Source: Burkholderiaceae bacterium
GTDB taxonomy: Bacteria; Pseudomonadota; Gammaproteobacteria; Burkholderiales; Burkholderiaceae_A
NCBI GenBank assembly: GCA_018882785.1
Contig: VERI01000001.1
Coordinates: forward strand, 1 to 64,000
Length of the DNA: 64,000 bases
Reading direction: 5' to 3'
Positions 1 through 64,000 of this stretch are shown piece by piece; position 1 is the first letter of the stretch; every line of letters begins with the position of its first letter. The notes beneath the pieces are model-generated. The model ran no database searches. It saw only the letters and a list, made by a program, of their open reading frames with translations, and was not told the DNA's origin. The position numbers were made by a program, and so were the translations under genes.

Positions 1-1
1 T

Positions 2-127
2 GGCGACAACGTGAAGATCAAGGTGGCGTTGATTGCCCCGATCGCGATGGAGCAGGGCCTGCGGTTTGCGATTCGTGAGGGTGGCCGTACCGTCGGCGCC
101 GGCGTCGTCGCAAAAATTATTGAGTAA
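2..127 (+). CDS. tuf: Elongation factor Tu, C-terminal fragment (5' truncated by window)
   Basis: Frame 2 reads [41 protein letters not shown], the conserved EF-Tu C-terminus. Confidence 0.95.
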
Positions 128-231
128 ATAGTGTTCCTTGGTTCTGGCGGGCCCTTGAGGGAGCCCGTCAGATTTCGCACCAGGCTGAATCCCTCCCGTC
201 GTTCTTTATTCGTTCTTTGGAGTTGGTCACT

Positions 232-540
232 ATGCAGCAAAAGATTCGCATCCGGCTTAAGGCCTTTGACTACAAACTGATCGATCAGTCCGCCCAGGAA
301 ATCGTGGAGACGGCCAAGCGCACGGGCGCTGTGGTTCGCGGCCCGGTTCCGCTGCCGACGAATATTCGTCGCTTCGATCTGCTGCGTAGCCCGCACGTCA
401 ACAAGACCTCCCGCGACCAGCTCGAGCTGAGGACCCATCAGCGCCTGATGGACATCGTGGACCCGACCGATAAGACGGTCGACGCCCTGATGAAGCTTGA
501 TCTGCCTGCTGGCGTAGACGTCGAGATCAAACTGCAGTAA
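232..540 (+). CDS. rpsJ: 30S ribosomal protein S10
   Basis: [36 protein letters not shown] at 232 preferred over upstream TTG at 217. Confidence 0.97.
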
Positions 541-616
541 ATATTATGTAAACCGTTCGCGTGTAGTCCAGAGGACCTCGCGACCGGTGTTGGCCCGGAA
601 CCCGCGGCAGTCTCGC

Positions 617-646
617 TTGCGGGATCTAGGCAAAGCGCGTTAGAAT
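617..646 (+). promoter_or_regulatory. Candidate sigma70 promoter for rplC operon (TTGCGG-N18-TAGAAT)
   Basis: -35 617-622, -10 641-646; near-identical architecture at 5601-5630. Confidence 0.6.
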
Positions 647-652
647 TTAAGG

Positions 653-672
653 CTTTCCCGAATTCGGGAAAG
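653..672 (+). promoter_or_regulatory. Perfect 20-nt palindrome at predicted 5' end of rplC mRNA
   Basis: CTTTCCCGAATTCGGGAAAG; 8-bp stem with AATT loop. Confidence 0.6.
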
Positions 673-717
673 AGTGTGCATTAGCCCCGGCCAATCGAAG
701 TCGGGAACGGAGAAAAC

Positions 718-1380
718 ATGAGCCTTGGACTGCTCGGTCGCAAGGTTGGGATGACCCGTATTTTTACGGAAGAGGGCGAGACTGTGCCCGTGACCGTAAT
801 TGACGTGTCGAACAACCGCGTGGCCCAAATTAAATCTGCTGATACGGATGGCTATTGCGCCGTTCAGATCGCATTCGGCACCAAGCGTGCCGGCCGTGTG
901 ACCAAACCGCTGGCGGGCCATCTGGCTAAAGCCGGCGCCCAGGGTGCCTCGGTGCTAAAAGAATTTCCGGTCGGACAAGACCAGCTTGCCGCGCTCAAAC
1001 CCGGCGAGGTGGTCAATGCGGCCATCTTCGAAGTCGGCCAGAAAGTTGACGTCTCGGGCGTGACCCAGGGTAAAGGCTTTACCGGCACGATCAAACGCCA
1101 TAACTTTTCGTCCAACCGTGCCTCCCACGGTAACTCACGCTCCCACAACGTTCCTGGCTCCATCGGTATGGCGCAGGATCCAGGCCGTGTGTTTCCGGGC
1201 AAGCGGATGTCAGGACACGATGGCGTGCTCAATCGCACCGCCCAGAATCTGGAGATTGCTCGTGTAGACGCGGAGCGTTCACTGCTTCTGGTCAAAGGCG
1301 CTGTGCCCGGATCGAAGGGTGGCAACGTGGTGATTCGTCCCGCAGTGCGTTCCCCGATGAAATCGGCGAAGCAGGGTTAA
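718..1380 (+). CDS. rplC: 50S ribosomal protein L3
   Basis: [21 protein letters not shown]...; L3 family. Confidence 0.97.
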
Positions 1381-1391
1381 GGGGCGCGTAC

Positions 1392-2012
1392 ATGGAACTC
1401 AAACTTCTCAATGAAGCTGGCCAGGCCTCCGGCAGCGTTCAAGCAAACGACACGATTTTTAACCGCGATTTCAACGAGCCGCTGATTCACCAGGTGGTGG
1501 TCGCCTATCAGGCGAACGCTCGTAGCGCGAACAGCAAGCAGAAAGATCGCTCCGAGATCAACAAGTCCACCAAAAAACCCTGGCGCCAAAAAGGCACGGG
1601 CCGTGCCCGTGCTGGCCGTGCCTCCAGTCCGCTGTGGCGTGGTGGTGGCAAGATCTTCCCCAATTCGCCTGATCAAAACTACTCCCACAAGGTCAACAAG
1701 AAGATGTATCGCGCAGGCGTGCGATCGATTCTGTCTCAGCTTGCCCGCGAGGGCCGTCTGGCGATTGTGGAGAAATTCGAAGTAGAAGCCCCCAAGACCA
1801 AATTGGTGGCCTCAAAATTGAAGCAGATGGGCCTGGAGTCTGTGCTTCTAATCACCGACTCGTTCGACGAGAAACTTCACCTCGCCTCGCGCAACCTGCA
1901 AAGCATTGCGATTGTCGAGCCGGAGTACGCAGATCCCGTTTCACTGGTGTATTTCGATCGTGTGTTATTGACGCGCGGCGCGCTGGCCAAAGTAGAGGAG
2001 ATGCTGTCATGA
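1392..2012 (+). CDS. rplD: 50S ribosomal protein L4
   Basis: [27 protein letters not shown]4 family. Confidence 0.97.
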
Positions 2013-2308
2013 ATCAAGAGCGTCTCATGAAGGTGCTGCTTGCACCGATCGTTTCTGAAAAGAGCACCGCCATGGGTGAGCGTCACAATCAGGTGGCCTT
2101 CCGTGTGCTACAGGATGCGACGAAGCCCGAGATCAAGGCGGCCGTTGAAATGATGTTTAAGGTACAGGTTAAATCCGTGTCGGTGCTGAACGCGAAAGGC
2201 AAAGCCAAGCGTTTCGGCCGCACCGAAGGCCGCCGGCGTAATGTCCGCAAGGCCTATGTATCACTTGCACCCGGCCAGGAAATCAACTTTGGTGGGGAGG
2301 CTGCCTAA
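2009..2308 (+). CDS. rplW: 50S ribosomal protein L23
   Basis: [15 protein letters not shown]...; overlaps rplD stop (ATGA). Confidence 0.96.
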
Positions 2309-2310
2309 TC

Positions 2311-3141
2311 ATGCCCGTCGTCAAACTTAAACCGACTTCGCCCGGCCGTCGTGCCGTCGTGCGCGTGGTCAGCCCGAATCTGTATAAGGGCCGTCCGCAC
2401 CAGGCCCTGGTCGAGGCACAGAGCAAGACTGCCGGCCGTAATAACAACGGCCATATCACCAATCGTCATCGCGGTGGCGGCCATAAGCAGCACTACCGGA
2501 TTATCGATTTCCGTCGTAACAAAGACGGTATCGCAGCCAAGGTGGAGCGGATCGAATACGATCCTAACCGCAGTGCACATATTGCGTTGCTCTGCTATGC
2601 AGATGGTGAGCGTCGCTACATCATTGCGCCGAAAGGCATCGTGGTGGGCCAGAGCCTGATGAGTGGTGCGGAAGCGCCGATTCGTCCCGGAAATGCACTC
2701 CCCCTCCGAAACATCCCGGTGGGCTCCACGATTCATTGCATTGAGATGATGCCGGGTAAGGGCGCCCAACTCGCACGCTCGGCAGGCGGCTCCGCGCAGC
2801 TGTTGGCCCGCGAGGGGTCATATGCCCAGGTCCGTCTGCGCTCCGGTGAGATTCGCCGTGTCCACATTGAGTGCCGCGCCACCATTGGCGAGGTTGGTAA
2901 TGAAGAGCACAACCTGCGTCAGTTCGGCAAAGCCGGGGCCATTCGTTGGCGTGGAATTCGTCCGACCGTCCGCGGTGTGGCGATGAACCCGATCGACCAT
3001 CCGCATGGAGGTGGTGAGGGCCGTACAGGCGAGGCCCGTGTGCCGGTGAGCCCCTGGGGCACGCCGACCAAGGGCTTTAAGACACGTCGCAATAAGCGTA
3101 CGACCTCCATGATCGTGACCAGCCGTCACAAGCGCAAATAA
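2311..3141 (+). CDS. rplB: 50S ribosomal protein L2
   Basis: [15 protein letters not shown]...[17 protein letters not shown]. Confidence 0.98.
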
Positions 3142-3163
3142 GCGGTAGAAAAGGGTAACTGCT

Positions 3164-3442
3164 ATGTCTCGTTCCACTAAAAAAGGCCCGTTTGTTGATG
3201 ACCATCTGCTGAAGAAAGTAGAAAAGTCAGTATCGACGAGCGACAAACGTCCGATTAAAACCTGGTCCCGCCGCTCCACAATTCTTCCTGAGTTTGTGGG
3301 CCTGACGATCGCCGTGCACAACGGCAAGCAGCATGTGCCGGTCTACGTCACAGACAACATGGTCGGACACAAGCTGGGCGAGTTTGCCCTCACCCGCACC
3401 TTCAAGGGACATGCGGCCGACAAAAAGGCCGTGAAGAAGTAA
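3164..3442 (+). CDS. rpsS: 30S ribosomal protein S19
   Basis: [19 protein letters not shown]...[16 protein letters not shown]. Confidence 0.97.
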
Positions 3443-3454
3443 AGGATAAACACT

Positions 3455-3790
3455 ATGGCAACTGAAACCCGTGCAGTTCTCCGAGGTGTTCGCCTCTCCG
3501 CCCAGAAAGGCAGATTGGTGGCGGACATGATCCGGGGAAAGCCTGTTGAGCAGGCACTGAACACCCTGACCTTTACGCCCAAGAAGGCGGCGGTCATTGT
3601 CAAGAAGGTACTGGAGTCGGCAATTGCTAATGCCGAGCACAATGATGGCGCAGACATTGACGAGCTCAAGGTTAAAACCATCACGGTAGAGCAGGGCACA
3701 AAACTGCGCCGTTTCGATGCGCGCGCGAAGGGCCGTGGTGTACGGATTGAGAAGCCGAGCTGCCACATCTCCATCGTTGTAGGAAATTAA
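3455..3790 (+). CDS. rplV: 50S ribosomal protein L22
   Basis: [24 protein letters not shown]...[17 protein letters not shown]. Confidence 0.96.
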
Positions 3791-3821
3791 TTCGACCGCG
3801 CGACAGAACACAAGGAACACT

Positions 3822-4661
3822 ATGGGTCAGAAAATTCATCCCACCGGCTTTCGGCTTGCGGTCTCCCGCAATTGGGCCTCCCGCTGGTTTGCCAACCACC
3901 GCGACTTTGGTCGTATGCTCAACGAAGACATTAAAGTCCGGGAATTTTTGCGTGGCCGCCTCCGGTCTGCCGCCGTGGGACGGGTCTTGATTGAGCGTCC
4001 TGCCAAGAATGCGCGGATTACGATTTACAGCGCCCGTCCAGGGGTGGTGATTGGCAAGAAAGGCGAGGACATCGAGAACCTGAAGTCTCAGCTCGCCGGC
4101 ATGATGGGCGTGCCCGTGCATGTCAACATCGAGGAAATTCGTAAACCCGAGATCGATGCTCAGCTGATTGCCGATGGCATTGCCCAGCAGCTGGAAAAAC
4201 GAATCATGTTCCGTCGCGCCATGAAGCGCGCCATGCAGAATGCGATGCGGCTGGGCGCCCAGGGCATCAAGATCATGAGCTCCGGACGTCTGAACGGCAT
4301 CGAAATTGCGCGTACCGAGTGGTACCGCGAAGGCCGCGTGCCGCTCCACACCCTGCGTGCGGACATTGACTATGCAACCTCCGAGGCAAAGACCACCTAT
4401 GGCGTAATCGGCATCAAGGTATGGGTCTACAAGGGAGACACCTTGGGCCGCTCCGATGCCCCAGTTGTGGCTGAGCCAGAGATCAAAGAGCCGCGCGAGG
4501 AACGCAAGCCGCGCCGCGCGCCTGCTAAGAAAACCAAAGAGACCACCGCGAAGGACGTGGATGCACCTGCATCTGCAGCACCCGCGGCAGAGGTCAAGAA
4601 ACCTCCCGTCAAACGGGTTCGTAAGGCCCCGGCCCCTGCGGCCGAGAAGCCCGCATCCTAA
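3822..4661 (+). CDS. rpsC: 30S ribosomal protein S3 with K/P/A-rich C-terminal extension
   Basis: [24 protein letters not shown]...; last ~70 aa low complexity. Confidence 0.97.
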
Positions 4662-4676
4662 TCCCGAGGCACAACC

Positions 4677-5093
4677 ATGCTGCAACCTGCACGTCGCAAA
4701 TATCGTAAAGAGCAAAAAGGCCGCAACACAGGCCTCGCCACCCGGGGCGCTGCCGTGTCCTTTGGTGAGTACGGCCTGAAGGCTACTGCGCGCGGCCGTA
4801 TCACCGCCCGCCAGATCGAGGCTGCCCGTCGGGCAATGACCCGCCACATCAAGCGTGGCGGTCGGATCTGGATCCGGATTTTTCCGGACAAGCCGATTTC
4901 CCAGAAACCTGCCGAGGTCCGGATGGGCAACGGTAAGGGCAATCCGGAGTACTACGTGGCTGAAATTCAGCCAGGTAAGGTGCTCTATGAAATGGATGGT
5001 GTCGATGAGGCGTTGGCCCGCGAGGCGTTTCGGCTAGCCGCTGCCAAGCTGCCTTTGGCCACCACCTTCGTGACGCGTCAGCCGGGTCGCTGA
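4677..5093 (+). CDS. rplP: 50S ribosomal protein L16
   Basis: [19 protein letters not shown]... Confidence 0.97.
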
Positions 5094-5117
5094 TCTGAAA
5101 GACGCTGGAGAGAAAAG

Positions 5118-5309
5118 ATGAACGTATCTGAACTACGATCCAAGGACGATGCCGCCCTGGCGAAGGAGCTCGAGGAGCTGCTGCGGGCGCACTTTAACCT
5201 GCGGATGCAGCACGCCACCCAGCAGCTGGCGAACACCGCCCAGCTGACCGCAGTCCGTCGGGACATTGCCCGGGTGAAGACCCTGATCCGTGAAAGGAAG
5301 GCCGCATGA
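5118..5309 (+). CDS. rpmC: 50S ribosomal protein L29
   Basis: [37 protein letters not shown]. Confidence 0.95.
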
Positions 5310-5581
5310 GCGCCGCAAACGAGAAATCAGTACCCAAGCGGACCCTCGTGGGCCGTGTGGTGAGCGACAAGATGAACAAGACCGTTACCGTGCTGGTTGA
5401 GCGTCGGGAACAGCATCCGCTGTACGGCAAGTTTGTAGCCAAGTCCCAGAAGTACCACGCCCATACGGCCGAGGGCGGCCTAAAGGTGGGTGACGTGGTC
5501 GAAATTGCTGAGACACGACCCATTTCGAAAACAAAGTCCTGGGCGGTGACCCGCCGTATTTCCGAGGCGGTCATTATCTGA
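5306..5581 (+). CDS. rpsQ: 30S ribosomal protein S17
   Basis: [23 protein letters not shown]... Confidence 0.96.
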
Positions 5582-5600
5582 CCAGGCTGGGCGGGCGGCC

Positions 5601-5630
5601 TTGTGGAAAACAAGGCTTTCCCGTTAGAAT
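5601..5630 (+). promoter_or_regulatory. Candidate sigma70 promoter for rplN operon (TTGTGG-N18-TAGAAT)
   Basis: -35 5601-5606, -10 5625-5630; same -10/downstream context as the rplC promoter. Confidence 0.6.
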
Positions 5631-5741
5631 AGAAGGCTTTTCGCAGTATCGCAGTACAAATGCAGCAGAGGTGGGGCCGGCGCTCGGAAGGTGTGCATCG
5701 GCCTTGTGTGTGTGATCAACCCGATAACGGGACCAAGACTG

Positions 5742-5777
5742 ATCGTCGGTCGCTCAGCAGTTGAGCAGTGTGACGAT
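5742..5777 (+). promoter_or_regulatory. Nested stem-loop in rplN leader
   Basis: ATCGTC(ggtc)GCTCA(gcagt)TGAGC(agtgt)GACGAT, 20 nt upstream of rplN ATG. Confidence 0.5.
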
Positions 5778-5797
5778 TAAGTTGGGAAGAGACAATC

Positions 5798-6166
5798 ATG
5801 ATTCAGATGCAATCGCGTCTGGACGTCGCCGATAACACAGGCGCGCGTTCAGTCATGTGTATCAAGGTCCTTGGTGGATCCAAGCGTCGCTATGCCGGCG
5901 TTGGGGATGTCATCAAGGTGAGTATCAAAGATGCGGCCCCGCGTGGCCGGGTCAAAAAAGGCGAGATCTACAACGCCGTGGTGGTCCGCACCGCCAAGGG
6001 CGTGCGACGTCCAGACGGTTCATTGATCAAGTTCGATGGCAACGCGGCCGTGCTGCTCAATGCCAAGCTTGAGCCAATCGGCACTCGAATTTTTGGGCCC
6101 GTGACCCGTGAACTGCGCACAGAGCGCTTCATGAAGATCGTGTCTCTGGCGCCCGAGGTGATCTGA
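5798..6166 (+). CDS. rplN: 50S ribosomal protein L14
   Basis: [37 protein letters not shown]. Confidence 0.97.
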
Positions 6167-6167
6167 T

Positions 6168-6494
6168 ATGGACAAGATTCGAAAAGGCGATGAGGTCATC
6201 GTCATCACTGGTAAAGATAAGGGCAAGCGCGGCATCGTGACGCGGCGCGTTGGACCTGAACATCTGTTGGTCGAGGGTGTGAACATGGTTAAAAAACATG
6301 TCCGCCCCAACCCGATGAAAAATACGACGGGCGGCATTGAGTCCAAGGCCATGCCGATCAATCAGTCGAATGTGGCGATTTTTAACGCAGCCACCCAGAA
6401 GGCTGATCGCGTTGGAACGAAGACTGAGGGCGAGAAAAAAGTTCGCATCTTCAGGTCCAACGGACAGCCTGTTCCTAATCCCAACGTGGCATAA
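6168..6494 (+). CDS. rplX: 50S ribosomal protein L24
   Basis: [22 protein letters not shown]... Confidence 0.96.
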
Positions 6495-6509
6495 CGCAAA
6501 GGAACCACC

Positions 6510-7049
6510 ATGGCACGTTTGCATGCACATTACCGGGAGAAGATTGTTCCTGAGCTCAAGGCGAAGTTCGGCTACAAGAGCGTCATGGAAGTCCCCCGTC
6601 TGACAAAAATCACCCTGAACATGGGCCTTTCAGAAGCCGTTGCTGACAAAAAGATTGTCGAGCATGCGGTGGGCGATATGACCAAAATCGCAGGCCAAAA
6701 GCCTGTGGTGACCAAGGCCCGCAAGGCGATTGCAGGCTTCAAGATTCGCGAGGGCTATCCCATCGGCTGCATGGTCACGTTGCGTGGCGCCCGCATGTAC
6801 GAATTCTTGGATCGCTTCATCACGATCGCACTGCCGCGTGTCCGCGATTTCCGCGGCATCTCCGGCAAGGCATTTGATGGGCGGGGCAATTACAACATTG
6901 GCGTGAAAGAACAGATCATCTTTCCCGAGATCGAGTACGACAAGATCGATACCCTGCGTGGACTGAACATTAGCATCACCACCACGGCCAAGACCGACGA
7001 AGAAGCGAAGGCGCTGTTGACTGCCTTCCGCTTCCCATTCAGAAACTAA
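6510..7049 (+). CDS. rplE: 50S ribosomal protein L5
   Basis: [39 protein letters not shown]. Confidence 0.97.
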
Positions 7050-7072
7050 TTCACGGACCACTGAGGAATCTC

Positions 7073-7378
7073 ATGGCAAAGCTGTCACTCATCAATCGCG
7101 AGAAAAAGCGCGAGATGCTGGTTAAGAAATATGCAGCCAAGCGCGCGTCGCTGCGGGCTGTTATTGCGGACCAGTCCAAATCTGAAGAAGAGCGCTACGA
7201 GGCGCGCCTGGCGTTGCAAAAGCTTCCCCGCAACGCCAACCCGACCCGTCTGCGTAATCGTTGTGAGCTAACGGGCCGTCCGCGCGGCACGTTCCGCATG
7301 TTTGGGCTTGCCCGGGCCAAGATCCGCGAGATCGCGTTCCGTGGCGAGGTGCCTGGCCTCACCAAGGCCAGCTGGTAA
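7073..7378 (+). CDS. rpsN: 30S ribosomal protein S14 (zinc-independent form)
   Basis: [21 protein letters not shown]...[20 protein letters not shown]; no CxxC pairs. Confidence 0.96.
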
Positions 7379-7393
7379 GAAGGGAATCAAGAT

Positions 7394-7789
7394 ATGAGCA
7401 TGAGTGATCCCATCGCCGATATGTTCACGCGTATTCGCAATGCGCAGCGGGTGGAAAAGCCCTCTGTTGCAATGCCGGCGTCAAAACTCAAAATCGCGAT
7501 CGCCTCGTTACTGAAAGACGAAGGCTACATCGAGAATTTCAACGTCAATCAGTCTGGTGCGAAGGCCGATCTGGAAATCGGCCTCAAGTACCACGCTGGC
7601 CGGCCAGTGATTGAGCGCATCGAACGCGTCAGCCGTCCTGGACTGCGGATCTATAAGAACCGCCATCAACTGCCGACGGTGATGAATGGCCTCGGCGTTG
7701 CGATTGTCTCCACACCCAAGGGCCTGATGACCGACCGCAAGGCCCGGGCAACCGGCGTGGGCGGCGAAGTCATCGGCATCGTTGCGTAA
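7394..7789 (+). CDS. rpsH: 30S ribosomal protein S8
   Basis: [23 protein letters not shown]... Confidence 0.96.
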
Positions 7790-7804
7790 GGGAGGAAGGC
7801 CAAC

Positions 7805-8338
7805 ATGTCACGTATTGCCAAATATCCCGTCGCACTGCCCTCAGGTACCGAGGCGACCATCTCCGCAGGCGCGATCACCGTCAAGGGTCCGCTGGGCTCG
7901 CTTACCCAGGCGCTGAAGGGCGATGTTGCAATCAAGCTGGAGAATAACCAGCTCACCTTCGCTGCCGCAGACAGTTCGCGTCACGCCAAGGCAATGAGCG
8001 GCACGATCCGTGCACTGGTTGCCAATATGGTCCAGGGCGTCTCCAAAGGATTTGAGCGCAAGCTGACCCTGGTGGGCGTGGGCTACCGTGCCCAGGCCCA
8101 GGGCGACGCCCTCAACCTGTCGCTTGGTTTCTCCCATCCGGTCGTCCACAAGATGCCGAAAGGCATCAAGGCGGAAACGCCGACACAGACCGATATCGTG
8201 ATCAAAGGCATTGACCGTCAGCAGGTCGGCCAGGTCGCCGCTGAAGTGCGTGCCTATCGTCCTCCCGAGCCCTATAAGGGTAAAGGTGTTCGATATGCCG
8301 ACGAGGTCGTGACCATCAAAGAGACCAAGAAGAAATAA
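7805..8338 (+). CDS. rplF: 50S ribosomal protein L6
   Basis: [19 protein letters not shown]...[14 protein letters not shown]. Confidence 0.97.
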
Positions 8339-8371
8339 CCGGATAGATCAGAGCAGATCAGGAAACCGATC

Positions 8372-8728
8372 ATGGATAAGAAACAAAGCAGGCTTCGCCG
8401 GGCCCGCCAGACCCGACTCAAGATTGCGCAATTGCGCGTCAATCGTCTGGCCGTGCACCGAACGAACACACACATTTACGCCAGCATCATCGATCCATCT
8501 GGTTCGAAGATTCTGGTATCCGCCTCGAGCCTTGAGCCTGAGCTTCGCAAAGCGCTTACCGGTAAGGGCAGCAACATCGCGGCTGCTGCTGCAGTCGGCA
8601 AGCGGGTTGCCGAGAAGGCGAAGGCAGCCGGGATCACCAGCGTTGCTTTCGACCGCTCGGGTTTTAAATATCACGGCAGGGTGAAGGCCTTGGCAGAAGC
8701 GGCCCGCGAGGGCGGGCTGCAGTTCTGA
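8372..8728 (+). CDS. rplR: 50S ribosomal protein L18
   Basis: [18 protein letters not shown]...[26 protein letters not shown]. Confidence 0.96.
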
Positions 8729-8757
8729 TCGCTGCGAAGAGAACACGGAGCTTTTAA

Positions 8758-9276
8758 ATGGCAAAGATGCAAGCAAAAGTGACCACGGAAGACCGCGACG
8801 ACGGATTACGTGAAAAGATGATTTCGGTGAATCGCGTCACCAAGGTTGTGAAGGGTGGCCGCATCCTGGGATTCGCCGCCCTCACCGTAGTCGGTGATGG
8901 CGATGGCCGCATTGGCATGGGCAAGGGTAAATCCCGCGAGGTGCCCGTTGCCGTGCAAAAGGCGATGGATGAGGCCCGACGCAAAATGATGAAGGTTCCG
9001 CTCAAAGGCGGCACCTTTCATCACAGTGTGGTCGGCAAGCACGGCGCCTCTACCGTCCTGATCTCTCCCGCCCAAAAGGGTACAGGGATTATCGCGGGTG
9101 GACCCATGCGCGCGATTTTCGAGGTGCTTGGAATTACCGATGTGGTGGCCAAGAGCCTGGGCTCTACCAATCCCTACAACATGGTGCGTGCGACGTTAAA
9201 CGGATTGCGCCATATGCAGACGCCCGCTGAGGTGGCCAACAAGCGTGGCCTCTCCGTGGAGCAGATCCTGAACTAA
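8758..9276 (+). CDS. rpsE: 30S ribosomal protein S5
   Basis: [40 protein letters not shown]. Confidence 0.97.
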
Positions 9277-9289
9277 TCGGAGCCACTCC

Positions 9290-9469
9290 ATGGAAAAAAA
9301 GACACTCAAGGTCACCCTGGTTAAAAGCCCGATTGGTACGCGTGAATCGCACCGTGCCACCGTGCTGGGCCTCGGACTGAAAAAACTTCATCAGTCGCGC
9401 ACCCTGGAGGACACACCGGCGGTACGCGGCATGATCAACAAGGTCTCTTACCTCGTGAAGGTGGAGTAA
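9290..9469 (+). CDS. rpmD: 50S ribosomal protein L30 (59 aa, below ORF-track cutoff)
   Basis: Manual translation: [59 protein letters not shown]. Confidence 0.95.
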
Positions 9470-9473
9470 CACC

Positions 9474-9974
9474 ATGACTGAAGAAAACAAAAACTCAATG
9501 CGCCTGAACACCATCGCGCCGGCCGAAGGATCTAAGCATCCCAAGCGTCGCGTCGGCCGAGGGATCGGCTCGGGCCTGGGCAAGACTGCAGGCCGCGGCC
9601 ATAAAGGACAAAAGTCCCGTTCGGGTGGATTCCACAAGGTCGGATTCGAAGGCGGTCAGATGCCGCTGCATCGTCGCCTGCCCAAGCGTGGATTCAAGGC
9701 ACCGTTTGCCCGCTTTAACGCAGAGGTTCGCCTGTCTGATCTGCAGCGTCTGCCGATTGATGACATCGATCTGCTGGCATTAAAACAGGCTGGCATCGTT
9801 GCCGAGCTCACACGCTCTGCAAAAGTTATCAAGTCGGGTGAACTATCACGCAAGGTGAACCTGCGTGGGCTGGGCGTGACTGCTGGCGCGAAGGCAGCCA
9901 TCGAGGCTGCCGGCGGTTCGGTCGAGGCCTTGGTGGTGCCCGAAGTCGTGAAAAAACTGCCCAAGAAATCTTAA
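9474..9974 (+). CDS. rplO: 50S ribosomal protein L15
   Basis: [43 protein letters not shown]. Confidence 0.96.
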
Positions 9975-10006
9975 TCCCTCGGCACCCCAGCAGCGCTCCT
10001 TAGACC

Positions 10007-11326
10007 ATGGCCAACGCAAACGCATTGAAGACAGACCGTTTTGCCGATCTTCGGCACCGGCTTGTCTTTTTGCTGCTGGCGCTCGTGGTCTACCGCATTG
10101 GCGCCCACATCCCGGTGCCGGGTATTGACCCTGACCAGCTTGCCCAGCTCTTTAAATCGCAGGCCGGCGGGATTCTGGGTCTATTTAATATGTTCTCCGG
10201 TGGCGCGCTTTCCCGCTTCACGGTATTCGCGCTGGGCATCATGCCTTACATATCTGCCTCCATCATCATGCAGCTGATGACGGTGGTATCGCCCCAGCTC
10301 GAGGCCTTGAAAAAAGAAGGCGAGGCGGGCCGTCGCAAGATCACGCAGTACACGCGTTACGCCACCGTCGGCCTGGCCATCTTTCAGGCCATCGGCATAT
10401 CGGTTGCCCTCGAGTCTCAGCCCGGCTTGGTCATTGATCCAGGCCTGATGTTTCGGTTTGTGACCGTCGTCTCTCTGGTGACTGGCACCATGTTTCTGAT
10501 GTGGCTAGGAGAGCAGATCACCGAACGCGGACTCGGCAACGGAATCTCGATCATCATTTTTGCAGGCATTGCGGCCGGACTTCCCAGCGCCCTGGGCGGC
10601 CTGTTTGAGCTGGTGCGCACCGGGTCAATGAGCGCGATCGCGCTGCTGATCATTGTGTTTTTGGTGGTGCTCGTCACCGCGTTTGTCTGTTTTGTTGAGC
10701 GCGGCCAAAGAAAGATTCTTGTCAATTACGCCAAGCGCCAGGTAGGCAACAAGGTCTACGCTGGTCAGACCTCCCATCTGCCGCTGAAGCTGAATATGTC
10801 CGGGGTGATCCCGCCGATTTTTGCCTCCAGCATTATTCTGTTTCCTGCCACGCTGTCTTCCTGGTTCAGTTCAGGCGAGGACGGCGCGCGCTGGCTGTCG
10901 GATATCGCAGCCTCGCTGTCTCCCGGGCAGCCTCTGTACATTGCCTTGTACGCCGCAGCGATCATCTTTTTCTGTTTTTTCTATACGGCCCTGGTGTTTA
11001 ACAGTAAAGAGACCGCGGACAATCTGAAAAAATCAGGCGCGCTCATTCCCGGCATTCGCCCGGGCGACCAGACCGCGAAGTTCATCGACAAGATTCTCAT
11101 GCGGCTGACCCTGGTCGGGGCGTTCTACATCACCCTGGTGTGTCTGCTGCCCGAGTTTTTAGTGCTGAAGTGGAATGTTCCGTTTTATTTTGGCGGCACT
11201 TCGCTGCTGATTATTGTGGTGGTCACCATGGACTTTATGTCGCAGGTTCAGGCCTACATGATGTCCCAGCAGTACGAAAGCCTGTTGAAGAAATCGCATT
11301 TTAAAGGTGGAGGGTTCGCGCGTTAA
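10007..11326 (+). CDS. secY: Protein translocase subunit SecY
   Basis: SecY family; multi-[30 protein letters not shown]. Confidence 0.97.
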
Positions 11327-11544
11327 TGGCGAAGGATGATGCTATCCAGATGCAGGGTGAGGTGGTCGAAAACCTGCCGAATGCCACCTTTCGCGTGAAA
11401 CTGGAAAACGGTCACGTTGTTTTGGGCCATATCTCGGGCCGTATGCGGATGCACTACATCCGGATCCTGCCGGGAGATAAGGTTACGGTCGAAATGACGC
11501 CCTACGATTTAACCCGTGCACGTATTGTGTTTCGTGCCAAGTAA
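11326..11544 (+). CDS. infA: Translation initiation factor IF-1
   Basis: [38 protein letters not shown]. Confidence 0.96.
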
Positions 11545-11561
11545 GGAAAGAGGACAGAACT

Positions 11562-11675
11562 ATGAAAGTGTTGGCATCTGTTCGGCGTATCTGCCGTAAC
11601 TGCAAGATTATTCGTCGCCACGGCGTCGTGCGTGTGATCTGTACCGATCCGCGTCACAAGCAGCGCCAGGGCTAA
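11562..11675 (+). CDS. rpmJ: 50S ribosomal protein L36 (37 aa)
   Basis: Manual translation: [37 protein letters not shown]. Confidence 0.95.
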
Positions 11676-11700
11676 CTTATAGGGAAATCAGGAGCACACC

Positions 11701-12066
11701 ATGGCACGTATTGCCGGCATTAACATCCCCAACCATCAGCATGCCGAGATTGGCCTGACCGCCATCTACGGCATCGGACGGCCGCGCGCCCGCGATATCT
11801 GCGACGCTGCGGGCGTTGCGTATTCGAAAAAGGTCAAAGATCTCACCGATGACGAACTCGAGCGCCTGCGTGCCGAGGTAGGCAAGCTCACTACCGAGGG
11901 TGATCTGCGCCGTGAGGTCTCCATGAGCATCAAGCGCCTGATGGACCTGGGCTGCTACCGCGGTCTACGCCATCGTCGTGGCCTGCCGGTTCGCGGTCAG
12001 CGTACCCGGACCAATGCGCGAACCCGTAAGGGCCCGAAAAAGGCTGCTGCGGCTCTGAAGAAATAA
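11701..12066 (+). CDS. rpsM: 30S ribosomal protein S13
   Basis: [30 protein letters not shown]. Confidence 0.96.
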
Positions 12067-12081
12067 AGCGAGAGGCAAGAT

Positions 12082-12486
12082 ATGGCAAAAGCAGGCACGA
12101 CCGGCGCATCACAGCGCACCCGTAAAAAAGTTCGTAAGAATGTGACGGACGCAGTGGCCCACATTCATGCGTCCTTCAACAACACCATCATTACGATCAC
12201 CGATCGCCAGGGCAATGCCTTGTCCTGGGCCTCGAGCGGTGGCGCAGGTTTCAAGGGATCTCGCAAGAGCACACCCTTTGCTGCCCAGGTTGCTGCTGAG
12301 GCGGCTGGCCGTGTGGCCATGGAGTGCGGTGTGAAAAACGTCGAGGTTCGTATCACCGGACCCGGACCCGGACGCGAGTCCACTGTCCGCGCCTTGAATG
12401 CGTTGGGCATGAAGGTGACGCAGATCTCTGACATCACCCCCGTGCCACACAATGGCTGCAGGCCTCCAAAGCGTCGCCGGATCTGA
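12082..12486 (+). CDS. rpsK: 30S ribosomal protein S11
   Basis: [43 protein letters not shown]. Confidence 0.97.
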
Positions 12487-12581
12487 TCCAGCCAGACAAG
12501 TTTGATGTACGAAAAGACCCCGGCGTCTTTGGATGCTCGGGATGTGTTGAAAGACCACCGTCGGGAATCGTCCTGACATCT

Positions 12582-12612
12582 CGCGGCAAGATGAATTTCT
12601 TGCGGCGTTTTT
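12582..12612 (+). promoter_or_regulatory. Terminator/attenuator-like hairpin directly upstream of rpsD
   Basis: CGCGGCAAG-ATGAATTT-CTTGCGGCG-TTTTT; 9-bp stem with one G/G mismatch, then T5. Confidence 0.5.
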
Positions 12613-12627
12613 CGAAAAGGAATCGAA

Positions 12628-13251
12628 GTGGCACGTTACTCTGGACCACGTTGTAAATTATCTCGTCGGGAAGGCACCGATCTGGGGCTGAAAAGCGCCC
12701 GGCGTTCTCTCGACTCGAAATGCAAGCAGGACAGCAAACCCGGCCAGCATGGCCGCACATCCGGTGCCCGTCTGTCCGACTATGGCAAACAGCTTCGCGA
12801 AAAGCAGAAGGTGAAGCGCATCTATGGCATGTTGGAGCGGCAGTTTCGTCGTTACTTCGCCAGCGCCAGCCAGGCCAAGGGCAATACGGGTGAGAGCCTG
12901 TTGCAGCTGCTCGAGTCTCGGCTAGATAACGTTGTCTATCGCATGGGTTTTGGTTCGACGCGCGCAGAGGCCCGCCAGCTGGTGAGCCATCGGGCCATTC
13001 TGGTGAATGGAAAGTGCGTGAATATCCCTTCGGCCCACATCCGTCCGAACGATGTGATCTCTCTGACCGATAAATCCAAGGCACAGGCACGGATCCTCTC
13101 GGCAATTCAGCTTGCTGAGCAGAATGGCTTCCCGTCTTGGGTGTCGGTAGACACAAAAAAAATGGAGGGCGTGTTCAAGCAGCTTCCAGACCGCTCCGAT
13201 CTTGCTGCGGACATCAACGAAAGCTTGATTGTTGAGTTGTACTCACGCTAA
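12628..13251 (+). CDS. rpsD: 30S ribosomal protein S4 (GTG start)
   Basis: [33 protein letters not shown]. Confidence 0.97.
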
Positions 13252-13269
13252 TCATCGCGAAGGAATTTT

Positions 13270-14244
13270 ATGCAAACAGCATTTCTCAAGCCGCGCATCA
13301 TTGAAGTAGAGCCTACCGGAGTTAATTCCGCCAAGATTGTCATGGAGCCGTTTGAGCGGGGATTCGGCCATACGCTGGGCAATGCCCTGCGCCGGGTGCT
13401 GCTCTCCTCAATGGAGGGGTTTGCACCAACCGAGGTTCAGATCGCCGGTGTTGTGCACGAGTACTCCACCATTGAGGGCGTTCAGGAAGATGTTGTCGAC
13501 CTGCTGCTCAACTTAAAGGGCGTGGTGTTTGACCTTGAGGGCCGAAATGATGTGCTCATCTCCTTGCGTAAGCAAGGCGGCGGCACTGTCAAGGCATCTG
13601 ATTTTGATCTTCCCCATGATGTAAAAGTCATCAATCCGGACCATGTGCTTGCACACGTGTCTGACAACACCAAGCTTGAGCTTCAGGTTCGCGTCGAAAA
13701 AGGCCGTGGCTATGTGCCGGGTACCCTGCGCACCATGGCCGATGAGGGCAGTCGGGCGATTGGCCGGATTGTTCTTGACGCATCGTTTTCGCCAATTCGT
13801 CGCGTGAGCTATACCGTTGAAAGTGCACGTGTTGAGCAGCGTACAGACCTGGATCGTCTGGTGATTGAGGTGCAGACCAATGGTGTCATCAATCCTGAGG
13901 ATGCAGTCCGTCGTGCCGCACGAATTCTGGTCGACCAGCTGTCGGTGTTTGCAGCCCTAGAGGGCGGCGAACAGGTTGCCGAGGCCGGCCGAGGCGTGAG
14001 CGTCGATCCGATGCTGCTGCGCCCTGTTGATGATCTCGAGCTGACCGTTCGCTCGGCCAACTGTCTGAAGGCAGAGAGCATTTATTACATCGGCGACCTG
14101 ATTCAACGCACCGAAAACGAGCTCTTAAAGACCCCGAATCTCGGCCGTAAGTCGCTCAATGAAATCAAGGAAGTTCTCGCATCACGTGGCCTGACGCTCG
14201 GCATGAAGCTCGAGAACTGGCCGCCCGCAGGGCTCGACCGCTAA
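13270..14244 (+). CDS. rpoA: DNA-directed RNA polymerase subunit alpha
   Basis: [44 protein letters not shown]. Confidence 0.98.
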
Positions 14245-14259
14245 TTAAGGAGAAACACC

Positions 14260-14658
14260 ATGCGTCACCGACTCGGATTACGCAAACTAAATCGCACATC
14301 GAGCCACCGGCTCGCCATGCTGCGCAATATGGCCAATGCCCTGTTGCGCCATGAGTCCATTAAGACCACCCTGCCGAAGGCCAAGGAGCTGCGCAAGGTG
14401 ATTGAGCCCCTCATCACTATGGGCAAATCGCCGACACTTGCCAATCGTCGCCTGGCATTCGATCGTCTGCGCGACCGAGAAATCGTGGGTAAATTGTTCG
14501 CAGAGATCGGTCCGCGTTATGCGTCCCGGCCGGGCGGCTACTGTCGCATTCTTAAGTTCGGTTTTCGGCCAGGCGATAATGCACCGATGGCCCTGATGGA
14601 ATTGGTGGATCGTCCGCAGCCTGCGGAGACAGCGGAGTCAGAGCAGAAGGCGGCTTAA
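14260..14658 (+). CDS. rplQ: 50S ribosomal protein L17
   Basis: [45 protein letters not shown]. Confidence 0.97.
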
Positions 14659-14688
14659 GTGTCTTGTATTTTGTTTTATTAACATTCG

Positions 14689-14719
14689 GGCCCCGTAAGG
14701 GGCCTGTTTGTTTTCTTTT
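14689..14719 (+). terminator. Intrinsic terminator after rplQ
   Basis: GGCCCC-GTAA-GGGGCC followed by T-rich tgtttgttttctttt. Confidence 0.75.
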
Positions 14720-14748
14720 CCGGTTTTTTTAGTTTTAAAGGATCTTGC

Positions 14749-16044
14749 ATGAAGCGCGTATGGGTGGCGGCTGGCACTGCAATTATCTTGTCTGTGGCGT
14801 TGATCTCTTGTGGCCAGCAGACCCAAGACGGCAGCAAGGGAGCTGCGCCCACCAAGGGTGCCGGCGGGCCGCCGGCGGGTTTACCAGCGCCAGAGGTCGA
14901 GGTCATCGTTGCCACGCCAGGCCAGGCCACGATTACCCAGGAGCTCCCGGGACGTCTGCAGGCGGTGCGAACCTCACAGGTCCGTGCCCGAGTGGAGGGC
15001 ATCATTGAGCGCCGACTGTTTAAGGAAGGGTCGGATGTAAAAGAGGGCACCCCGCTTTTTCGCATCGACCCACGCAACTATCAGGCCGCGTTTGAATCGG
15101 CCAGGGCGGATCAGCTTGCAGCCAAACTGCTCGTGGATCGCTATCGGCCTTTGCTCGAGGTCAAGGCGGTGAGCCAGCAGGAGTTTGATCTTGCCGAGGC
15201 CAGGCTTAAGCAGGCAGATGCGGCGCTGATGCGATCAAAGATTGATCTTGAAAATACAACGGTTCCGGCGCCGATCTCCGGTCGGGTTGGACGTGAGCTG
15301 GTGACCGAGGGTGCGCTGGTTGGCCGTGGCGAGGCAACACCACTCACTGTCATTGAGCAGATTGATCCGATTTTTGCGAATTTCACCCAGTCAGGTGCAG
15401 ATCTCCAACGGCTTCGTCAGGCAATCAAGCGTGGCCGACTCAAAGAGGCAGACCGGGCAAAGGTGCAACTGATTCTGGAAGATGGCAGCGTGTACGCCCG
15501 TCCGGGCCGATTGATTTTTTCAGATCTGGCGGTTGATCCGGCGACGGGCAGTGTATCGATGCGGGCTGAGTTTCCCAATCCTCAGCGTGAATTGCTCCCC
15601 GGAGCATTCGTGCGGATTCGTTTTCCTGAGGCTGTGGCAGAGGACGTTATCCTGCTGCCGCAACGTGCTGTACAGGCAGGCCCCATGGGTCAATTCGTCA
15701 CCGTTGTCGATGCCCAGGGAAAGGCGGTTGCGATGCCTGTGAAGACAGCGGGCATGAGTGGCCCGAATTTTGTAATCGCCGAAGGCCTTAAGGGTGGCGA
15801 ACAGGTTGTGGTCAATGGCCTACAGCGTGCACGCCCGGGCACAACGGTGCGCCCCGTGGTGCTGGGCCCAGATGGAAAGCCGCTGCCGAAGCCTGAACCG
15901 CCAGCCGAGCAGGCACCGGCACCGGATTCATCTTCGAAACCGACGGCGGGTAGCGAGAAGGCTGCGCCGATCAGCAAAGAAACGCCCGTCGTGCCGGGTG
16001 CGGATAAAGCGTCGGCACCTGCCCCTAGCCCCGAAAAAAAATAG
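14749..16044 (+). CDS. RND efflux periplasmic adaptor (AcrA/MexA-like lipoprotein)
   Basis: Lipobox LISC; membrane fusion protein motifs (PGRLQAVRTSQVRARVEGIIERRLFKEGSDVKEGTPLFRIDPRNYQAA). Confidence 0.93.
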   Translation: MKRVWVAAGTAIILSVALISCGQQTQDGSKGAAPTKGAGGPPAGLPAPEVEVIVATPGQATITQELPGRLQAVRTSQVRARVEGIIERRLFKEGSDVKEGTPLFRIDPRNYQAAFESARADQLAAKLLVDRYRPLLEVKAVSQQEFDLAEARLKQADAALMRSKIDLENTTVPAPISGRVGRELVTEGALVGRGEATPLTVIEQIDPIFANFTQSGADLQRLRQAIKRGRLKEADRAKVQLILEDGSVYARPGRLIFSDLAVDPATGSVSMRAEFPNPQRELLPGAFVRIRFPEAVAEDVILLPQRAVQAGPMGQFVTVVDAQGKAVAMPVKTAGMSGPNFVIAEGLKGGEQVVVNGLQRARPGTTVRPVVLGPDGKPLPKPEPPAEQAPAPDSSSKPTAGSEKAAPISKETPVVPGADKASAPAPSPEKK

Positions 16045-16053
16045 ACCCTAGCG

Positions 16054-19000
16054 ATGTTCTCGAAATTTTTCATTGACCGCCCCGTTTTTGCCTGGGTGAT
16101 TGCGCTGGTCATTGTGCTGGCGGGTCTGCTTGCCCTGCGCAGTCTGCCGCTGTCGCAATACCCGGCTGTAGCGCCGCCGGCGATTTCCTTCAACATCACC
16201 TATCCCGGTGCCTCGGCGAAGGTGGTTGAAGATACTGTCACGGCGCTGATTGAGCAGGAGATGAATGGCATCGAGAACCTGCTCTATATGGAGTCCGCGT
16301 CGGAGCAGGGCGTTGGCACCGTAACCCTGACCTTCCGGCCGGGGACCAATATCGATATTGCGTCTGTCGAGGCACAGAATCGATTCAAGCGAATTGAGGC
16401 ACGGCTTCCTGATGATGTGCGCAGGCTCGGTGTTCCTGTGACCAAGCCATCGCGCAATTACGTTATGTTTGTTAGCCTGTTTTCTCCAGACAAAAGCAGG
16501 AGTTCGGTGGATCTGGGCAGTTTTGCAGCCGCCAATGTGCTGGATGCTGTCCGACGGGTGAAGGGCGTCGGTGAGGCAATTTTATTCGGTACCGAATATT
16601 CCATGCGGGTCTGGCTGGCACCGGAAAAGCTGCATGCGTACAGCCTTTCGCCCGGGGATGTTACCCGTGCGATACGGGCGCAAAACGTGGAGCTCGCAAC
16701 GGGTGAAATTGGCCAGGCGCCTGCCGCATCCGGCCAGCAGCTCAATGCGGTGATTGTGAGTCGAAGCCGACTGCAGACCCCAGAGGAGTTCAACAACATT
16801 CTGATTCGGACGCTGCCCAATGGGGCTGCGATTCGCCTAAAGGATGTGGCACGCGTTGAGCTTGGAAGTGAAAACTACAACATCTACGCGCGTCTGAATG
16901 GACAGCCGAACGCTGCAATCGCAATTCGGGTGGCGCCTGATGGCAATGCGCTGGATGTAGTGAAGGCCGTGCGTGCCAAGATGACTGAAATGGCATCGAA
17001 TTTCCCGACAGGCATTTCCTGGGATGTGCCATATGACACCTCGCGTTTTGTTGATATCTCCATCAATGAAGTGCTGAAGACCTTGGTCGAGGCGATGATT
17101 CTGGTGTTCCTGGTGATGTACCTGTTCTTGGAAAACTTTCGGGCGACATTGATTCCTGCAATTGTCGTCCCCGTTGCCCTGACAGGCGCCTTAGCGGGTC
17201 TTTTTGCGTTTGGCTATTCCATCAATGTGCTCACGCTATTTGCAATGGTGCTGGCCATTGGCATCGTGGTGGACGATGCAATTGTTGTCGTTGAGGCTGC
17301 GGAACGGATCATGACCACCGAAGGCCTAAGCCCCCGAGAGGCCACCCGTAAGGCCATGGACCAGATTTTTAATGCGATCGTTGGTATCACGTTGGTTCTC
17401 TCCGCCGTCTTTGCCCCGATGCTGTTTTTCGGCGGATCCGTAGGCGTGATCTATCGGCAGTTTGCAGTCACCCTGATTCTCACAATGCTCTTTTCGGCGT
17501 TGATGGCCTTAACACTTACCCCCGCGCTATGCGCGAGTCTTTTAAAACATCACTCCGGTAAAGAGCTGATGCCTACCCGGGGATTTTTTGGCTGGTTTAA
17601 TCGGCTGTTTGCCCGCACAACCGAGGGCTATCGGTCCTGGGTCGGACGTGCCCTGCAGCAGACGGGCCGCTACTTCGTACTCTATGGAGTGATCATCGCG
17701 GCGACTGCCTGGTTATTTCTGCACCTGCCGGGCAGTTTTCTTCCGGAAGAGGATCAGGGCTATTTCATTACGGTGGTCCAGCTTCCACCGGGTGCGTCTC
17801 AGGAGCGGACCGTCGAAGTCCTTGAGCAGGTGGAGCAGTTTTATCTGAAGCAGCCTGAAGTCGCGAAGGTAATTGGCGTGGTCGGCTTTTCTTTTTTTGG
17901 CCGTGGACAGAATGCGGCCTTGGCCTTTGTTCGATTAAAAGAGTGGGAGGATCGGCCTGGTGCGAATCAGTCATCGGTCGCCGTGATTCGTCGGGCCAAT
18001 ATGGCCTTCTTTCAGATCAAGCAGGCGATGATTTTTGCAATCAATCCGCCACCCATCCCAGAGCTCGCAGCCACGGGTGGATTCGACTTCCGTCTTCAGG
18101 ATCGCTCGGGTGTTGGCCGAGAGCGACTGATGGAGGCGCGCAATATTGCCTTGGGAATGGCCAGCGGTAATCCTGTATTCGCAGGTGTTCGGCCGGAAGG
18201 GCAGGAGGCCGGCCCGCAGCTGCTTTTGGATATCAATCGACGCAAGGCTGAAACTCTGGGTGTTTCGATTGCGGATCTAAACGAAACCCTTCAGTCCACA
18301 CTTGGCGTTGCCTATATCAATGACTTTGAGCGTCAGGGAAGAATTCTTCGCGTGTTGATGCAGGCCGACTCCGAGCTGCGGACGTCGCCTGAGCAGCTGC
18401 TTACCCTTTCGGTCAGAAATCGCAGCGGCGGTATGGTGATGCTGTCTGAGCTGATCACGCCGCGATGGGTAGTCGGTGCACCTAAGTTGGATCGTTATAA
18501 CGGGCTGCCCTCAATGAAGATCGCGGGCGGGCCAGCGCCCGGCCGGAGCACCGGCGAGGCGATGCAGGCGATGGAAGAGATTGCGGGAAAACTGCCTCCG
18601 GGATTCGGCTATGAATGGTCGGGCACTTCATACGAGGAGAAACTCTCCGGCAGTCAGGCCCCATTTCTTTTCGCCCTCTCGCTTCTTGTGGTTTTCCTTG
18701 CGTTGGCAGCACTGTATGAGAGCTGGTCGATTCCTTTTGCTGTGATTCTTGTGGTGCCATTAGGCGTTTTTGGCGCCACGCTGGCCGTGAACCTGCGGGG
18801 ACTGCCCAACGACGTGTATTTCAAAGTGGGGCTCATCGCGATCATCGGGCTGTCATCCAAGAATGCCATTCTGATCATTGAATACGCCCGAGAGCTACAG
18901 CAGCGCGGCATGGACTTGATCGACGCAACACTGGAAGCCTGTCGGCTTCGATTCAGGCCGATCCTGATGACATCGTTTGCCTTTATTCTGGGTGTGTTGC

Positions 19001-19179
19001 CGCTGGCGATATCCACGGGTGCTGGTGCCAATAGCCGTCATGCAATTGGCACCGGGGTTATTGGCGGAATGTTGGCTGCAACATTTCTTGCGATCATTCT
19101 TGTGCCCGTATTTTTTGTCGTGGTAAGAAAAATATTTCCGGATCGATCGCTGGCATCCAAAGAGGTGCGCCATGACTAA
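16054..19179 (+). CDS. RND efflux inner-membrane transporter (AcrB/MexB-like, HAE1 family)
   Basis: 1041 aa, MFSKFFIDRPVFAWVIALVIVLAGLLALRSLPLSQYPAVAPP. Confidence 0.96.
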   Translation: MFSKFFIDRPVFAWVIALVIVLAGLLALRSLPLSQYPAVAPPAISFNITYPGASAKVVEDTVTALIEQEMNGIENLLYMESASEQGVGTVTLTFRPGTNIDIASVEAQNRFKRIEARLPDDVRRLGVPVTKPSRNYVMFVSLFSPDKSRSSVDLGSFAAANVLDAVRRVKGVGEAILFGTEYSMRVWLAPEKLHAYSLSPGDVTRAIRAQNVELATGEIGQAPAASGQQLNAVIVSRSRLQTPEEFNNILIRTLPNGAAIRLKDVARVELGSENYNIYARLNGQPNAAIAIRVAPDGNALDVVKAVRAKMTEMASNFPTGISWDVPYDTSRFVDISINEVLKTLVEAMILVFLVMYLFLENFRATLIPAIVVPVALTGALAGLFAFGYSINVLTLFAMVLAIGIVVDDAIVVVEAAERIMTTEGLSPREATRKAMDQIFNAIVGITLVLSAVFAPMLFFGGSVGVIYRQFAVTLILTMLFSALMALTLTPALCASLLKHHSGKELMPTRGFFGWFNRLFARTTEGYRSWVGRALQQTGRYFVLYGVIIAATAWLFLHLPGSFLPEEDQGYFITVVQLPPGASQERTVEVLEQVEQFYLKQPEVAKVIGVVGFSFFGRGQNAALAFVRLKEWEDRPGANQSSVAVIRRANMAFFQIKQAMIFAINPPPIPELAATGGFDFRLQDRSGVGRERLMEARNIALGMASGNPVFAGVRPEGQEAGPQLLLDINRRKAETLGVSIADLNETLQSTLGVAYINDFERQGRILRVLMQADSELRTSPEQLLTLSVRNRSGGMVMLSELITPRWVVGAPKLDRYNGLPSMKIAGGPAPGRSTGEAMQAMEEIAGKLPPGFGYEWSGTSYEEKLSGSQAPFLFALSLLVVFLALAALYESWSIPFAVILVVPLGVFGATLAVNLRGLPNDVYFKVGLIAIIGLSSKNAILIIEYARELQQRGMDLIDATLEACRLRFRPILMTSFAFILGVLPLAISTGAGANSRHAIGTGVIGGMLAATFLAIILVPVFFVVVRKIFPDRSLASKEVRHD

Positions 19180-20551
19180 ATGGTTGTGGGCGCTCATGCC
19201 GATGGCCTTTGTCTCGGGCTGTGCATGGATGGCACCACAGGCTGAGCGGCCCGTGGCCCCGGTGCCCGCCGAATGGCCAGTGCGCGTCGAAACGTTGACA
19301 TCTGAATTGCCTGCCCAATCTTGGCAGGACCTCTTTCCCGATCCCCGCTTGCAGGCAATGATTCAGGCGGCGATTGAGCATAACCGTGAGATGCGAATCG
19401 CGGTGGCGCGGGTAGAGGAGGCGCGTGCGTTGTATGGAATCCAGCGGGCCGATCAGCTGCCCAATCTGGCGATCAATGCATCCCAGAGCGCATTAAGTCT
19501 GCCTTCAAATGTCACCCTCAGAACCCAGGCCGTGACCCGCCGTTTTGATGTCAATGTGGGCATCTTGGCCTACGAGCTCGATTTCTGGGGTCGGGTTGCC
19601 AGCCTAAGTGAGGCTGCCCGATCGCTATTTCTTGCCACTGAGGAGGCGCAGCGGGCGTTTCGATTGGGGCTGATTGCAGATGTCGTGGATGCATATCTCG
19701 CGCTGAAAGAGGCCGAGGAGAGGTCGGCACTCGCCAGACTTACCCTCGAGGGTCGTACCGAGATGCTCGGCCTGGTGAGCAAGCGCCGCGAGGTTGGCCT
19801 GGCCGGTGATCTTGATGTGCTTACAGCGCAGGGCGCCCGTGACGCCGCCCGCGCTGAGCTCGCATCCCTTGAGCGGCAGCGCGGACTTGCTGAGAATTTT
19901 TTGCGTGCTCTCTTGGGAACGGATCGTCGAGACTGGCCAGAGGGCAGGCTGCTCGCAGATCAGCAGTTCACGCCACGGGTTCCTTCCGGGCTACCGGCAG
20001 AACTGCTCGCACGCAGGCCGGACATCTTGGCTGCCGAACGCCGGCTCATGGCGGCAAATGCAAATATCGGCGCCGCCCGTGCCGCTTTTTTTCCGCGAAT
20101 CAGTCTGACGGCCACTGGCGGAACCGCAAGCCCCGAACTCTCGGGCCTGTTTGATAGCGCCAGTGGTGCGTGGTCGTTTACACCCAGTATCAGCCTGCCG
20201 ATTTTCTCTGGCGGCCGTAATCGTGCAGCCCTTGATCTGGCAGAGGTTCGCAAGAACATTTCAGTTGCTGAGTATGAGCGGGTGATCCAACAGGCGTTTC
20301 GCGAAGTAGCAGATGCGCTCGTATCGCGATCCCAGATTACAGAACAGTTAGATGCCTTGCTGGCATTGGAGCAGTCCCAGATCCAGCGACGACGGCTCGC
20401 GCAGGCCCGCTATCAGGCAGGGATCGCGAGTTTTCTCGAGGTGCTCGACGCCCAGCGCGACGAGTTCAATGCCCGCCAGACGGTGATTCAGTCGAGGCGG
20501 GCATTACTCACCACGGCAGCCCGCCTACATAAGGCCTTGGCAAGCGATTAG
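19172..20551 (+). CDS. RND efflux outer-membrane lipoprotein (OprM/NodT family)
   Basis: Lipobox VSGC; TolC-like repeats; overlaps the upstream gene by 8 bp. Confidence 0.94.
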   Translation: MTKWLWALMPMAFVSGCAWMAPQAERPVAPVPAEWPVRVETLTSELPAQSWQDLFPDPRLQAMIQAAIEHNREMRIAVARVEEARALYGIQRADQLPNLAINASQSALSLPSNVTLRTQAVTRRFDVNVGILAYELDFWGRVASLSEAARSLFLATEEAQRAFRLGLIADVVDAYLALKEAEERSALARLTLEGRTEMLGLVSKRREVGLAGDLDVLTAQGARDAARAELASLERQRGLAENFLRALLGTDRRDWPEGRLLADQQFTPRVPSGLPAELLARRPDILAAERRLMAANANIGAARAAFFPRISLTATGGTASPELSGLFDSASGAWSFTPSISLPIFSGGRNRAALDLAEVRKNISVAEYERVIQQAFREVADALVSRSQITEQLDALLALEQSQIQRRRLAQARYQAGIASFLEVLDAQRDEFNARQTVIQSRRALLTTAARLHKALASD

Positions 20552-20563
20552 TGAGTGCTGCTA

Positions 20564-20588
20564 TCGCAAGGTGTCCGCACCTTGGCGA
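20564..20588. terminator. Possible shared terminator hairpin between convergent RND operon and hemB
   Basis: TCGC-AAGGTG-TCCG-CACCTT-g-GCGA; no clear U-tract. Confidence 0.4.
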
Positions 20589-21599
<1,011 letters not shown>

Positions 21600-21618
21600 C
21601 TATGCTGTGTGGTTATTA

Positions 21619-21648
21619 TTGGAAAATTTTCTGTCTTGGACATATCAT
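21619..21648 (+). promoter_or_regulatory. Candidate sigma70 promoter of the small RNA
   Basis: TTGGAA-N18-TATCAT (-10 matches 5/6); +1 expected near A21655. Confidence 0.6.
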
Positions 21649-21654
21649 GAACAC

Positions 21655-21748
21655 AGACGACTTGTCGTCTCCCGCTTCTCCTCCCTGAGCGGGTGCCTAA
21701 CCCATTTAGGCGTTCCCGCCCGGCGAATGATTCGCCGGGTTTTTTTTT
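21655..21748 (+). ncRNA. Candidate trans-acting small RNA with anti-Shine-Dalgarno loop
   Basis: Four stem-loops: AGACGA(CUUG)UCGUCU; CCCGCUU(CUCCUCCCU)GAGCGGG (with a U-G closing pair); GCCUAA(CCCAU)UUAGGC; CCCGGCGAA(UGA)UUCGCCGGG plus U9. Confidence 0.75.
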
Positions 21749-22428
21749 GTCTCCGGTGGCGCTAGAGGATCGGTCGGAAGCCCCCACCATTGTGCAATTT
21801 TTTCCAGCACCTCGTCTCGCCCGATTCGGCGGGTGGCCGAGAAAAGACTGACCGAGCACTGCGGCCCCCAGGAGTCCTGGTGCTCAGAGATGGAGCGGCG
21901 TGCCGTCGCCAATGCCTTTGCCTGTTCATTTCGGGTCAGCTTGTCCGCCTTGGTGAGCAGCACGTGAATGGGCTGTCGACGACGACTAAACCACTGCAGC
22001 ATCTGCAGATCCAGCGGGCCGAAGGGATGCCGAACATCCATTACTAGGATCATTCCAACCAGGCTGGATCGAGAGCCGAGAAATCCAGCCAGTTCCTGCT
22101 GCCAGCGGGCTTTGACGGCATGGCTAACGGCGGCGTAGCCATAGCCTGGAAGGTCAATCAGCCGGCCCACCTCGCGCTCTTGGTCCTGGAGGCTGAAGAC
22201 GTTAATCAGCTGGGTTCGGCCAGGGGTCTTGCTGCTAAAGGCCAGTCGCCGACGATTGCAGATGAGGTTGAGTGCCGAGGATTTGCCCGCATTGGAGCGG
22301 CCAGCGATGGCAATCTCCCCAGGGCCGATCATGGGGAGATCAGCGGACTGAGCAGCGCTGGTGAGGAAACTGATTCTCTGTATCCAGTCCTTCAGCGGCG
22401 GAGAAGGGCTGGCGGTTGGCTCGGACAT
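21706..22428 (-). CDS. engB: Ribosome biogenesis GTP-binding protein YsxC/EngB
   Basis: GRSNAGKSSALN, DLPGYGYA, LTKADK G-motifs. Confidence 0.93.
   Translation of the reverse strand: MSEPTASPSPPLKDWIQRISFLTSAAQSADLPMIGPGEIAIAGRSNAGKSSALNLICNRRRLAFSSKTPGRTQLINVFSLQDQEREVGRLIDLPGYGYAAVSHAVKARWQQELAGFLGSRSSLVGMILVMDVRHPFGPLDLQMLQWFSRRRQPIHVLLTKADKLTRNEQAKALATARRSISEHQDSWGPQCSVSLFSATRRIGRDEVLEKIAQWWGLPTDPLAPPETKKNPANHSPGGNA
21719..21748 (+). terminator. Strong plus-strand intrinsic terminator
   Basis: CCCGGCGAA-TGA-TTCGCCGGG followed by T9; flanking genes are on the minus strand. Confidence 0.88.
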
Positions 22429-22488
22429 TGGGGGTTCGGACTCGACTAAAATACGACGGATTCAGGAAGAGACGAGTTGGGAGTCATT

Positions 22489-23199
22489 ATGCGTTGCGAG
22501 TTTGACATGGTTTACCGGAATTGCCTTGGCCTGCGTGGCGTGGCCCGAGCGACATCAGTGGTGCTGATGGCCTGCGTGGTCGCGGCTGTGGCGCCCGTAT
22601 TTTCAAGCGCGCATGCTGCGGATCCAGCCCCGGCGAAAAAAGTTGCTGACCTCGCGAAGGGTAAGGCATCGGCCGCAGCGGTCTGCGCGGGATGCCATAT
22701 GCCTGACGGTAACAGTGTGATTCCGCAGAATCCGATCCTCGCAGGACAGCACGCTGCTTATATCGAAAAACAGCTCGCGAATTTCCGAATCAAACCGGGC
22801 GCAAGTGCACCAGAGCGCAACAACGCGATCATGCTCGGCTTTGCCACCATGCTGAGTGAAGACGATATGCGCAACCTGGGTGCTTTTTATGCGGCCCAGA
22901 AACCGAATGCTGCTTCGCCCAAACGTAAAGAGCTTGTCTCTGTTGGCGAAAAAATTTATCGATCGGGTGCCCCTGAAAAGGGACTTCCTGCCTGTGCAGG
23001 CTGCCATGGTCCGAACGGTGCTGGAATCCCAGCACAGTATCCGAGGCTCGCGGGTCAGCATCCGGAATACACCGAAGCCACGCTGAACGCTTTCCGTGGT
23101 GGCCAACGGAAAAACAGCGCTCAGATGACGACAATCGCTGCCAAGATGTCGGATGCCGATGTCGCTGCGGTCTCTGAGTATCTGGCCTCCCTGCGCTAG
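22489..23199 (+). CDS. Diheme cytochrome c4-like protein
   Basis: Two CAGCH heme motifs and a signal peptide. Confidence 0.92.
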   Translation: MRCEFDMVYRNCLGLRGVARATSVVLMACVVAAVAPVFSSAHAADPAPAKKVADLAKGKASAAAVCAGCHMPDGNSVIPQNPILAGQHAAYIEKQLANFRIKPGASAPERNNAIMLGFATMLSEDDMRNLGAFYAAQKPNAASPKRKELVSVGEKIYRSGAPEKGLPACAGCHGPNGAGIPAQYPRLAGQHPEYTEATLNAFRGGQRKNSAQMTTIAAKMSDADVAAVSEYLASLR

Positions 23200-23236
23200 T
23201 CCAGCGCAGGCCTGAGTCAGTCACCGGGCACGTGCG

Positions 23237-25357
23237 ATGGCCAGCCCCTCATCGGCGCCGGAAGCCGCTGAGTCTTCTGCGCCTTCGACCACAGGCCTAG
23301 AGCTTCGCACAGGGAACGTATTTATCGCTGAGGCGGTGGAGCTGCTCAGCTCCATGCGGTTTGCAATTTCAGCGTTGGTGGTGGTGTGTATCGCCAGTGC
23401 GATCGGAACAATCGTTGGACAAAATGCGCCATCGATTAATTACGTTAATCAGTTTGGAGCGTTCTGGGCAGAGGTGTTCTCCGCCCTGGATGTGGTGCGC
23501 GTCTATAACGCGCCCTGGTTCCTCGTCATCATGGGACTCATGCTGGTATCGACCAGTCTCTGCCTGATTCGAAACACGCCCAAGATGCTTAAAGATGCCC
23601 GTTCTTGGCGTGACCAGGTTCGTGATTCGACCTTCCCAGCCTTCAAGCATCGGGCCTCCGTCACGATTGCGGAGTCTGCAGTACAGGACAGACTGGCGGG
23701 GATCTCGGCGCTACTCACGGCACGGGGCTATCGACTCCGAACGCCGACCCAGGGCGACTCGGACCGCCTGCCCTTAGTGGTTGCGCGCAAGGGAACCTCG
23801 AACCGTCTGGGGTATATCGCTGCCCACCTGGCGATTGTGGTGATTTCACTCGGCGGCTTATTGGATAGCGAATTGCCCCTGCGTCTGCAGGCCTGGTGGA
23901 CCGATAAGGCGCCGTTGCAGATGAGCCAGTTCCAGGGCAATGAGGTGCCCGCTTCAGCGCGGCTGCCGGCAAGCACGCCGAGTTATCGCGCAAATTCTCT
24001 GGTGCCAGAGGGCGGCACCACCGACGTAGCGGTCGTGGCACAGGGCAATGGCACGCTATTACTTGATCTGCCATTTGAACTTCAGCTCAAACAATTTCGG
24101 ATTGAGTACTACCCCACCGGTATGCCCAAGCTTTTTGCAAGTGATGTGGTGCTCAAAGATAAGGCGACAGGTGAACAGAAAACCGCCACGATCGAAGTGA
24201 ATAAACCGCTGATTCATCGTGGCATCGCTATCTATCAATCCAGTTTTGATGATGGGGGCTCACAGCTCAGGCTAACGGCCTACCCGATGGCCGGCCCTTT
24301 GCGAAATACGCTGCCCATCGAGCTCACAGTGGGCCAGAGTATTGGGCTGCGTAATTCTCAGGGCAATCTCTCTCTTGAGCTCACGGGGTTCAAGCCGATC
24401 AATGTCGAGAATATGGCAGCTCCTCCCGATGAGCGTGAGGCTGAAGATCCGTTTCGTAAGCATGTGGCCACCGTTCTGTCACCCGCCTTAAATTCGGAGA
24501 AGTCCAAGAATCTGCGCAATGTTGGGCCATCCATCAATTACAAGCTTCGAGATCAGAGTGGCCAGGCCAAGGAGTTTCATAGCTATATGCTCCCGGTGGA
24601 GATCGATGGTGCCCGCGTATTTCTTGCCGGCGTGCGTGACTCGCCTGATGAGCAGTTTCGCTATCTCCGTATCCCTGCCGATGCGAAAGACTCTCTCGAT
24701 GAGTTCATGCGCATCCGTGCCGCGCTTCTGGATTCGGGCATTCGGAGCACCGCGGCCCGGCGTTTTGCCACCCAGTCGGCGCCATCGAACATTTCTTCAA
24801 CGCTTGCGGAAAGCGCTGAGCGGGCGCTGTCTGCTGTTGCCGAGGGCGGTATTAACCAGCTGGGCCAGCTCTTAGAGAAGACGGTGCCGGAGGCGGAGCG
24901 TGAGCGTGCCGCCGAAATTGTGCTGCGACTGCTCACCGGGTCTTTCTGGGAGTTATGGCAGCAGGCCCGTATCCGGGATGGCCTTGGACCGGTTGCCCGT
25001 ACGGAGGAGAATGTCCGCTTCGCGCAGCTCGCTCTGAATGCGGCCAGCGATGCCCAGCTTTTTGATGCGCCTCTGTTGGTCACAGTGAAGGACTTTCAGG
25101 AGATCAAGGCCAGCGTATTTCAGGTGACCCGATCACCGGGTAAGACCACGGTCTATATAGGGTGTCTGTTGCTCACACTGGGTGTTTTCGCGATGCTCTA
25201 TATCCAGGAGCGTCGGGCCTGGATATGGGCGCGACGCGATGGGGGCCAGGTTGAGCTGCGGTTCGCTGCGTCGACCCCACGACAGACCGTTGATTTTGAG
25301 AAGGAATTTTCCGCCCTGGCCGGGGTCTTAACCGCGAAGGGGGGCAGTCACACATGA
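23237..25357 (+). CDS. resB: Cytochrome c biogenesis protein ResB/Ccs1
   Basis: ELLSSMRFAISALVVVCIASAIGTIVGQN; ResB family. Confidence 0.92.
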   Translation: MASPSSAPEAAESSAPSTTGLELRTGNVFIAEAVELLSSMRFAISALVVVCIASAIGTIVGQNAPSINYVNQFGAFWAEVFSALDVVRVYNAPWFLVIMGLMLVSTSLCLIRNTPKMLKDARSWRDQVRDSTFPAFKHRASVTIAESAVQDRLAGISALLTARGYRLRTPTQGDSDRLPLVVARKGTSNRLGYIAAHLAIVVISLGGLLDSELPLRLQAWWTDKAPLQMSQFQGNEVPASARLPASTPSYRANSLVPEGGTTDVAVVAQGNGTLLLDLPFELQLKQFRIEYYPTGMPKLFASDVVLKDKATGEQKTATIEVNKPLIHRGIAIYQSSFDDGGSQLRLTAYPMAGPLRNTLPIELTVGQSIGLRNSQGNLSLELTGFKPINVENMAAPPDEREAEDPFRKHVATVLSPALNSEKSKNLRNVGPSINYKLRDQSGQAKEFHSYMLPVEIDGARVFLAGVRDSPDEQFRYLRIPADAKDSLDEFMRIRAALLDSGIRSTAARRFATQSAPSNISSTLAESAERALSAVAEGGINQLGQLLEKTVPEAERERAAEIVLRLLTGSFWELWQQARIRDGLGPVARTEENVRFAQLALNAASDAQLFDAPLLVTVKDFQEIKASVFQVTRSPGKTTVYIGCLLLTLGVFAMLYIQERRAWIWARRDGGQVELRFAASTPRQTVDFEKEFSALAGVLTAKGGSHT

Positions 25358-26664
25358 ATACCGCAACCACCACGCTTGGTCCGGAGGACCATTTAATCAC
25401 CCGCCGTTGGGGCCTTGCCGATCTCGGGTTTGGCCTGCTTGCCCTGTTGGGTGCAGGCTACGCCACTCAGCGCTATGCCGCCCATATGGATATCTATGAG
25501 CTGGTCATTCTGTGGTGCTGCGTGCCGTCGGTGGTGCTGCTGGGATATCTCTGGACCGCCCTGCGTCCGTTCATGCTCGGCTGCGCAGCCGCGGCATTGA
25601 TGGCGGTGCAAATGTATGCCGGATCTGCAGCAACTGCCGAGACGCATTTGTTGTTGAAATATTTTCTATCGTCCCAGTCGGCCATTCTCTGGATGTGCGC
25701 ACTGTTTGCCCTCGCGACCATCTCGTATTGGACGGGCCTGTTTGCCCAGGGCAAGACCGCGCTTTGGATGGGCAGCCTTCTAACCTGGTCGGCCTGTGTC
25801 ATGGGGTCAATCGGGCTTTTGGTGCGCTGGTATGAGTCTTATCTGATCAGTCCCGATGTTGGGCACATTCCCGTCAGCAATCTCTACGAGGTGTTCATCC
25901 TCTTTGCAGTGATTACCGCGATGTTCTATCTCTACTACGAGGGCCGATATAAAACCCGCAGTCTCGGCGGATTTGTCAGCCTGGTGATCACGGCGGCGGT
26001 CGCATTTCTCTTGTGGTATATCGCCGCCCGTTCAGGCCACGAAATACAGCCTTTGGTACCCGCGCTGCAGTCCTGGTGGATGAAGATCCATGTGCCAGCG
26101 AATTTCGTCGGTTACGGCACATTTTCGTTGGCTGCGATGGTGGGCTTTGCCTACCTTGTGAAAGAGAACTCCCATACCCGATCGACATGGAAGTTAGCGC
26201 CATTATTTATTCTCGGCGTGCTGCTCTGTGCAGAGCCGCTGGTGTTTCGTCGCTCTGGTCTTCCAGACTATTGGGCGCTGTATTTTGGTTTTTCTGCGGC
26301 TTTTGTTGCTGCGATCATCGCAATGCGTCGACGGATAGGTGCCGCACTGCCAGCCTTAGAAGTGCTCGACGATGTCATGTATCGCGCGATCGCGGTGGGG
26401 TTTGCGTTTTTCACTGTCGCGACCATTCTCGGCGCACTCTGGGCGGCAGAGGCCTGGGGCACCTACTGGCAATGGGATCCGAAAGAGACCTGGGCATTAA
26501 TCGTCTGGTTAAATTATGCCGCCTGGCTTCATCTGCGGATGATGAAAGGCCTGCGTGGCCAGGTCGCCGCCTATTGGTCGCTGATTGGACTGTTGATCAC
26601 AGGATTCGCATTCCTTGGCGTGAACATGTTCCTGTCGGGCCTGCACTCCTATGGCTCGCTCTGA
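25354..26664 (+). CDS. ccsA: Cytochrome c biogenesis protein CcsA/ResC (heme handling)
   Basis: [29 protein letters not shown] (WWD-like motif); overlaps resB by 4 bp. Confidence 0.93.
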
Positions 26665-27664
26665 TACGAGACGCCTGATCCTGGGCAGCCATCTGGCTGC
26701 GCAGGTATCACCTGAGTCGATGGTGCGTGGACGTCGCGCGCTATTGATGGCCGGATCGGCCCTTGCCGCAGGTCTACCATTACCCTCCCTGGGCTCGTCC
26801 ATTCGCCCAGCGTCCGCATTCGCACCGCTTCCGGGAAAGCCCAGCCGGTACTCGATCATGGAGCGTCCGGTGCCATTCGAGGAGGCAACGACCTATAACA
26901 ATTTCTACGAGTATGGCCTGGATAAATCTGATCCAGCAGAGCTGGCACCCGGTCGATTGAAGGCGACGCCTTGGAAAGTAAGGGTAGAAGGGCTGGTGGC
27001 CCGCCCTCGAGAATTCGATATTGATGATCTGCGTCGGCTGGCCCCCATGGAGGAGCGGATTACGCGCCTGCGTTGTGTCGAGGGCTGGTCGATGGTGATT
27101 CCCTGGATCGGCTATTCGTTATCCGAACTACTGAAACGTGTTCAGCCGTTAGGCTCTGCAAAATTTGTAGAGTTCACCACACTTGCGGACCCGAAGCAGA
27201 TGCCTGGCCTGTCGTATCGCTCTTTGCAGTGGCCTTACCGCGAGGGATTACGGCTTGACGAGGCACAGCATCCGCTTTCTCTGTTGACCTTTGGGATGTA
27301 TGGCGTTGCCCTGCCCGAACAAAATGGTGCGCCTATTCGGCTAGTGGTGCCGTGGAAATACGGATTTAAGAGCATCAAGTCGATTGTCAAAATTCGTCTC
27401 CTTGAGGCACAGCCATCCACACTCTGGACACTATCAGCGCCAAAGGAATATGGCTTTTATGCCAATGTGAATCCAGATGTCCCGCATCCGCGATGGTCGC
27501 AGGCGACGGAGCGGGTATTGGGCATCGGGCCCAGGGAATACTCGATCACCAATAACCTGGTGGATTTTTTATTTGCACCGCGACGCAAGACCGAGCTTTT
27601 CAATGGCTATGGTGAGCTTGTCTCCTCGATGTATGCGGGCATGGACCTGAAGACCTTCTATTGA
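26651..27664 (+). CDS. msrP: Protein-methionine-sulfoxide reductase catalytic subunit MsrP
   Basis: Twin-arginine [29 protein letters not shown]. Confidence 0.93.
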
Positions 27665-28239
27665 TCGACATCCGGTCTGCCTGGCGGCTGATCTGGCTGC
27701 TATGCGCACTGCCGCTGGCCGTGCTGGCGGGAAGATTATTGACCCACGATCTCGGCCCCAATCCCCAGGAGGCCATCCTGCGATATACGGGGGTCTGGAG
27801 CCTGACGCTACTCCTGGTAACGCTGGGTGTAACGCCTCTGCGACAGGCATTGCGATGGTCCGAACTGGGACAGCTTCGGCGCATGCTGGGCCTGTGGACA
27901 TTCGTTTATGCCTGTGTTCATCTGTTGTCGTTCTGGGCTTTCGAGCATGAATTTAATGTCGTTGCAGTACTGAAAGATGGACTCAAACGGCCATTTGTCA
28001 CGCTGGGGCTGCTGTCCTTTGCAATGCTGATACCACTTGCCCTGACATCGCATCGGGCTGCAGTCCGATGGCTTGGCCCCAACTGGAAGCGACTGCACCG
28101 TCTGATCTACCTTATCGCTGTGCTGTCTTGCATTCATTTTTTTCTGCATCGGGCAGGAAAAAATAATTTTGTAGATCCTGCCTGGGCTGCTGCAGTGACA
28201 ACGCTGCTGCTTGGACTGCGGGCCTACTTGCGCAGGTAG
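27661..28239 (+). CDS. msrQ: Heme-binding membrane subunit MsrQ
   Basis: Ferric-reductase-like TM protein; [20 protein letters not shown]; 4-bp overlap with msrP. Confidence 0.9.
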
Positions 28240-29543
28240 TCAGGGATTTTTTCTGTGCCGATTAGGTCCGAAAACGCTTCCCGACGACGGATCAGATGCG
28301 CCTGGCCTTGCCGATCAACCAACACCTCAGCAGCACGAGGTCTGCTGTTGTAGTTTGAACTCATGCTCATCCCGTAGGCGCCCGCGGACAATATGGCCAG
28401 CAGATCACCCTGGACGAGACCGAGTCGGCGTTCGCGGGCGATCCAGTCGCCGCTTTCGCAGACCGGACCAACGAGGTCCCAGACCTGCTCGGGCGCGTTC
28501 TGCTTTGCCAATGGCTCAATACCATGCCAGGCCTCGTATAGGGCCGGCCGCATCAGGTCATTCATAGCAGCATCAATGATGGCGAAATTCTTATGCGTAC
28601 CGGGCTTGAGCAGGTCCACCCGGGTCACCAGTACGCCAGCATTACCGACGATCGCTCGGCCGAATTCGAATAGAATTTCTGGCATGTCTCGACCGCGTAT
28701 TTCCGCCCATTTGTGGAGTTTGTCGAATACAGCATTGAGCAGACTCTCAGGCGATGGTGGAGCCTCTTGGTCGTAGCAGATTCCGAGTCCGCCGCCTAGA
28801 TCAAGATGATGAATCTGAATGCCTGCGGCATGGAGCCGGTCGCAGAGACCGAGTACGCGATCAATCGCATCTAAAAAAGGCGATAGGCTGGTGATCTGAG
28901 ATCCGATATGACAGTCGATGCCGATCACCGATATGCCGGGCAGTGATCGGGCGCGTTGATAGACCGCTTCGGCCTGATCCATGGGAATTCCAAACTTATT
29001 GTCTTTCAGGCCGGTGGAGATATAAGGATGGGTCTGGGCGTCAATATCGGGATTCACCCGCAAGGAGACCGGCGCTGTTTTCTGCAGTGTTACGGCCACT
29101 TCAGAGATGAGGTGCAGTTCCGCCTCTGACTCTACGTTCAGACATTTGATTCCTGCCTGCAGTGCCGCCATGATTTCTAGGCGGGTTTTGCCTACGCCCG
29201 AGAAAACGATGCGATCTGCCTGTCCGCCAGCTGCGAGAACACGTTGTAGTTCGCCAAGCGATACGATGTCGAATCCTGCGCCTTCAGTGGCGAGCAGACG
29301 GATAATGGCAAGATTCGAATTGGCCTTTAGGGCATAACAGATCAGAGCGTTTTCGTTCTGGGCAGCCCCGCTAAATTGCTGATAGGCATCGATCAGTGTT
29401 CGTTCTGAGTAGACATAGACCGGTGTGCCGAACGTTGTTGCAATCTCTGTCAGTGACTGTCCATCACAACACAGCAGACCTTCGCCGTTACGTTGAAATG
29501 CCGTGCCGGCCAAGGGGCCTGATGTAAACACTGTTGGGCTCAT
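28224..29543 (-). CDS. lysA: Diaminopimelate decarboxylase
   Basis: TPVYVYSERTL, YALKANSN, HIGSQ, HHLDLGGGLG; ATG at 29543. Confidence 0.96.
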   Translation of the reverse strand: MSPTVFTSGPLAGTAFQRNGEGLLCCDGQSLTEIATTFGTPVYVYSERTLIDAYQQFSGAAQNENALICYALKANSNLAIIRLLATEGAGFDIVSLGELQRVLAAGGQADRIVFSGVGKTRLEIMAALQAGIKCLNVESEAELHLISEVAVTLQKTAPVSLRVNPDIDAQTHPYISTGLKDNKFGIPMDQAEAVYQRARSLPGISVIGIDCHIGSQITSLSPFLDAIDRVLGLCDRLHAAGIQIHHLDLGGGLGICYDQEAPPSPESLLNAVFDKLHKWAEIRGRDMPEILFEFGRAIVGNAGVLVTRVDLLKPGTHKNFAIIDAAMNDLMRPALYEAWHGIEPLAKQNAPEQVWDLVGPVCESGDWIARERRLGLVQGDLLAILSAGAYGMSMSSNYNSRPRAAEVLVDRQGQAHLIRRREAFSDLIGTEKIPDYLRK

Positions 29544-29686
29544 TTTTTTGGTGGTGCGGGCGTGGCCTCCGGGGCCGGAAACTGTGGCTTGGGCAGGGTC
29601 AATGGCCCCTTCTGGCCACAGCCCACTAAAATTGTCGAGAGCACGACCGCGACGATCGGGACGGTCTTGAAACGCAAGTTGATCAT
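29540..29686 (-). CDS. lptM: Small LPS-translocon-associated lipoprotein LptM (YifL-like), 48 aa
   Basis: Manual translation: MINLRFKTVPIVAVVLSTILVGCGQKGPLTLPKPQFPAPEATPAPPKK*; lipobox LVGC-GQKGPL; ATGA overlap with lysA. Confidence 0.9.
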   Translation of the reverse strand: MINLRFKTVPIVAVVLSTILVGCGQKGPLTLPKPQFPAPEATPAPPKK

Positions 29687-29697
29687 GGAAGGTAAGT

Positions 29698-30018
29698 ATG
29701 ACCGAAACCGAATTTCTTGATCTGGCCAAAGCGGTCTGGGAGGAAATCGAGTCCCGCGTGGATCACTGGTCGGAGGCCGATGATGCCGATATCGAGTCCA
29801 TGCGGCTGGGTCCGGTATTAGAGTTGGAGTTTCCCTCCGGCAGAAAGCTGGTGATTAATCAGCAGACACCGATGCGACAGATCTGGCTTGCCTCCCCCCG
29901 AGGCGCATTCCATTTCTCCTGGAATGGCAGCGCCTGGCAGGATACGCGACAAGGACTGGATTTCTGGGCCGTTCTGACCGAGCAGGCCTCACTTGAATTC
30001 GGCCGAACACTGCGCTGA
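29698..30018 (+). CDS. cyaY: Frataxin-like iron donor protein CyaY
   Basis: PSGRKLVINQQTPMRQIWLASPRGAFHF. Confidence 0.95.
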   Translation: MTETEFLDLAKAVWEEIESRVDHWSEADDADIESMRLGPVLELEFPSGRKLVINQQTPMRQIWLASPRGAFHFSWNGSAWQDTRQGLDFWAVLTEQASLEFGRTLR

Positions 30019-30030
30019 AAGGAAAATCCT

Positions 30031-32262
30031 TTAGCGGAGCCCGACGCTGGCGACGCCGACGCCGGGACGGCTTTCCTGCGTGTAGTACTCCCCACTGATA
30101 TTCAGCACCCCGTTGGGCATGGTGCGCGTCTGAGCGGGCGTTTTAGCCAGGGCCACCTTGGCGTATTCAATCCAGATGGGCAGGGCGAGGCCACCACCGG
30201 TCTCGCGGTCACCGAGCTTCTTCGGCTGATCGAATCCCACCCAGGCCACGCCCACCATATTGGCGTTGTAGCCGGCAAACCAGGCATCATGGGAGTCATT
30301 GGTGGTGCCGGTCTTGCCTGCAAGGTCGGTACGGCCAAGCGATAAGGCCCGCATGGCGGTTCCCGATCGAACCACTTCCTGCATCATGCTGTCCACGATA
30401 AATACATGACGCGGATCCATCACGCGTCGACTCTCTGTGCCCGCCTTGGTGGGCTGTGCTTTTGCAACGGTCTTACCTTTTAGGTCAACGATTCGATCGA
30501 TCAGATATGGATTAACGCGGTAGCCGCCGTTTGCAAATACGGCATATCCGCTTGCCATCTGCATCAGGCTGACGGATCCGGCACCCAACGCCATAGTGAG
30601 ATACGGCGGATTTTTTTCCGGCTCAAAACCGAACCGTGTAATGAAGTCCTGGGCGTAGCGCGGACCAATCGAGTGCAGGATGCGAATCGAGACCATATTC
30701 TTTGATTTGGCCAGACCTGTCCGCATGCTCATCGGACCATCGAATTTCCCGTCGTAGTTTTTTGGCTCCCAGGCCTGACCACCGGTCTGGCCTGGGTCAA
30801 ACTGGACCGGGCTATCGTTGATGATGGTCGCGGGCGAGAAGCCTCTGTTGAGCGCGGCTGCGTAGATAAATGGCTTGAAGGCCGATCCCGGCTGCCGCCA
30901 GGCCTGCGTGACCCGGTTGAATTTGTTTCTTGTGAAATCAAAGCCGCCGACGAGTGCCCGGACAGCGCCCGTCTGAGGATTCAGTGCAACAAATCCGGAT
31001 TCGACTTCCGGCAGCTGTGTAATTTCAAATTCATTGTTCGGCATTCGTGCAATGCGCACAACCGCACCCTTTCGCAGGCGTTTGGCGGGCGGCGCAACCG
31101 AAGACAGTCCGGGACTAGAAAACTTTAAGCCCTCTCCGCTGATTTCAATGCGCTGGCCGCGCGGTCTGGCGACAATCACTCGGCTGTCGCTCACGTCCAT
31201 CACTACGGCGGCGAGCAGTTCATCGCTGTCGGGCCGATCGTTAAGGGCATCTTCAATCGCATCCTCGAGCGCATCACGCGAACTGGGCAGTGTGATGAAA
31301 GCCTCTGGCCCTCGCCATCCTTGGCGACGATCGTATTCCATCAGTCCGCCGCGAACAGCCTTATGGGCTGCACGCTGTTCCTCTGCGGTGATGGTGGTGT
31401 ACACCGTCAGGCCACGTGTGTACGCCTCTTCCTTGTACTGATCAAATACAAGCTGACGCACCATTTCAGCGACGTAGGGCGCGCGAACCGGAAAGTCATC
31501 GATCCGTCCGATCACCGTAATCTTTTCTTTTTTTGCAGCCTCGGCCTGCCGTGGGCTGATGAGCCCCAGCTTTTCCATACGGCCCAGTACATAGTGTTGT
31601 CGCAGCGTTGCCCGGCGCAGATTGGCAGCGGGATTAAATGCCGACGGCGCCTTTGGAAGGCCTGCCAGCATGGCCGCTTCCGCTAGGCTGATTTGCGTGA
31701 TTTCTTTTCCGAAGTAGGTCTGCGAGGCGGCAGCAAATCCGTAGGCCCGCTTTCCCAGATAGATCTGATTGAGGTAGAGCTCGAGGATCTGGTTTTTGGT
31801 GAGCTTGCGTTCGATTTCTGAGGCAAGCAGGACTTCGTAGATTTTTCGAGTGAAGGTTTTCTCGGAGGAGAGAAAAAAGTTTCTCGCTACCTGCATGGTG
31901 ATCGTGCTGGCACCTTGGGATTTGCTGCCCGAGAATACATTGGCCACCATTGCCCGGGCGATGCCAAGAAAATCAATGCCGCGATGCTGAAAAAATGAGT
32001 CATCTTCGGCGGCCAGGATGGCCTGGACCAGTACCTTGGGCACGTCGGGCAGCCGGACAAGGCTTCGGCGTTCCTCGCCGAACTCGCCGATCAGGACCCC
32101 ATCGGCGGTCAGGATGCGCAGGGGCATTTTGGGCTGATATTCAGCCACTGCATTAATGGGGGGGAGGCGTGGGGTGGCCAGCGCGATCACCAGCAGTCCA
32201 ATGGCGATGATCGATACCAATCCGGCAACCAAAATCCCGAGCCAGCGCAAAACGGCACTCAT
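30031..32262 (-). CDS. mrcA: Penicillin-binding protein 1A
   Basis: Transglycosylase EDDSFFQHRGID, transpeptidase RQPGSAFKPF and KTGTT motifs; start at 32262. Confidence 0.95.
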   Translation of the reverse strand: MSAVLRWLGILVAGLVSIIAIGLLVIALATPRLPPINAVAEYQPKMPLRILTADGVLIGEFGEERRSLVRLPDVPKVLVQAILAAEDDSFFQHRGIDFLGIARAMVANVFSGSKSQGASTITMQVARNFFLSSEKTFTRKIYEVLLASEIERKLTKNQILELYLNQIYLGKRAYGFAAASQTYFGKEITQISLAEAAMLAGLPKAPSAFNPAANLRRATLRQHYVLGRMEKLGLISPRQAEAAKKEKITVIGRIDDFPVRAPYVAEMVRQLVFDQYKEEAYTRGLTVYTTITAEEQRAAHKAVRGGLMEYDRRQGWRGPEAFITLPSSRDALEDAIEDALNDRPDSDELLAAVVMDVSDSRVIVARPRGQRIEISGEGLKFSSPGLSSVAPPAKRLRKGAVVRIARMPNNEFEITQLPEVESGFVALNPQTGAVRALVGGFDFTRNKFNRVTQAWRQPGSAFKPFIYAAALNRGFSPATIINDSPVQFDPGQTGGQAWEPKNYDGKFDGPMSMRTGLAKSKNMVSIRILHSIGPRYAQDFITRFGFEPEKNPPYLTMALGAGSVSLMQMASGYAVFANGGYRVNPYLIDRIVDLKGKTVAKAQPTKAGTESRRVMDPRHVFIVDSMMQEVVRSGTAMRALSLGRTDLAGKTGTTNDSHDAWFAGYNANMVGVAWVGFDQPKKLGDRETGGGLALPIWIEYAKVALAKTPAQTRTMPNGVLNISGEYYTQESRPGVGVASVGLR

Positions 32263-32296
32263 AGCCCAGAGTGTATCGCCTGCTAGACTGCATTCC

Positions 32297-32830
32297 ATGC
32301 GAAACATCGTGTTTATTGGGCTAATGGGCGCTGGCAAGACCACCGTCGGTAAGCGCTTGGCCAAGCGTCATGGGCTGCCATTTCTGGACACCGACCAGGA
32401 GATTGAGCAGCGCTGCGGCGCCACGGTTGCCACCATTTTTGATCTCGAGGGGGAGCAGGGGTTTCGACGGCGCGAGACAAAAGTGATCTCTGAGGCAATG
32501 GCCTTAGCCGGCCATGTCGTTACGACGGGTGGCGGAGCGATCCTGTCAGAGGAAAATCGTCGGGCGATTCGACAGGGGTTTGTGATCTATTTGGATGCAC
32601 AGCCCCAGCACCTGTGGGCCCGCCTCAGGCAAGATACCAGTCGTCCCCTATTGCAGCAGGCGAGCGATCCTCGGGCGACGCTCGAGGAGCTCTATCGGCA
32701 ACGTGACCCGTTATACCGCTCGGTTGCGGATTTGATCGTTCCGACGACGCGGGCATCGGTGTCGGTGGTCATGCGCGCGATAGAACAGGGACTAACCGAT
32801 GCGGGGTTTTTTCAGCATGAAAACGCTTGA
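32297..32830 (+). CDS. aroK: Shikimate kinase
   Basis: [37 protein letters not shown]. Confidence 0.95.
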
Positions 32831-33917
32831 TGTTGCGCTAGGAGATCGGAGCTATCCGATCTGGATTGGCTCTGGGGTCTCTGGCCTAAGGGATTGTTGG
32901 GCGCAGGCGCTGGCGCCCGGTCGGGTGGCGCTCGTCACCAATGACCGTGTCGGACCACTCTATGCCCACGACATCGCGGCACAGCTTCGCGCCTGGGGCT
33001 ATACCGTCGTGGTGATTACGCTGCCTGACGGTGAGCAATTTAAAGACTGGGCAAATCTCAATGCGATTTTTGATGGCCTGATGGCGCATCGTTTCGAGCG
33101 CGGCGAGACCTTGGTGGCATTGGGCGGCGGAGTTGTGGGGGATATGGCGGGATTTGCTGCCGCCTGTTACCAGCGCGGCATGCGGTTTGTACAGATGCCG
33201 ACCACCTTACTTGCCCAGGTCGATTCATCTGTAGGCGGCAAGACAGCGATCAATCATCCTCTTGGCAAGAACATGATTGGCGCGTTCTATCAGCCCGCAG
33301 CTGTGCTGATTGATACCGATACGTTGCGCAGCCTGCCCGACCGTGAGCTCAGCGCGGGGATGGCTGAGGTAATCAAGTATGGCTGTATCCTGGATGCAGA
33401 GTTTTTTTCTTGGCTTGAACAACATCTCGATGCACTCTTGGCCCGCGATGCTTCGGCGTTAATGCATGCGATTACACGCTCATGTGCGCTGAAGGCACAG
33501 GTGGTCTCGGCCGACGAGCGTGAGTCCGGATTGCGCGCGATTTTAAATTTTGGCCATACCTTTGGCCATGCCATTGAGGCGGGTCTGGGCTATGGTGAGT
33601 GGCTTCACGGAGAGGCGGTCGGCTGTGGAATGGTGGTTGCTGCGGCCTTGTCTAACCGGCTTGGCGGCATTTCGGCTGACCAGCAACTGCGCATCGAGAA
33701 GTTGGTGTCACGTGCTCGCCTGCCAATTCGGCCGCCCGACTGGCCCGCCTCGCAATATCTTGGCCACATGTCGCATGACAAGAAGGCACAGTCAGGACGT
33801 ATTCGCTATGTTGTGCTTCGCAGCATGGGCCATGCCGAAACCCGGGTGGTCGATGACAATTTAATTACCGAGATTTTAGAAAAAGCGATTGCATCCGGGA
33901 CAGACTCGGGCGCATGA
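32817..33917 (+). CDS. aroB: 3-dehydroquinate synthase
   Basis: [32 protein letters not shown]; overlaps aroK. Confidence 0.96.
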
Positions 33918-33946
33918 TGTAATCGACTAGTTCCCGTGAGGAATTC

Positions 33947-34651
33947 ATGGCGAGACAGGCCCGAGATGCGCGCCCCGGAAGAACCTACCACTTGGTTCAG
34001 CGTGGACATGATCGTGCCGAAATTTTCCGCGACGATCAGGATCGTAAGTCCTACCTGGAGTCTTTTCTGCAGGCGGCCATCGGATTTGGTCTGCGGGTGC
34101 ATGCCTACTGTCTTTTGAAAAGCGAAGCGCACTGGCTTGTCACGCCACAGCGGGCGGATGCGATGGCCGATGTCGTGCAGCAGGTGGGGCGAAGTTATGT
34201 CAGGCGGTTTAACTCCCGTTGGTCCCGGCAGGGCACCCTCTGGGAGGGTCGCTATCGAGCCTACTGGATTGATGAGGCTGCCTATGGATTGTCGGTGCAA
34301 AGAGCCATCGAATCCTTGCCCAGTCGAGAGGGGCTGGTGACACGCCCGATGGAATGGCGCTGGTCGAGTCTGGGAGTGCATGTGGGCCAGGGTTCAGAGC
34401 CCCGTATGGCTGCCTTGCCCGGCTACTGGGCGCTGGGCAACACCCCATTTGAGCGGGAAGAAAAATATCTGGCCGCCATTGATCAGGTGTTGTCAGAAGC
34501 CGTTTGGGAAAACATTCGTAAGGGCCTGGCCAGCGGGAGACCCTGGGCAACAGAGGAGATGATGGCCGGACTGTCTGCCGAGGAGCGCGCCCGATGGATG
34601 CGGCGGCCACGCGGCCGCCCGGCTAAAAGTTCGGGTGATAATCCCTTTTAA
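33947..34651 (+). CDS. REP-associated tyrosine transposase (RAYT/Y1_Tnp)-like protein, degenerate HUH motif
   Basis: RTYHLVQRGHDRAEIF..VHAYCLLKSEAHWLVTP..GTLWEGRYRA; expected N-H-U-H reads S-E-A-H. Confidence 0.8.
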   Translation: MARQARDARPGRTYHLVQRGHDRAEIFRDDQDRKSYLESFLQAAIGFGLRVHAYCLLKSEAHWLVTPQRADAMADVVQQVGRSYVRRFNSRWSRQGTLWEGRYRAYWIDEAAYGLSVQRAIESLPSREGLVTRPMEWRWSSLGVHVGQGSEPRMAALPGYWALGNTPFEREEKYLAAIDQVLSEAVWENIRKGLASGRPWATEEMMAGLSAEERARWMRRPRGRPAKSSGDNPF

Positions 34652-34703
34652 TGATTTGTCCCCATTTAAAGTCAGCGCCAATTTAAGCGACTAAAAATTT
34701 TGA

Positions 34704-34743
34704 TCTGACCCTATTTATTATTCAGATTTTATAAGGGTTCAGA
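34704..34743. repeat. Imperfect palindrome between RAYT-like gene and gltB
   Basis: TCTGACCCTA ... TAAGGGTTCAGA, 9 bp with one bulge. Confidence 0.5.
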
Positions 34744-34754
34744 CTGATTTTTTA

Positions 34755-34784
34755 TTGATGCGAAGGACGACTCACCGCTATAGT
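34755..34784 (+). promoter_or_regulatory. Candidate sigma70 promoter of gltB
   Basis: TTGATG-N18-TATAGT, about 31 bp before gltB ATG. Confidence 0.55.
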
Positions 34785-34815
34785 GGTCGGCCCAAATTAT
34801 TTATTGCTACGCATC

Positions 34816-37800
34816 ATGATCTCTGCCCAAGGCCTCTACGATCCCCAAAACGAACATGACTCTTGTGGCGTTGGTTTTGTCGCCCACATCAAGGGCAATC
34901 AGTCCCACGACATCGTTGCCCAGGGCCTGAGCATTCTGCGCAACCTCGATCATCGGGGCGCCGTCGGCGCCGATGCGTTGATGGGAGATGGCGCCGGAAT
35001 CCTGATTCAGATTCCCGATGCGTACTTTCGGCAGGAGATGGCCAAGCAGGGCATCGGCCTGCCCCCGCCCGGAGAGTATGGCGTCGGACAGATCTTCCTT
35101 CCGAAGGAGAGCGCGTCACGGCTCGCCTGCGAGCAGGAGCTTGAGCGTGCAGTGAGGGCGGAAGGGCAGGTGGTCCTGGGCTGGCGGGATGTGCCGACCA
35201 ATCGCGAGATGCCGATGTCCCCACGGGTACGGGCCAAGGAGCCCGTGATGCGGCAGATTTTCATTGGCCGCGGTGCGGATGTGATTGTGCAAGACGCCCT
35301 TGAGCGAAAGCTGTATGTGATTCGTAAAACTGCTTCGAGTGCGATCCAACGGCTCAAGCTCACGCACAGTAAAGAATATTACGTGCCGAGCATGTCAAGC
35401 CGAACGATCGTCTATAAAGGACTGCTGCTGGCAGATCAGGTCGGTGAGTATTACCTGGACCTACAAGATCCGAGGTGCGTGTCCGCATTGGCGCTCGTGC
35501 ATCAGCGCTTCTCGACCAATACGTTTCCACAGTGGTCGTTGGCCCACCCGTATCGGATGGTGGCCCACAACGGTGAAATCAATACAGTGAAGGGCAATTA
35601 CAACTGGATGCGCGCGCGTGAGGGCGTGATGAGCTCTCCTGTGCTGGGCGCAGACCTTCAGAAGCTCTACCCCATCAGTTTTGCGGGCCAATCGGATACG
35701 GCAACTTTCGACAACTGTCTGGAGCTTCTGGTGGCCTCAGGCTATCCCATGGCGCAGGCGGCGATGATGATGATTCCTGAGCCTTGGGAGCAGCACACCA
35801 CAATGGATGAAGCCCGTCGGGCCTTCTATGAATATCACGCTGCGATGCTCGAACCATGGGATGGCCCTGCTTCGATTGTGTTTACGGATGGCCGACAGAT
35901 TGGCGCCACGTTAGACCGTAATGGCCTGCGGCCATCGCGCTACTGTGTGACGGACGATGACCTGGTCATCATGGCATCTGAATCCGGCGTCTTGCCAGTG
36001 CCGGAATCACGCATCGTGCGCAAATGGCGTCTGCAGCCGGGCAAGATGTTTCTGATCGACCTCGAGCAGGGCCGAATGATCGATGATGAAGAGCTGAAGT
36101 CCTCGCTCTCCAAGGCCAAGCCCTATCAGCAGTGGATTGAGAATCTGCGGATTCGACTTGATTCGCTTGGCGGGTCGGACCAGCGTAGTCCCGAGCCTGG
36201 GCAGGTGGACATTCTCGATCGACAGCAGGCATTCGGCTACACCCAGGAGGACATCAAGTTTCTGATGGCCCCGATGGCTGCCAACGGCGAAGAGGCGATC
36301 GGTTCAATGGGCAATGACTCGCCGCTTGCGGTGCTGTCCGATAAAAACAAGCCGCTTTATAACTATTTCAAGCAGCTCTTCGCCCAGGTGACCAATCCAC
36401 CGATTGATCCGATTCGAGAGGCGATTGTGATGTCGCTGGTTTCCTTTATCGGTCCGCGTCCAAATCTTCTGGATATCAATCAGGTCAATCCGCCACTGCG
36501 GCTCGAGGTGAGCCAGCCGATTCTTGATTTTGCGGATATGCGGCGACTCAAGGATATCGAGCAGCACACCCAGGGGAAGTTTAAAAGCCATGTGCTCGAT
36601 ATCACTTACCCCCTGGACTGGGGCCGTGAGGGCGTGGAGGCCAAGCTTGCATCGTTGTGTGCCGAGGCGACGGATGCCATTCAATCCGGAAAAAATATTC
36701 TGATTGTCAGTGATCGGAACGTGGGTCCGGCGGCGGTCGCGGTGCCGGCGCTGTTGGCCTGCTCTGCGATTCATCAGCATTTGGTACGTGAGGGCAAGCG
36801 CACCCTGGCGGGGCTGGTGGTTGAGACTGGTTCCGCCCGCGAGGTGCATCACTTTGCCGTACTGGCAGGCTATGGCGCCGAGGCCGTGCATCCATATCTT
36901 GCGATGGAATCATTGGTGCAGATGCATCGGGATCTTCCAGGGGACCTATCGGCTGAAAAAGCCATTGCCAATTATGTAAAAGCAATTGGCAAGGGGCTCT
37001 CCAAGATCATGTCCAAGATGGGCATCAGTACCTATATGTCTTATTGTGGGGCAGCGATTTTTGAGGCGATTGGCATTAATCGCGAGACCATCGAGCAATA
37101 CTTCACGGGCACCTCCAGTCAGGTCGAAGGCATTGGTGTTTTTGAGATTGCCGAAGAGGCGATTCGGATGCACCAGCTTGCCTTTGGCAACGACCCGGTG
37201 CTGGCCACTATGTTGGATACCGGTGGCGAGTACGCCTGGCGGACACGTGGTGAGGCGCACATGTGGACTCCGGATGCGATTGCCAAGCTACAGCATTCGA
37301 CCCGCGCGAACAACTGGAACACCTATAAGGAATATGCCCAGATCATCAATGACCAGAGCCGCCGTCATATGACGCTGCGCGGGTTGTTTGAATTTAAGGT
37401 GGATCCCTCTCGGGCGATCTCTCTGGATGATGTAGAGCCTGCGAAGGAGATTGTGAAGCGGTTTGCGACCGGCGCAATGTCGTTGGGATCTATTTCGACT
37501 GAGGCCCATACCACGCTCGCCATCGCGATGAATCGTATTGGCGGAAAAAGCAATACCGGTGAAGGTGGTGAGGATCAGAACCGCTATCGCAATGAACTAA
37601 AAGGTATTCCAATTACAGAGGGTACGCGTGTCTCCGATGTGATTGGCAAGGATGTCATCGCGGTGGACTATGCGCTGTCGGCAGGTGACTCCCTCCGTTC
37701 GAAGATTAAACAGGTGGCCTCGGGCCGGTTCGGGGTGACGGCAGAGTATCTGGTGTCTGCTGATCAGATCCAGATCAAAATGGCCCAAGGCGCGAAACCC

Positions 37801-39435
37801 GGCGAGGGTGGACAGCTGCCGGGAGGCAAGGTCTCAGACTACATCGGCAAGCTGCGACATTCGGTGCCCGGTGTGGGCCTGATTTCACCGCCGCCCCACC
37901 ATGACATTTACTCAATCGAAGATCTGGCACAGCTCATCCATGACCTGAAAAACGTTGCGCCTCATGCATCGATTTCCGTCAAGCTGGTGTCGGAGGTGGG
38001 TGTAGGCACTGTTGCTGCCGGGGTGGCGAAGGCAAAAAGCGATCATGTGGTGATTGCCGGCCATGATGGCGGCACTGGCGCATCGCCATGGTCGTCGATC
38101 AAGCATGCGGGTACGCCCTGGGAGATTGGCCTCGCGGAGACGCAGCAGACCCTGGTGCTCAATGGCCTGCGTAATCGGATTCGCGTCCAGGCCGATGGCC
38201 AGATGAAGACCGGCCGCGATGTTGTGATCGGTGCGCTCTTAGGTGCGGATGAGTTTGGTTTTGCCACTGCACCGCTGGTGGTTGAGGGATGCATCATGAT
38301 GCGCAAATGCCATCTGAATACCTGCCCGGTCGGTGTTGCGACCCAGGACCCGGAACTGCGCAGGAAATTTTCAGGCAAGCCCGAGCATGTCGTGAACTAT
38401 TTCTTCTTCATTGCAGAAGAGGTCCGGCAGATCATGGCCCAACTGGGGATTGCGAGTTTCAATGACCTGATTGGAAGGGTTGACCTGCTGGACACCCGCA
38501 GGGGTGTCGCCCACTGGAAGGCCCAAGGCCTCGACTTCTCCAGGCTCTTTTTTAAGCCAGCCGAGACCGATACGAAGGTCGTCTACCACAGTGAGGTCCA
38601 GGACCACGGACTCGATAAATCGCTTGATCATGTTTTGATTGCAAAGTCCAAGGGTGCAATCGAAACAGGTGAGCGCGTCCAGTTCATGGAAGTCGCCCGC
38701 AACGTGAATCGCACGGTCGGTGCAATGCTTTCGGGCGAAGTCACCCGTCATCACCCGGATGGGCTGCCGGATGACACGATCCGTATTCAGCTCGAGGGCA
38801 CCGGTGGCCAGTCCTTCGGCGCGTTTCTGTGCAAGGGCATCACGTTGTACCTGATCGGTGATGCCAACGATTACACCGGCAAGGGCCTATCGGGCGGACG
38901 TGTCGTCGTCCGTCCGAGTATCGATTTTCGTGGAGTCGCCCACGAGAACATCATTGTGGGCAATACCGTGCTCTACGGCGCAACATCGGGTGAGGCGTTT
39001 TTCAGTGGCGTGGCCGGAGAGCGTTTTGCTGTTCGCCTCTCCGGGGCGACCGCCGTTGTCGAGGGCACCGGAGATCACGGCTGCGAATATATGACGGGTG
39101 GCCGGGTGGTGGTGCTCGGTAAGACCGGCCGAAATTTTGCTGCGGGAATGTCGGGCGGTTTTGCGTATATCTATGACGAAGATGGCGGGTTTGAAAAACG
39201 TTGTAATACCGCCATGGTAGCGCTCGAAAAGCTTCCGCCAGAGGATGATTCGTCGTTGAAGAAACTCATCGAGGACCATCATCGCTGGACTGGCAGCCGC
39301 AAGGCCCGCGACATTCTCGATCATTGGGCCAGCGCCCGTGAGCATTTTGTCAAAGTCTTTCCGCATGAATATCGCCGCGCCCTGGCAGAGATGGCGCAGA
39401 AAAAGGCAGCATCAACAGAGAAGGTGGCCGCATAA
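34816..39435 (+). CDS. gltB: Glutamate synthase (NADPH) large subunit
   Basis: [32 protein letters not shown], central and C-terminal GltB domains. Confidence 0.97.
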
Positions 39436-40902
39436 ATGGGCAAGATCACTGGATTTATGGAGTTCGAGCGGCTCGAGGAAGGCTATCTTCCGGTAGAGCA
39501 ACGTCTAAAAAACTACAAGGAATTTGTAATTGCCCTGGATGATGGGCAGGCGAAAACCCAGGCGGCCCGTTGTATGGACTGCGGCACCCCGTTTTGTAAC
39601 AACGGCTGCCCAGTGAACAACATCATTCCTGACTTTAATGATCTTGTCTTCCGTCAGGATTGGCGGCATGCATTAGATGTGCTGCATTCGACGAATAACT
39701 TCCCCGAGTTTACTGGCCGTATTTGTCCCGCCCCCTGCGAGGCCGCCTGTACGCTGAATGTCAACGATGATCCGGTAGGCATCAAATCGATTGAGCATGC
39801 AATTATCGACCGGGGCTGGGCCGAGGGGTGGGTGGTCCCTCAGCCTCCCAGCAACAAGACCGGCAAACATGTGGCGGTGATTGGTTCGGGCCCGGCCGGC
39901 CTTGCTGCTGCCCAGCAGCTTGCGCGTGCCGGACACTCGGTGACGCTCTTCGAAAAAAACGATCGTGTTGGTGGGCTGTTGCGATATGGAATTCCCGACT
40001 TCAAGATGGAAAAACATCACATTGACCGTCGGGTCGAGCAAATGCAGGCCGAAGGGGTCGTCTTTAAAACCGGGGTGCTGGTGGCCGAGCTGCCCAAGGA
40101 CACCAAGGTGACCAACTGGGCCAAGGAGACAATTGCGCCGCGTCAGCTGCTCGAGCAGTTTGACGCTGTGCTGCTTGCGGGCGGCGCAGAGCAGCCCCGT
40201 GATCTTCCGGTTCCCGGGCGGGACCTGAAGGGCGTCCACTTCGCCATGGAGTTTTTGCCTCAGCAAAATAAGATCAACGCCGGCGACGCACTGGATCAGC
40301 AGATTCGTGCAGACGGCAAGCATGTCATCGTCATTGGCGGCGGTGATACAGGCTCGGACTGCGTGGGCACATCGAATCGACATGGTGCCGCAAGCGTGAC
40401 CCAGTTTGAATTGATGCCACAGCCGCCGGAGCATGAAAACAAACCTCTGATCTGGCCATACTGGCCAATCAAAATGCGGACCTCATCAAGCCACGAAGAG
40501 GGCTGTGAGCGGGCCTTTGCGATCGCCACCAAAGAATTCATAGGTGAGAACGGCCGCGTGAAGGCGTTAAAGTCGGTCCACGTGGAATGGAAAGACGGCA
40601 AGATGGTCGAGATCCCGGGCACTGAGAAAACGATGCCGGCAGATCTCGTGCTGCTTGCAATGGGGTTCGTGTCTCCGATCGGTTCAATACTTGAGGCCTT
40701 TGGCGTGGATAAGGATGCGCGCGGCAATGCGAAGGCCAGCACCGATGGCGATCGTTGCTATGCCACGAATGTGAAAAAAGTTTTTGCAGCCGGCGATATG
40801 CGTCGTGGCCAGTCTCTGGTGGTATGGGCAATCCGCGAAGGCCGTCAGGCCGCCCGAGCTGTAGATGAGTATTTAATGGGCGTCTCGGCACTGCCTCGAT
40901 GA
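39436..40902 (+). CDS. gltD: Glutamate synthase small subunit
   Basis: [46 protein letters not shown]. Confidence 0.96.
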
Positions 40903-42035
40903 AATCGCGTCTGCCGAATGTGGGTACGACCATCTTTACGGTGATGTCGGCCCTCGCCCGCGAGCATGGCGCAGTGAATCTTGGACAAGGGTTCCCGGAC
41001 TTTGATCCCGATGATGCGCTCTTAGATGCAGTGAATGCGGCCATGCGATCGGGCCACAATCAGTATGCGCCGCTCAATGGCTGGCCTGGCCTGTGTCAGG
41101 CGGTTTCCGACAAGGTGGATGCCTTATATGGCCGTCGTTATGAGGCCGAGACCGAGGTCATGATTACCGCGGGCGCAACCCAGGCCATCATGACCGCAGT
41201 GCTGGCGCTCGTGCATCCGGGTGATGACGTGATGGTGATGGAGCCCGTCTATGACAGCTACATTCCGAGCATCCTATTGGCAGGCGCCCGGCCCGTGGGT
41301 ATCCCGATGACACGTCAGTATCGGATTGACTGGGATCGGGTTGCAGACTCGATCACCCCGAAAACGCGGGTGCTCATGATTAATTCTCCGCACAATCCAT
41401 CGGGCATGATTCTGCGCGATGCGGACATGCGGGCCCTGCAGGAGATTGTTGTTCGTCATGATCTGCTGGTGATCTCTGACGAGGTCTATGAGCATATGAT
41501 CTTTGATGGTGAACCGCATAAGAGTGCCAGTTGTTACCCAGCGCTGGCTGAGCGCTCGATTGTGGTCTCTTCATTCGGAAAGACATTTCATGTCACCGGC
41601 TGGAAGGTCGGCTCTGTTGTCGCCCCGAAGGCCATCATGGCCGAGTTTCGAAAAGTCCACCAGTTCAATGTCTTTGTCACCAATAGCGTGATGCAGGTAG
41701 GACTAGCCGCCTATATGCAATCGCCACAGCGTTATCTTGGATTGCCGACGTTTTATCAACGTAAACGTGATTTTTTCCGAGAGGGCCTCTCTCGGACCCC
41801 ATTTAAGCTGTATCCCTGCGAGGGTACATTTTTTCAGCTCGTGGATTACTCAGCGCTATCCGATAAGACCGAGGTTGAGTTTTCCCAATGGCTGACCAGG
41901 GAGATTGGCGTTGCCGCAATACCGCTCTCCTCGTTTTATCAGAATCCGGTAGAAAACAAGACCGTTCGGTTTTGTTTCGCCAAAAAAGAAGACACGCTCT
42001 CACGGGCGATTGATCGGCTTGCCCGGCTGGGATGA
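40899..42035 (+). CDS. PLP-dependent aminotransferase (methionine aminotransferase YbdL-like)
   Basis: [44 protein letters not shown]. Confidence 0.9.
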
Positions 42036-43447
42036 CACTGCAGTCTTCGCCCACGATGGTCTTTGTTGATCTGGAGACCACGGGGGCTACGGCAACCCGT
42101 GATCGCATCACCGAGATTGGTATCGTGGAGCTCTCTGAGCAAGGGATCAGCCGATACAGTCAGCTGGTCAATCCTCAGGCACGTATCCCTGAATTTATTC
42201 AACGGCTGACGGGCATCACCGAGGATATGGTGGCCGATGCGCCGACATTTGAGGCGCTTGCGCCCGGCCTGATAGAACGGCTCAGCGGCAGGCTCTTTGT
42301 TGCCCACAATGCCCGTTTTGACTATGGATTTCTTAAAAACGAGTTCAAGCGTGTCGGAATTGATTTTCGTGCGCGGGTGTTGTGCACTGTTAAATTGTCT
42401 CGGGCGCTTTATCCCCAGGAGACTCGCCACAATCTCGATGCACTCATGGCACGCCATGGACTGAAGAGTTCGGATCGCCATCGTGCGCTGGCCGATGCCG
42501 ATTTAATTGCCCAGTTCTGGCAGAAACTCCGCGAGGAATTTCCGCATGATCAGCTTCAGGAGCTTGTCATGCGCCTGTCTGCTCGGCCGGCGCTGCCATC
42601 GCATCTCGATCCGGATCTGCCTGAGCAGATTCCTGAATCCCATGGGGTTTACATTTTTTATGGCGACGATAATTTTCCGCTCTATGTCGGCAAGAGTAAC
42701 AACCTACGAAAACGGGTGTTGTCACACTTTTCCTCCGATCATATCCGGGGCAAGGAGCTGAGCCTATCGTTACAGGTCCGTCGAGTCGATTGGATTGAGA
42801 CTCCTGGTGAGATCTCTGCCTTGTTAAAAGAATCTGCGCTGATCAAAGAACTACTGCCCAGCCACAACACGCGGCTTCGCCGAAATAAGGAGCTCTGCTC
42901 TTGGCGCATCCCTGCAGGCTACGGCGCGCTGGCTAAGGACGATGGGCTGCAATCGCCGTCGAGACCTGCGCTTCAGGCAGAGCTCGTCTGGGCCCGTGAC
43001 CTAAATTTTGGTAGTCAGCCCGACCTCTTCGGTATTTTCCGATCACAGAAGGATGCTCTGACCATGCTGTCTGAGCTCGCCCAGCAGGAAAAACTCTGCA
43101 AGGCCTTACTCGGACTGGAGAAAACAAGGCCAGGTGCCGCCTGTTTTGGCGTGCAGCTGCGGGCCTGCAGGGGCGCCTGCATCGGCACTGAGTCACCGAG
43201 TCTGCATCATGCACGTCTGCTGATGGCCATGGCGCGGCACCGTATTCCGACCTGGCCCTATCCAGGACCGATTGGACTCCGAGAGGCAGAGGTGCTGCAT
43301 TTGGTGGACGCATGGTGTTACCTGGGCACCGCCTCGCGGGAAGAGGACGTTCACGAGATGCTCGAGTCTGGGCGGCCCACTTTTGATCTTGATGTTTATA
43401 AGATTCTTCGGAAGGCGTTGCGGGTGCTGCCCGCTATCGCGTTATAG
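42032..43447 (+). CDS. DnaQ-like DEDDh exonuclease fused to GIY-YIG (UvrC/Cho-type) nuclease
   Basis: VFVDLETTGATATRDRITEIGIVEL; HGVYIFYGDDNFPLYVGKSNNLRKRVLSHF. Confidence 0.9.
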   Translation: MTLQSSPTMVFVDLETTGATATRDRITEIGIVELSEQGISRYSQLVNPQARIPEFIQRLTGITEDMVADAPTFEALAPGLIERLSGRLFVAHNARFDYGFLKNEFKRVGIDFRARVLCTVKLSRALYPQETRHNLDALMARHGLKSSDRHRALADADLIAQFWQKLREEFPHDQLQELVMRLSARPALPSHLDPDLPEQIPESHGVYIFYGDDNFPLYVGKSNNLRKRVLSHFSSDHIRGKELSLSLQVRRVDWIETPGEISALLKESALIKELLPSHNTRLRRNKELCSWRIPAGYGALAKDDGLQSPSRPALQAELVWARDLNFGSQPDLFGIFRSQKDALTMLSELAQQEKLCKALLGLEKTRPGAACFGVQLRACRGACIGTESPSLHHARLLMAMARHRIPTWPYPGPIGLREAEVLHLVDAWCYLGTASREEDVHEMLESGRPTFDLDVYKILRKALRVLPAIAL

Positions 43448-43471
43448 ATTTGTTCCGTAAGATTCCTGGCC

Positions 43472-43735
43472 ATGGAGACAAAGAAATTCTCGATCGGAAG
43501 AATCCAGCAGGCGGATTACCAGTCGGGCCGGCAGCAGCTCGACCTGCACTTCAACGACGGAAGTATTCGGTCGTATAAGTCGGTCCCCGGGGAGGTCTGG
43601 CGACGCCTATGCCAATCACCCAACCCGACCACGTACTGGGAGGATCGCATTGCCGAGGAATATCCCCATGTACGCGGACAATCGAACACCGGCATAGACG
43701 AGGCAAGAAAAAAGTTGGATGACCTCTTTGGCTGA
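43472..43735 (+). CDS. KTSC-domain small protein
   Basis: ADYQSGRQQLDLHFNDGSIRSYKSVPGEVWRRL. Confidence 0.75.
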   Translation: METKKFSIGRIQQADYQSGRQQLDLHFNDGSIRSYKSVPGEVWRRLCQSPNPTTYWEDRIAEEYPHVRGQSNTGIDEARKKLDDLFG

Positions 43736-44402
43736 TCTCCATTCGGCGTCGCAAGAGAGAGAGGATCGGCTCCCGGGTGTGCGGGAGATGCGGCGTCGAC
43801 TTGTGCGGGCGGCGGTCGCACTCCCACTCTCTGGGCCGATATTGGCTGCAGGTCAGGACCGCAGAGATTCGACTTACGTCTCGACGCTGCAGCGGGGCCA
43901 TTGTGTGGTGTTGATTCGGCATGCCCAGACGGTTTCAGGAATTGGAGATCCGCCCGGCATGCGGCTGGATGACTGCAGCAGTCAGCGCGATCTCTCAGAG
44001 GAGGGGAGAGCGCAGTCCAGGCGACTGGGCCAGTGGTTCAGACAGCATGGCCTGACGCCTTCTCGTGTGCGTTCAAGTCAGTGGTGTCGTTGTCTGAACA
44101 CGGCCAAAGAAGCTTTTAGTGAAAAGAATTTCGGCACGATGTTGCGTGTAGAACCATGGACTGCGTTGAACTCGTTCTTCCAGGGCCAAGGAAATCGAGA
44201 GGCACAGCTTGCCGAGGCGACGGAGGCGGCCCGGCTGATTGCGGGGCGAAAATCCGACGGCCAATTTGAAGTCTGGGTCACGCATCAGGTGACGGTCTCT
44301 GCGCTTACCGGCCACTGGCCGAGCATGGGGGAAATGTTGGTTGCAGCCTATGACAGTCCAGGCCGACCGTTCAAGATTCTGGCCTCAGGCCTGGCGTTTT
44401 AA
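43719..44402 (+). CDS. Histidine phosphatase (phosphoglycerate mutase-like) superfamily protein
   Basis: [12 protein letters not shown] (RHx), [18 protein letters not shown]; start uncertain. Confidence 0.75.
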
Positions 44403-47261
44403 CAGGCTACCCAGGTAACGGCCGGTGTGGCTCGCCGGGCATGCTGCAATGTCCTCGGGGCTGCCGGTGGCCACCACAGCGCCTCCGCCATCACCTCCCT
44501 CGGGGCCGAGGTCGATAATCCAGTCGGCGGTTTTGATCACATCCAGGTTATGTTCGATCACCACCAGGGTGTTGCCCGCATCCCGCAGGGCATGAAGCAC
44601 CTTGAGCAGTAATGCGATGTCATGAAAATGGAGTCCGGTGGTCGGCTCATCCAGTATGTAGAGCGTTTTTCCTGTGTCTCTTTTCGAGAGCTCCTGTGAC
44701 AGCTTGACCCGTTGTGCCTCTCCACCTGATAAGGTGGTCGCACTCTGTCCGAGTTTGATGTAGCCCAGACCGACATCGATCAATGTCTGCAGTCGTCGTG
44801 ACACATTGGGCACAGCCCGAAAAAACTCCATGGCCTGCTCGATGGTCAACTCAAGTACTTCGGCAATATTCTTGCCTCGGTAGCGCACATCCAGGGTCTC
44901 CCGGTTATAGCGCAGGCCGTGGCAGACATCGCAGGGCACATAGACATCAGGCAGAAAATGCATTTCCACGCGCACCAGGCCATCGCCTTGGCAGGCCTCA
45001 CAGCGCCCCCCTTTGACGTTAAAGGAGAATCGGCCTGTGTCATAGCCACGCTCCCGGGCGGTGGTGGTCTGGGCAAACAGCTCGCGAATCGGGGTAAAAA
45101 GCCCGGTGTAGGTGGCTGGATTACTGCGCGGTGTGCGCCCAATTGGGCTCTGGTCGACACTGATCACTTTATCGAAGTGATCAAGACCTTCAATCGCGTC
45201 GACACCGGCCGGCTCTACGTTTGCACCATAGATTTTTTTTGCTGCTGCTGCGACCAGTGTGTCGTTAATCAGGGTTGATTTTCCGGAGCCAGACACGCCT
45301 GTGATGCAGACCATGAGGCCACAAGGAATCTCTGCGGTGATGTGCTTCAGATTGTTGCCGTGTGCACCCAAGAGTCTGAGCCAGCGGTCACCCGGCCGTC
45401 GCCGATCCGGCGGGCTGCTGATGCTGCGTTGTCCGCTGAGATATTGGCCGGTGAGTGAGCGGGGTTCGGCCATGATGGCCTGAACATCTCCCTGCGCAAT
45501 GAGCTCGCCGCCATGTTCGCCCGCACCTGGCCCCATGTCGATGACAACATCTGCTGCGCGGATAGCATCTTCGTCGTGCTCTACAACGATCACGGTATTG
45601 CCGAGATCGCGCAGTCGGCACAGGGTGCTCAGCAGCCGATCGTTATCGCGCTGATGTAGCCCGATCGAGGGCTCGTCCAACACATACATCACGCCGGAAA
45701 GCCCAGCACCGATCTGGCTCGCGAGTCGAATGCGCTGACTCTCACCGCCCGATAGGGTGGCTGCCGGCCGTTCAAGTGTCAGATAGTCCAGCCCGACATT
45801 GATCAGAAAGCCAAGGCGAGTGGAAATTTCAGACAGAATTTTCTCTCCAATCGCTGCGCGCATGCCGCTGAGTTCGAGATGGGCGAGCTGATCTGCCGCC
45901 TGCTTCAGGGGCATCCTTAATAGACTGGGGAGGTCGATGTCATGGCCGGGCGCACCGACCCGCACAAAGCGTGCCTCCGGCTTTAGCCGTGAGCCCGCAC
46001 AGGAAGGACAGTCGTGCATGCTGCGGTAGCGTCCCAGTTCTTCTTTCACCGTTGTGGAATCGGTCTCTCGCCAACGACGCTCCAAATTCGGCAGGATTCC
46101 CTCAAATGGATGTTGGCGGGTCACCAGAGTGCCGCGGTCTCCCGGGTACTTTAGGGGTAAGGATTCTTCACCTGAGCCAAAGAGCAGCACCATACGCACG
46201 GATTCCGGCAGCTGTTCAAAGGGTGATTCAAGATCAAAACCATAATGGTCTGACAGGCTTTGCAGCAGCTGAAAATAAAACGCATTGCGACGATCCCAGC
46301 CTTTGATTGCGCCTGACGCGAGGCTTAGGTGGGGAAATTGCACCACACGTTTGACATCAAAAAACTCAACCGACCCAATTCCGTCACACTCGGGACATGC
46401 GCCTGCGGGGTTGTTAAAGGAAAAGAGCGCCGGCTCCAGGTCCTTTAGGCTAAATCCGCACTCTGGGCAGGAGAAGGTTGTCGAAAATACATGCTCAGCC
46501 GCTGAGCCGTCGTCCTTCGAATGTTCGGGCACGCACAACACGATGGCCCGCCCATTGCCGAGGCGCAGTGCTGTTTCAAGAGACTCTGCGAGGCGTTGGC
46601 CTATATCGGGCTTGGCGCGAAGTCGATCGACAACAACGTCTAACGAGTGTTTTTGATTTTTATTGAGCGCACCAATCTGGTCGATATCGCAGATGACTGG
46701 CGTCTGATGCTCAGTCTGAATTCGGAGCCGGACAAATCCTTGTGCGCGCAGGCTCTGGATCAGATCGGTGTGTTCGCCTTTGCGTTGCGACAGCATCGGT
46801 GCAAGCACGCTTAGCCGAGAATGCGCCGGCCATGTCAGCATCTGATCGACCATCTGTGACACGGTTTGGGATTCCAGTCGATGCCGGGGATGGGAAGGGC
46901 AGTGGGGCACGCCCGCCCGGGCAAACAACAGCCTGAGGTAGTCATGAATCTCGGTCACCGTGCCCACCGTCGATCGCGGATTATGGCTAGAGGCTTTTTG
47001 CTCAATTGAAATGGCCGGCGACAACCCTTCAATCAGATCGACGTCGGGCTTCTCCATCAGCTGAAGAAACTGCCGTGCATAGGCCGATAGCGATTCAACA
47101 TAGCGCCGTTGGCCTTCGGCATATAGGGTGTCAAAGGCGAGTGATGACTTGCCAGATCCAGAAAGTCCGGTAATCACAACGAGTTGATGCCGGGGTATAT
47201 CGACATCAATATTTTTTAGATTGTGGGTTCGGGCGCCCCGAACCCGAATGGCTGAATGCAT
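44385..47261 (-). CDS. uvrA: Excinuclease ABC subunit A
   Basis: [37 protein letters not shown]; start at 47261. Confidence 0.97.
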
Positions 47262-47340
47262 GTATGGGTGTCTTGAAAATCGGACCCGGCCCGACCACAG
47301 GGGCCGGTTAATGGCCAATCGACTACTATAACCGTTGGTT

Positions 47341-48546
47341 ATGACAAGAGCATCTTCCCGGATCCGATTCACTGCGCAGGAGTGGCGTGCCTGTCTGGCC
47401 CTCTCGATGCTGTATGGCCTGCGCATGCTCGGCCTCTTTCTTGTATTTCCTGTGCTCGCGGCAGAGTCCCAAGGCCTTCAGGGGGGCAGTGACCCACTGT
47501 GGGTGGGCATTGCCGTTGGTGTGTATGGGCTGACTCAGGCAATGCTTCAGATTCCTTTTGGCATGGCCTCTGACCGTTATGGCCGGCGTCGGGTCATCTT
47601 GATTGGGCTGGGCATTTTCGCTGTGGGCAGTTTTATCGCTGCCGGATCGAATTCAATTGTCTGGCTATCGGTGGGACGAGCGCTCCAAGGGGCCGGTGCG
47701 ATATCGGCGGCGGTGACTGCATTTCTCGCCGACTCGACACGGGATGAAGTGCGCACACGGGCGATGGCGTTGATCGGCGGCACCATTGGCCTTGCCTTTG
47801 CACTGTCGCTTGTCGTGGCCCCTGTCTTATCGTCGATGCTGGGCATCTCAGGTTTATTTTGGATGACTGGGCTATTGGTGCTCGGCGCTATGATCCCAGT
47901 GGGCCGAATGGCGGAGCCGGCCCGTCGAAGGCAGACCGACTATTCATGGGCCCGCGCGCGGGCGACTGTTCTGCACAATGGCCAGCTGATGCGATTGAAT
48001 CTTGGAATTTTTATGATTCACATGACCCAGACGGCAATTTTTGTAGTGGTTCCCCTGGCCTTGATTCAGATGGGCCTGGCCCTGCCCGATCATTGGCAGC
48101 TCTACCTGCCGGTGGTGGTGCTGTCCTTCGTGCTCATGCTGCTGCCGATTCTCTGGGCCGAGCGGACCGGGCGCAGCAGACCGGCATTTCTTTCGGCGAT
48201 CGGTCTGATGGGGATTTCGATTTTTTCATTCGCCGTCGTGCCGCAGAGTCTGTGGGTCTGGGCACTGGTGCTGCTGGCATTTTTCACGTCGTTTAATGCC
48301 CTGGAGGCTTTTCTGCCGTCTTGGGTGTCGCGCCTTGCGCCACAGGAGCATCGGGGACTTGCCCTTGGGGTCTATAACACCACGCAGTCTTTGGGCCTGT
48401 TCTCGGGCGGGCTGCTTGGCGGGGTGATGGCCAAGGCCTTCGGCTCCAGCGCGGTCTATCTGGCCTGTGCTGCGACAATCCTGCTTTGGGGCATGATCTC
48501 ATTTGGGCTGCGGGAGCTTGGCCCTCGCCACCCCCGTGCAGCCTAG
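47341..48546 (+). CDS. MFS transporter (YajR-like)
   Basis: [27 protein letters not shown]; 12-TM pattern. Confidence 0.9.
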
Positions 48547-48629
48547 ACGAATGCCATATCGTCAGGCGCCGAGTTTCTGCGCATGCTGTGGCCTGTCCCA
48601 ATACCGGGCGTTTTTCAGGAGATGAATCT

Positions 48630-49070
48630 ATGTTGATGGTTGGAGTTGCAAGAGTTGGGAATGAGCCCGTGGCGCGGTATACCCCGGATGGCAAGCCCGT
48701 CATGGATATTTCGCTGGCGTTTGATTACGGCCGCAAGGGCGGTGATGGCCGTCGTCCGACCCAGTGGGTCAACGCCACCATGTGGGGCGAGCGGGTGGAG
48801 CGCCTGCAGCCTTACCTGTCAAAAGGATCACAGGTCTTCGTGACATTGTCCGAGCCGCATATTGAGACCTACGAGAAAAAAGATGGCAGTGGCCAGGGCT
48901 TCTCGCTTCGGGCCAGGCTCACCGAGCTCGAATTTGTGGGGGGGCGGCGTGACGAGTCAGCGGGTGATACGGCCGATGCATCTGGCGCCCCTTCGGCATC
49001 GTCCCGCCCCGCGAAGGCTGCGGCCAAGGCGCCCGGTTTTGACGACCTCGACGACGATATTCCGTTTTAG
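48630..49070 (+). CDS. ssb: Single-stranded DNA-binding protein (divergent OB fold)
   Basis: OB-fold region plus C-terminal DDLDDDIPF tip; located after uvrA-MFS. Confidence 0.85.
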   Translation: MLMVGVARVGNEPVARYTPDGKPVMDISLAFDYGRKGGDGRRPTQWVNATMWGERVERLQPYLSKGSQVFVTLSEPHIETYEKKDGSGQGFSLRARLTELEFVGGRRDESAGDTADASGAPSASSRPAKAAAKAPGFDDLDDDIPF

Positions 49071-49158
49071 TTTTCAGAGGGCCCCTTGCTGGGCCCTGGC
49101 CACCTGGTGCGTGGCCCATTTCGTAGCACTGTCGGGTAAAATCGCTGGCTTTCCCAAG

Positions 49159-49185
49159 GCGCCGCATTCGCGGCGCGCGTTTTTT
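49159..49185 (+). promoter_or_regulatory. Attenuator-like hairpin in FmdB leader
   Basis: GCGCCGC-ATTC-GCGGCGC-gcg-TTTTTT just downstream of TAAAAT (49137-49142). Confidence 0.5.
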
Positions 49186-49202
49186 GAGCTCAGCACACCG
49201 CC

Positions 49203-49610
49203 ATGCCGATTTACCCATATCGATGCGAGAACTGCGGGTTCCAGAAGGACGCCCTGCAGAAATTGTCCGACCCGCCGCTGCGGGACTGTCCTGAGTGCGG
49301 ACAGGCCCGGCTTGCGCGGCAGCTCACGGCCGCCGGATTCTCACTGAAGGGTTCGGGCTGGTATGTGACGGATTTTCGTAACTCAGGACAGCCATCCAAT
49401 CCGAAGGCCGCACAAACGGCAGCCCCCGGCGCAGAATCCGCGGCAGCGACGTCGTCTGACAGTCCGGCGGCGACTCCTTCCTCTTCTGGCGCAGCAACTG
49501 CCGCCAACGGCGCAGCAGCTGCAGCGACCGGTGCTGCGTCGTCTGCGTCCGGCGCATCGGGCTCAGCCACATCAAGTTCTGTCACCCCGTCGGCATCGTC
49601 CGGCGCTTAA
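49203..49610 (+). CDS. FmdB-type zinc ribbon protein with Ala/Ser-rich tail
   Basis: MPIYPYRCENCGFQKDALQKLSDPPLRDCPECGQ. Confidence 0.88.
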   Translation: MPIYPYRCENCGFQKDALQKLSDPPLRDCPECGQARLARQLTAAGFSLKGSGWYVTDFRNSGQPSNPKAAQTAAPGAESAAATSSDSPAATPSSSGAATAANGAAAAATGAASSASGASGSATSSSVTPSASSGA

Positions 49611-49619
49611 CAGGCCCCC

Positions 49620-50237
49620 ATGCAGATCGTCCGCACCCATTTCAAACGCTACCTGCTTGCGGGCCTGCTGCTGTGGACGCCGTTATCGATCACGGTCTGG
49701 GTGATCACCTGGGCATTCGATGTATTGGATAGCGTGCTGCCGGTCGCGCTGCGATCGGAGGTCCTCTTCGGGGTGCATATCCCGGGCTTTGGCGTATTGG
49801 TCGTACTGCTCCTCATTTTGTTGACGGGTTTTCTTGCCGCGAATTTGATCGGCCAGAAATTGGTGGAGATCTGGGAAGGCGTGATGAATCGAATCCCGCT
49901 GTTCAGATCGATCTACTCCTCCGTCAAGCAGGTGAGCGATACCATCCTGTCGCCGAACGGCCAGGCATTTCGTCAGGCCGTGCTGGTGCAGTATCCCCGT
50001 CAGGGCTCTTGGACGATCGGATTTCTCACGGGTACGCCATCCTCGGATGTGGCGGCGCATCTGCCAGCAGATTGTGTCTCCGTTTATGTGCCGACAACCC
50101 CAAACCCGACGTCAGGCTTTTTTCTGATGATGCCCCGTGCGGATGTCGTTGAATTATCAATCGGCGTCGATGCTGCCTTGAAGTATGTAGTGAGCATGGG
50201 CACCGTTCCTCCAATGTCCTCGCGGCCGAAATCCTAA
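49620..50237 (+). CDS. DUF502 membrane protein
   Basis: [25 protein letters not shown]...[19 protein letters not shown]. Confidence 0.88.
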
Positions 50238-50278
50238 AGCCGCGTTTTCTTTTGATTCCATTGAATTCAGGAAGCGCC

Positions 50279-52075
50279 ATGCGATCCCATTACGCCGGCT
50301 CGGTCTGCGCCGAACAACTTGGTCAACACGTCACGCTCTGCGGCTGGGTGCATCGCAGGCGCGACCATGGCGGCGTGATCTTTATCGATCTGCGTGATCG
50401 TGAGGGGCTGGCGCAGGTCGTGTGTGATCCCGACCGTCCCGAAATGTTCAAGACTGCTGAGACGCTGCGCAATGAGTTCTGTATTCAGATCACCGGCCTG
50501 GTGCGGCCGCGGCCGCAGGGTACGGCAAACCCGAATTTGAAGAGCGGCGAGATTGAGATCCTATGCCACAACATCGTCGTGCTCAACCCATCCGTTACGC
50601 CACCGTTTCAGCTCGATGATGACAATTTATCGGAGACCACTCGGCTCACCCATCGGGTTTTAGACCTGCGGCGGCCGATGATGCAGAAAAATCTGATGCT
50701 GCGTTATCGGGTCGCAATGGAGGTACGCCGTTATCTGGATGCAGAGGGATTTGTTGATGTCGAGACGCCCATGCTGACCAAGTCAACACCCGAGGGCGCC
50801 CGAGATTATCTGGTGCCATCGCGGGTAAACGCAGGAGAATTTTTTGCGCTTCCGCAATCCCCGCAGCTCTTTAAGCAGCTTTTAATGGTGTCAGGGTTTG
50901 ATCGTTACTATCAGATCACCAAGTGCTTTCGTGACGAGGATTTGCGTGCTGATCGACAGCCGGAATTTACCCAGATTGATTGCGAGACGTCTTTTCTGAC
51001 CGAAGAGCAGATTCGTGCATTGTTCGAGCGCATGATTCGCCATGTATTTAAGACAACAATCGATATCGCATTGCCCGAACCTTTTCCGGTGATGGCCTAT
51101 GCAGAGGCGATGCAACGTTTTGGGTCCGACAAGCCCGATCTACGTGTCAGGCTTGAGTTTACGGAGCTGACCGATGTGATGCGATCGGTGGACTTCAAGG
51201 TATTTTCTGAGCCTGCCCATCATCCCTCTGGCCGAGTGGCGGGACTGCGTGTTCCCGGGGGCGCAGCGATCTCTCGTGGCGAGATTGATGCCTATACCGA
51301 ATTCGTAAAAATTTATGGTGCCAAGGGCCTGGCCTGGATCAAGGTGAATCAGCGCGCACAAGGCCGTGACGGCCTGCAGTCGCCAATCGTGAAAAATCTT
51401 CACGACGAGGCCATCAATGCCATTCTTCAGCGGTCCGGGGCACAGGATGGTGATCTGATTTTCTTTGGGGCAGACAAGGCAAAGGTCGTCAATGATGCGC
51501 TCGGAGCGCTGCGGCTCAAGGTGGGGCATAGCGAATTTGGCAAGTCGCATGGGCTCTTTGAGTCTGGATGGAGGCCGCTGTGGGTCGTGGACTTCCCCAT
51601 GTTTGAGCATGACGAGGAAGAAAATCGTTGGGCGGCGGTCCATCATCCGTTCACCGCCCCGAAAGACGGCCATGAGAACCTGATGGACTCTGATCCCGGC
51701 CAGTGTCTAGCCAAGGCGTATGACATGGTGCTCAACGGCTGGGAGCTCGGTGGCGGATCGGTTCGAATTCATCAGGCAGAAGTACAAAGCAAGGTATTTA
51801 CTGCACTGAAGATTGGCCCGGAGGAGGCGCGCGCCAAGTTCGGTTTTCTGCTGGATGCACTTCAGTATGGCGCACCACCCCACGGAGGAATCGCCTTCGG
51901 TCTTGACCGGCTGGTGACCCTCATGACTGGGGCAGAGAGTATTCGGGATGTCATTGCCTTTCCTAAGACCCAGCGGGCCCAGTGCCTGCTGACACAGGCG
52001 CCGTCGTCGGTGGATGACAAGCAGCTACGGGAGTTGCACATCCGGCTGCGGGAGGCCCCGAGAATCGCGGGGTGA
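50279..52075 (+). CDS. aspS: Aspartyl-tRNA synthetase
   Basis: [23 protein letters not shown]...[16 protein letters not shown]. Confidence 0.97.
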
Positions 52076-52686
52076 TGCAAATGTTTGGCGCGCTCGGTGT
52101 TGCGACTGTGGCGGTGTTGATGGGCGGCGCGCTTGGGCTTTTAAGGGGCCCGTCACTTTTGGCGACCCACCCAGCGGTATTGGGCATTCCTGTCCTGGTG
52201 GCTGCTGGAATTATTTTTATCGTCTATCGATTCTGGCCGGCAGCATCGGACACGCCATCCTTGCGGTCACGCCAGATTCTTGTCCACCTCGGCCTGGGCG
52301 TTTTGATGGCCGTGCTGGTCCTGGTCTCGGAGTCTGCACTGCTGCTGGATTGGCCATCCGGAGCCGGACTCATCGCAGGGTTGGGCCTATCCGTAGTGAC
52401 GACGATTCGCGGTGTTCCAGCCGTGTTTGATACCGATGACATTCGACTGCGGGTGCTGCTGCTGTATTTGGCAGCAGGACTGGTGGCCATTTCGACCCTG
52501 CTCACATCATTGCCGCCGTCTGCCTTCTGGGTGATCAGCGCGATCATTCCGGCCTGGCAGGCCCGGCGTCTTGCCCTGCGCGGAGAATCCGCATTAGCGG
52601 CACGCATGCTGCAGGCGGCCGTGCGACTGTTTGTGGGTGTTCTTGGCGTCGCCCTGATCCTGCCGGCGCTTTTGTTACTTCGCTAG
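52072..52686 (+). CDS. Hypothetical multi-pass membrane protein
   Basis: About six hydrophobic segments; 4-bp overlap with aspS. Confidence 0.65.
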
Positions 52687-52705
52687 ATGGAATAGCCAGG
52701 AAACG

Positions 52706-53167
52706 ATGATGGCCGGAGATAAGATTCCTGAGTCTGTATTGGTCGTAATTCATAGCGAGGATCTGCTGGTATTGCTCATCGAGCGTGCCGACCATCGTGG
52801 CTTTTGGCAGTCGGTGACGGGCAGTCGGGCGTCATGGGAGGAACCGTTGATCGAGACTGCCCGCAGAGAACTTGCTGAAGAAACTGGAATTGATGCGGAT
52901 GCAGGTGCATGCCCTCTGGTGGATTGGCGTTTTTCTCAGACCTACGAGATCTACCCCCATTGGCGCCACCGTTATCCCGTGGGCGTCACAGAGAATGTAG
53001 AGCACGTCTTTAGTATTTGTGTACCCCGCGATACGCCGATTCGTCTGTCTAGCCGTGAGCATGTGAACTCGGTCTGGCTGCCCTGGGAAGATGCCGCCGA
53101 GCGCTGCTTTTCCTGGAGTAATGCGAAGGCGATCCGTGATCTGCCATCTCGATTCTCCCGGAGATAG
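52706..53167 (+). CDS. nudB: Dihydroneopterin triphosphate diphosphatase (Nudix)
   Basis: Nudix box GSRASWEEPLIETARRELAEETGI; WRHRYPVGVTENVEHVFSICVP. Confidence 0.88.
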   Translation: MMAGDKIPESVLVVIHSEDLLVLLIERADHRGFWQSVTGSRASWEEPLIETARRELAEETGIDADAGACPLVDWRFSQTYEIYPHWRHRYPVGVTENVEHVFSICVPRDTPIRLSSREHVNSVWLPWEDAAERCFSWSNAKAIRDLPSRFSRR

Positions 53168-53169
53168 CA

Positions 53170-54417
53170 GTGCCAGATGCCGTGATGCAGGCCCCGATGA
53201 GGCTGCTGCAAGGGGCAACTGAATATTTTCCTGAGCTGATTGCCGCTATCGGCCGGGCACGCAGGACGATCTATCTTGAGTCTTACCTCATTCATGATGA
53301 TCCGCCTACCCGGGAAGTGCTGCAGGCGCTGATCAATGCCCGGCGTCGTGGTGTAGCGGTCTATCTGCTTTTGGACGGATTTGGCGCATCGACAGAGATG
53401 GAATGGGTACGCGGCCTGTTGCTCTCGAGCGATGTTCAGGTGGAATTCTATCGGCCGAGGGTGAAGTGGCGGGCACCGAACACCTGGCGTCGCCTGCACC
53501 GTAAGCTGGTCATGATTGATGAGCAGGTTGGGTTTGTCGGCGGAATTAATTTGATTGGCGATTATTTCGATCTTGCCCACGGACAACTCACCCGTCCACG
53601 GCTTGATTTTGCTGTCATGGTGACCGCGATTCGCCCGGTGATTGGGATGTCTCGAGTGATGCGGCGGACCTGGTGGCGGGTGAGCCTTCGCAACGCATTT
53701 CGCGGCAGTCTGGGGCGGCTTCTGACGGCAGAACGTCGTCAGATGGAACTGACCATGCTTCGCGAGGCCTGGCGTCGCACGCGACGTCATCTACGCTGGC
53801 GGGCACCCCCCGCCCGCCGACAGGCTTCGCGTCGGGCACGGCTTTTACTTCGAGATAACTTTCGTCACCGTCGTGACATTGAACGTTGGTATCTCCTGAG
53901 CATTGCCGATGCGCGCGAGGACATTCTGATTGCAAACGCCTATTTTGTTCCGACGCTGCGTTTTCGCCAGGCCCTGATGCGTGCCGCGGGGCGAGGGGTA
54001 AGGGTTCGGCTACTGATTCAGGGCCAGAGTGATCAATGGTGGACCCACTGGGCCACACAGGCGCTGGTGGGCGAGCTCGTATCCAGCGGGGTAGAGGTCT
54101 ATGAATATACCGAGAGTTTTCTGCATGCCAAGGTTGCGGTCATTGACGATGCGCTGACGGTGGGTTCCTCTAATATCGATCCCTTCTCGCTGGCATTTTC
54201 CTTGGAGGCCAATCTGATGGCAGAGGACGCAGGCCTGGCCGCAGAACTTCGGGGACGTCTTGAGCATGTCCTGGCTAGCGCGTCGCGGCGCCTTCTGCCG
54301 GTGACACGCCATCGCGGCCCGATTCGGGCACTCGGCCGTGTGATGCTGCTGACAATTGCCCTCATGGCCCTTCGTGTATTTATTGCATTTAGTCGCAGTG
54401 CGCTCCGAATTCGTTAG
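53170..54417 (+). CDS. clsB: Cardiolipin synthase B-like (two PLD motifs)
   Basis: HRKLVMIDEQVGFVGGIN and HAKVAVIDDALTVGSSNIDPFS. Confidence 0.9.
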   Translation: MPDAVMQAPMRLLQGATEYFPELIAAIGRARRTIYLESYLIHDDPPTREVLQALINARRRGVAVYLLLDGFGASTEMEWVRGLLLSSDVQVEFYRPRVKWRAPNTWRRLHRKLVMIDEQVGFVGGINLIGDYFDLAHGQLTRPRLDFAVMVTAIRPVIGMSRVMRRTWWRVSLRNAFRGSLGRLLTAERRQMELTMLREAWRRTRRHLRWRAPPARRQASRRARLLLRDNFRHRRDIERWYLLSIADAREDILIANAYFVPTLRFRQALMRAAGRGVRVRLLIQGQSDQWWTHWATQALVGELVSSGVEVYEYTESFLHAKVAVIDDALTVGSSNIDPFSLAFSLEANLMAEDAGLAAELRGRLEHVLASASRRLLPVTRHRGPIRALGRVMLLTIALMALRVFIAFSRSALRIR

Positions 54418-54427
54418 CCTGTCGCCC

Positions 54428-55264
54428 ATGTCAGTCATTCGATATCCGATTTATGGTGTGGATTTCAGCTCTGCGCCGAGCCGTCGCAAGCCGATCACCA
54501 TTGCAATTGGCCGTCTTATTCGGGGGGTGTATTCGCTGGATCAGGTCGTTGCGGCCCCAACGCTGGAGCACTTTGAGCAATTCCTTCATCATCCGGGGCC
54601 TTGGGTTGCAGGCTTTGATCTCCCATTCAGCATGCCCCGGAGTCTGATTGAACATTACGGCTGGCCAACTGATTGGCCTGAATTTATTCGTTGGTACGGC
54701 GCCCAAGACCGCGCCGTATTGCGGCGCGCATTTAAGTCATTCTGTAATGCGCGGCCAGTGGGCAATAAATATGTCTACCGTAAGACCGATCGGCCCGCAG
54801 GCTCGAGTCCTGCCATGCGCTGGACGAATCCTCCTGTGGCGTGGATGGCCCATGCCGGTGCGCCCCGTATTCTTCAGGCGGGATTGCATGTGCCCGGACT
54901 GCATTCGGTGCCGATGCCAACATCGTTGCGGGTTGCACTAGAGGCATATCCAGGATTTACGGCCCGCAAGGTCAGTCGGAGTTCCTATAAAAGCGATACG
55001 TCCGCCAAACAAACACCGGAGCGTCGGGCGGTTCGCCGTCAGATTGTTAGTGCCCTCATGGCAGGCGAGGCCGCTCTGAATTGCCGGCTTGGTGTGACGC
55101 GTGCATGGCAGCAACGACTGGTTGACGATGGGGCGGGCGATCTTCTGGATGCTGTGATCTGTGCAATGCAGGCCGCCCATGCGGCAGTTATGCCGGGCTT
55201 TGGTTTTCCGGCAGATCTTGATCCGCTTGAGGGGTGGATTGCGTCGGTACCGGTGCCCGCCTGA
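54428..55264 (+). CDS. DUF429-type protein
   Basis: YGVDFSSAPSRRKPITIAIG...LLDAVICAMQAAHA; start at 54428. Confidence 0.7.
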   Translation: MSVIRYPIYGVDFSSAPSRRKPITIAIGRLIRGVYSLDQVVAAPTLEHFEQFLHHPGPWVAGFDLPFSMPRSLIEHYGWPTDWPEFIRWYGAQDRAVLRRAFKSFCNARPVGNKYVYRKTDRPAGSSPAMRWTNPPVAWMAHAGAPRILQAGLHVPGLHSVPMPTSLRVALEAYPGFTARKVSRSSYKSDTSAKQTPERRAVRRQIVSALMAGEAALNCRLGVTRAWQQRLVDDGAGDLLDAVICAMQAAHAAVMPGFGFPADLDPLEGWIASVPVPA

Positions 55265-55326
55265 ATCCGATGGGCTTGTTGATTGTGCGTTGTGTGATCG
55301 GCAGGGCCTTTCGCTACCATTGATGG

Positions 55327-57180
55327 ATGCGCCATTTTTCTTCAATCGAACGCCCCACAAAAAACTATCCCACGCCCCCTGGGGCGCCGCGCGGCGAATG
55401 GCAGACACTTGTGGCACTTCTGCCTTACGTTTGGCAGTACAAGTGGCGTGTTGGCGTCGCCCTCGGCTGTCTGGTCCTGGCGAAGGTGGCCAACGTCGCT
55501 GTCCCTGTTGTTCTCAAGGAGATTGTTGATCAGGTCAGCCGCGAGCCCGCGCTGGCCTTACTGGCGGTGCCGGCTGGCCTGATCGCCGCGTACGGCCTGA
55601 TGCGGGTGCTGGCGTCGCTGTTTACGGAACTGCGAGAGGTGGTCTTTGCCCGCGTGACGCAGCAGGCGGTTCGTCGGATTGCTTTGCAGGTATTCGAACA
55701 TCTCCACGCTCTGTCTTTGCGTTTTCATCTCGAGCGACAGACGGGAGGCCTGACCCGGGATATCGAACGTGGGACACGTGGGGTATCGAGCCTCGTGTCA
55801 TTTACTTTGTATTCCATTCTGCCAACCTTGATTGAGGTGGCGATGGTGCTGGGCTGGCTGATTGTCCATTACGAAATATGGTTTGCGGTGATTACAGTTA
55901 CGGCGCTTGCGGTCTATGTGATCTACACCGTCGTGGTGACCAACTGGCGCACGAATTTTCGCCGCGAGATGAATGATTTGGACTCGCGCGCCAACACGCG
56001 GGCAGTCGACTCTCTGTTGAATTACGAAACGGTAAAGTACTTCAACAATGAGGCGTACGAGGCGAGACGCTATGACCAGAGTATGGAGCGATGGCAGGAG
56101 GCGGCGATTAAGAGCCAGACATCGCTCTCGATTCTGAATGTCGGCCAGTCGCTGATTATTTCGGTGGCGGTTACGCTCATGGTCTGGCGGGCAACTGTTG
56201 GGGTAATAGATGGCCGTATGACCCTGGGCGACCTGGTGCTCGTCAATGCTTTCATGATTCAGCTGTATATCCCGCTGAATTTTCTTGGTGTGCTCTATCG
56301 AGAGATCAAGCAAAGTCTTGCAGATATGGAGCGGATGTTCGGGCTGATGGCAGAGCATCGCGAGGTCGATGATCGGCCCACTGCCAAGCCGCTGATGCTG
56401 GGTTTAGGCGAGGTTGTGTTTGAGCGTGTATCGTTTGCCTACGACCGTGCCCGCCCAATTCTTCGAGAATTTAGTCTCACCCTTGCAGCGGGGAAGACGA
56501 CCGCGGTGGTGGGTTCATCCGGGGCAGGTAAATCCACGTTGTCCCGGCTGCTCTATCGTTTTTACGATATCCAGACGGGATCCATCTGGATCGATGGCCA
56601 GGAGATCCGAGACGTGACCCAGGCATCGCTTCGCTCCGCGATCGGGATCGTGCCGCAGGATACGGTGCTCTTTAACGACACACTGGAATACAACATTCGC
56701 TACGGTCAGCCCAGCGCCTCCGCCGACGAAGTTGGTGCGGTGGCCGAGGCCGCCCATCTGTCCCGTTTTATTGCGAGCCTGCCGGAGGGCCTTCAGACCC
56801 GGGTGGGGGAGCGAGGCTTAAAGCTCTCGGGCGGTGAGAAACAGCGGGTGGCGATTGCCCGGGCGTTGCTGAAACGGCCAGCGATTCTGATTTTTGACGA
56901 GGCGACTTCTGCGTTGGACTCCGAGTCGGAAAAAGCCATTCAGCAGGAGCTGATGGAGATTTCTCGCGGCCGCACCACACTGGTGATTGCACACCGGCTA
57001 TCGACGATCGTGGATGCGGATCAGATCGTGGTGCTCGAGGCCGGGAGAATTGTCGAGCAAGGCCGACATGCAGAACTGCTCGCCCGCGGGGGCCGCTACG
57101 CAGAGCTCTGGGAGCTGCAGGCCAGAGAGTCTTCCCAAAGCCCCTCGGCAGACCCTGGATTGGTAGTTTCCCCGACCTAG
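55327..57180 (+). CDS. ABC transporter, Atm1/heavy-metal exporter type
   Basis: NYETVKYFNNEAYEARRYD; Walker A VVGSSGAGKST; LSGGEKQR. Confidence 0.93.
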   Translation: MRHFSSIERPTKNYPTPPGAPRGEWQTLVALLPYVWQYKWRVGVALGCLVLAKVANVAVPVVLKEIVDQVSREPALALLAVPAGLIAAYGLMRVLASLFTELREVVFARVTQQAVRRIALQVFEHLHALSLRFHLERQTGGLTRDIERGTRGVSSLVSFTLYSILPTLIEVAMVLGWLIVHYEIWFAVITVTALAVYVIYTVVVTNWRTNFRREMNDLDSRANTRAVDSLLNYETVKYFNNEAYEARRYDQSMERWQEAAIKSQTSLSILNVGQSLIISVAVTLMVWRATVGVIDGRMTLGDLVLVNAFMIQLYIPLNFLGVLYREIKQSLADMERMFGLMAEHREVDDRPTAKPLMLGLGEVVFERVSFAYDRARPILREFSLTLAAGKTTAVVGSSGAGKSTLSRLLYRFYDIQTGSIWIDGQEIRDVTQASLRSAIGIVPQDTVLFNDTLEYNIRYGQPSASADEVGAVAEAAHLSRFIASLPEGLQTRVGERGLKLSGGEKQRVAIARALLKRPAILIFDEATSALDSESEKAIQQELMEISRGRTTLVIAHRLSTIVDADQIVVLEAGRIVEQGRHAELLARGGRYAELWELQARESSQSPSADPGLVVSPT

Positions 57181-57265
57181 CAAGATCTTCCGAACGGCGA
57201 AGGGGACAGTATCCTAGACGCTGATCCTCTGTCGTTCATTTCTCCCTAATAAAGGAACTGTTCTT

Positions 57266-58168
57266 ATGAAGAAACGCATTGTTGCCCTGATGCTGGGCGC
57301 GGCTGCTGTGAGCCTGTCGGCTACTGCCCAGGCCGATACCCTTGCCAAAATCAAATCCAGCGGCTCGGTCACCATGGGCGTGCGCGAGTCATCGGGCGCG
57401 CTGTCTTACACGCTGGGTGATGGAAAATTCGCGGGCTTTCACGTGGAGATCTGTGAGCGGGTGCTGGCGGATGTTCAAAAGCAGCTCGGACTGGCCAAGC
57501 TGCCAATCAAGTACCAGCCGGTAACGTCGCAGAATCGTATTCCGCTCGTACAAAACGGAACCGTTGATATCGAGTGTGGCTCCACGACCAACAATGCGAC
57601 ACGCCAGAAGGATGTCTCCTTTGCGGTCACCACTTATGTTGAGGAAGTCCGCATTGCCGCGAAAGCAAATTCAGGCATTACATCGATCAATCAACTCAAC
57701 GGCAAGAAAGTTGCCACGACAACGGGTACTACCTCGGTACAGCATCTGCGCAAGCATGAGCGCGCCACCGGCGTGAATTTCGAAGAGGTATTCGGCAAGG
57801 ATCACGCAGACAGCTTCCTGCTGCTTGAGTCGGGCCGTGCAGATGCATTTGTCATGGATGGGTCCATTCTTGCGGGCAACATCGCGAACGCGAAAAACCC
57901 GAATGATTTCCGGATCGTGGGCGAGGTGCTGTCCGTCGAGCCGATTGCGATCATGATGCGCAAGGATGATCCTGCCTTCAAGAAAGCGGTAGATGAGAGC
58001 ATCATCAAGATGATGAAGGACGGCTCCCTGGCCAAGCTCTGGAACAAATGGTTTGAGTCGCCGATTCCTCCGCGAAATGTGAAGGTCGGCCTCACCTTAT
58101 CGGATAGCACGAAGGCCGCCTGGGCCAGCCCGAATGATCGTCCGATGGAAGACTACGCGAAGAAGTAA
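57266..58168 (+). CDS. gltI: Amino-acid ABC transporter substrate-binding protein (glutamate/aspartate type)
   Basis: Signal peptide; VTMGVRESSGALSYTLGDGKFAGFHVEICERV. Confidence 0.9.
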   Translation: MKKRIVALMLGAAAVSLSATAQADTLAKIKSSGSVTMGVRESSGALSYTLGDGKFAGFHVEICERVLADVQKQLGLAKLPIKYQPVTSQNRIPLVQNGTVDIECGSTTNNATRQKDVSFAVTTYVEEVRIAAKANSGITSINQLNGKKVATTTGTTSVQHLRKHERATGVNFEEVFGKDHADSFLLLESGRADAFVMDGSILAGNIANAKNPNDFRIVGEVLSVEPIAIMMRKDDPAFKKAVDESIIKMMKDGSLAKLWNKWFESPIPPRNVKVGLTLSDSTKAAWASPNDRPMEDYAKK

Positions 58169-58189
58169 TTCTGCGCTGATTTAAGATGG

Positions 58190-58229
58190 CCCCCTTCGCG
58201 AGATTTACCGCGCAGGGGGTTTTCTTTTT
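58190..58229 (+). terminator. Terminator-like hairpin between gltI and gltJ
   Basis: CCCCCT-t-CGCG-agatttac-CGCG-c-AGGGGG-TTTTCTTTTT, immediately followed by gltJ ATG. Confidence 0.7.
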
Positions 58230-58961
58230 ATGAACTGGGATTGGCAGGTTTTTCTTCAGGACACCGGGGGCGGCCAGACCTACCTCGATTGGATGCTGTC
58301 GGCCTGGGGCTGGACATTGTCCGTGGCCTTTCTGGCGTTGCTGATTGCGTTCGCCTTCGGCGCCTTGGTGGGCACGATCCGAACCCTTCCGAATGATCGG
58401 CTGTCTGCGCGTCTGATGATCGGATTCGGCCATGCATGGGTCGAAATCTTTCGCAATGTTCCGCTGCTGGTGCAGGTCTTTATTTGGTATCACGTGATCC
58501 CGGCTCTAGTGCCGGCCTTTAAGGGCCTGCCCGGGTTCGTGCTCGTGGTCGCGGCGCTGGGACTGTTCACGTCAGCCCGAATCGCAGAGCAGGTCCGGGC
58601 GGGGATCCAGTCGTTGCCCCGGGGTCAGCGGCAGGCTGCAATGGCCATCGGCATGAGCACGGTTCAGACGTATCGTCTCGTGATTCTGCCCATGGCATTT
58701 CGCATCATCATCCCTCCGCTTACATCCGAGTCGATGAATATCATTAAAAACTCCTCGGTAGCCTTTGCGGTATCGGTGGCCGAACTGACGCTTTTTGCGC
58801 TGCAGGCCCAGGAGGAAACCTCGCGGGGGATCGAGGTATACCTTGCGGTGACATCGCTCTATATGGTGTCCGCATTTACAGTGAATCGGCTGATGGCAAT
58901 GGTAGAGCGACGGGTCAGGGTGCCTGGGCTGATCGTGGCCGGGCAGTCGGGAGGCCACTGA
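58230..58961 (+). CDS. gltJ: Glutamate/aspartate ABC permease
   Basis: HisM/GlnP-type permease; EIFRNVPLLVQVFIWYHVIPAL. Confidence 0.92.
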   Translation: MNWDWQVFLQDTGGGQTYLDWMLSAWGWTLSVAFLALLIAFAFGALVGTIRTLPNDRLSARLMIGFGHAWVEIFRNVPLLVQVFIWYHVIPALVPAFKGLPGFVLVVAALGLFTSARIAEQVRAGIQSLPRGQRQAAMAIGMSTVQTYRLVILPMAFRIIIPPLTSESMNIIKNSSVAFAVSVAELTLFALQAQEETSRGIEVYLAVTSLYMVSAFTVNRLMAMVERRVRVPGLIVAGQSGGH

Positions 58962-58962
58962 T

Positions 58963-59628
58963 ATGAATCTCGACCTGAGTTTTTATTCCTGGGAGGTCAT
59001 CAGTCGCTACATCCTGCAGGGATTCTCGTTCAGTATTCAGCTGACCATCATTGCAACGCTCGGAGGCCTTTTTTTCGGGACGCTACTGGCACTGATGCGG
59101 CTGTCTTCGCATCGCTGGCTGCAGCTGCCGGCTGCCGCCTATGTCAACACCATGCGATCGATCCCATTGGTGATGGTGATCCTGTGGTTTTTTCTGTTGA
59201 TTCCGTTCATGATCGGACGGCCAATTGGTGCTGAGCTCTCTGCAACAATCACCTTTATTGCCTTTGAGGCAGCATACTTTTCCGAGATTATGCGTGCGGG
59301 TATTCAGTCTATTCCGCGTGGCCAGGTCTTTGCAGGGCAGGCCCTTGGTATGACCTACAGCCAGAATATGCGTCTGATTGTGCTGCCTCAGGCCTTCCGC
59401 AATATGTTGCCGGTGGTGCTTACCCAGACCATTATTTTGTTTCAGGACACCTCGCTGGTCTATGCAATTGGAGCGTACGATCTGCTGAAGGGTTTCGAAC
59501 TTGCCGGAAAGAACTATGGCCGTCCGATCGAGGCCTATCTGCTGGCAGCAGCAGTCTATTTTGTGATCTGTTTCAGCCTATCGTTGCTGGTGAAACGGCT
59601 GCAGGAAAAAATCGCCATCATTCGTTAG
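58963..59628 (+). CDS. gltK: Glutamate/aspartate ABC permease
   Basis: YVNTMRSIPLVMVILWFFLLIPF; permease EAA loop. Confidence 0.92.
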   Translation: MNLDLSFYSWEVISRYILQGFSFSIQLTIIATLGGLFFGTLLALMRLSSHRWLQLPAAAYVNTMRSIPLVMVILWFFLLIPFMIGRPIGAELSATITFIAFEAAYFSEIMRAGIQSIPRGQVFAGQALGMTYSQNMRLIVLPQAFRNMLPVVLTQTIILFQDTSLVYAIGAYDLLKGFELAGKNYGRPIEAYLLAAAVYFVICFSLSLLVKRLQEKIAIIR

Positions 59629-59643
59629 AGGCAGGATACACAC

Positions 59644-60378
59644 ATGGCCATGATTCAATTTAAAAATATCAGCAAGTGGTACGGAAGCTTTCAGGTTCTA
59701 ACAGACTGCTCAACGCAGCTACAGAAGGGAGAGGTCGTCGTGGTCTGTGGGCCCTCGGGCTCTGGAAAATCGACGCTGATTAAATGCGCCAATGGCCTGG
59801 AGCCCTTCCAGCAGGGGGAGTTATTGGTCAATGGCGTGTCGGTGGGAGATTCGAACACCAATCTCCCAAAGCTTCGCTCGCAGATTGGAATGGTATTCCA
59901 GCATTTTGAGCTGTTTCCTCACCTCTCGGTCATGCAGAACCTGACCCTTGGCCAGACCCGGGTCCTCGGCAGAAGTCAGGATGAGGCGGATCAAAAAGCC
60001 AAGGCATTATTAGACCGGGTGGGCCTGGCAGTGCATGCGCAGAAATTCCCCGGCCAGCTGTCCGGGGGCCAGCAGCAACGTGTGGCGATTGCCCGAGCGC
60101 TGGCGATGGACCCAATCGCCATGTTGTTTGATGAGCCGACGTCAGCCCTTGATCCTGAGATGGTCAATGAGGTCTTAGACGTGATGGTGGCGCTTGCAAA
60201 AGAGGGTATGACCATGATGGTGGTGACCCACGAGATGGGATTTGCCCGGAAGGTTTCGGACCGAGTCGTTTTTATGGATGCCGGTCGAATTGTCGAGGAC
60301 TGCGCGAAGGAAGAGTTTTTCGGGGCACCCCGTAGTCCACGCGCTCAGGAATTTCTCTCCAAGATTCTGAGCCATTGA
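59644..60378 (+). CDS. gltL: Glutamate/aspartate ABC ATP-binding protein
   Basis: [29 protein letters not shown]. Confidence 0.94.
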
Positions 60379-60395
60379 TCGGCGATAATCGTCCG

Positions 60396-61499
60396 ATGTC
60401 AACGTTCTCGATTGCAGTGATTCCCGGTGATGGAATCGGAACTGAGGTCATGCCCGAAGGGGTTCGGGTTCTTGACGAGGCTGGGCGTCGTCTCGGCCTG
60501 ACACTTCGCTTAGATCATTTCGATTTCGCATCCTGCGATTACTATGCCCGTCATGGCGACATGATGCCGGTCGACTGGAAAGACCAAATCGGCGGCCATG
60601 ACGCCTTATTTTTTGGCGCCGTTGGCTGGCCAGCCACTGTTCCCGATCATGTGTCACTCTGGGGATCATTACTTAAGTTTCGTCGTGATTTTGATCAGTA
60701 CGTCAATCTGCGACCAGTCCGGCTGATGCCCGGCGTGCCCTGCCCCTTGGCGGGGCGTCAGCCAGGAGATATTGATTTTTTTGTAGTTCGCGAGAATACC
60801 GAGGGTGAGTATTCATCGGTGGGAGGCATCATGTTTCCCGGCACGGATCGCGAGATTGCGGTTCAAGAGACCATTATGAGCCGAACTGGCACAGACCGAA
60901 TTCTCAAGTTCGCCTTTGAGCTTGCGTCGCGTCGTCCTAAGCGGCATCTCACATCGGCCACGAAATCTAACGGCATTGCGATTACGATGCCTTGGTGGGA
61001 TGGGCGTGTAGCCGAGATGGCGAAGTCCTATCCTGCCGTGAAGTGCGACAAGTATCACATTGATATCTTGACAGCGAATTTTGTACTCCATCCCGATTGG
61101 TTCGATGTGGTGGTGGCCAGTAATCTATTTGGTGACATTCTTTCGGATCTCGGTCCGGCCTGTGCGGGCACCATCGGAATTGCACCCTCTGCAAATCTAA
61201 ATCCTGATCGTCGGTTTCCTTCGCTCTTTGAGCCTGTGCATGGATCAGCGCCGGATATTGCAGGCAAAGGGGTCGCCAATCCGATTGGCCAGATCTGGTC
61301 AGCCGCATTGATGCTGGAATTTCTTGGCTTCCCGCAGGGGCATGACATGATTGTTTCGGCCATTGAGCAGGTTCTGGCATCGGGCCCGAAGACCCGAGAC
61401 CTGGGAGGCCAGGCGAGCACCGTGGACGTAGGCCGTGCCATTGCCCAGACCGTGGCGCAGATGACCATTCCGGCACATCGCCCATCGATGATGCTCTAA
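60396..61499 (+). CDS. ttuC: Tartrate dehydrogenase/decarboxylase / D-malate dehydrogenase family
   Basis: IPGDGIGTEVMPEGVRVL; VRENTEGEYSSVGGIMFPGTDREIAVQE. Confidence 0.88.
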   Translation: MSTFSIAVIPGDGIGTEVMPEGVRVLDEAGRRLGLTLRLDHFDFASCDYYARHGDMMPVDWKDQIGGHDALFFGAVGWPATVPDHVSLWGSLLKFRRDFDQYVNLRPVRLMPGVPCPLAGRQPGDIDFFVVRENTEGEYSSVGGIMFPGTDREIAVQETIMSRTGTDRILKFAFELASRRPKRHLTSATKSNGIAITMPWWDGRVAEMAKSYPAVKCDKYHIDILTANFVLHPDWFDVVVASNLFGDILSDLGPACAGTIGIAPSANLNPDRRFPSLFEPVHGSAPDIAGKGVANPIGQIWSAALMLEFLGFPQGHDMIVSAIEQVLASGPKTRDLGGQASTVDVGRAIAQTVAQMTIPAHRPSMML

Positions 61500-61505
61500 C
61501 CAGCG

Positions 61506-62813
61506 ATGGCGTCATTGAGCCGAGATGAACTGAATGCGCTATTGCGTCGGAGTTTTGATGCGGCAGTAGCGGCTGCTGATCCGATGAAGATTGTTGCTCC
61601 GCATCTGCCGGATGTGCCGCCGCGCGGCCGTACCCTCGTCGTGGGTGCCGGCAAGGCTGCTGCGAGCATGGCCGCGGCAGTAGAGGCGGTCTGGCCCCCT
61701 GAGGCGACACTTTCTGGAATTGTGATTACCCGATACGGCCATGGACTGCCGCTGCAACGTATCCGTTGTATCGAGGCGGGCCATCCGGTGCCCGATCAGG
61801 CCGGAGAGCATGCCGCCCACGAGATTCTGGAGCAGGTCTCTGGATTGTCGGGCGATGATCAGTTGATTGTGTTGATCTCTGGGGGGGGATCGAGCCTGTT
61901 GTCGCTGCCAGCCGATGGCATTCCCATCGCGGATCTAAAGGCATTGACCCAGGCCCTGTTGAAGTCTGGCGCACCGATTACCGATATGAATATCGTGCGC
62001 AAACATCTCTCGAAGATTCAAGGAGGACGACTTGCCCTGGTATCCCAGGCACCCGTGACTGCATTGGTGATTTCGGATGTGGTGGGAGATGATCCCTCGG
62101 CGATCGCCTCTGGCCCATGCACGGCGGATCCCTCCACCTATCAAGATGCTGTTGATGTGCTTCGGCGCTGGGGAGTGACTGCACCCGAGTCGATTGGCCA
62201 TCATCTGCAACAAGGGCTTTTGGGCCGTCATGTAGAGACTCCGAAACCCGGAGATCCGCGACTGTCGCACACAAACACCATCGTTATCGCAACCGCCCGC
62301 GCGAGCCTGCTGGCGGCAGGAGCGGTATTTTCTCAGGCCGGCCTCAGGACGGTCATGCTGGGTGACGCCGTCACCGGAGAGGCCCGGGATGTGGCACAGG
62401 TCATGGCCTCGTGGGCCCGCGAGGCAGCCCTTTATCCATCATCCACCGAACCCCTTCCTGTGGTCCTGGTCTCGGGGGGCGAATGCACCGTCACCGTGAA
62501 GGGCAGCGGCCGCGGCGGTCGATGCGTGGAGTTTTTGCTGGCGTTCGCGCATGCCTGCGATCAACTCGGTATCGCAGATCGTGTTGCAGGGGTGGCTGCT
62601 GATACCGATGGCATTGATGGTGTGAGCCCCCACGCGGGTGGAATTTTTTTACCAGATACCGTCAGCCGGGCGCGCAGCAGGGGTATCTCGCTGCGGCAAT
62701 TGCTGGACAATAACGATGGATTAGGATTGTTTGAACCTTTGCAAGACGTCATTACCACTGGTGCGACGCTGACCAATGTGAATGATTACCGCGCCATTAT
62801 TGTGCTGCCATGA
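61506..62813 (+). CDS. ttuD: Glycerate 2-kinase / hydroxypyruvate reductase (TtuD/MOFRL family)
   Basis: VVGAGKAAASMAAAVE, ISGGGSSLLSLP, VSGGECTVTVKGSGRGGRCVEFLLAFA. Confidence 0.88.
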   Translation: MASLSRDELNALLRRSFDAAVAAADPMKIVAPHLPDVPPRGRTLVVGAGKAAASMAAAVEAVWPPEATLSGIVITRYGHGLPLQRIRCIEAGHPVPDQAGEHAAHEILEQVSGLSGDDQLIVLISGGGSSLLSLPADGIPIADLKALTQALLKSGAPITDMNIVRKHLSKIQGGRLALVSQAPVTALVISDVVGDDPSAIASGPCTADPSTYQDAVDVLRRWGVTAPESIGHHLQQGLLGRHVETPKPGDPRLSHTNTIVIATARASLLAAGAVFSQAGLRTVMLGDAVTGEARDVAQVMASWAREAALYPSSTEPLPVVLVSGGECTVTVKGSGRGGRCVEFLLAFAHACDQLGIADRVAGVAADTDGIDGVSPHAGGIFLPDTVSRARSRGISLRQLLDNNDGLGLFEPLQDVITTGATLTNVNDYRAIIVLP

Positions 62814-63871
62814 ATCCCGTTGAACTGACCATTACCCGGCCTGATGACTGGCACTTGCATCTTCGTGATGGCGACATGCTTCATGCGGTCTTGCCATTTA
62901 CCGCACGACAGTTTGCCCGTGCGATTGTCATGCCGAATCTGCAGCCTCCCGTGACCACAGTCCAGCAGGCGCAGGCCTATGCTGCCCGGATTGCTGCAGC
63001 ACTTCCCCCGGCGATGGTGGAGCAAGGCTATTCTTTTCAGCCATTGATGACCCTGTATCTCACTGATCAGACCCCTGCTGATGAGATTCATCGTGCTGTC
63101 GATGGCGATGTGGTGCACGCGGTGAAGTTGTACCCTGCGGGGGCAACCACACATTCCGATCGTGGTGTCACCAATCTCGCGCATTGCACCGCCGCTCTCG
63201 AGTCAATGCAGCGGCTCGGACTTCCGCTCTGTATCCATGGTGAGGTCACCGATTCGAATGTGGATGTGTTTGACCGTGAGGCCGTATTTATTGATCAGGT
63301 TCTGATTCCTTTGCGTCATCGCTTTCCGGAACTCAGAATCGTGTTCGAACATATTACGACCCGGCATGCTGCCGATTACGTGCGGGACGCCGATGGATCG
63401 ATAGCGGCAACAATCACTCCCCAGCACCTGCTTTACAACCGGAACTCGATTTTCCGCGGAGGACTGCGGCCACATATGTATTGTCTTCCGGTGTTAAAGC
63501 GTGAAGAGCATCGTCAGGCTCTGGTGGCGGTAGCAACGAGCGGAAGCCCGCGATTTTTTCTGGGTACAGACAGTGCACCGCATGAGCGTACGACAAAAGA
63601 ATCCTCCTGCGGATGTGCGGGCTGTTTCTCCGCACCAGTTGCGCTTGAGTTGTATGCCGAGGCGTTTGAGGCAGTCGGCGCCTTAGATCGGCTAGAGGCG
63701 TTTTCGTCTTTTTATGGGCCAGACTTTTATCGTCTGCCCAGGAACACATCAACGGTCAGGCTGCAGAAGGCCGAGCGTGAGGTTGAGGCGGCGTTTCCTT
63801 GTCCAGGGGGAAGCCTTGTTCCGCTTGCATCCGGTGAACGGCTGGGATGGCGCTTTAGCGGACTCGTCTGA
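62810..63871 (+). CDS. pyrC: Dihydroorotase (class II)
   Basis: ITRPDDWHLHLRDGDML, HGEVTD, LGTDSAPH. Confidence 0.95.
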   Translation: MNPVELTITRPDDWHLHLRDGDMLHAVLPFTARQFARAIVMPNLQPPVTTVQQAQAYAARIAAALPPAMVEQGYSFQPLMTLYLTDQTPADEIHRAVDGDVVHAVKLYPAGATTHSDRGVTNLAHCTAALESMQRLGLPLCIHGEVTDSNVDVFDREAVFIDQVLIPLRHRFPELRIVFEHITTRHAADYVRDADGSIAATITPQHLLYNRNSIFRGGLRPHMYCLPVLKREEHRQALVAVATSGSPRFFLGTDSAPHERTTKESSCGCAGCFSAPVALELYAEAFEAVGALDRLEAFSSFYGPDFYRLPRNTSTVRLQKAEREVEAAFPCPGGSLVPLASGERLGWRFSGLV

Positions 63872-63878
63872 CGGCATC

Positions 63879-64000
63879 GTGGTTGCGCTGGAGAGGCCAC
63901 CGTGGCTGGCGGGACTTGATCCGGAGTGGTGGCATTCGGCTAGAACATTACCTTTTGCGGCGCTTTTAGACTGGCTCAATCAACAGGCCGAAGGCCGCGG
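63879..64000 (+). CDS. Truncated ORF at window end (possibly DUF3025)
   Basis: GTG-initiated reading VVALERPPWLAGLDPEWWHSARTLPFAALLDWLNQQAEGR; family guess from position after pyrC. Confidence 0.4.
   Translation, partial: MVALERPPWLAGLDPEWWHSARTLPFAALLDWLNQQAEGR

Follow-up and report, generated by a model that had tools for sequence, protein, structure and literature searches.

What is the chain of hairpins that lies on the plus strand between hemB and engB, in the 64,000-nucleotide stretch of DNA analysed here (the window), and what might it do? The original prediction, made by reading the sequence, took it to be a small RNA whose loop could occlude ribosome-binding sites. The features on which the argument rests are as follows.

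20589..21599, minus strand: hemB, porphobilinogen synthase (NCBIfam NF006762, 509 bits); start at GTG 21599 or ATG 21593; divergent from the sRNA.
21619..21649, plus strand: promoter region in a sigma-70 reading, TTGGAA (21619-21624)-N18-TATCAT (21643-21648), seen directly in the sequence.
21621-21649, plus strand: promoter region in a degenerate sigma-E register, GGAAAA-N18-TCATG, seen directly in the sequence.
21655..21748, plus strand: anti-hemB (RF02837) small RNA of about 94 nt, from Rfam, model R2 and folding, with a putative 5' end.
21655..21670, plus strand: hairpin 1, AGACGA(CUUG)UCGUCU, outside the Rfam model, from covariation.
21671..21693, plus strand: hairpin 2, CCCGC(UUCUCCUCCCUGA)GCGGG, with the anti-Shine-Dalgarno loop, from loop conservation and the paired stem.
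21695..21711, plus strand: hairpin 3, GCCUAA(CCCAU)UUAGGC, from covariation.
21719..21748, plus strand: intrinsic terminator, a 9-bp stem with a 3-nt loop (21719-21739) and nine Ts (21740-21748), from sequence and folding.
21706..22428, minus strand: engB (yihA/ysxC) GTPase (NCBIfam TIGR03598, 200 bits; open reading frame list); convergent with the sRNA.

Folding of 21655-21748 (+) returned the four adjacent hairpins as both the minimum free energy and the centroid structure, with an energy of -41.6 kcal/mol compared with -24.8 +/- 3.2 for shuffled sequences (z = -5.33; of 200 shuffles, 0 reached this stability). With 0 mismatches, the CCCGC-loop-GCGGG hairpin carrying CUCCUCCCU occurs a single time in the 64 kb, where the chance expectation for the pattern is 0.03 even with 3 mismatches allowed. 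The four back-to-back hairpins are as originally described, and the chain is a genuine sRNA-like object. The flanking genes were also correctly named and both placed on the minus strand; one correction is that the RNA is not wholly intergenic, since the 3' end of engB overlaps its terminator on the opposite strand. Across 21706-21748 the complement of the terminator encodes the C-terminus of EngB (KKNPANHSPGGNA).

An Rfam scan of the whole window gave one match only, RF02837 (anti-hemB), which scored 69.3 bits (cut-off 49.5) and covered model positions 1-81 of 81 at window positions 21668-21748, in agreement with the call of a plus-strand sRNA. Our own model R2, built from beta- and gammaproteobacterial sequences, scored 65.9 bits (1.6e-16) and found the sRNA to be the sole scoring region of the window; it replaced R1, an RNAalifold-derived model with a poor structure. 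Two kinships suggested earlier did not hold. The Betaproteobacteria toxic sRNA family (RF02278), for which RF02837 is the fitting substitute, reached 23.8 bits against a cut-off of 50, and ar14 (RF02344), an alphaproteobacterial model that we take to represent the relatives of the CcsR/cuckoo RNAs, reached 13.6 against 58.8; with scores so far under the cut-offs, membership of either family is rejected. A covariance-model search with Spot 42 (RF00021) gave nothing at the window with E<=10. The RF02278 RNAs (the double-hairpin ncS03/05/27/62) resemble the window RNA in a CU-rich anti-RBS segment and a strong terminator but have two hairpins and occupy other loci. The host has a true double-hairpin sRNA of that family, with CUCCUCC segments, on a different contig at G000:C5:6576-6638 (-) (locus L009, 63.8 bits). 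By its model match, the window RNA is a new member of the catalogued family RF02837, and as an object it is ordinary.

That the RNA is already known escaped the original prediction. In B. cenocepacia J2315 it is ncS04, a 105-nt, Northern-confirmed transcript with a start mapped by dRNA-seq and an end mapped by 3' RACE, which co-purifies with Hfq and lies between BCAL0264 and BCAL0265 in the orientation <- -> <- (PMC5688073, PMC4603805). The window has the same context and direction, with hemB on the minus strand, the sRNA on the plus strand and engB on the minus strand. Anti-hemB was also predicted in B. pseudomallei (PMC3521395); PMC5688073, PMC4603805 and PMC3521395 all leave it without an assigned function. 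The window RNA shares with RF02837/ncS04 the full model match, the synteny, the strand order, the anti-Shine-Dalgarno loop hairpin, the third hairpin and the terminator. It differs in that the Rfam model lacks hairpin 1, in its promoter, and in the terminator hairpin, where most Burkholderiales families have a second C-rich loop (CUCCCCUUU) that is absent in the window's family and some others.

Of 400 Burkholderiales genomes, 283 had RF02837 matches (E<=1e-4), as did 122 of 158 genera; in the window's own family the count was 16 of 26 genomes. Two sister-genus genomes (L031, L032) show weak second RF02837-like matches of 34-36 bits at other loci. Aligning 66 sequences that represent about 36 families showed the CCUCC core of the hairpin 2 loop to be invariant, as is the GAG downstream of it; the CU between them is nearly so, and the stem is 100% paired. 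Hairpin 1 shows two-sided compensatory changes at 6 of 6 pairs, with 93% of cells paired, and hairpin 3 at 5 of 6 pairs, with 89-92% paired. Over the whole structure there were 107 two-sided cells (shuffles, 24), and pairing dropped from 94% to 37-50% when the partners were slid out of register. The original prediction had staked itself on loop and stems being conserved in relatives with the same hemB-engB synteny, and both are. Since hairpin 1 lies outside the Rfam model yet covaries, the four-stem description is better than that model at the 5' end, and this covariation across Burkholderiales is an addition to the recorded knowledge of the family.

The exposed, conserved anti-Shine-Dalgarno loop, its fixed stem and the covarying hairpins point to pairing in trans with ribosome-binding regions, and from this anatomy a trans-acting, RBS-occluding regulator is our best guess too. 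We consider it probable that anti-hemB acts as an Hfq-dependent trans-acting translational repressor, that its family was ancestrally controlled by sigma-E, and that the window carries a degenerate form of the promoter. The RNA would have a promoter of its own, stop at the intrinsic terminator and presumably owe its stability to Hfq; hairpin 2 would offer its exposed CCUCCCUGA loop to the Shine-Dalgarno regions of target mRNAs and, by pairing with them, block translation, while the flanking hairpins would fold, protect and terminate the RNA. The family would thus be an envelope-stress sRNA by ancestry, served by a sigma-E-type factor and related to Pseudomonas ErsA, with a promoter that may have drifted or been replaced in two groups, the window's genus and the Burkholderia clade.

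Targets were searched for by sequence pattern in the host's congeners. Perfect matches to the seeds CAGGGAGG or GGGAGGAG before ATG yielded no gene shared among three congeners and no outer-membrane bias; the seed-matched genes, named by eye from sequence, were TctC-like, NuoF-like, cytochrome-c-like and IspA-like. At porin start regions of other Burkholderiales, some with mis-called starts, the loop paired via the ordinary Shine-Dalgarno sequence only (p = 0.12 versus shuffles). Porin starts paired slightly better than those of hemB and engB (p ~0.02), a difference that probably reflects stronger Shine-Dalgarno sequences. Porins, attractive as targets by analogy with ErsA and RybB, therefore received no support from the two computational tests. 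The finding of no specific extended target in the seed and porin tests is what would be expected of a Shine-Dalgarno decoy or general translation dampener, whose loop would bind many ribosome-binding sites with no specific targets, as proposed for the RF02278 RNAs; the loop indeed resembles the 16S anti-Shine-Dalgarno sequence, and one of those RNAs, ncS27, attenuates growth and has a CU-rich segment predicted to cover ribosome-binding sites. We nevertheless regard a decoy as unlikely, because the conserved segment extends beyond the anti-Shine-Dalgarno core (CCUCCCUGAG), which suggests more specific pairing, and because toxicity of anti-hemB is unreported in the literature searched.

The genomic neighbourhood raises the question of whether the RNA acts on its neighbours. 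Within the 3 kb fetched, both hemB and engB flank the RNA in 42 of 45 strong loci, the exceptions being L036 and L055, with no engB detected, and L057, with no hemB detected. This very stable synteny, the start of the sRNA about 56 nt upstream of the divergent hemB and its overlap with the last engB codons on the opposite strand could all be accommodated by a cis-antisense RNA that binds hemB mRNA in its 5' leader or engB mRNA at its 3' end. A class-wide search, however, placed the same RNA in other surroundings: RF02837-like matches were present in 95 of 387 genomes (E<=1e-6), 21 of them over the cut-off, and in the fetched loci (L241-L262) the RNA was beside engB in most, and in 12 of 22 its other neighbour was polA. 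Action in cis is distinctly unlikely, given that in these other Gammaproteobacteria the upstream gene is polA and not hemB, that the RNA points away from hemB, and that an antisense RNA needs neither compensatory stems nor an invariant CCUCC loop core. Six of the non-Burkholderiales gammaproteobacterial loci (L245, L249, L259, L260, L261, L262) hold two to four tandem anti-hemB-like copies about 200-290 nt apart, and several copies have their own sigma-E-type promoters.

Pairing in trans remains our preferred reading, and the promoters suggest when such a regulator would be made. Most relatives carry [GT]GAAC[TC]-N17/18-TCNNA directly upstream of hairpin 1, a feature that the original prediction also missed. 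A sigma-E-type promoter (GGAACT-N17/18-TCNNA) was present in 87 of 124 Burkholderiales loci and 33 of 36 families, whereas dinucleotide shuffles gave a mean of 0.63 and a maximum of 3; the loci are the best-scoring ones and do not sample the family at random, and related sequences among them are not independent. With the last position loosened the count was 97 of 124 versus 1.85 in shuffles. The motif has a fixed spacing and a narrow range of distances to hairpin 1, and it recurs in 14 of 17 loci from other Gammaproteobacteria (shuffles, mean 0.21). The motif corresponds to the sigma-E consensus, given for E. coli as GGAACTT and TCAAA (PMC2893595), and the rybB and micA promoters read GGAACTTTT and GTCAAA (PMC1804206). 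Enterobacterial RybB and MicA, sigma-E-driven sRNAs with GGAACTT promoters (PMC1804206), are alike to the anti-hemB family in this respect but differ from it in sequence, structure and location. From the promoters and the synteny together we infer ancestral sigma-E control. Neither a sigma-E-dependent sRNA of betaproteobacteria nor family-wide promoter and synteny evidence was found in the literature searched; the presence of such a promoter in most related bacteria seems to be new, and suggests that the whole family takes part in the envelope-stress response.

The window itself departs from this pattern. TTGGAA-N18-TATCAT, the promoter originally proposed, is present and plausible but is not the sole candidate, as GGAAAA-N18-TCATG occupies the same place and is in register with the promoters of sigma-E type that relatives carry. 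This degenerate form is found in the window's genus, and the strict motif occurs in only 2 of 14 loci of the window's family. The shared register leads us to read TTGGAA-N18-TATCAT as the putative vestige of a sigma-E-type promoter or its replacement. A Burkholderia-like clade with large genomes (L033, L034, L060; a presumptive clade name) has a sigma-70-like sequence and no sigma-E motif, which would explain why ncS04 looks constitutive, its level being unchanged across all conditions tested in B. cenocepacia (PMC5688073, PMC4603805).

The position beside engB is shared with two well-known sRNAs. Spot 42 of E. coli occupies a polA-sRNA-engB position (PMC3295665) and ErsA of Pseudomonas the polA-engB gap (PMC8575079); ErsA depends on AlgU/sigma-22 and on Hfq and represses the porin OprD (PMC8395346, PMC7264166). 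The sRNA of the window and its relatives lies beside engB and faces it, and so does ErsA (loci L264-L293). Of 30 Pseudomonadaceae engB loci, 17 gave R2 matches to ErsA, with scores of 20-28 bits and E values of about 6e-6 to 1e-3; the best reached 28.4 bits (E = 5.8e-6 in 112 kb). The hairpin layout is similar, and ErsA and most anti-hemB relatives have in common the C-rich terminator loop and the sigma-E-type promoter, of which the window's own copy is degenerate. ErsA differs in that hairpin 2 with its CCUCCCUGA is missing, polA takes the place of hemB upstream, and the model match is weak. Because ErsA lacks hairpin 2 and the score is partly that of the terminator, common descent of the two is likely, not proven. 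Spot 42 (spf, RF00021) agrees in the position and direction of polA-spf-yihA(engB) but is CRP-controlled and sugar-related (PMC3295665); R2 scored it at 15.5 bits (E = 0.02), a marginal value, with no further match in 112 kb, so that common descent is only suggested. That anti-hemB, ErsA and possibly Spot 42 form one ancient engB-adjacent lineage, from a sigma-E-dependent ancestor with a CCUCCCUGA loop, is a possibility we take seriously while rating it somewhat short of probable.

It could be argued that GGAACT arose by coincidence or belongs to a promoter of sigma-70 type, and that the family is unrelated to envelope stress, as neither the window's genus nor the Burkholderia clade relies on the motif and some -10 boxes also read TATCAT; this is very improbable in view of the motif's frequency over expectation (87 of 124 versus 0.63), its constant spacing and tightly limited distance to hairpin 1, its independent recurrence where polA is the upstream gene, and its presence at ErsA, whose AlgU control is experimental.

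A catalogued RNA to which no function was assigned thereby gains a testable role, that of an envelope-stress sRNA, which our data suggest is common to most Burkholderiales and many other Gammaproteobacteria. Should the single lineage be real, three separately named sRNAs (anti-hemB, ErsA and Spot 42) would be tied to one chromosomal site, and beta- and many gammaproteobacteria would share an unrecognised envelope-stress sRNA under the label of a 'Burkholderia RNA'.

In the host, rpoE is encoded with rseA- and rseB-like genes behind it (the latter two named by position and sequence only). GGAACTT-N15-17-TCNNA was not enriched across the host genome (5 matches versus 16 for a reversed control, an uninformative comparison), and in the host's family, where rpoE closely follows fabF, no sigma-E motif was found immediately upstream of rpoE. 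A LexA-like reading of CTGT-N8-ACAG, seen at some sister-genus loci, was dropped as the sequence is not conserved. Between the promoter elements of the window (21632-21642) lies a TGTC-TTG-GACA-like palindrome (TGTCTTGGACA), which is kept in the window's genus and has the form TGTCCTAGACA in the sister genus; it is possibly an operator.
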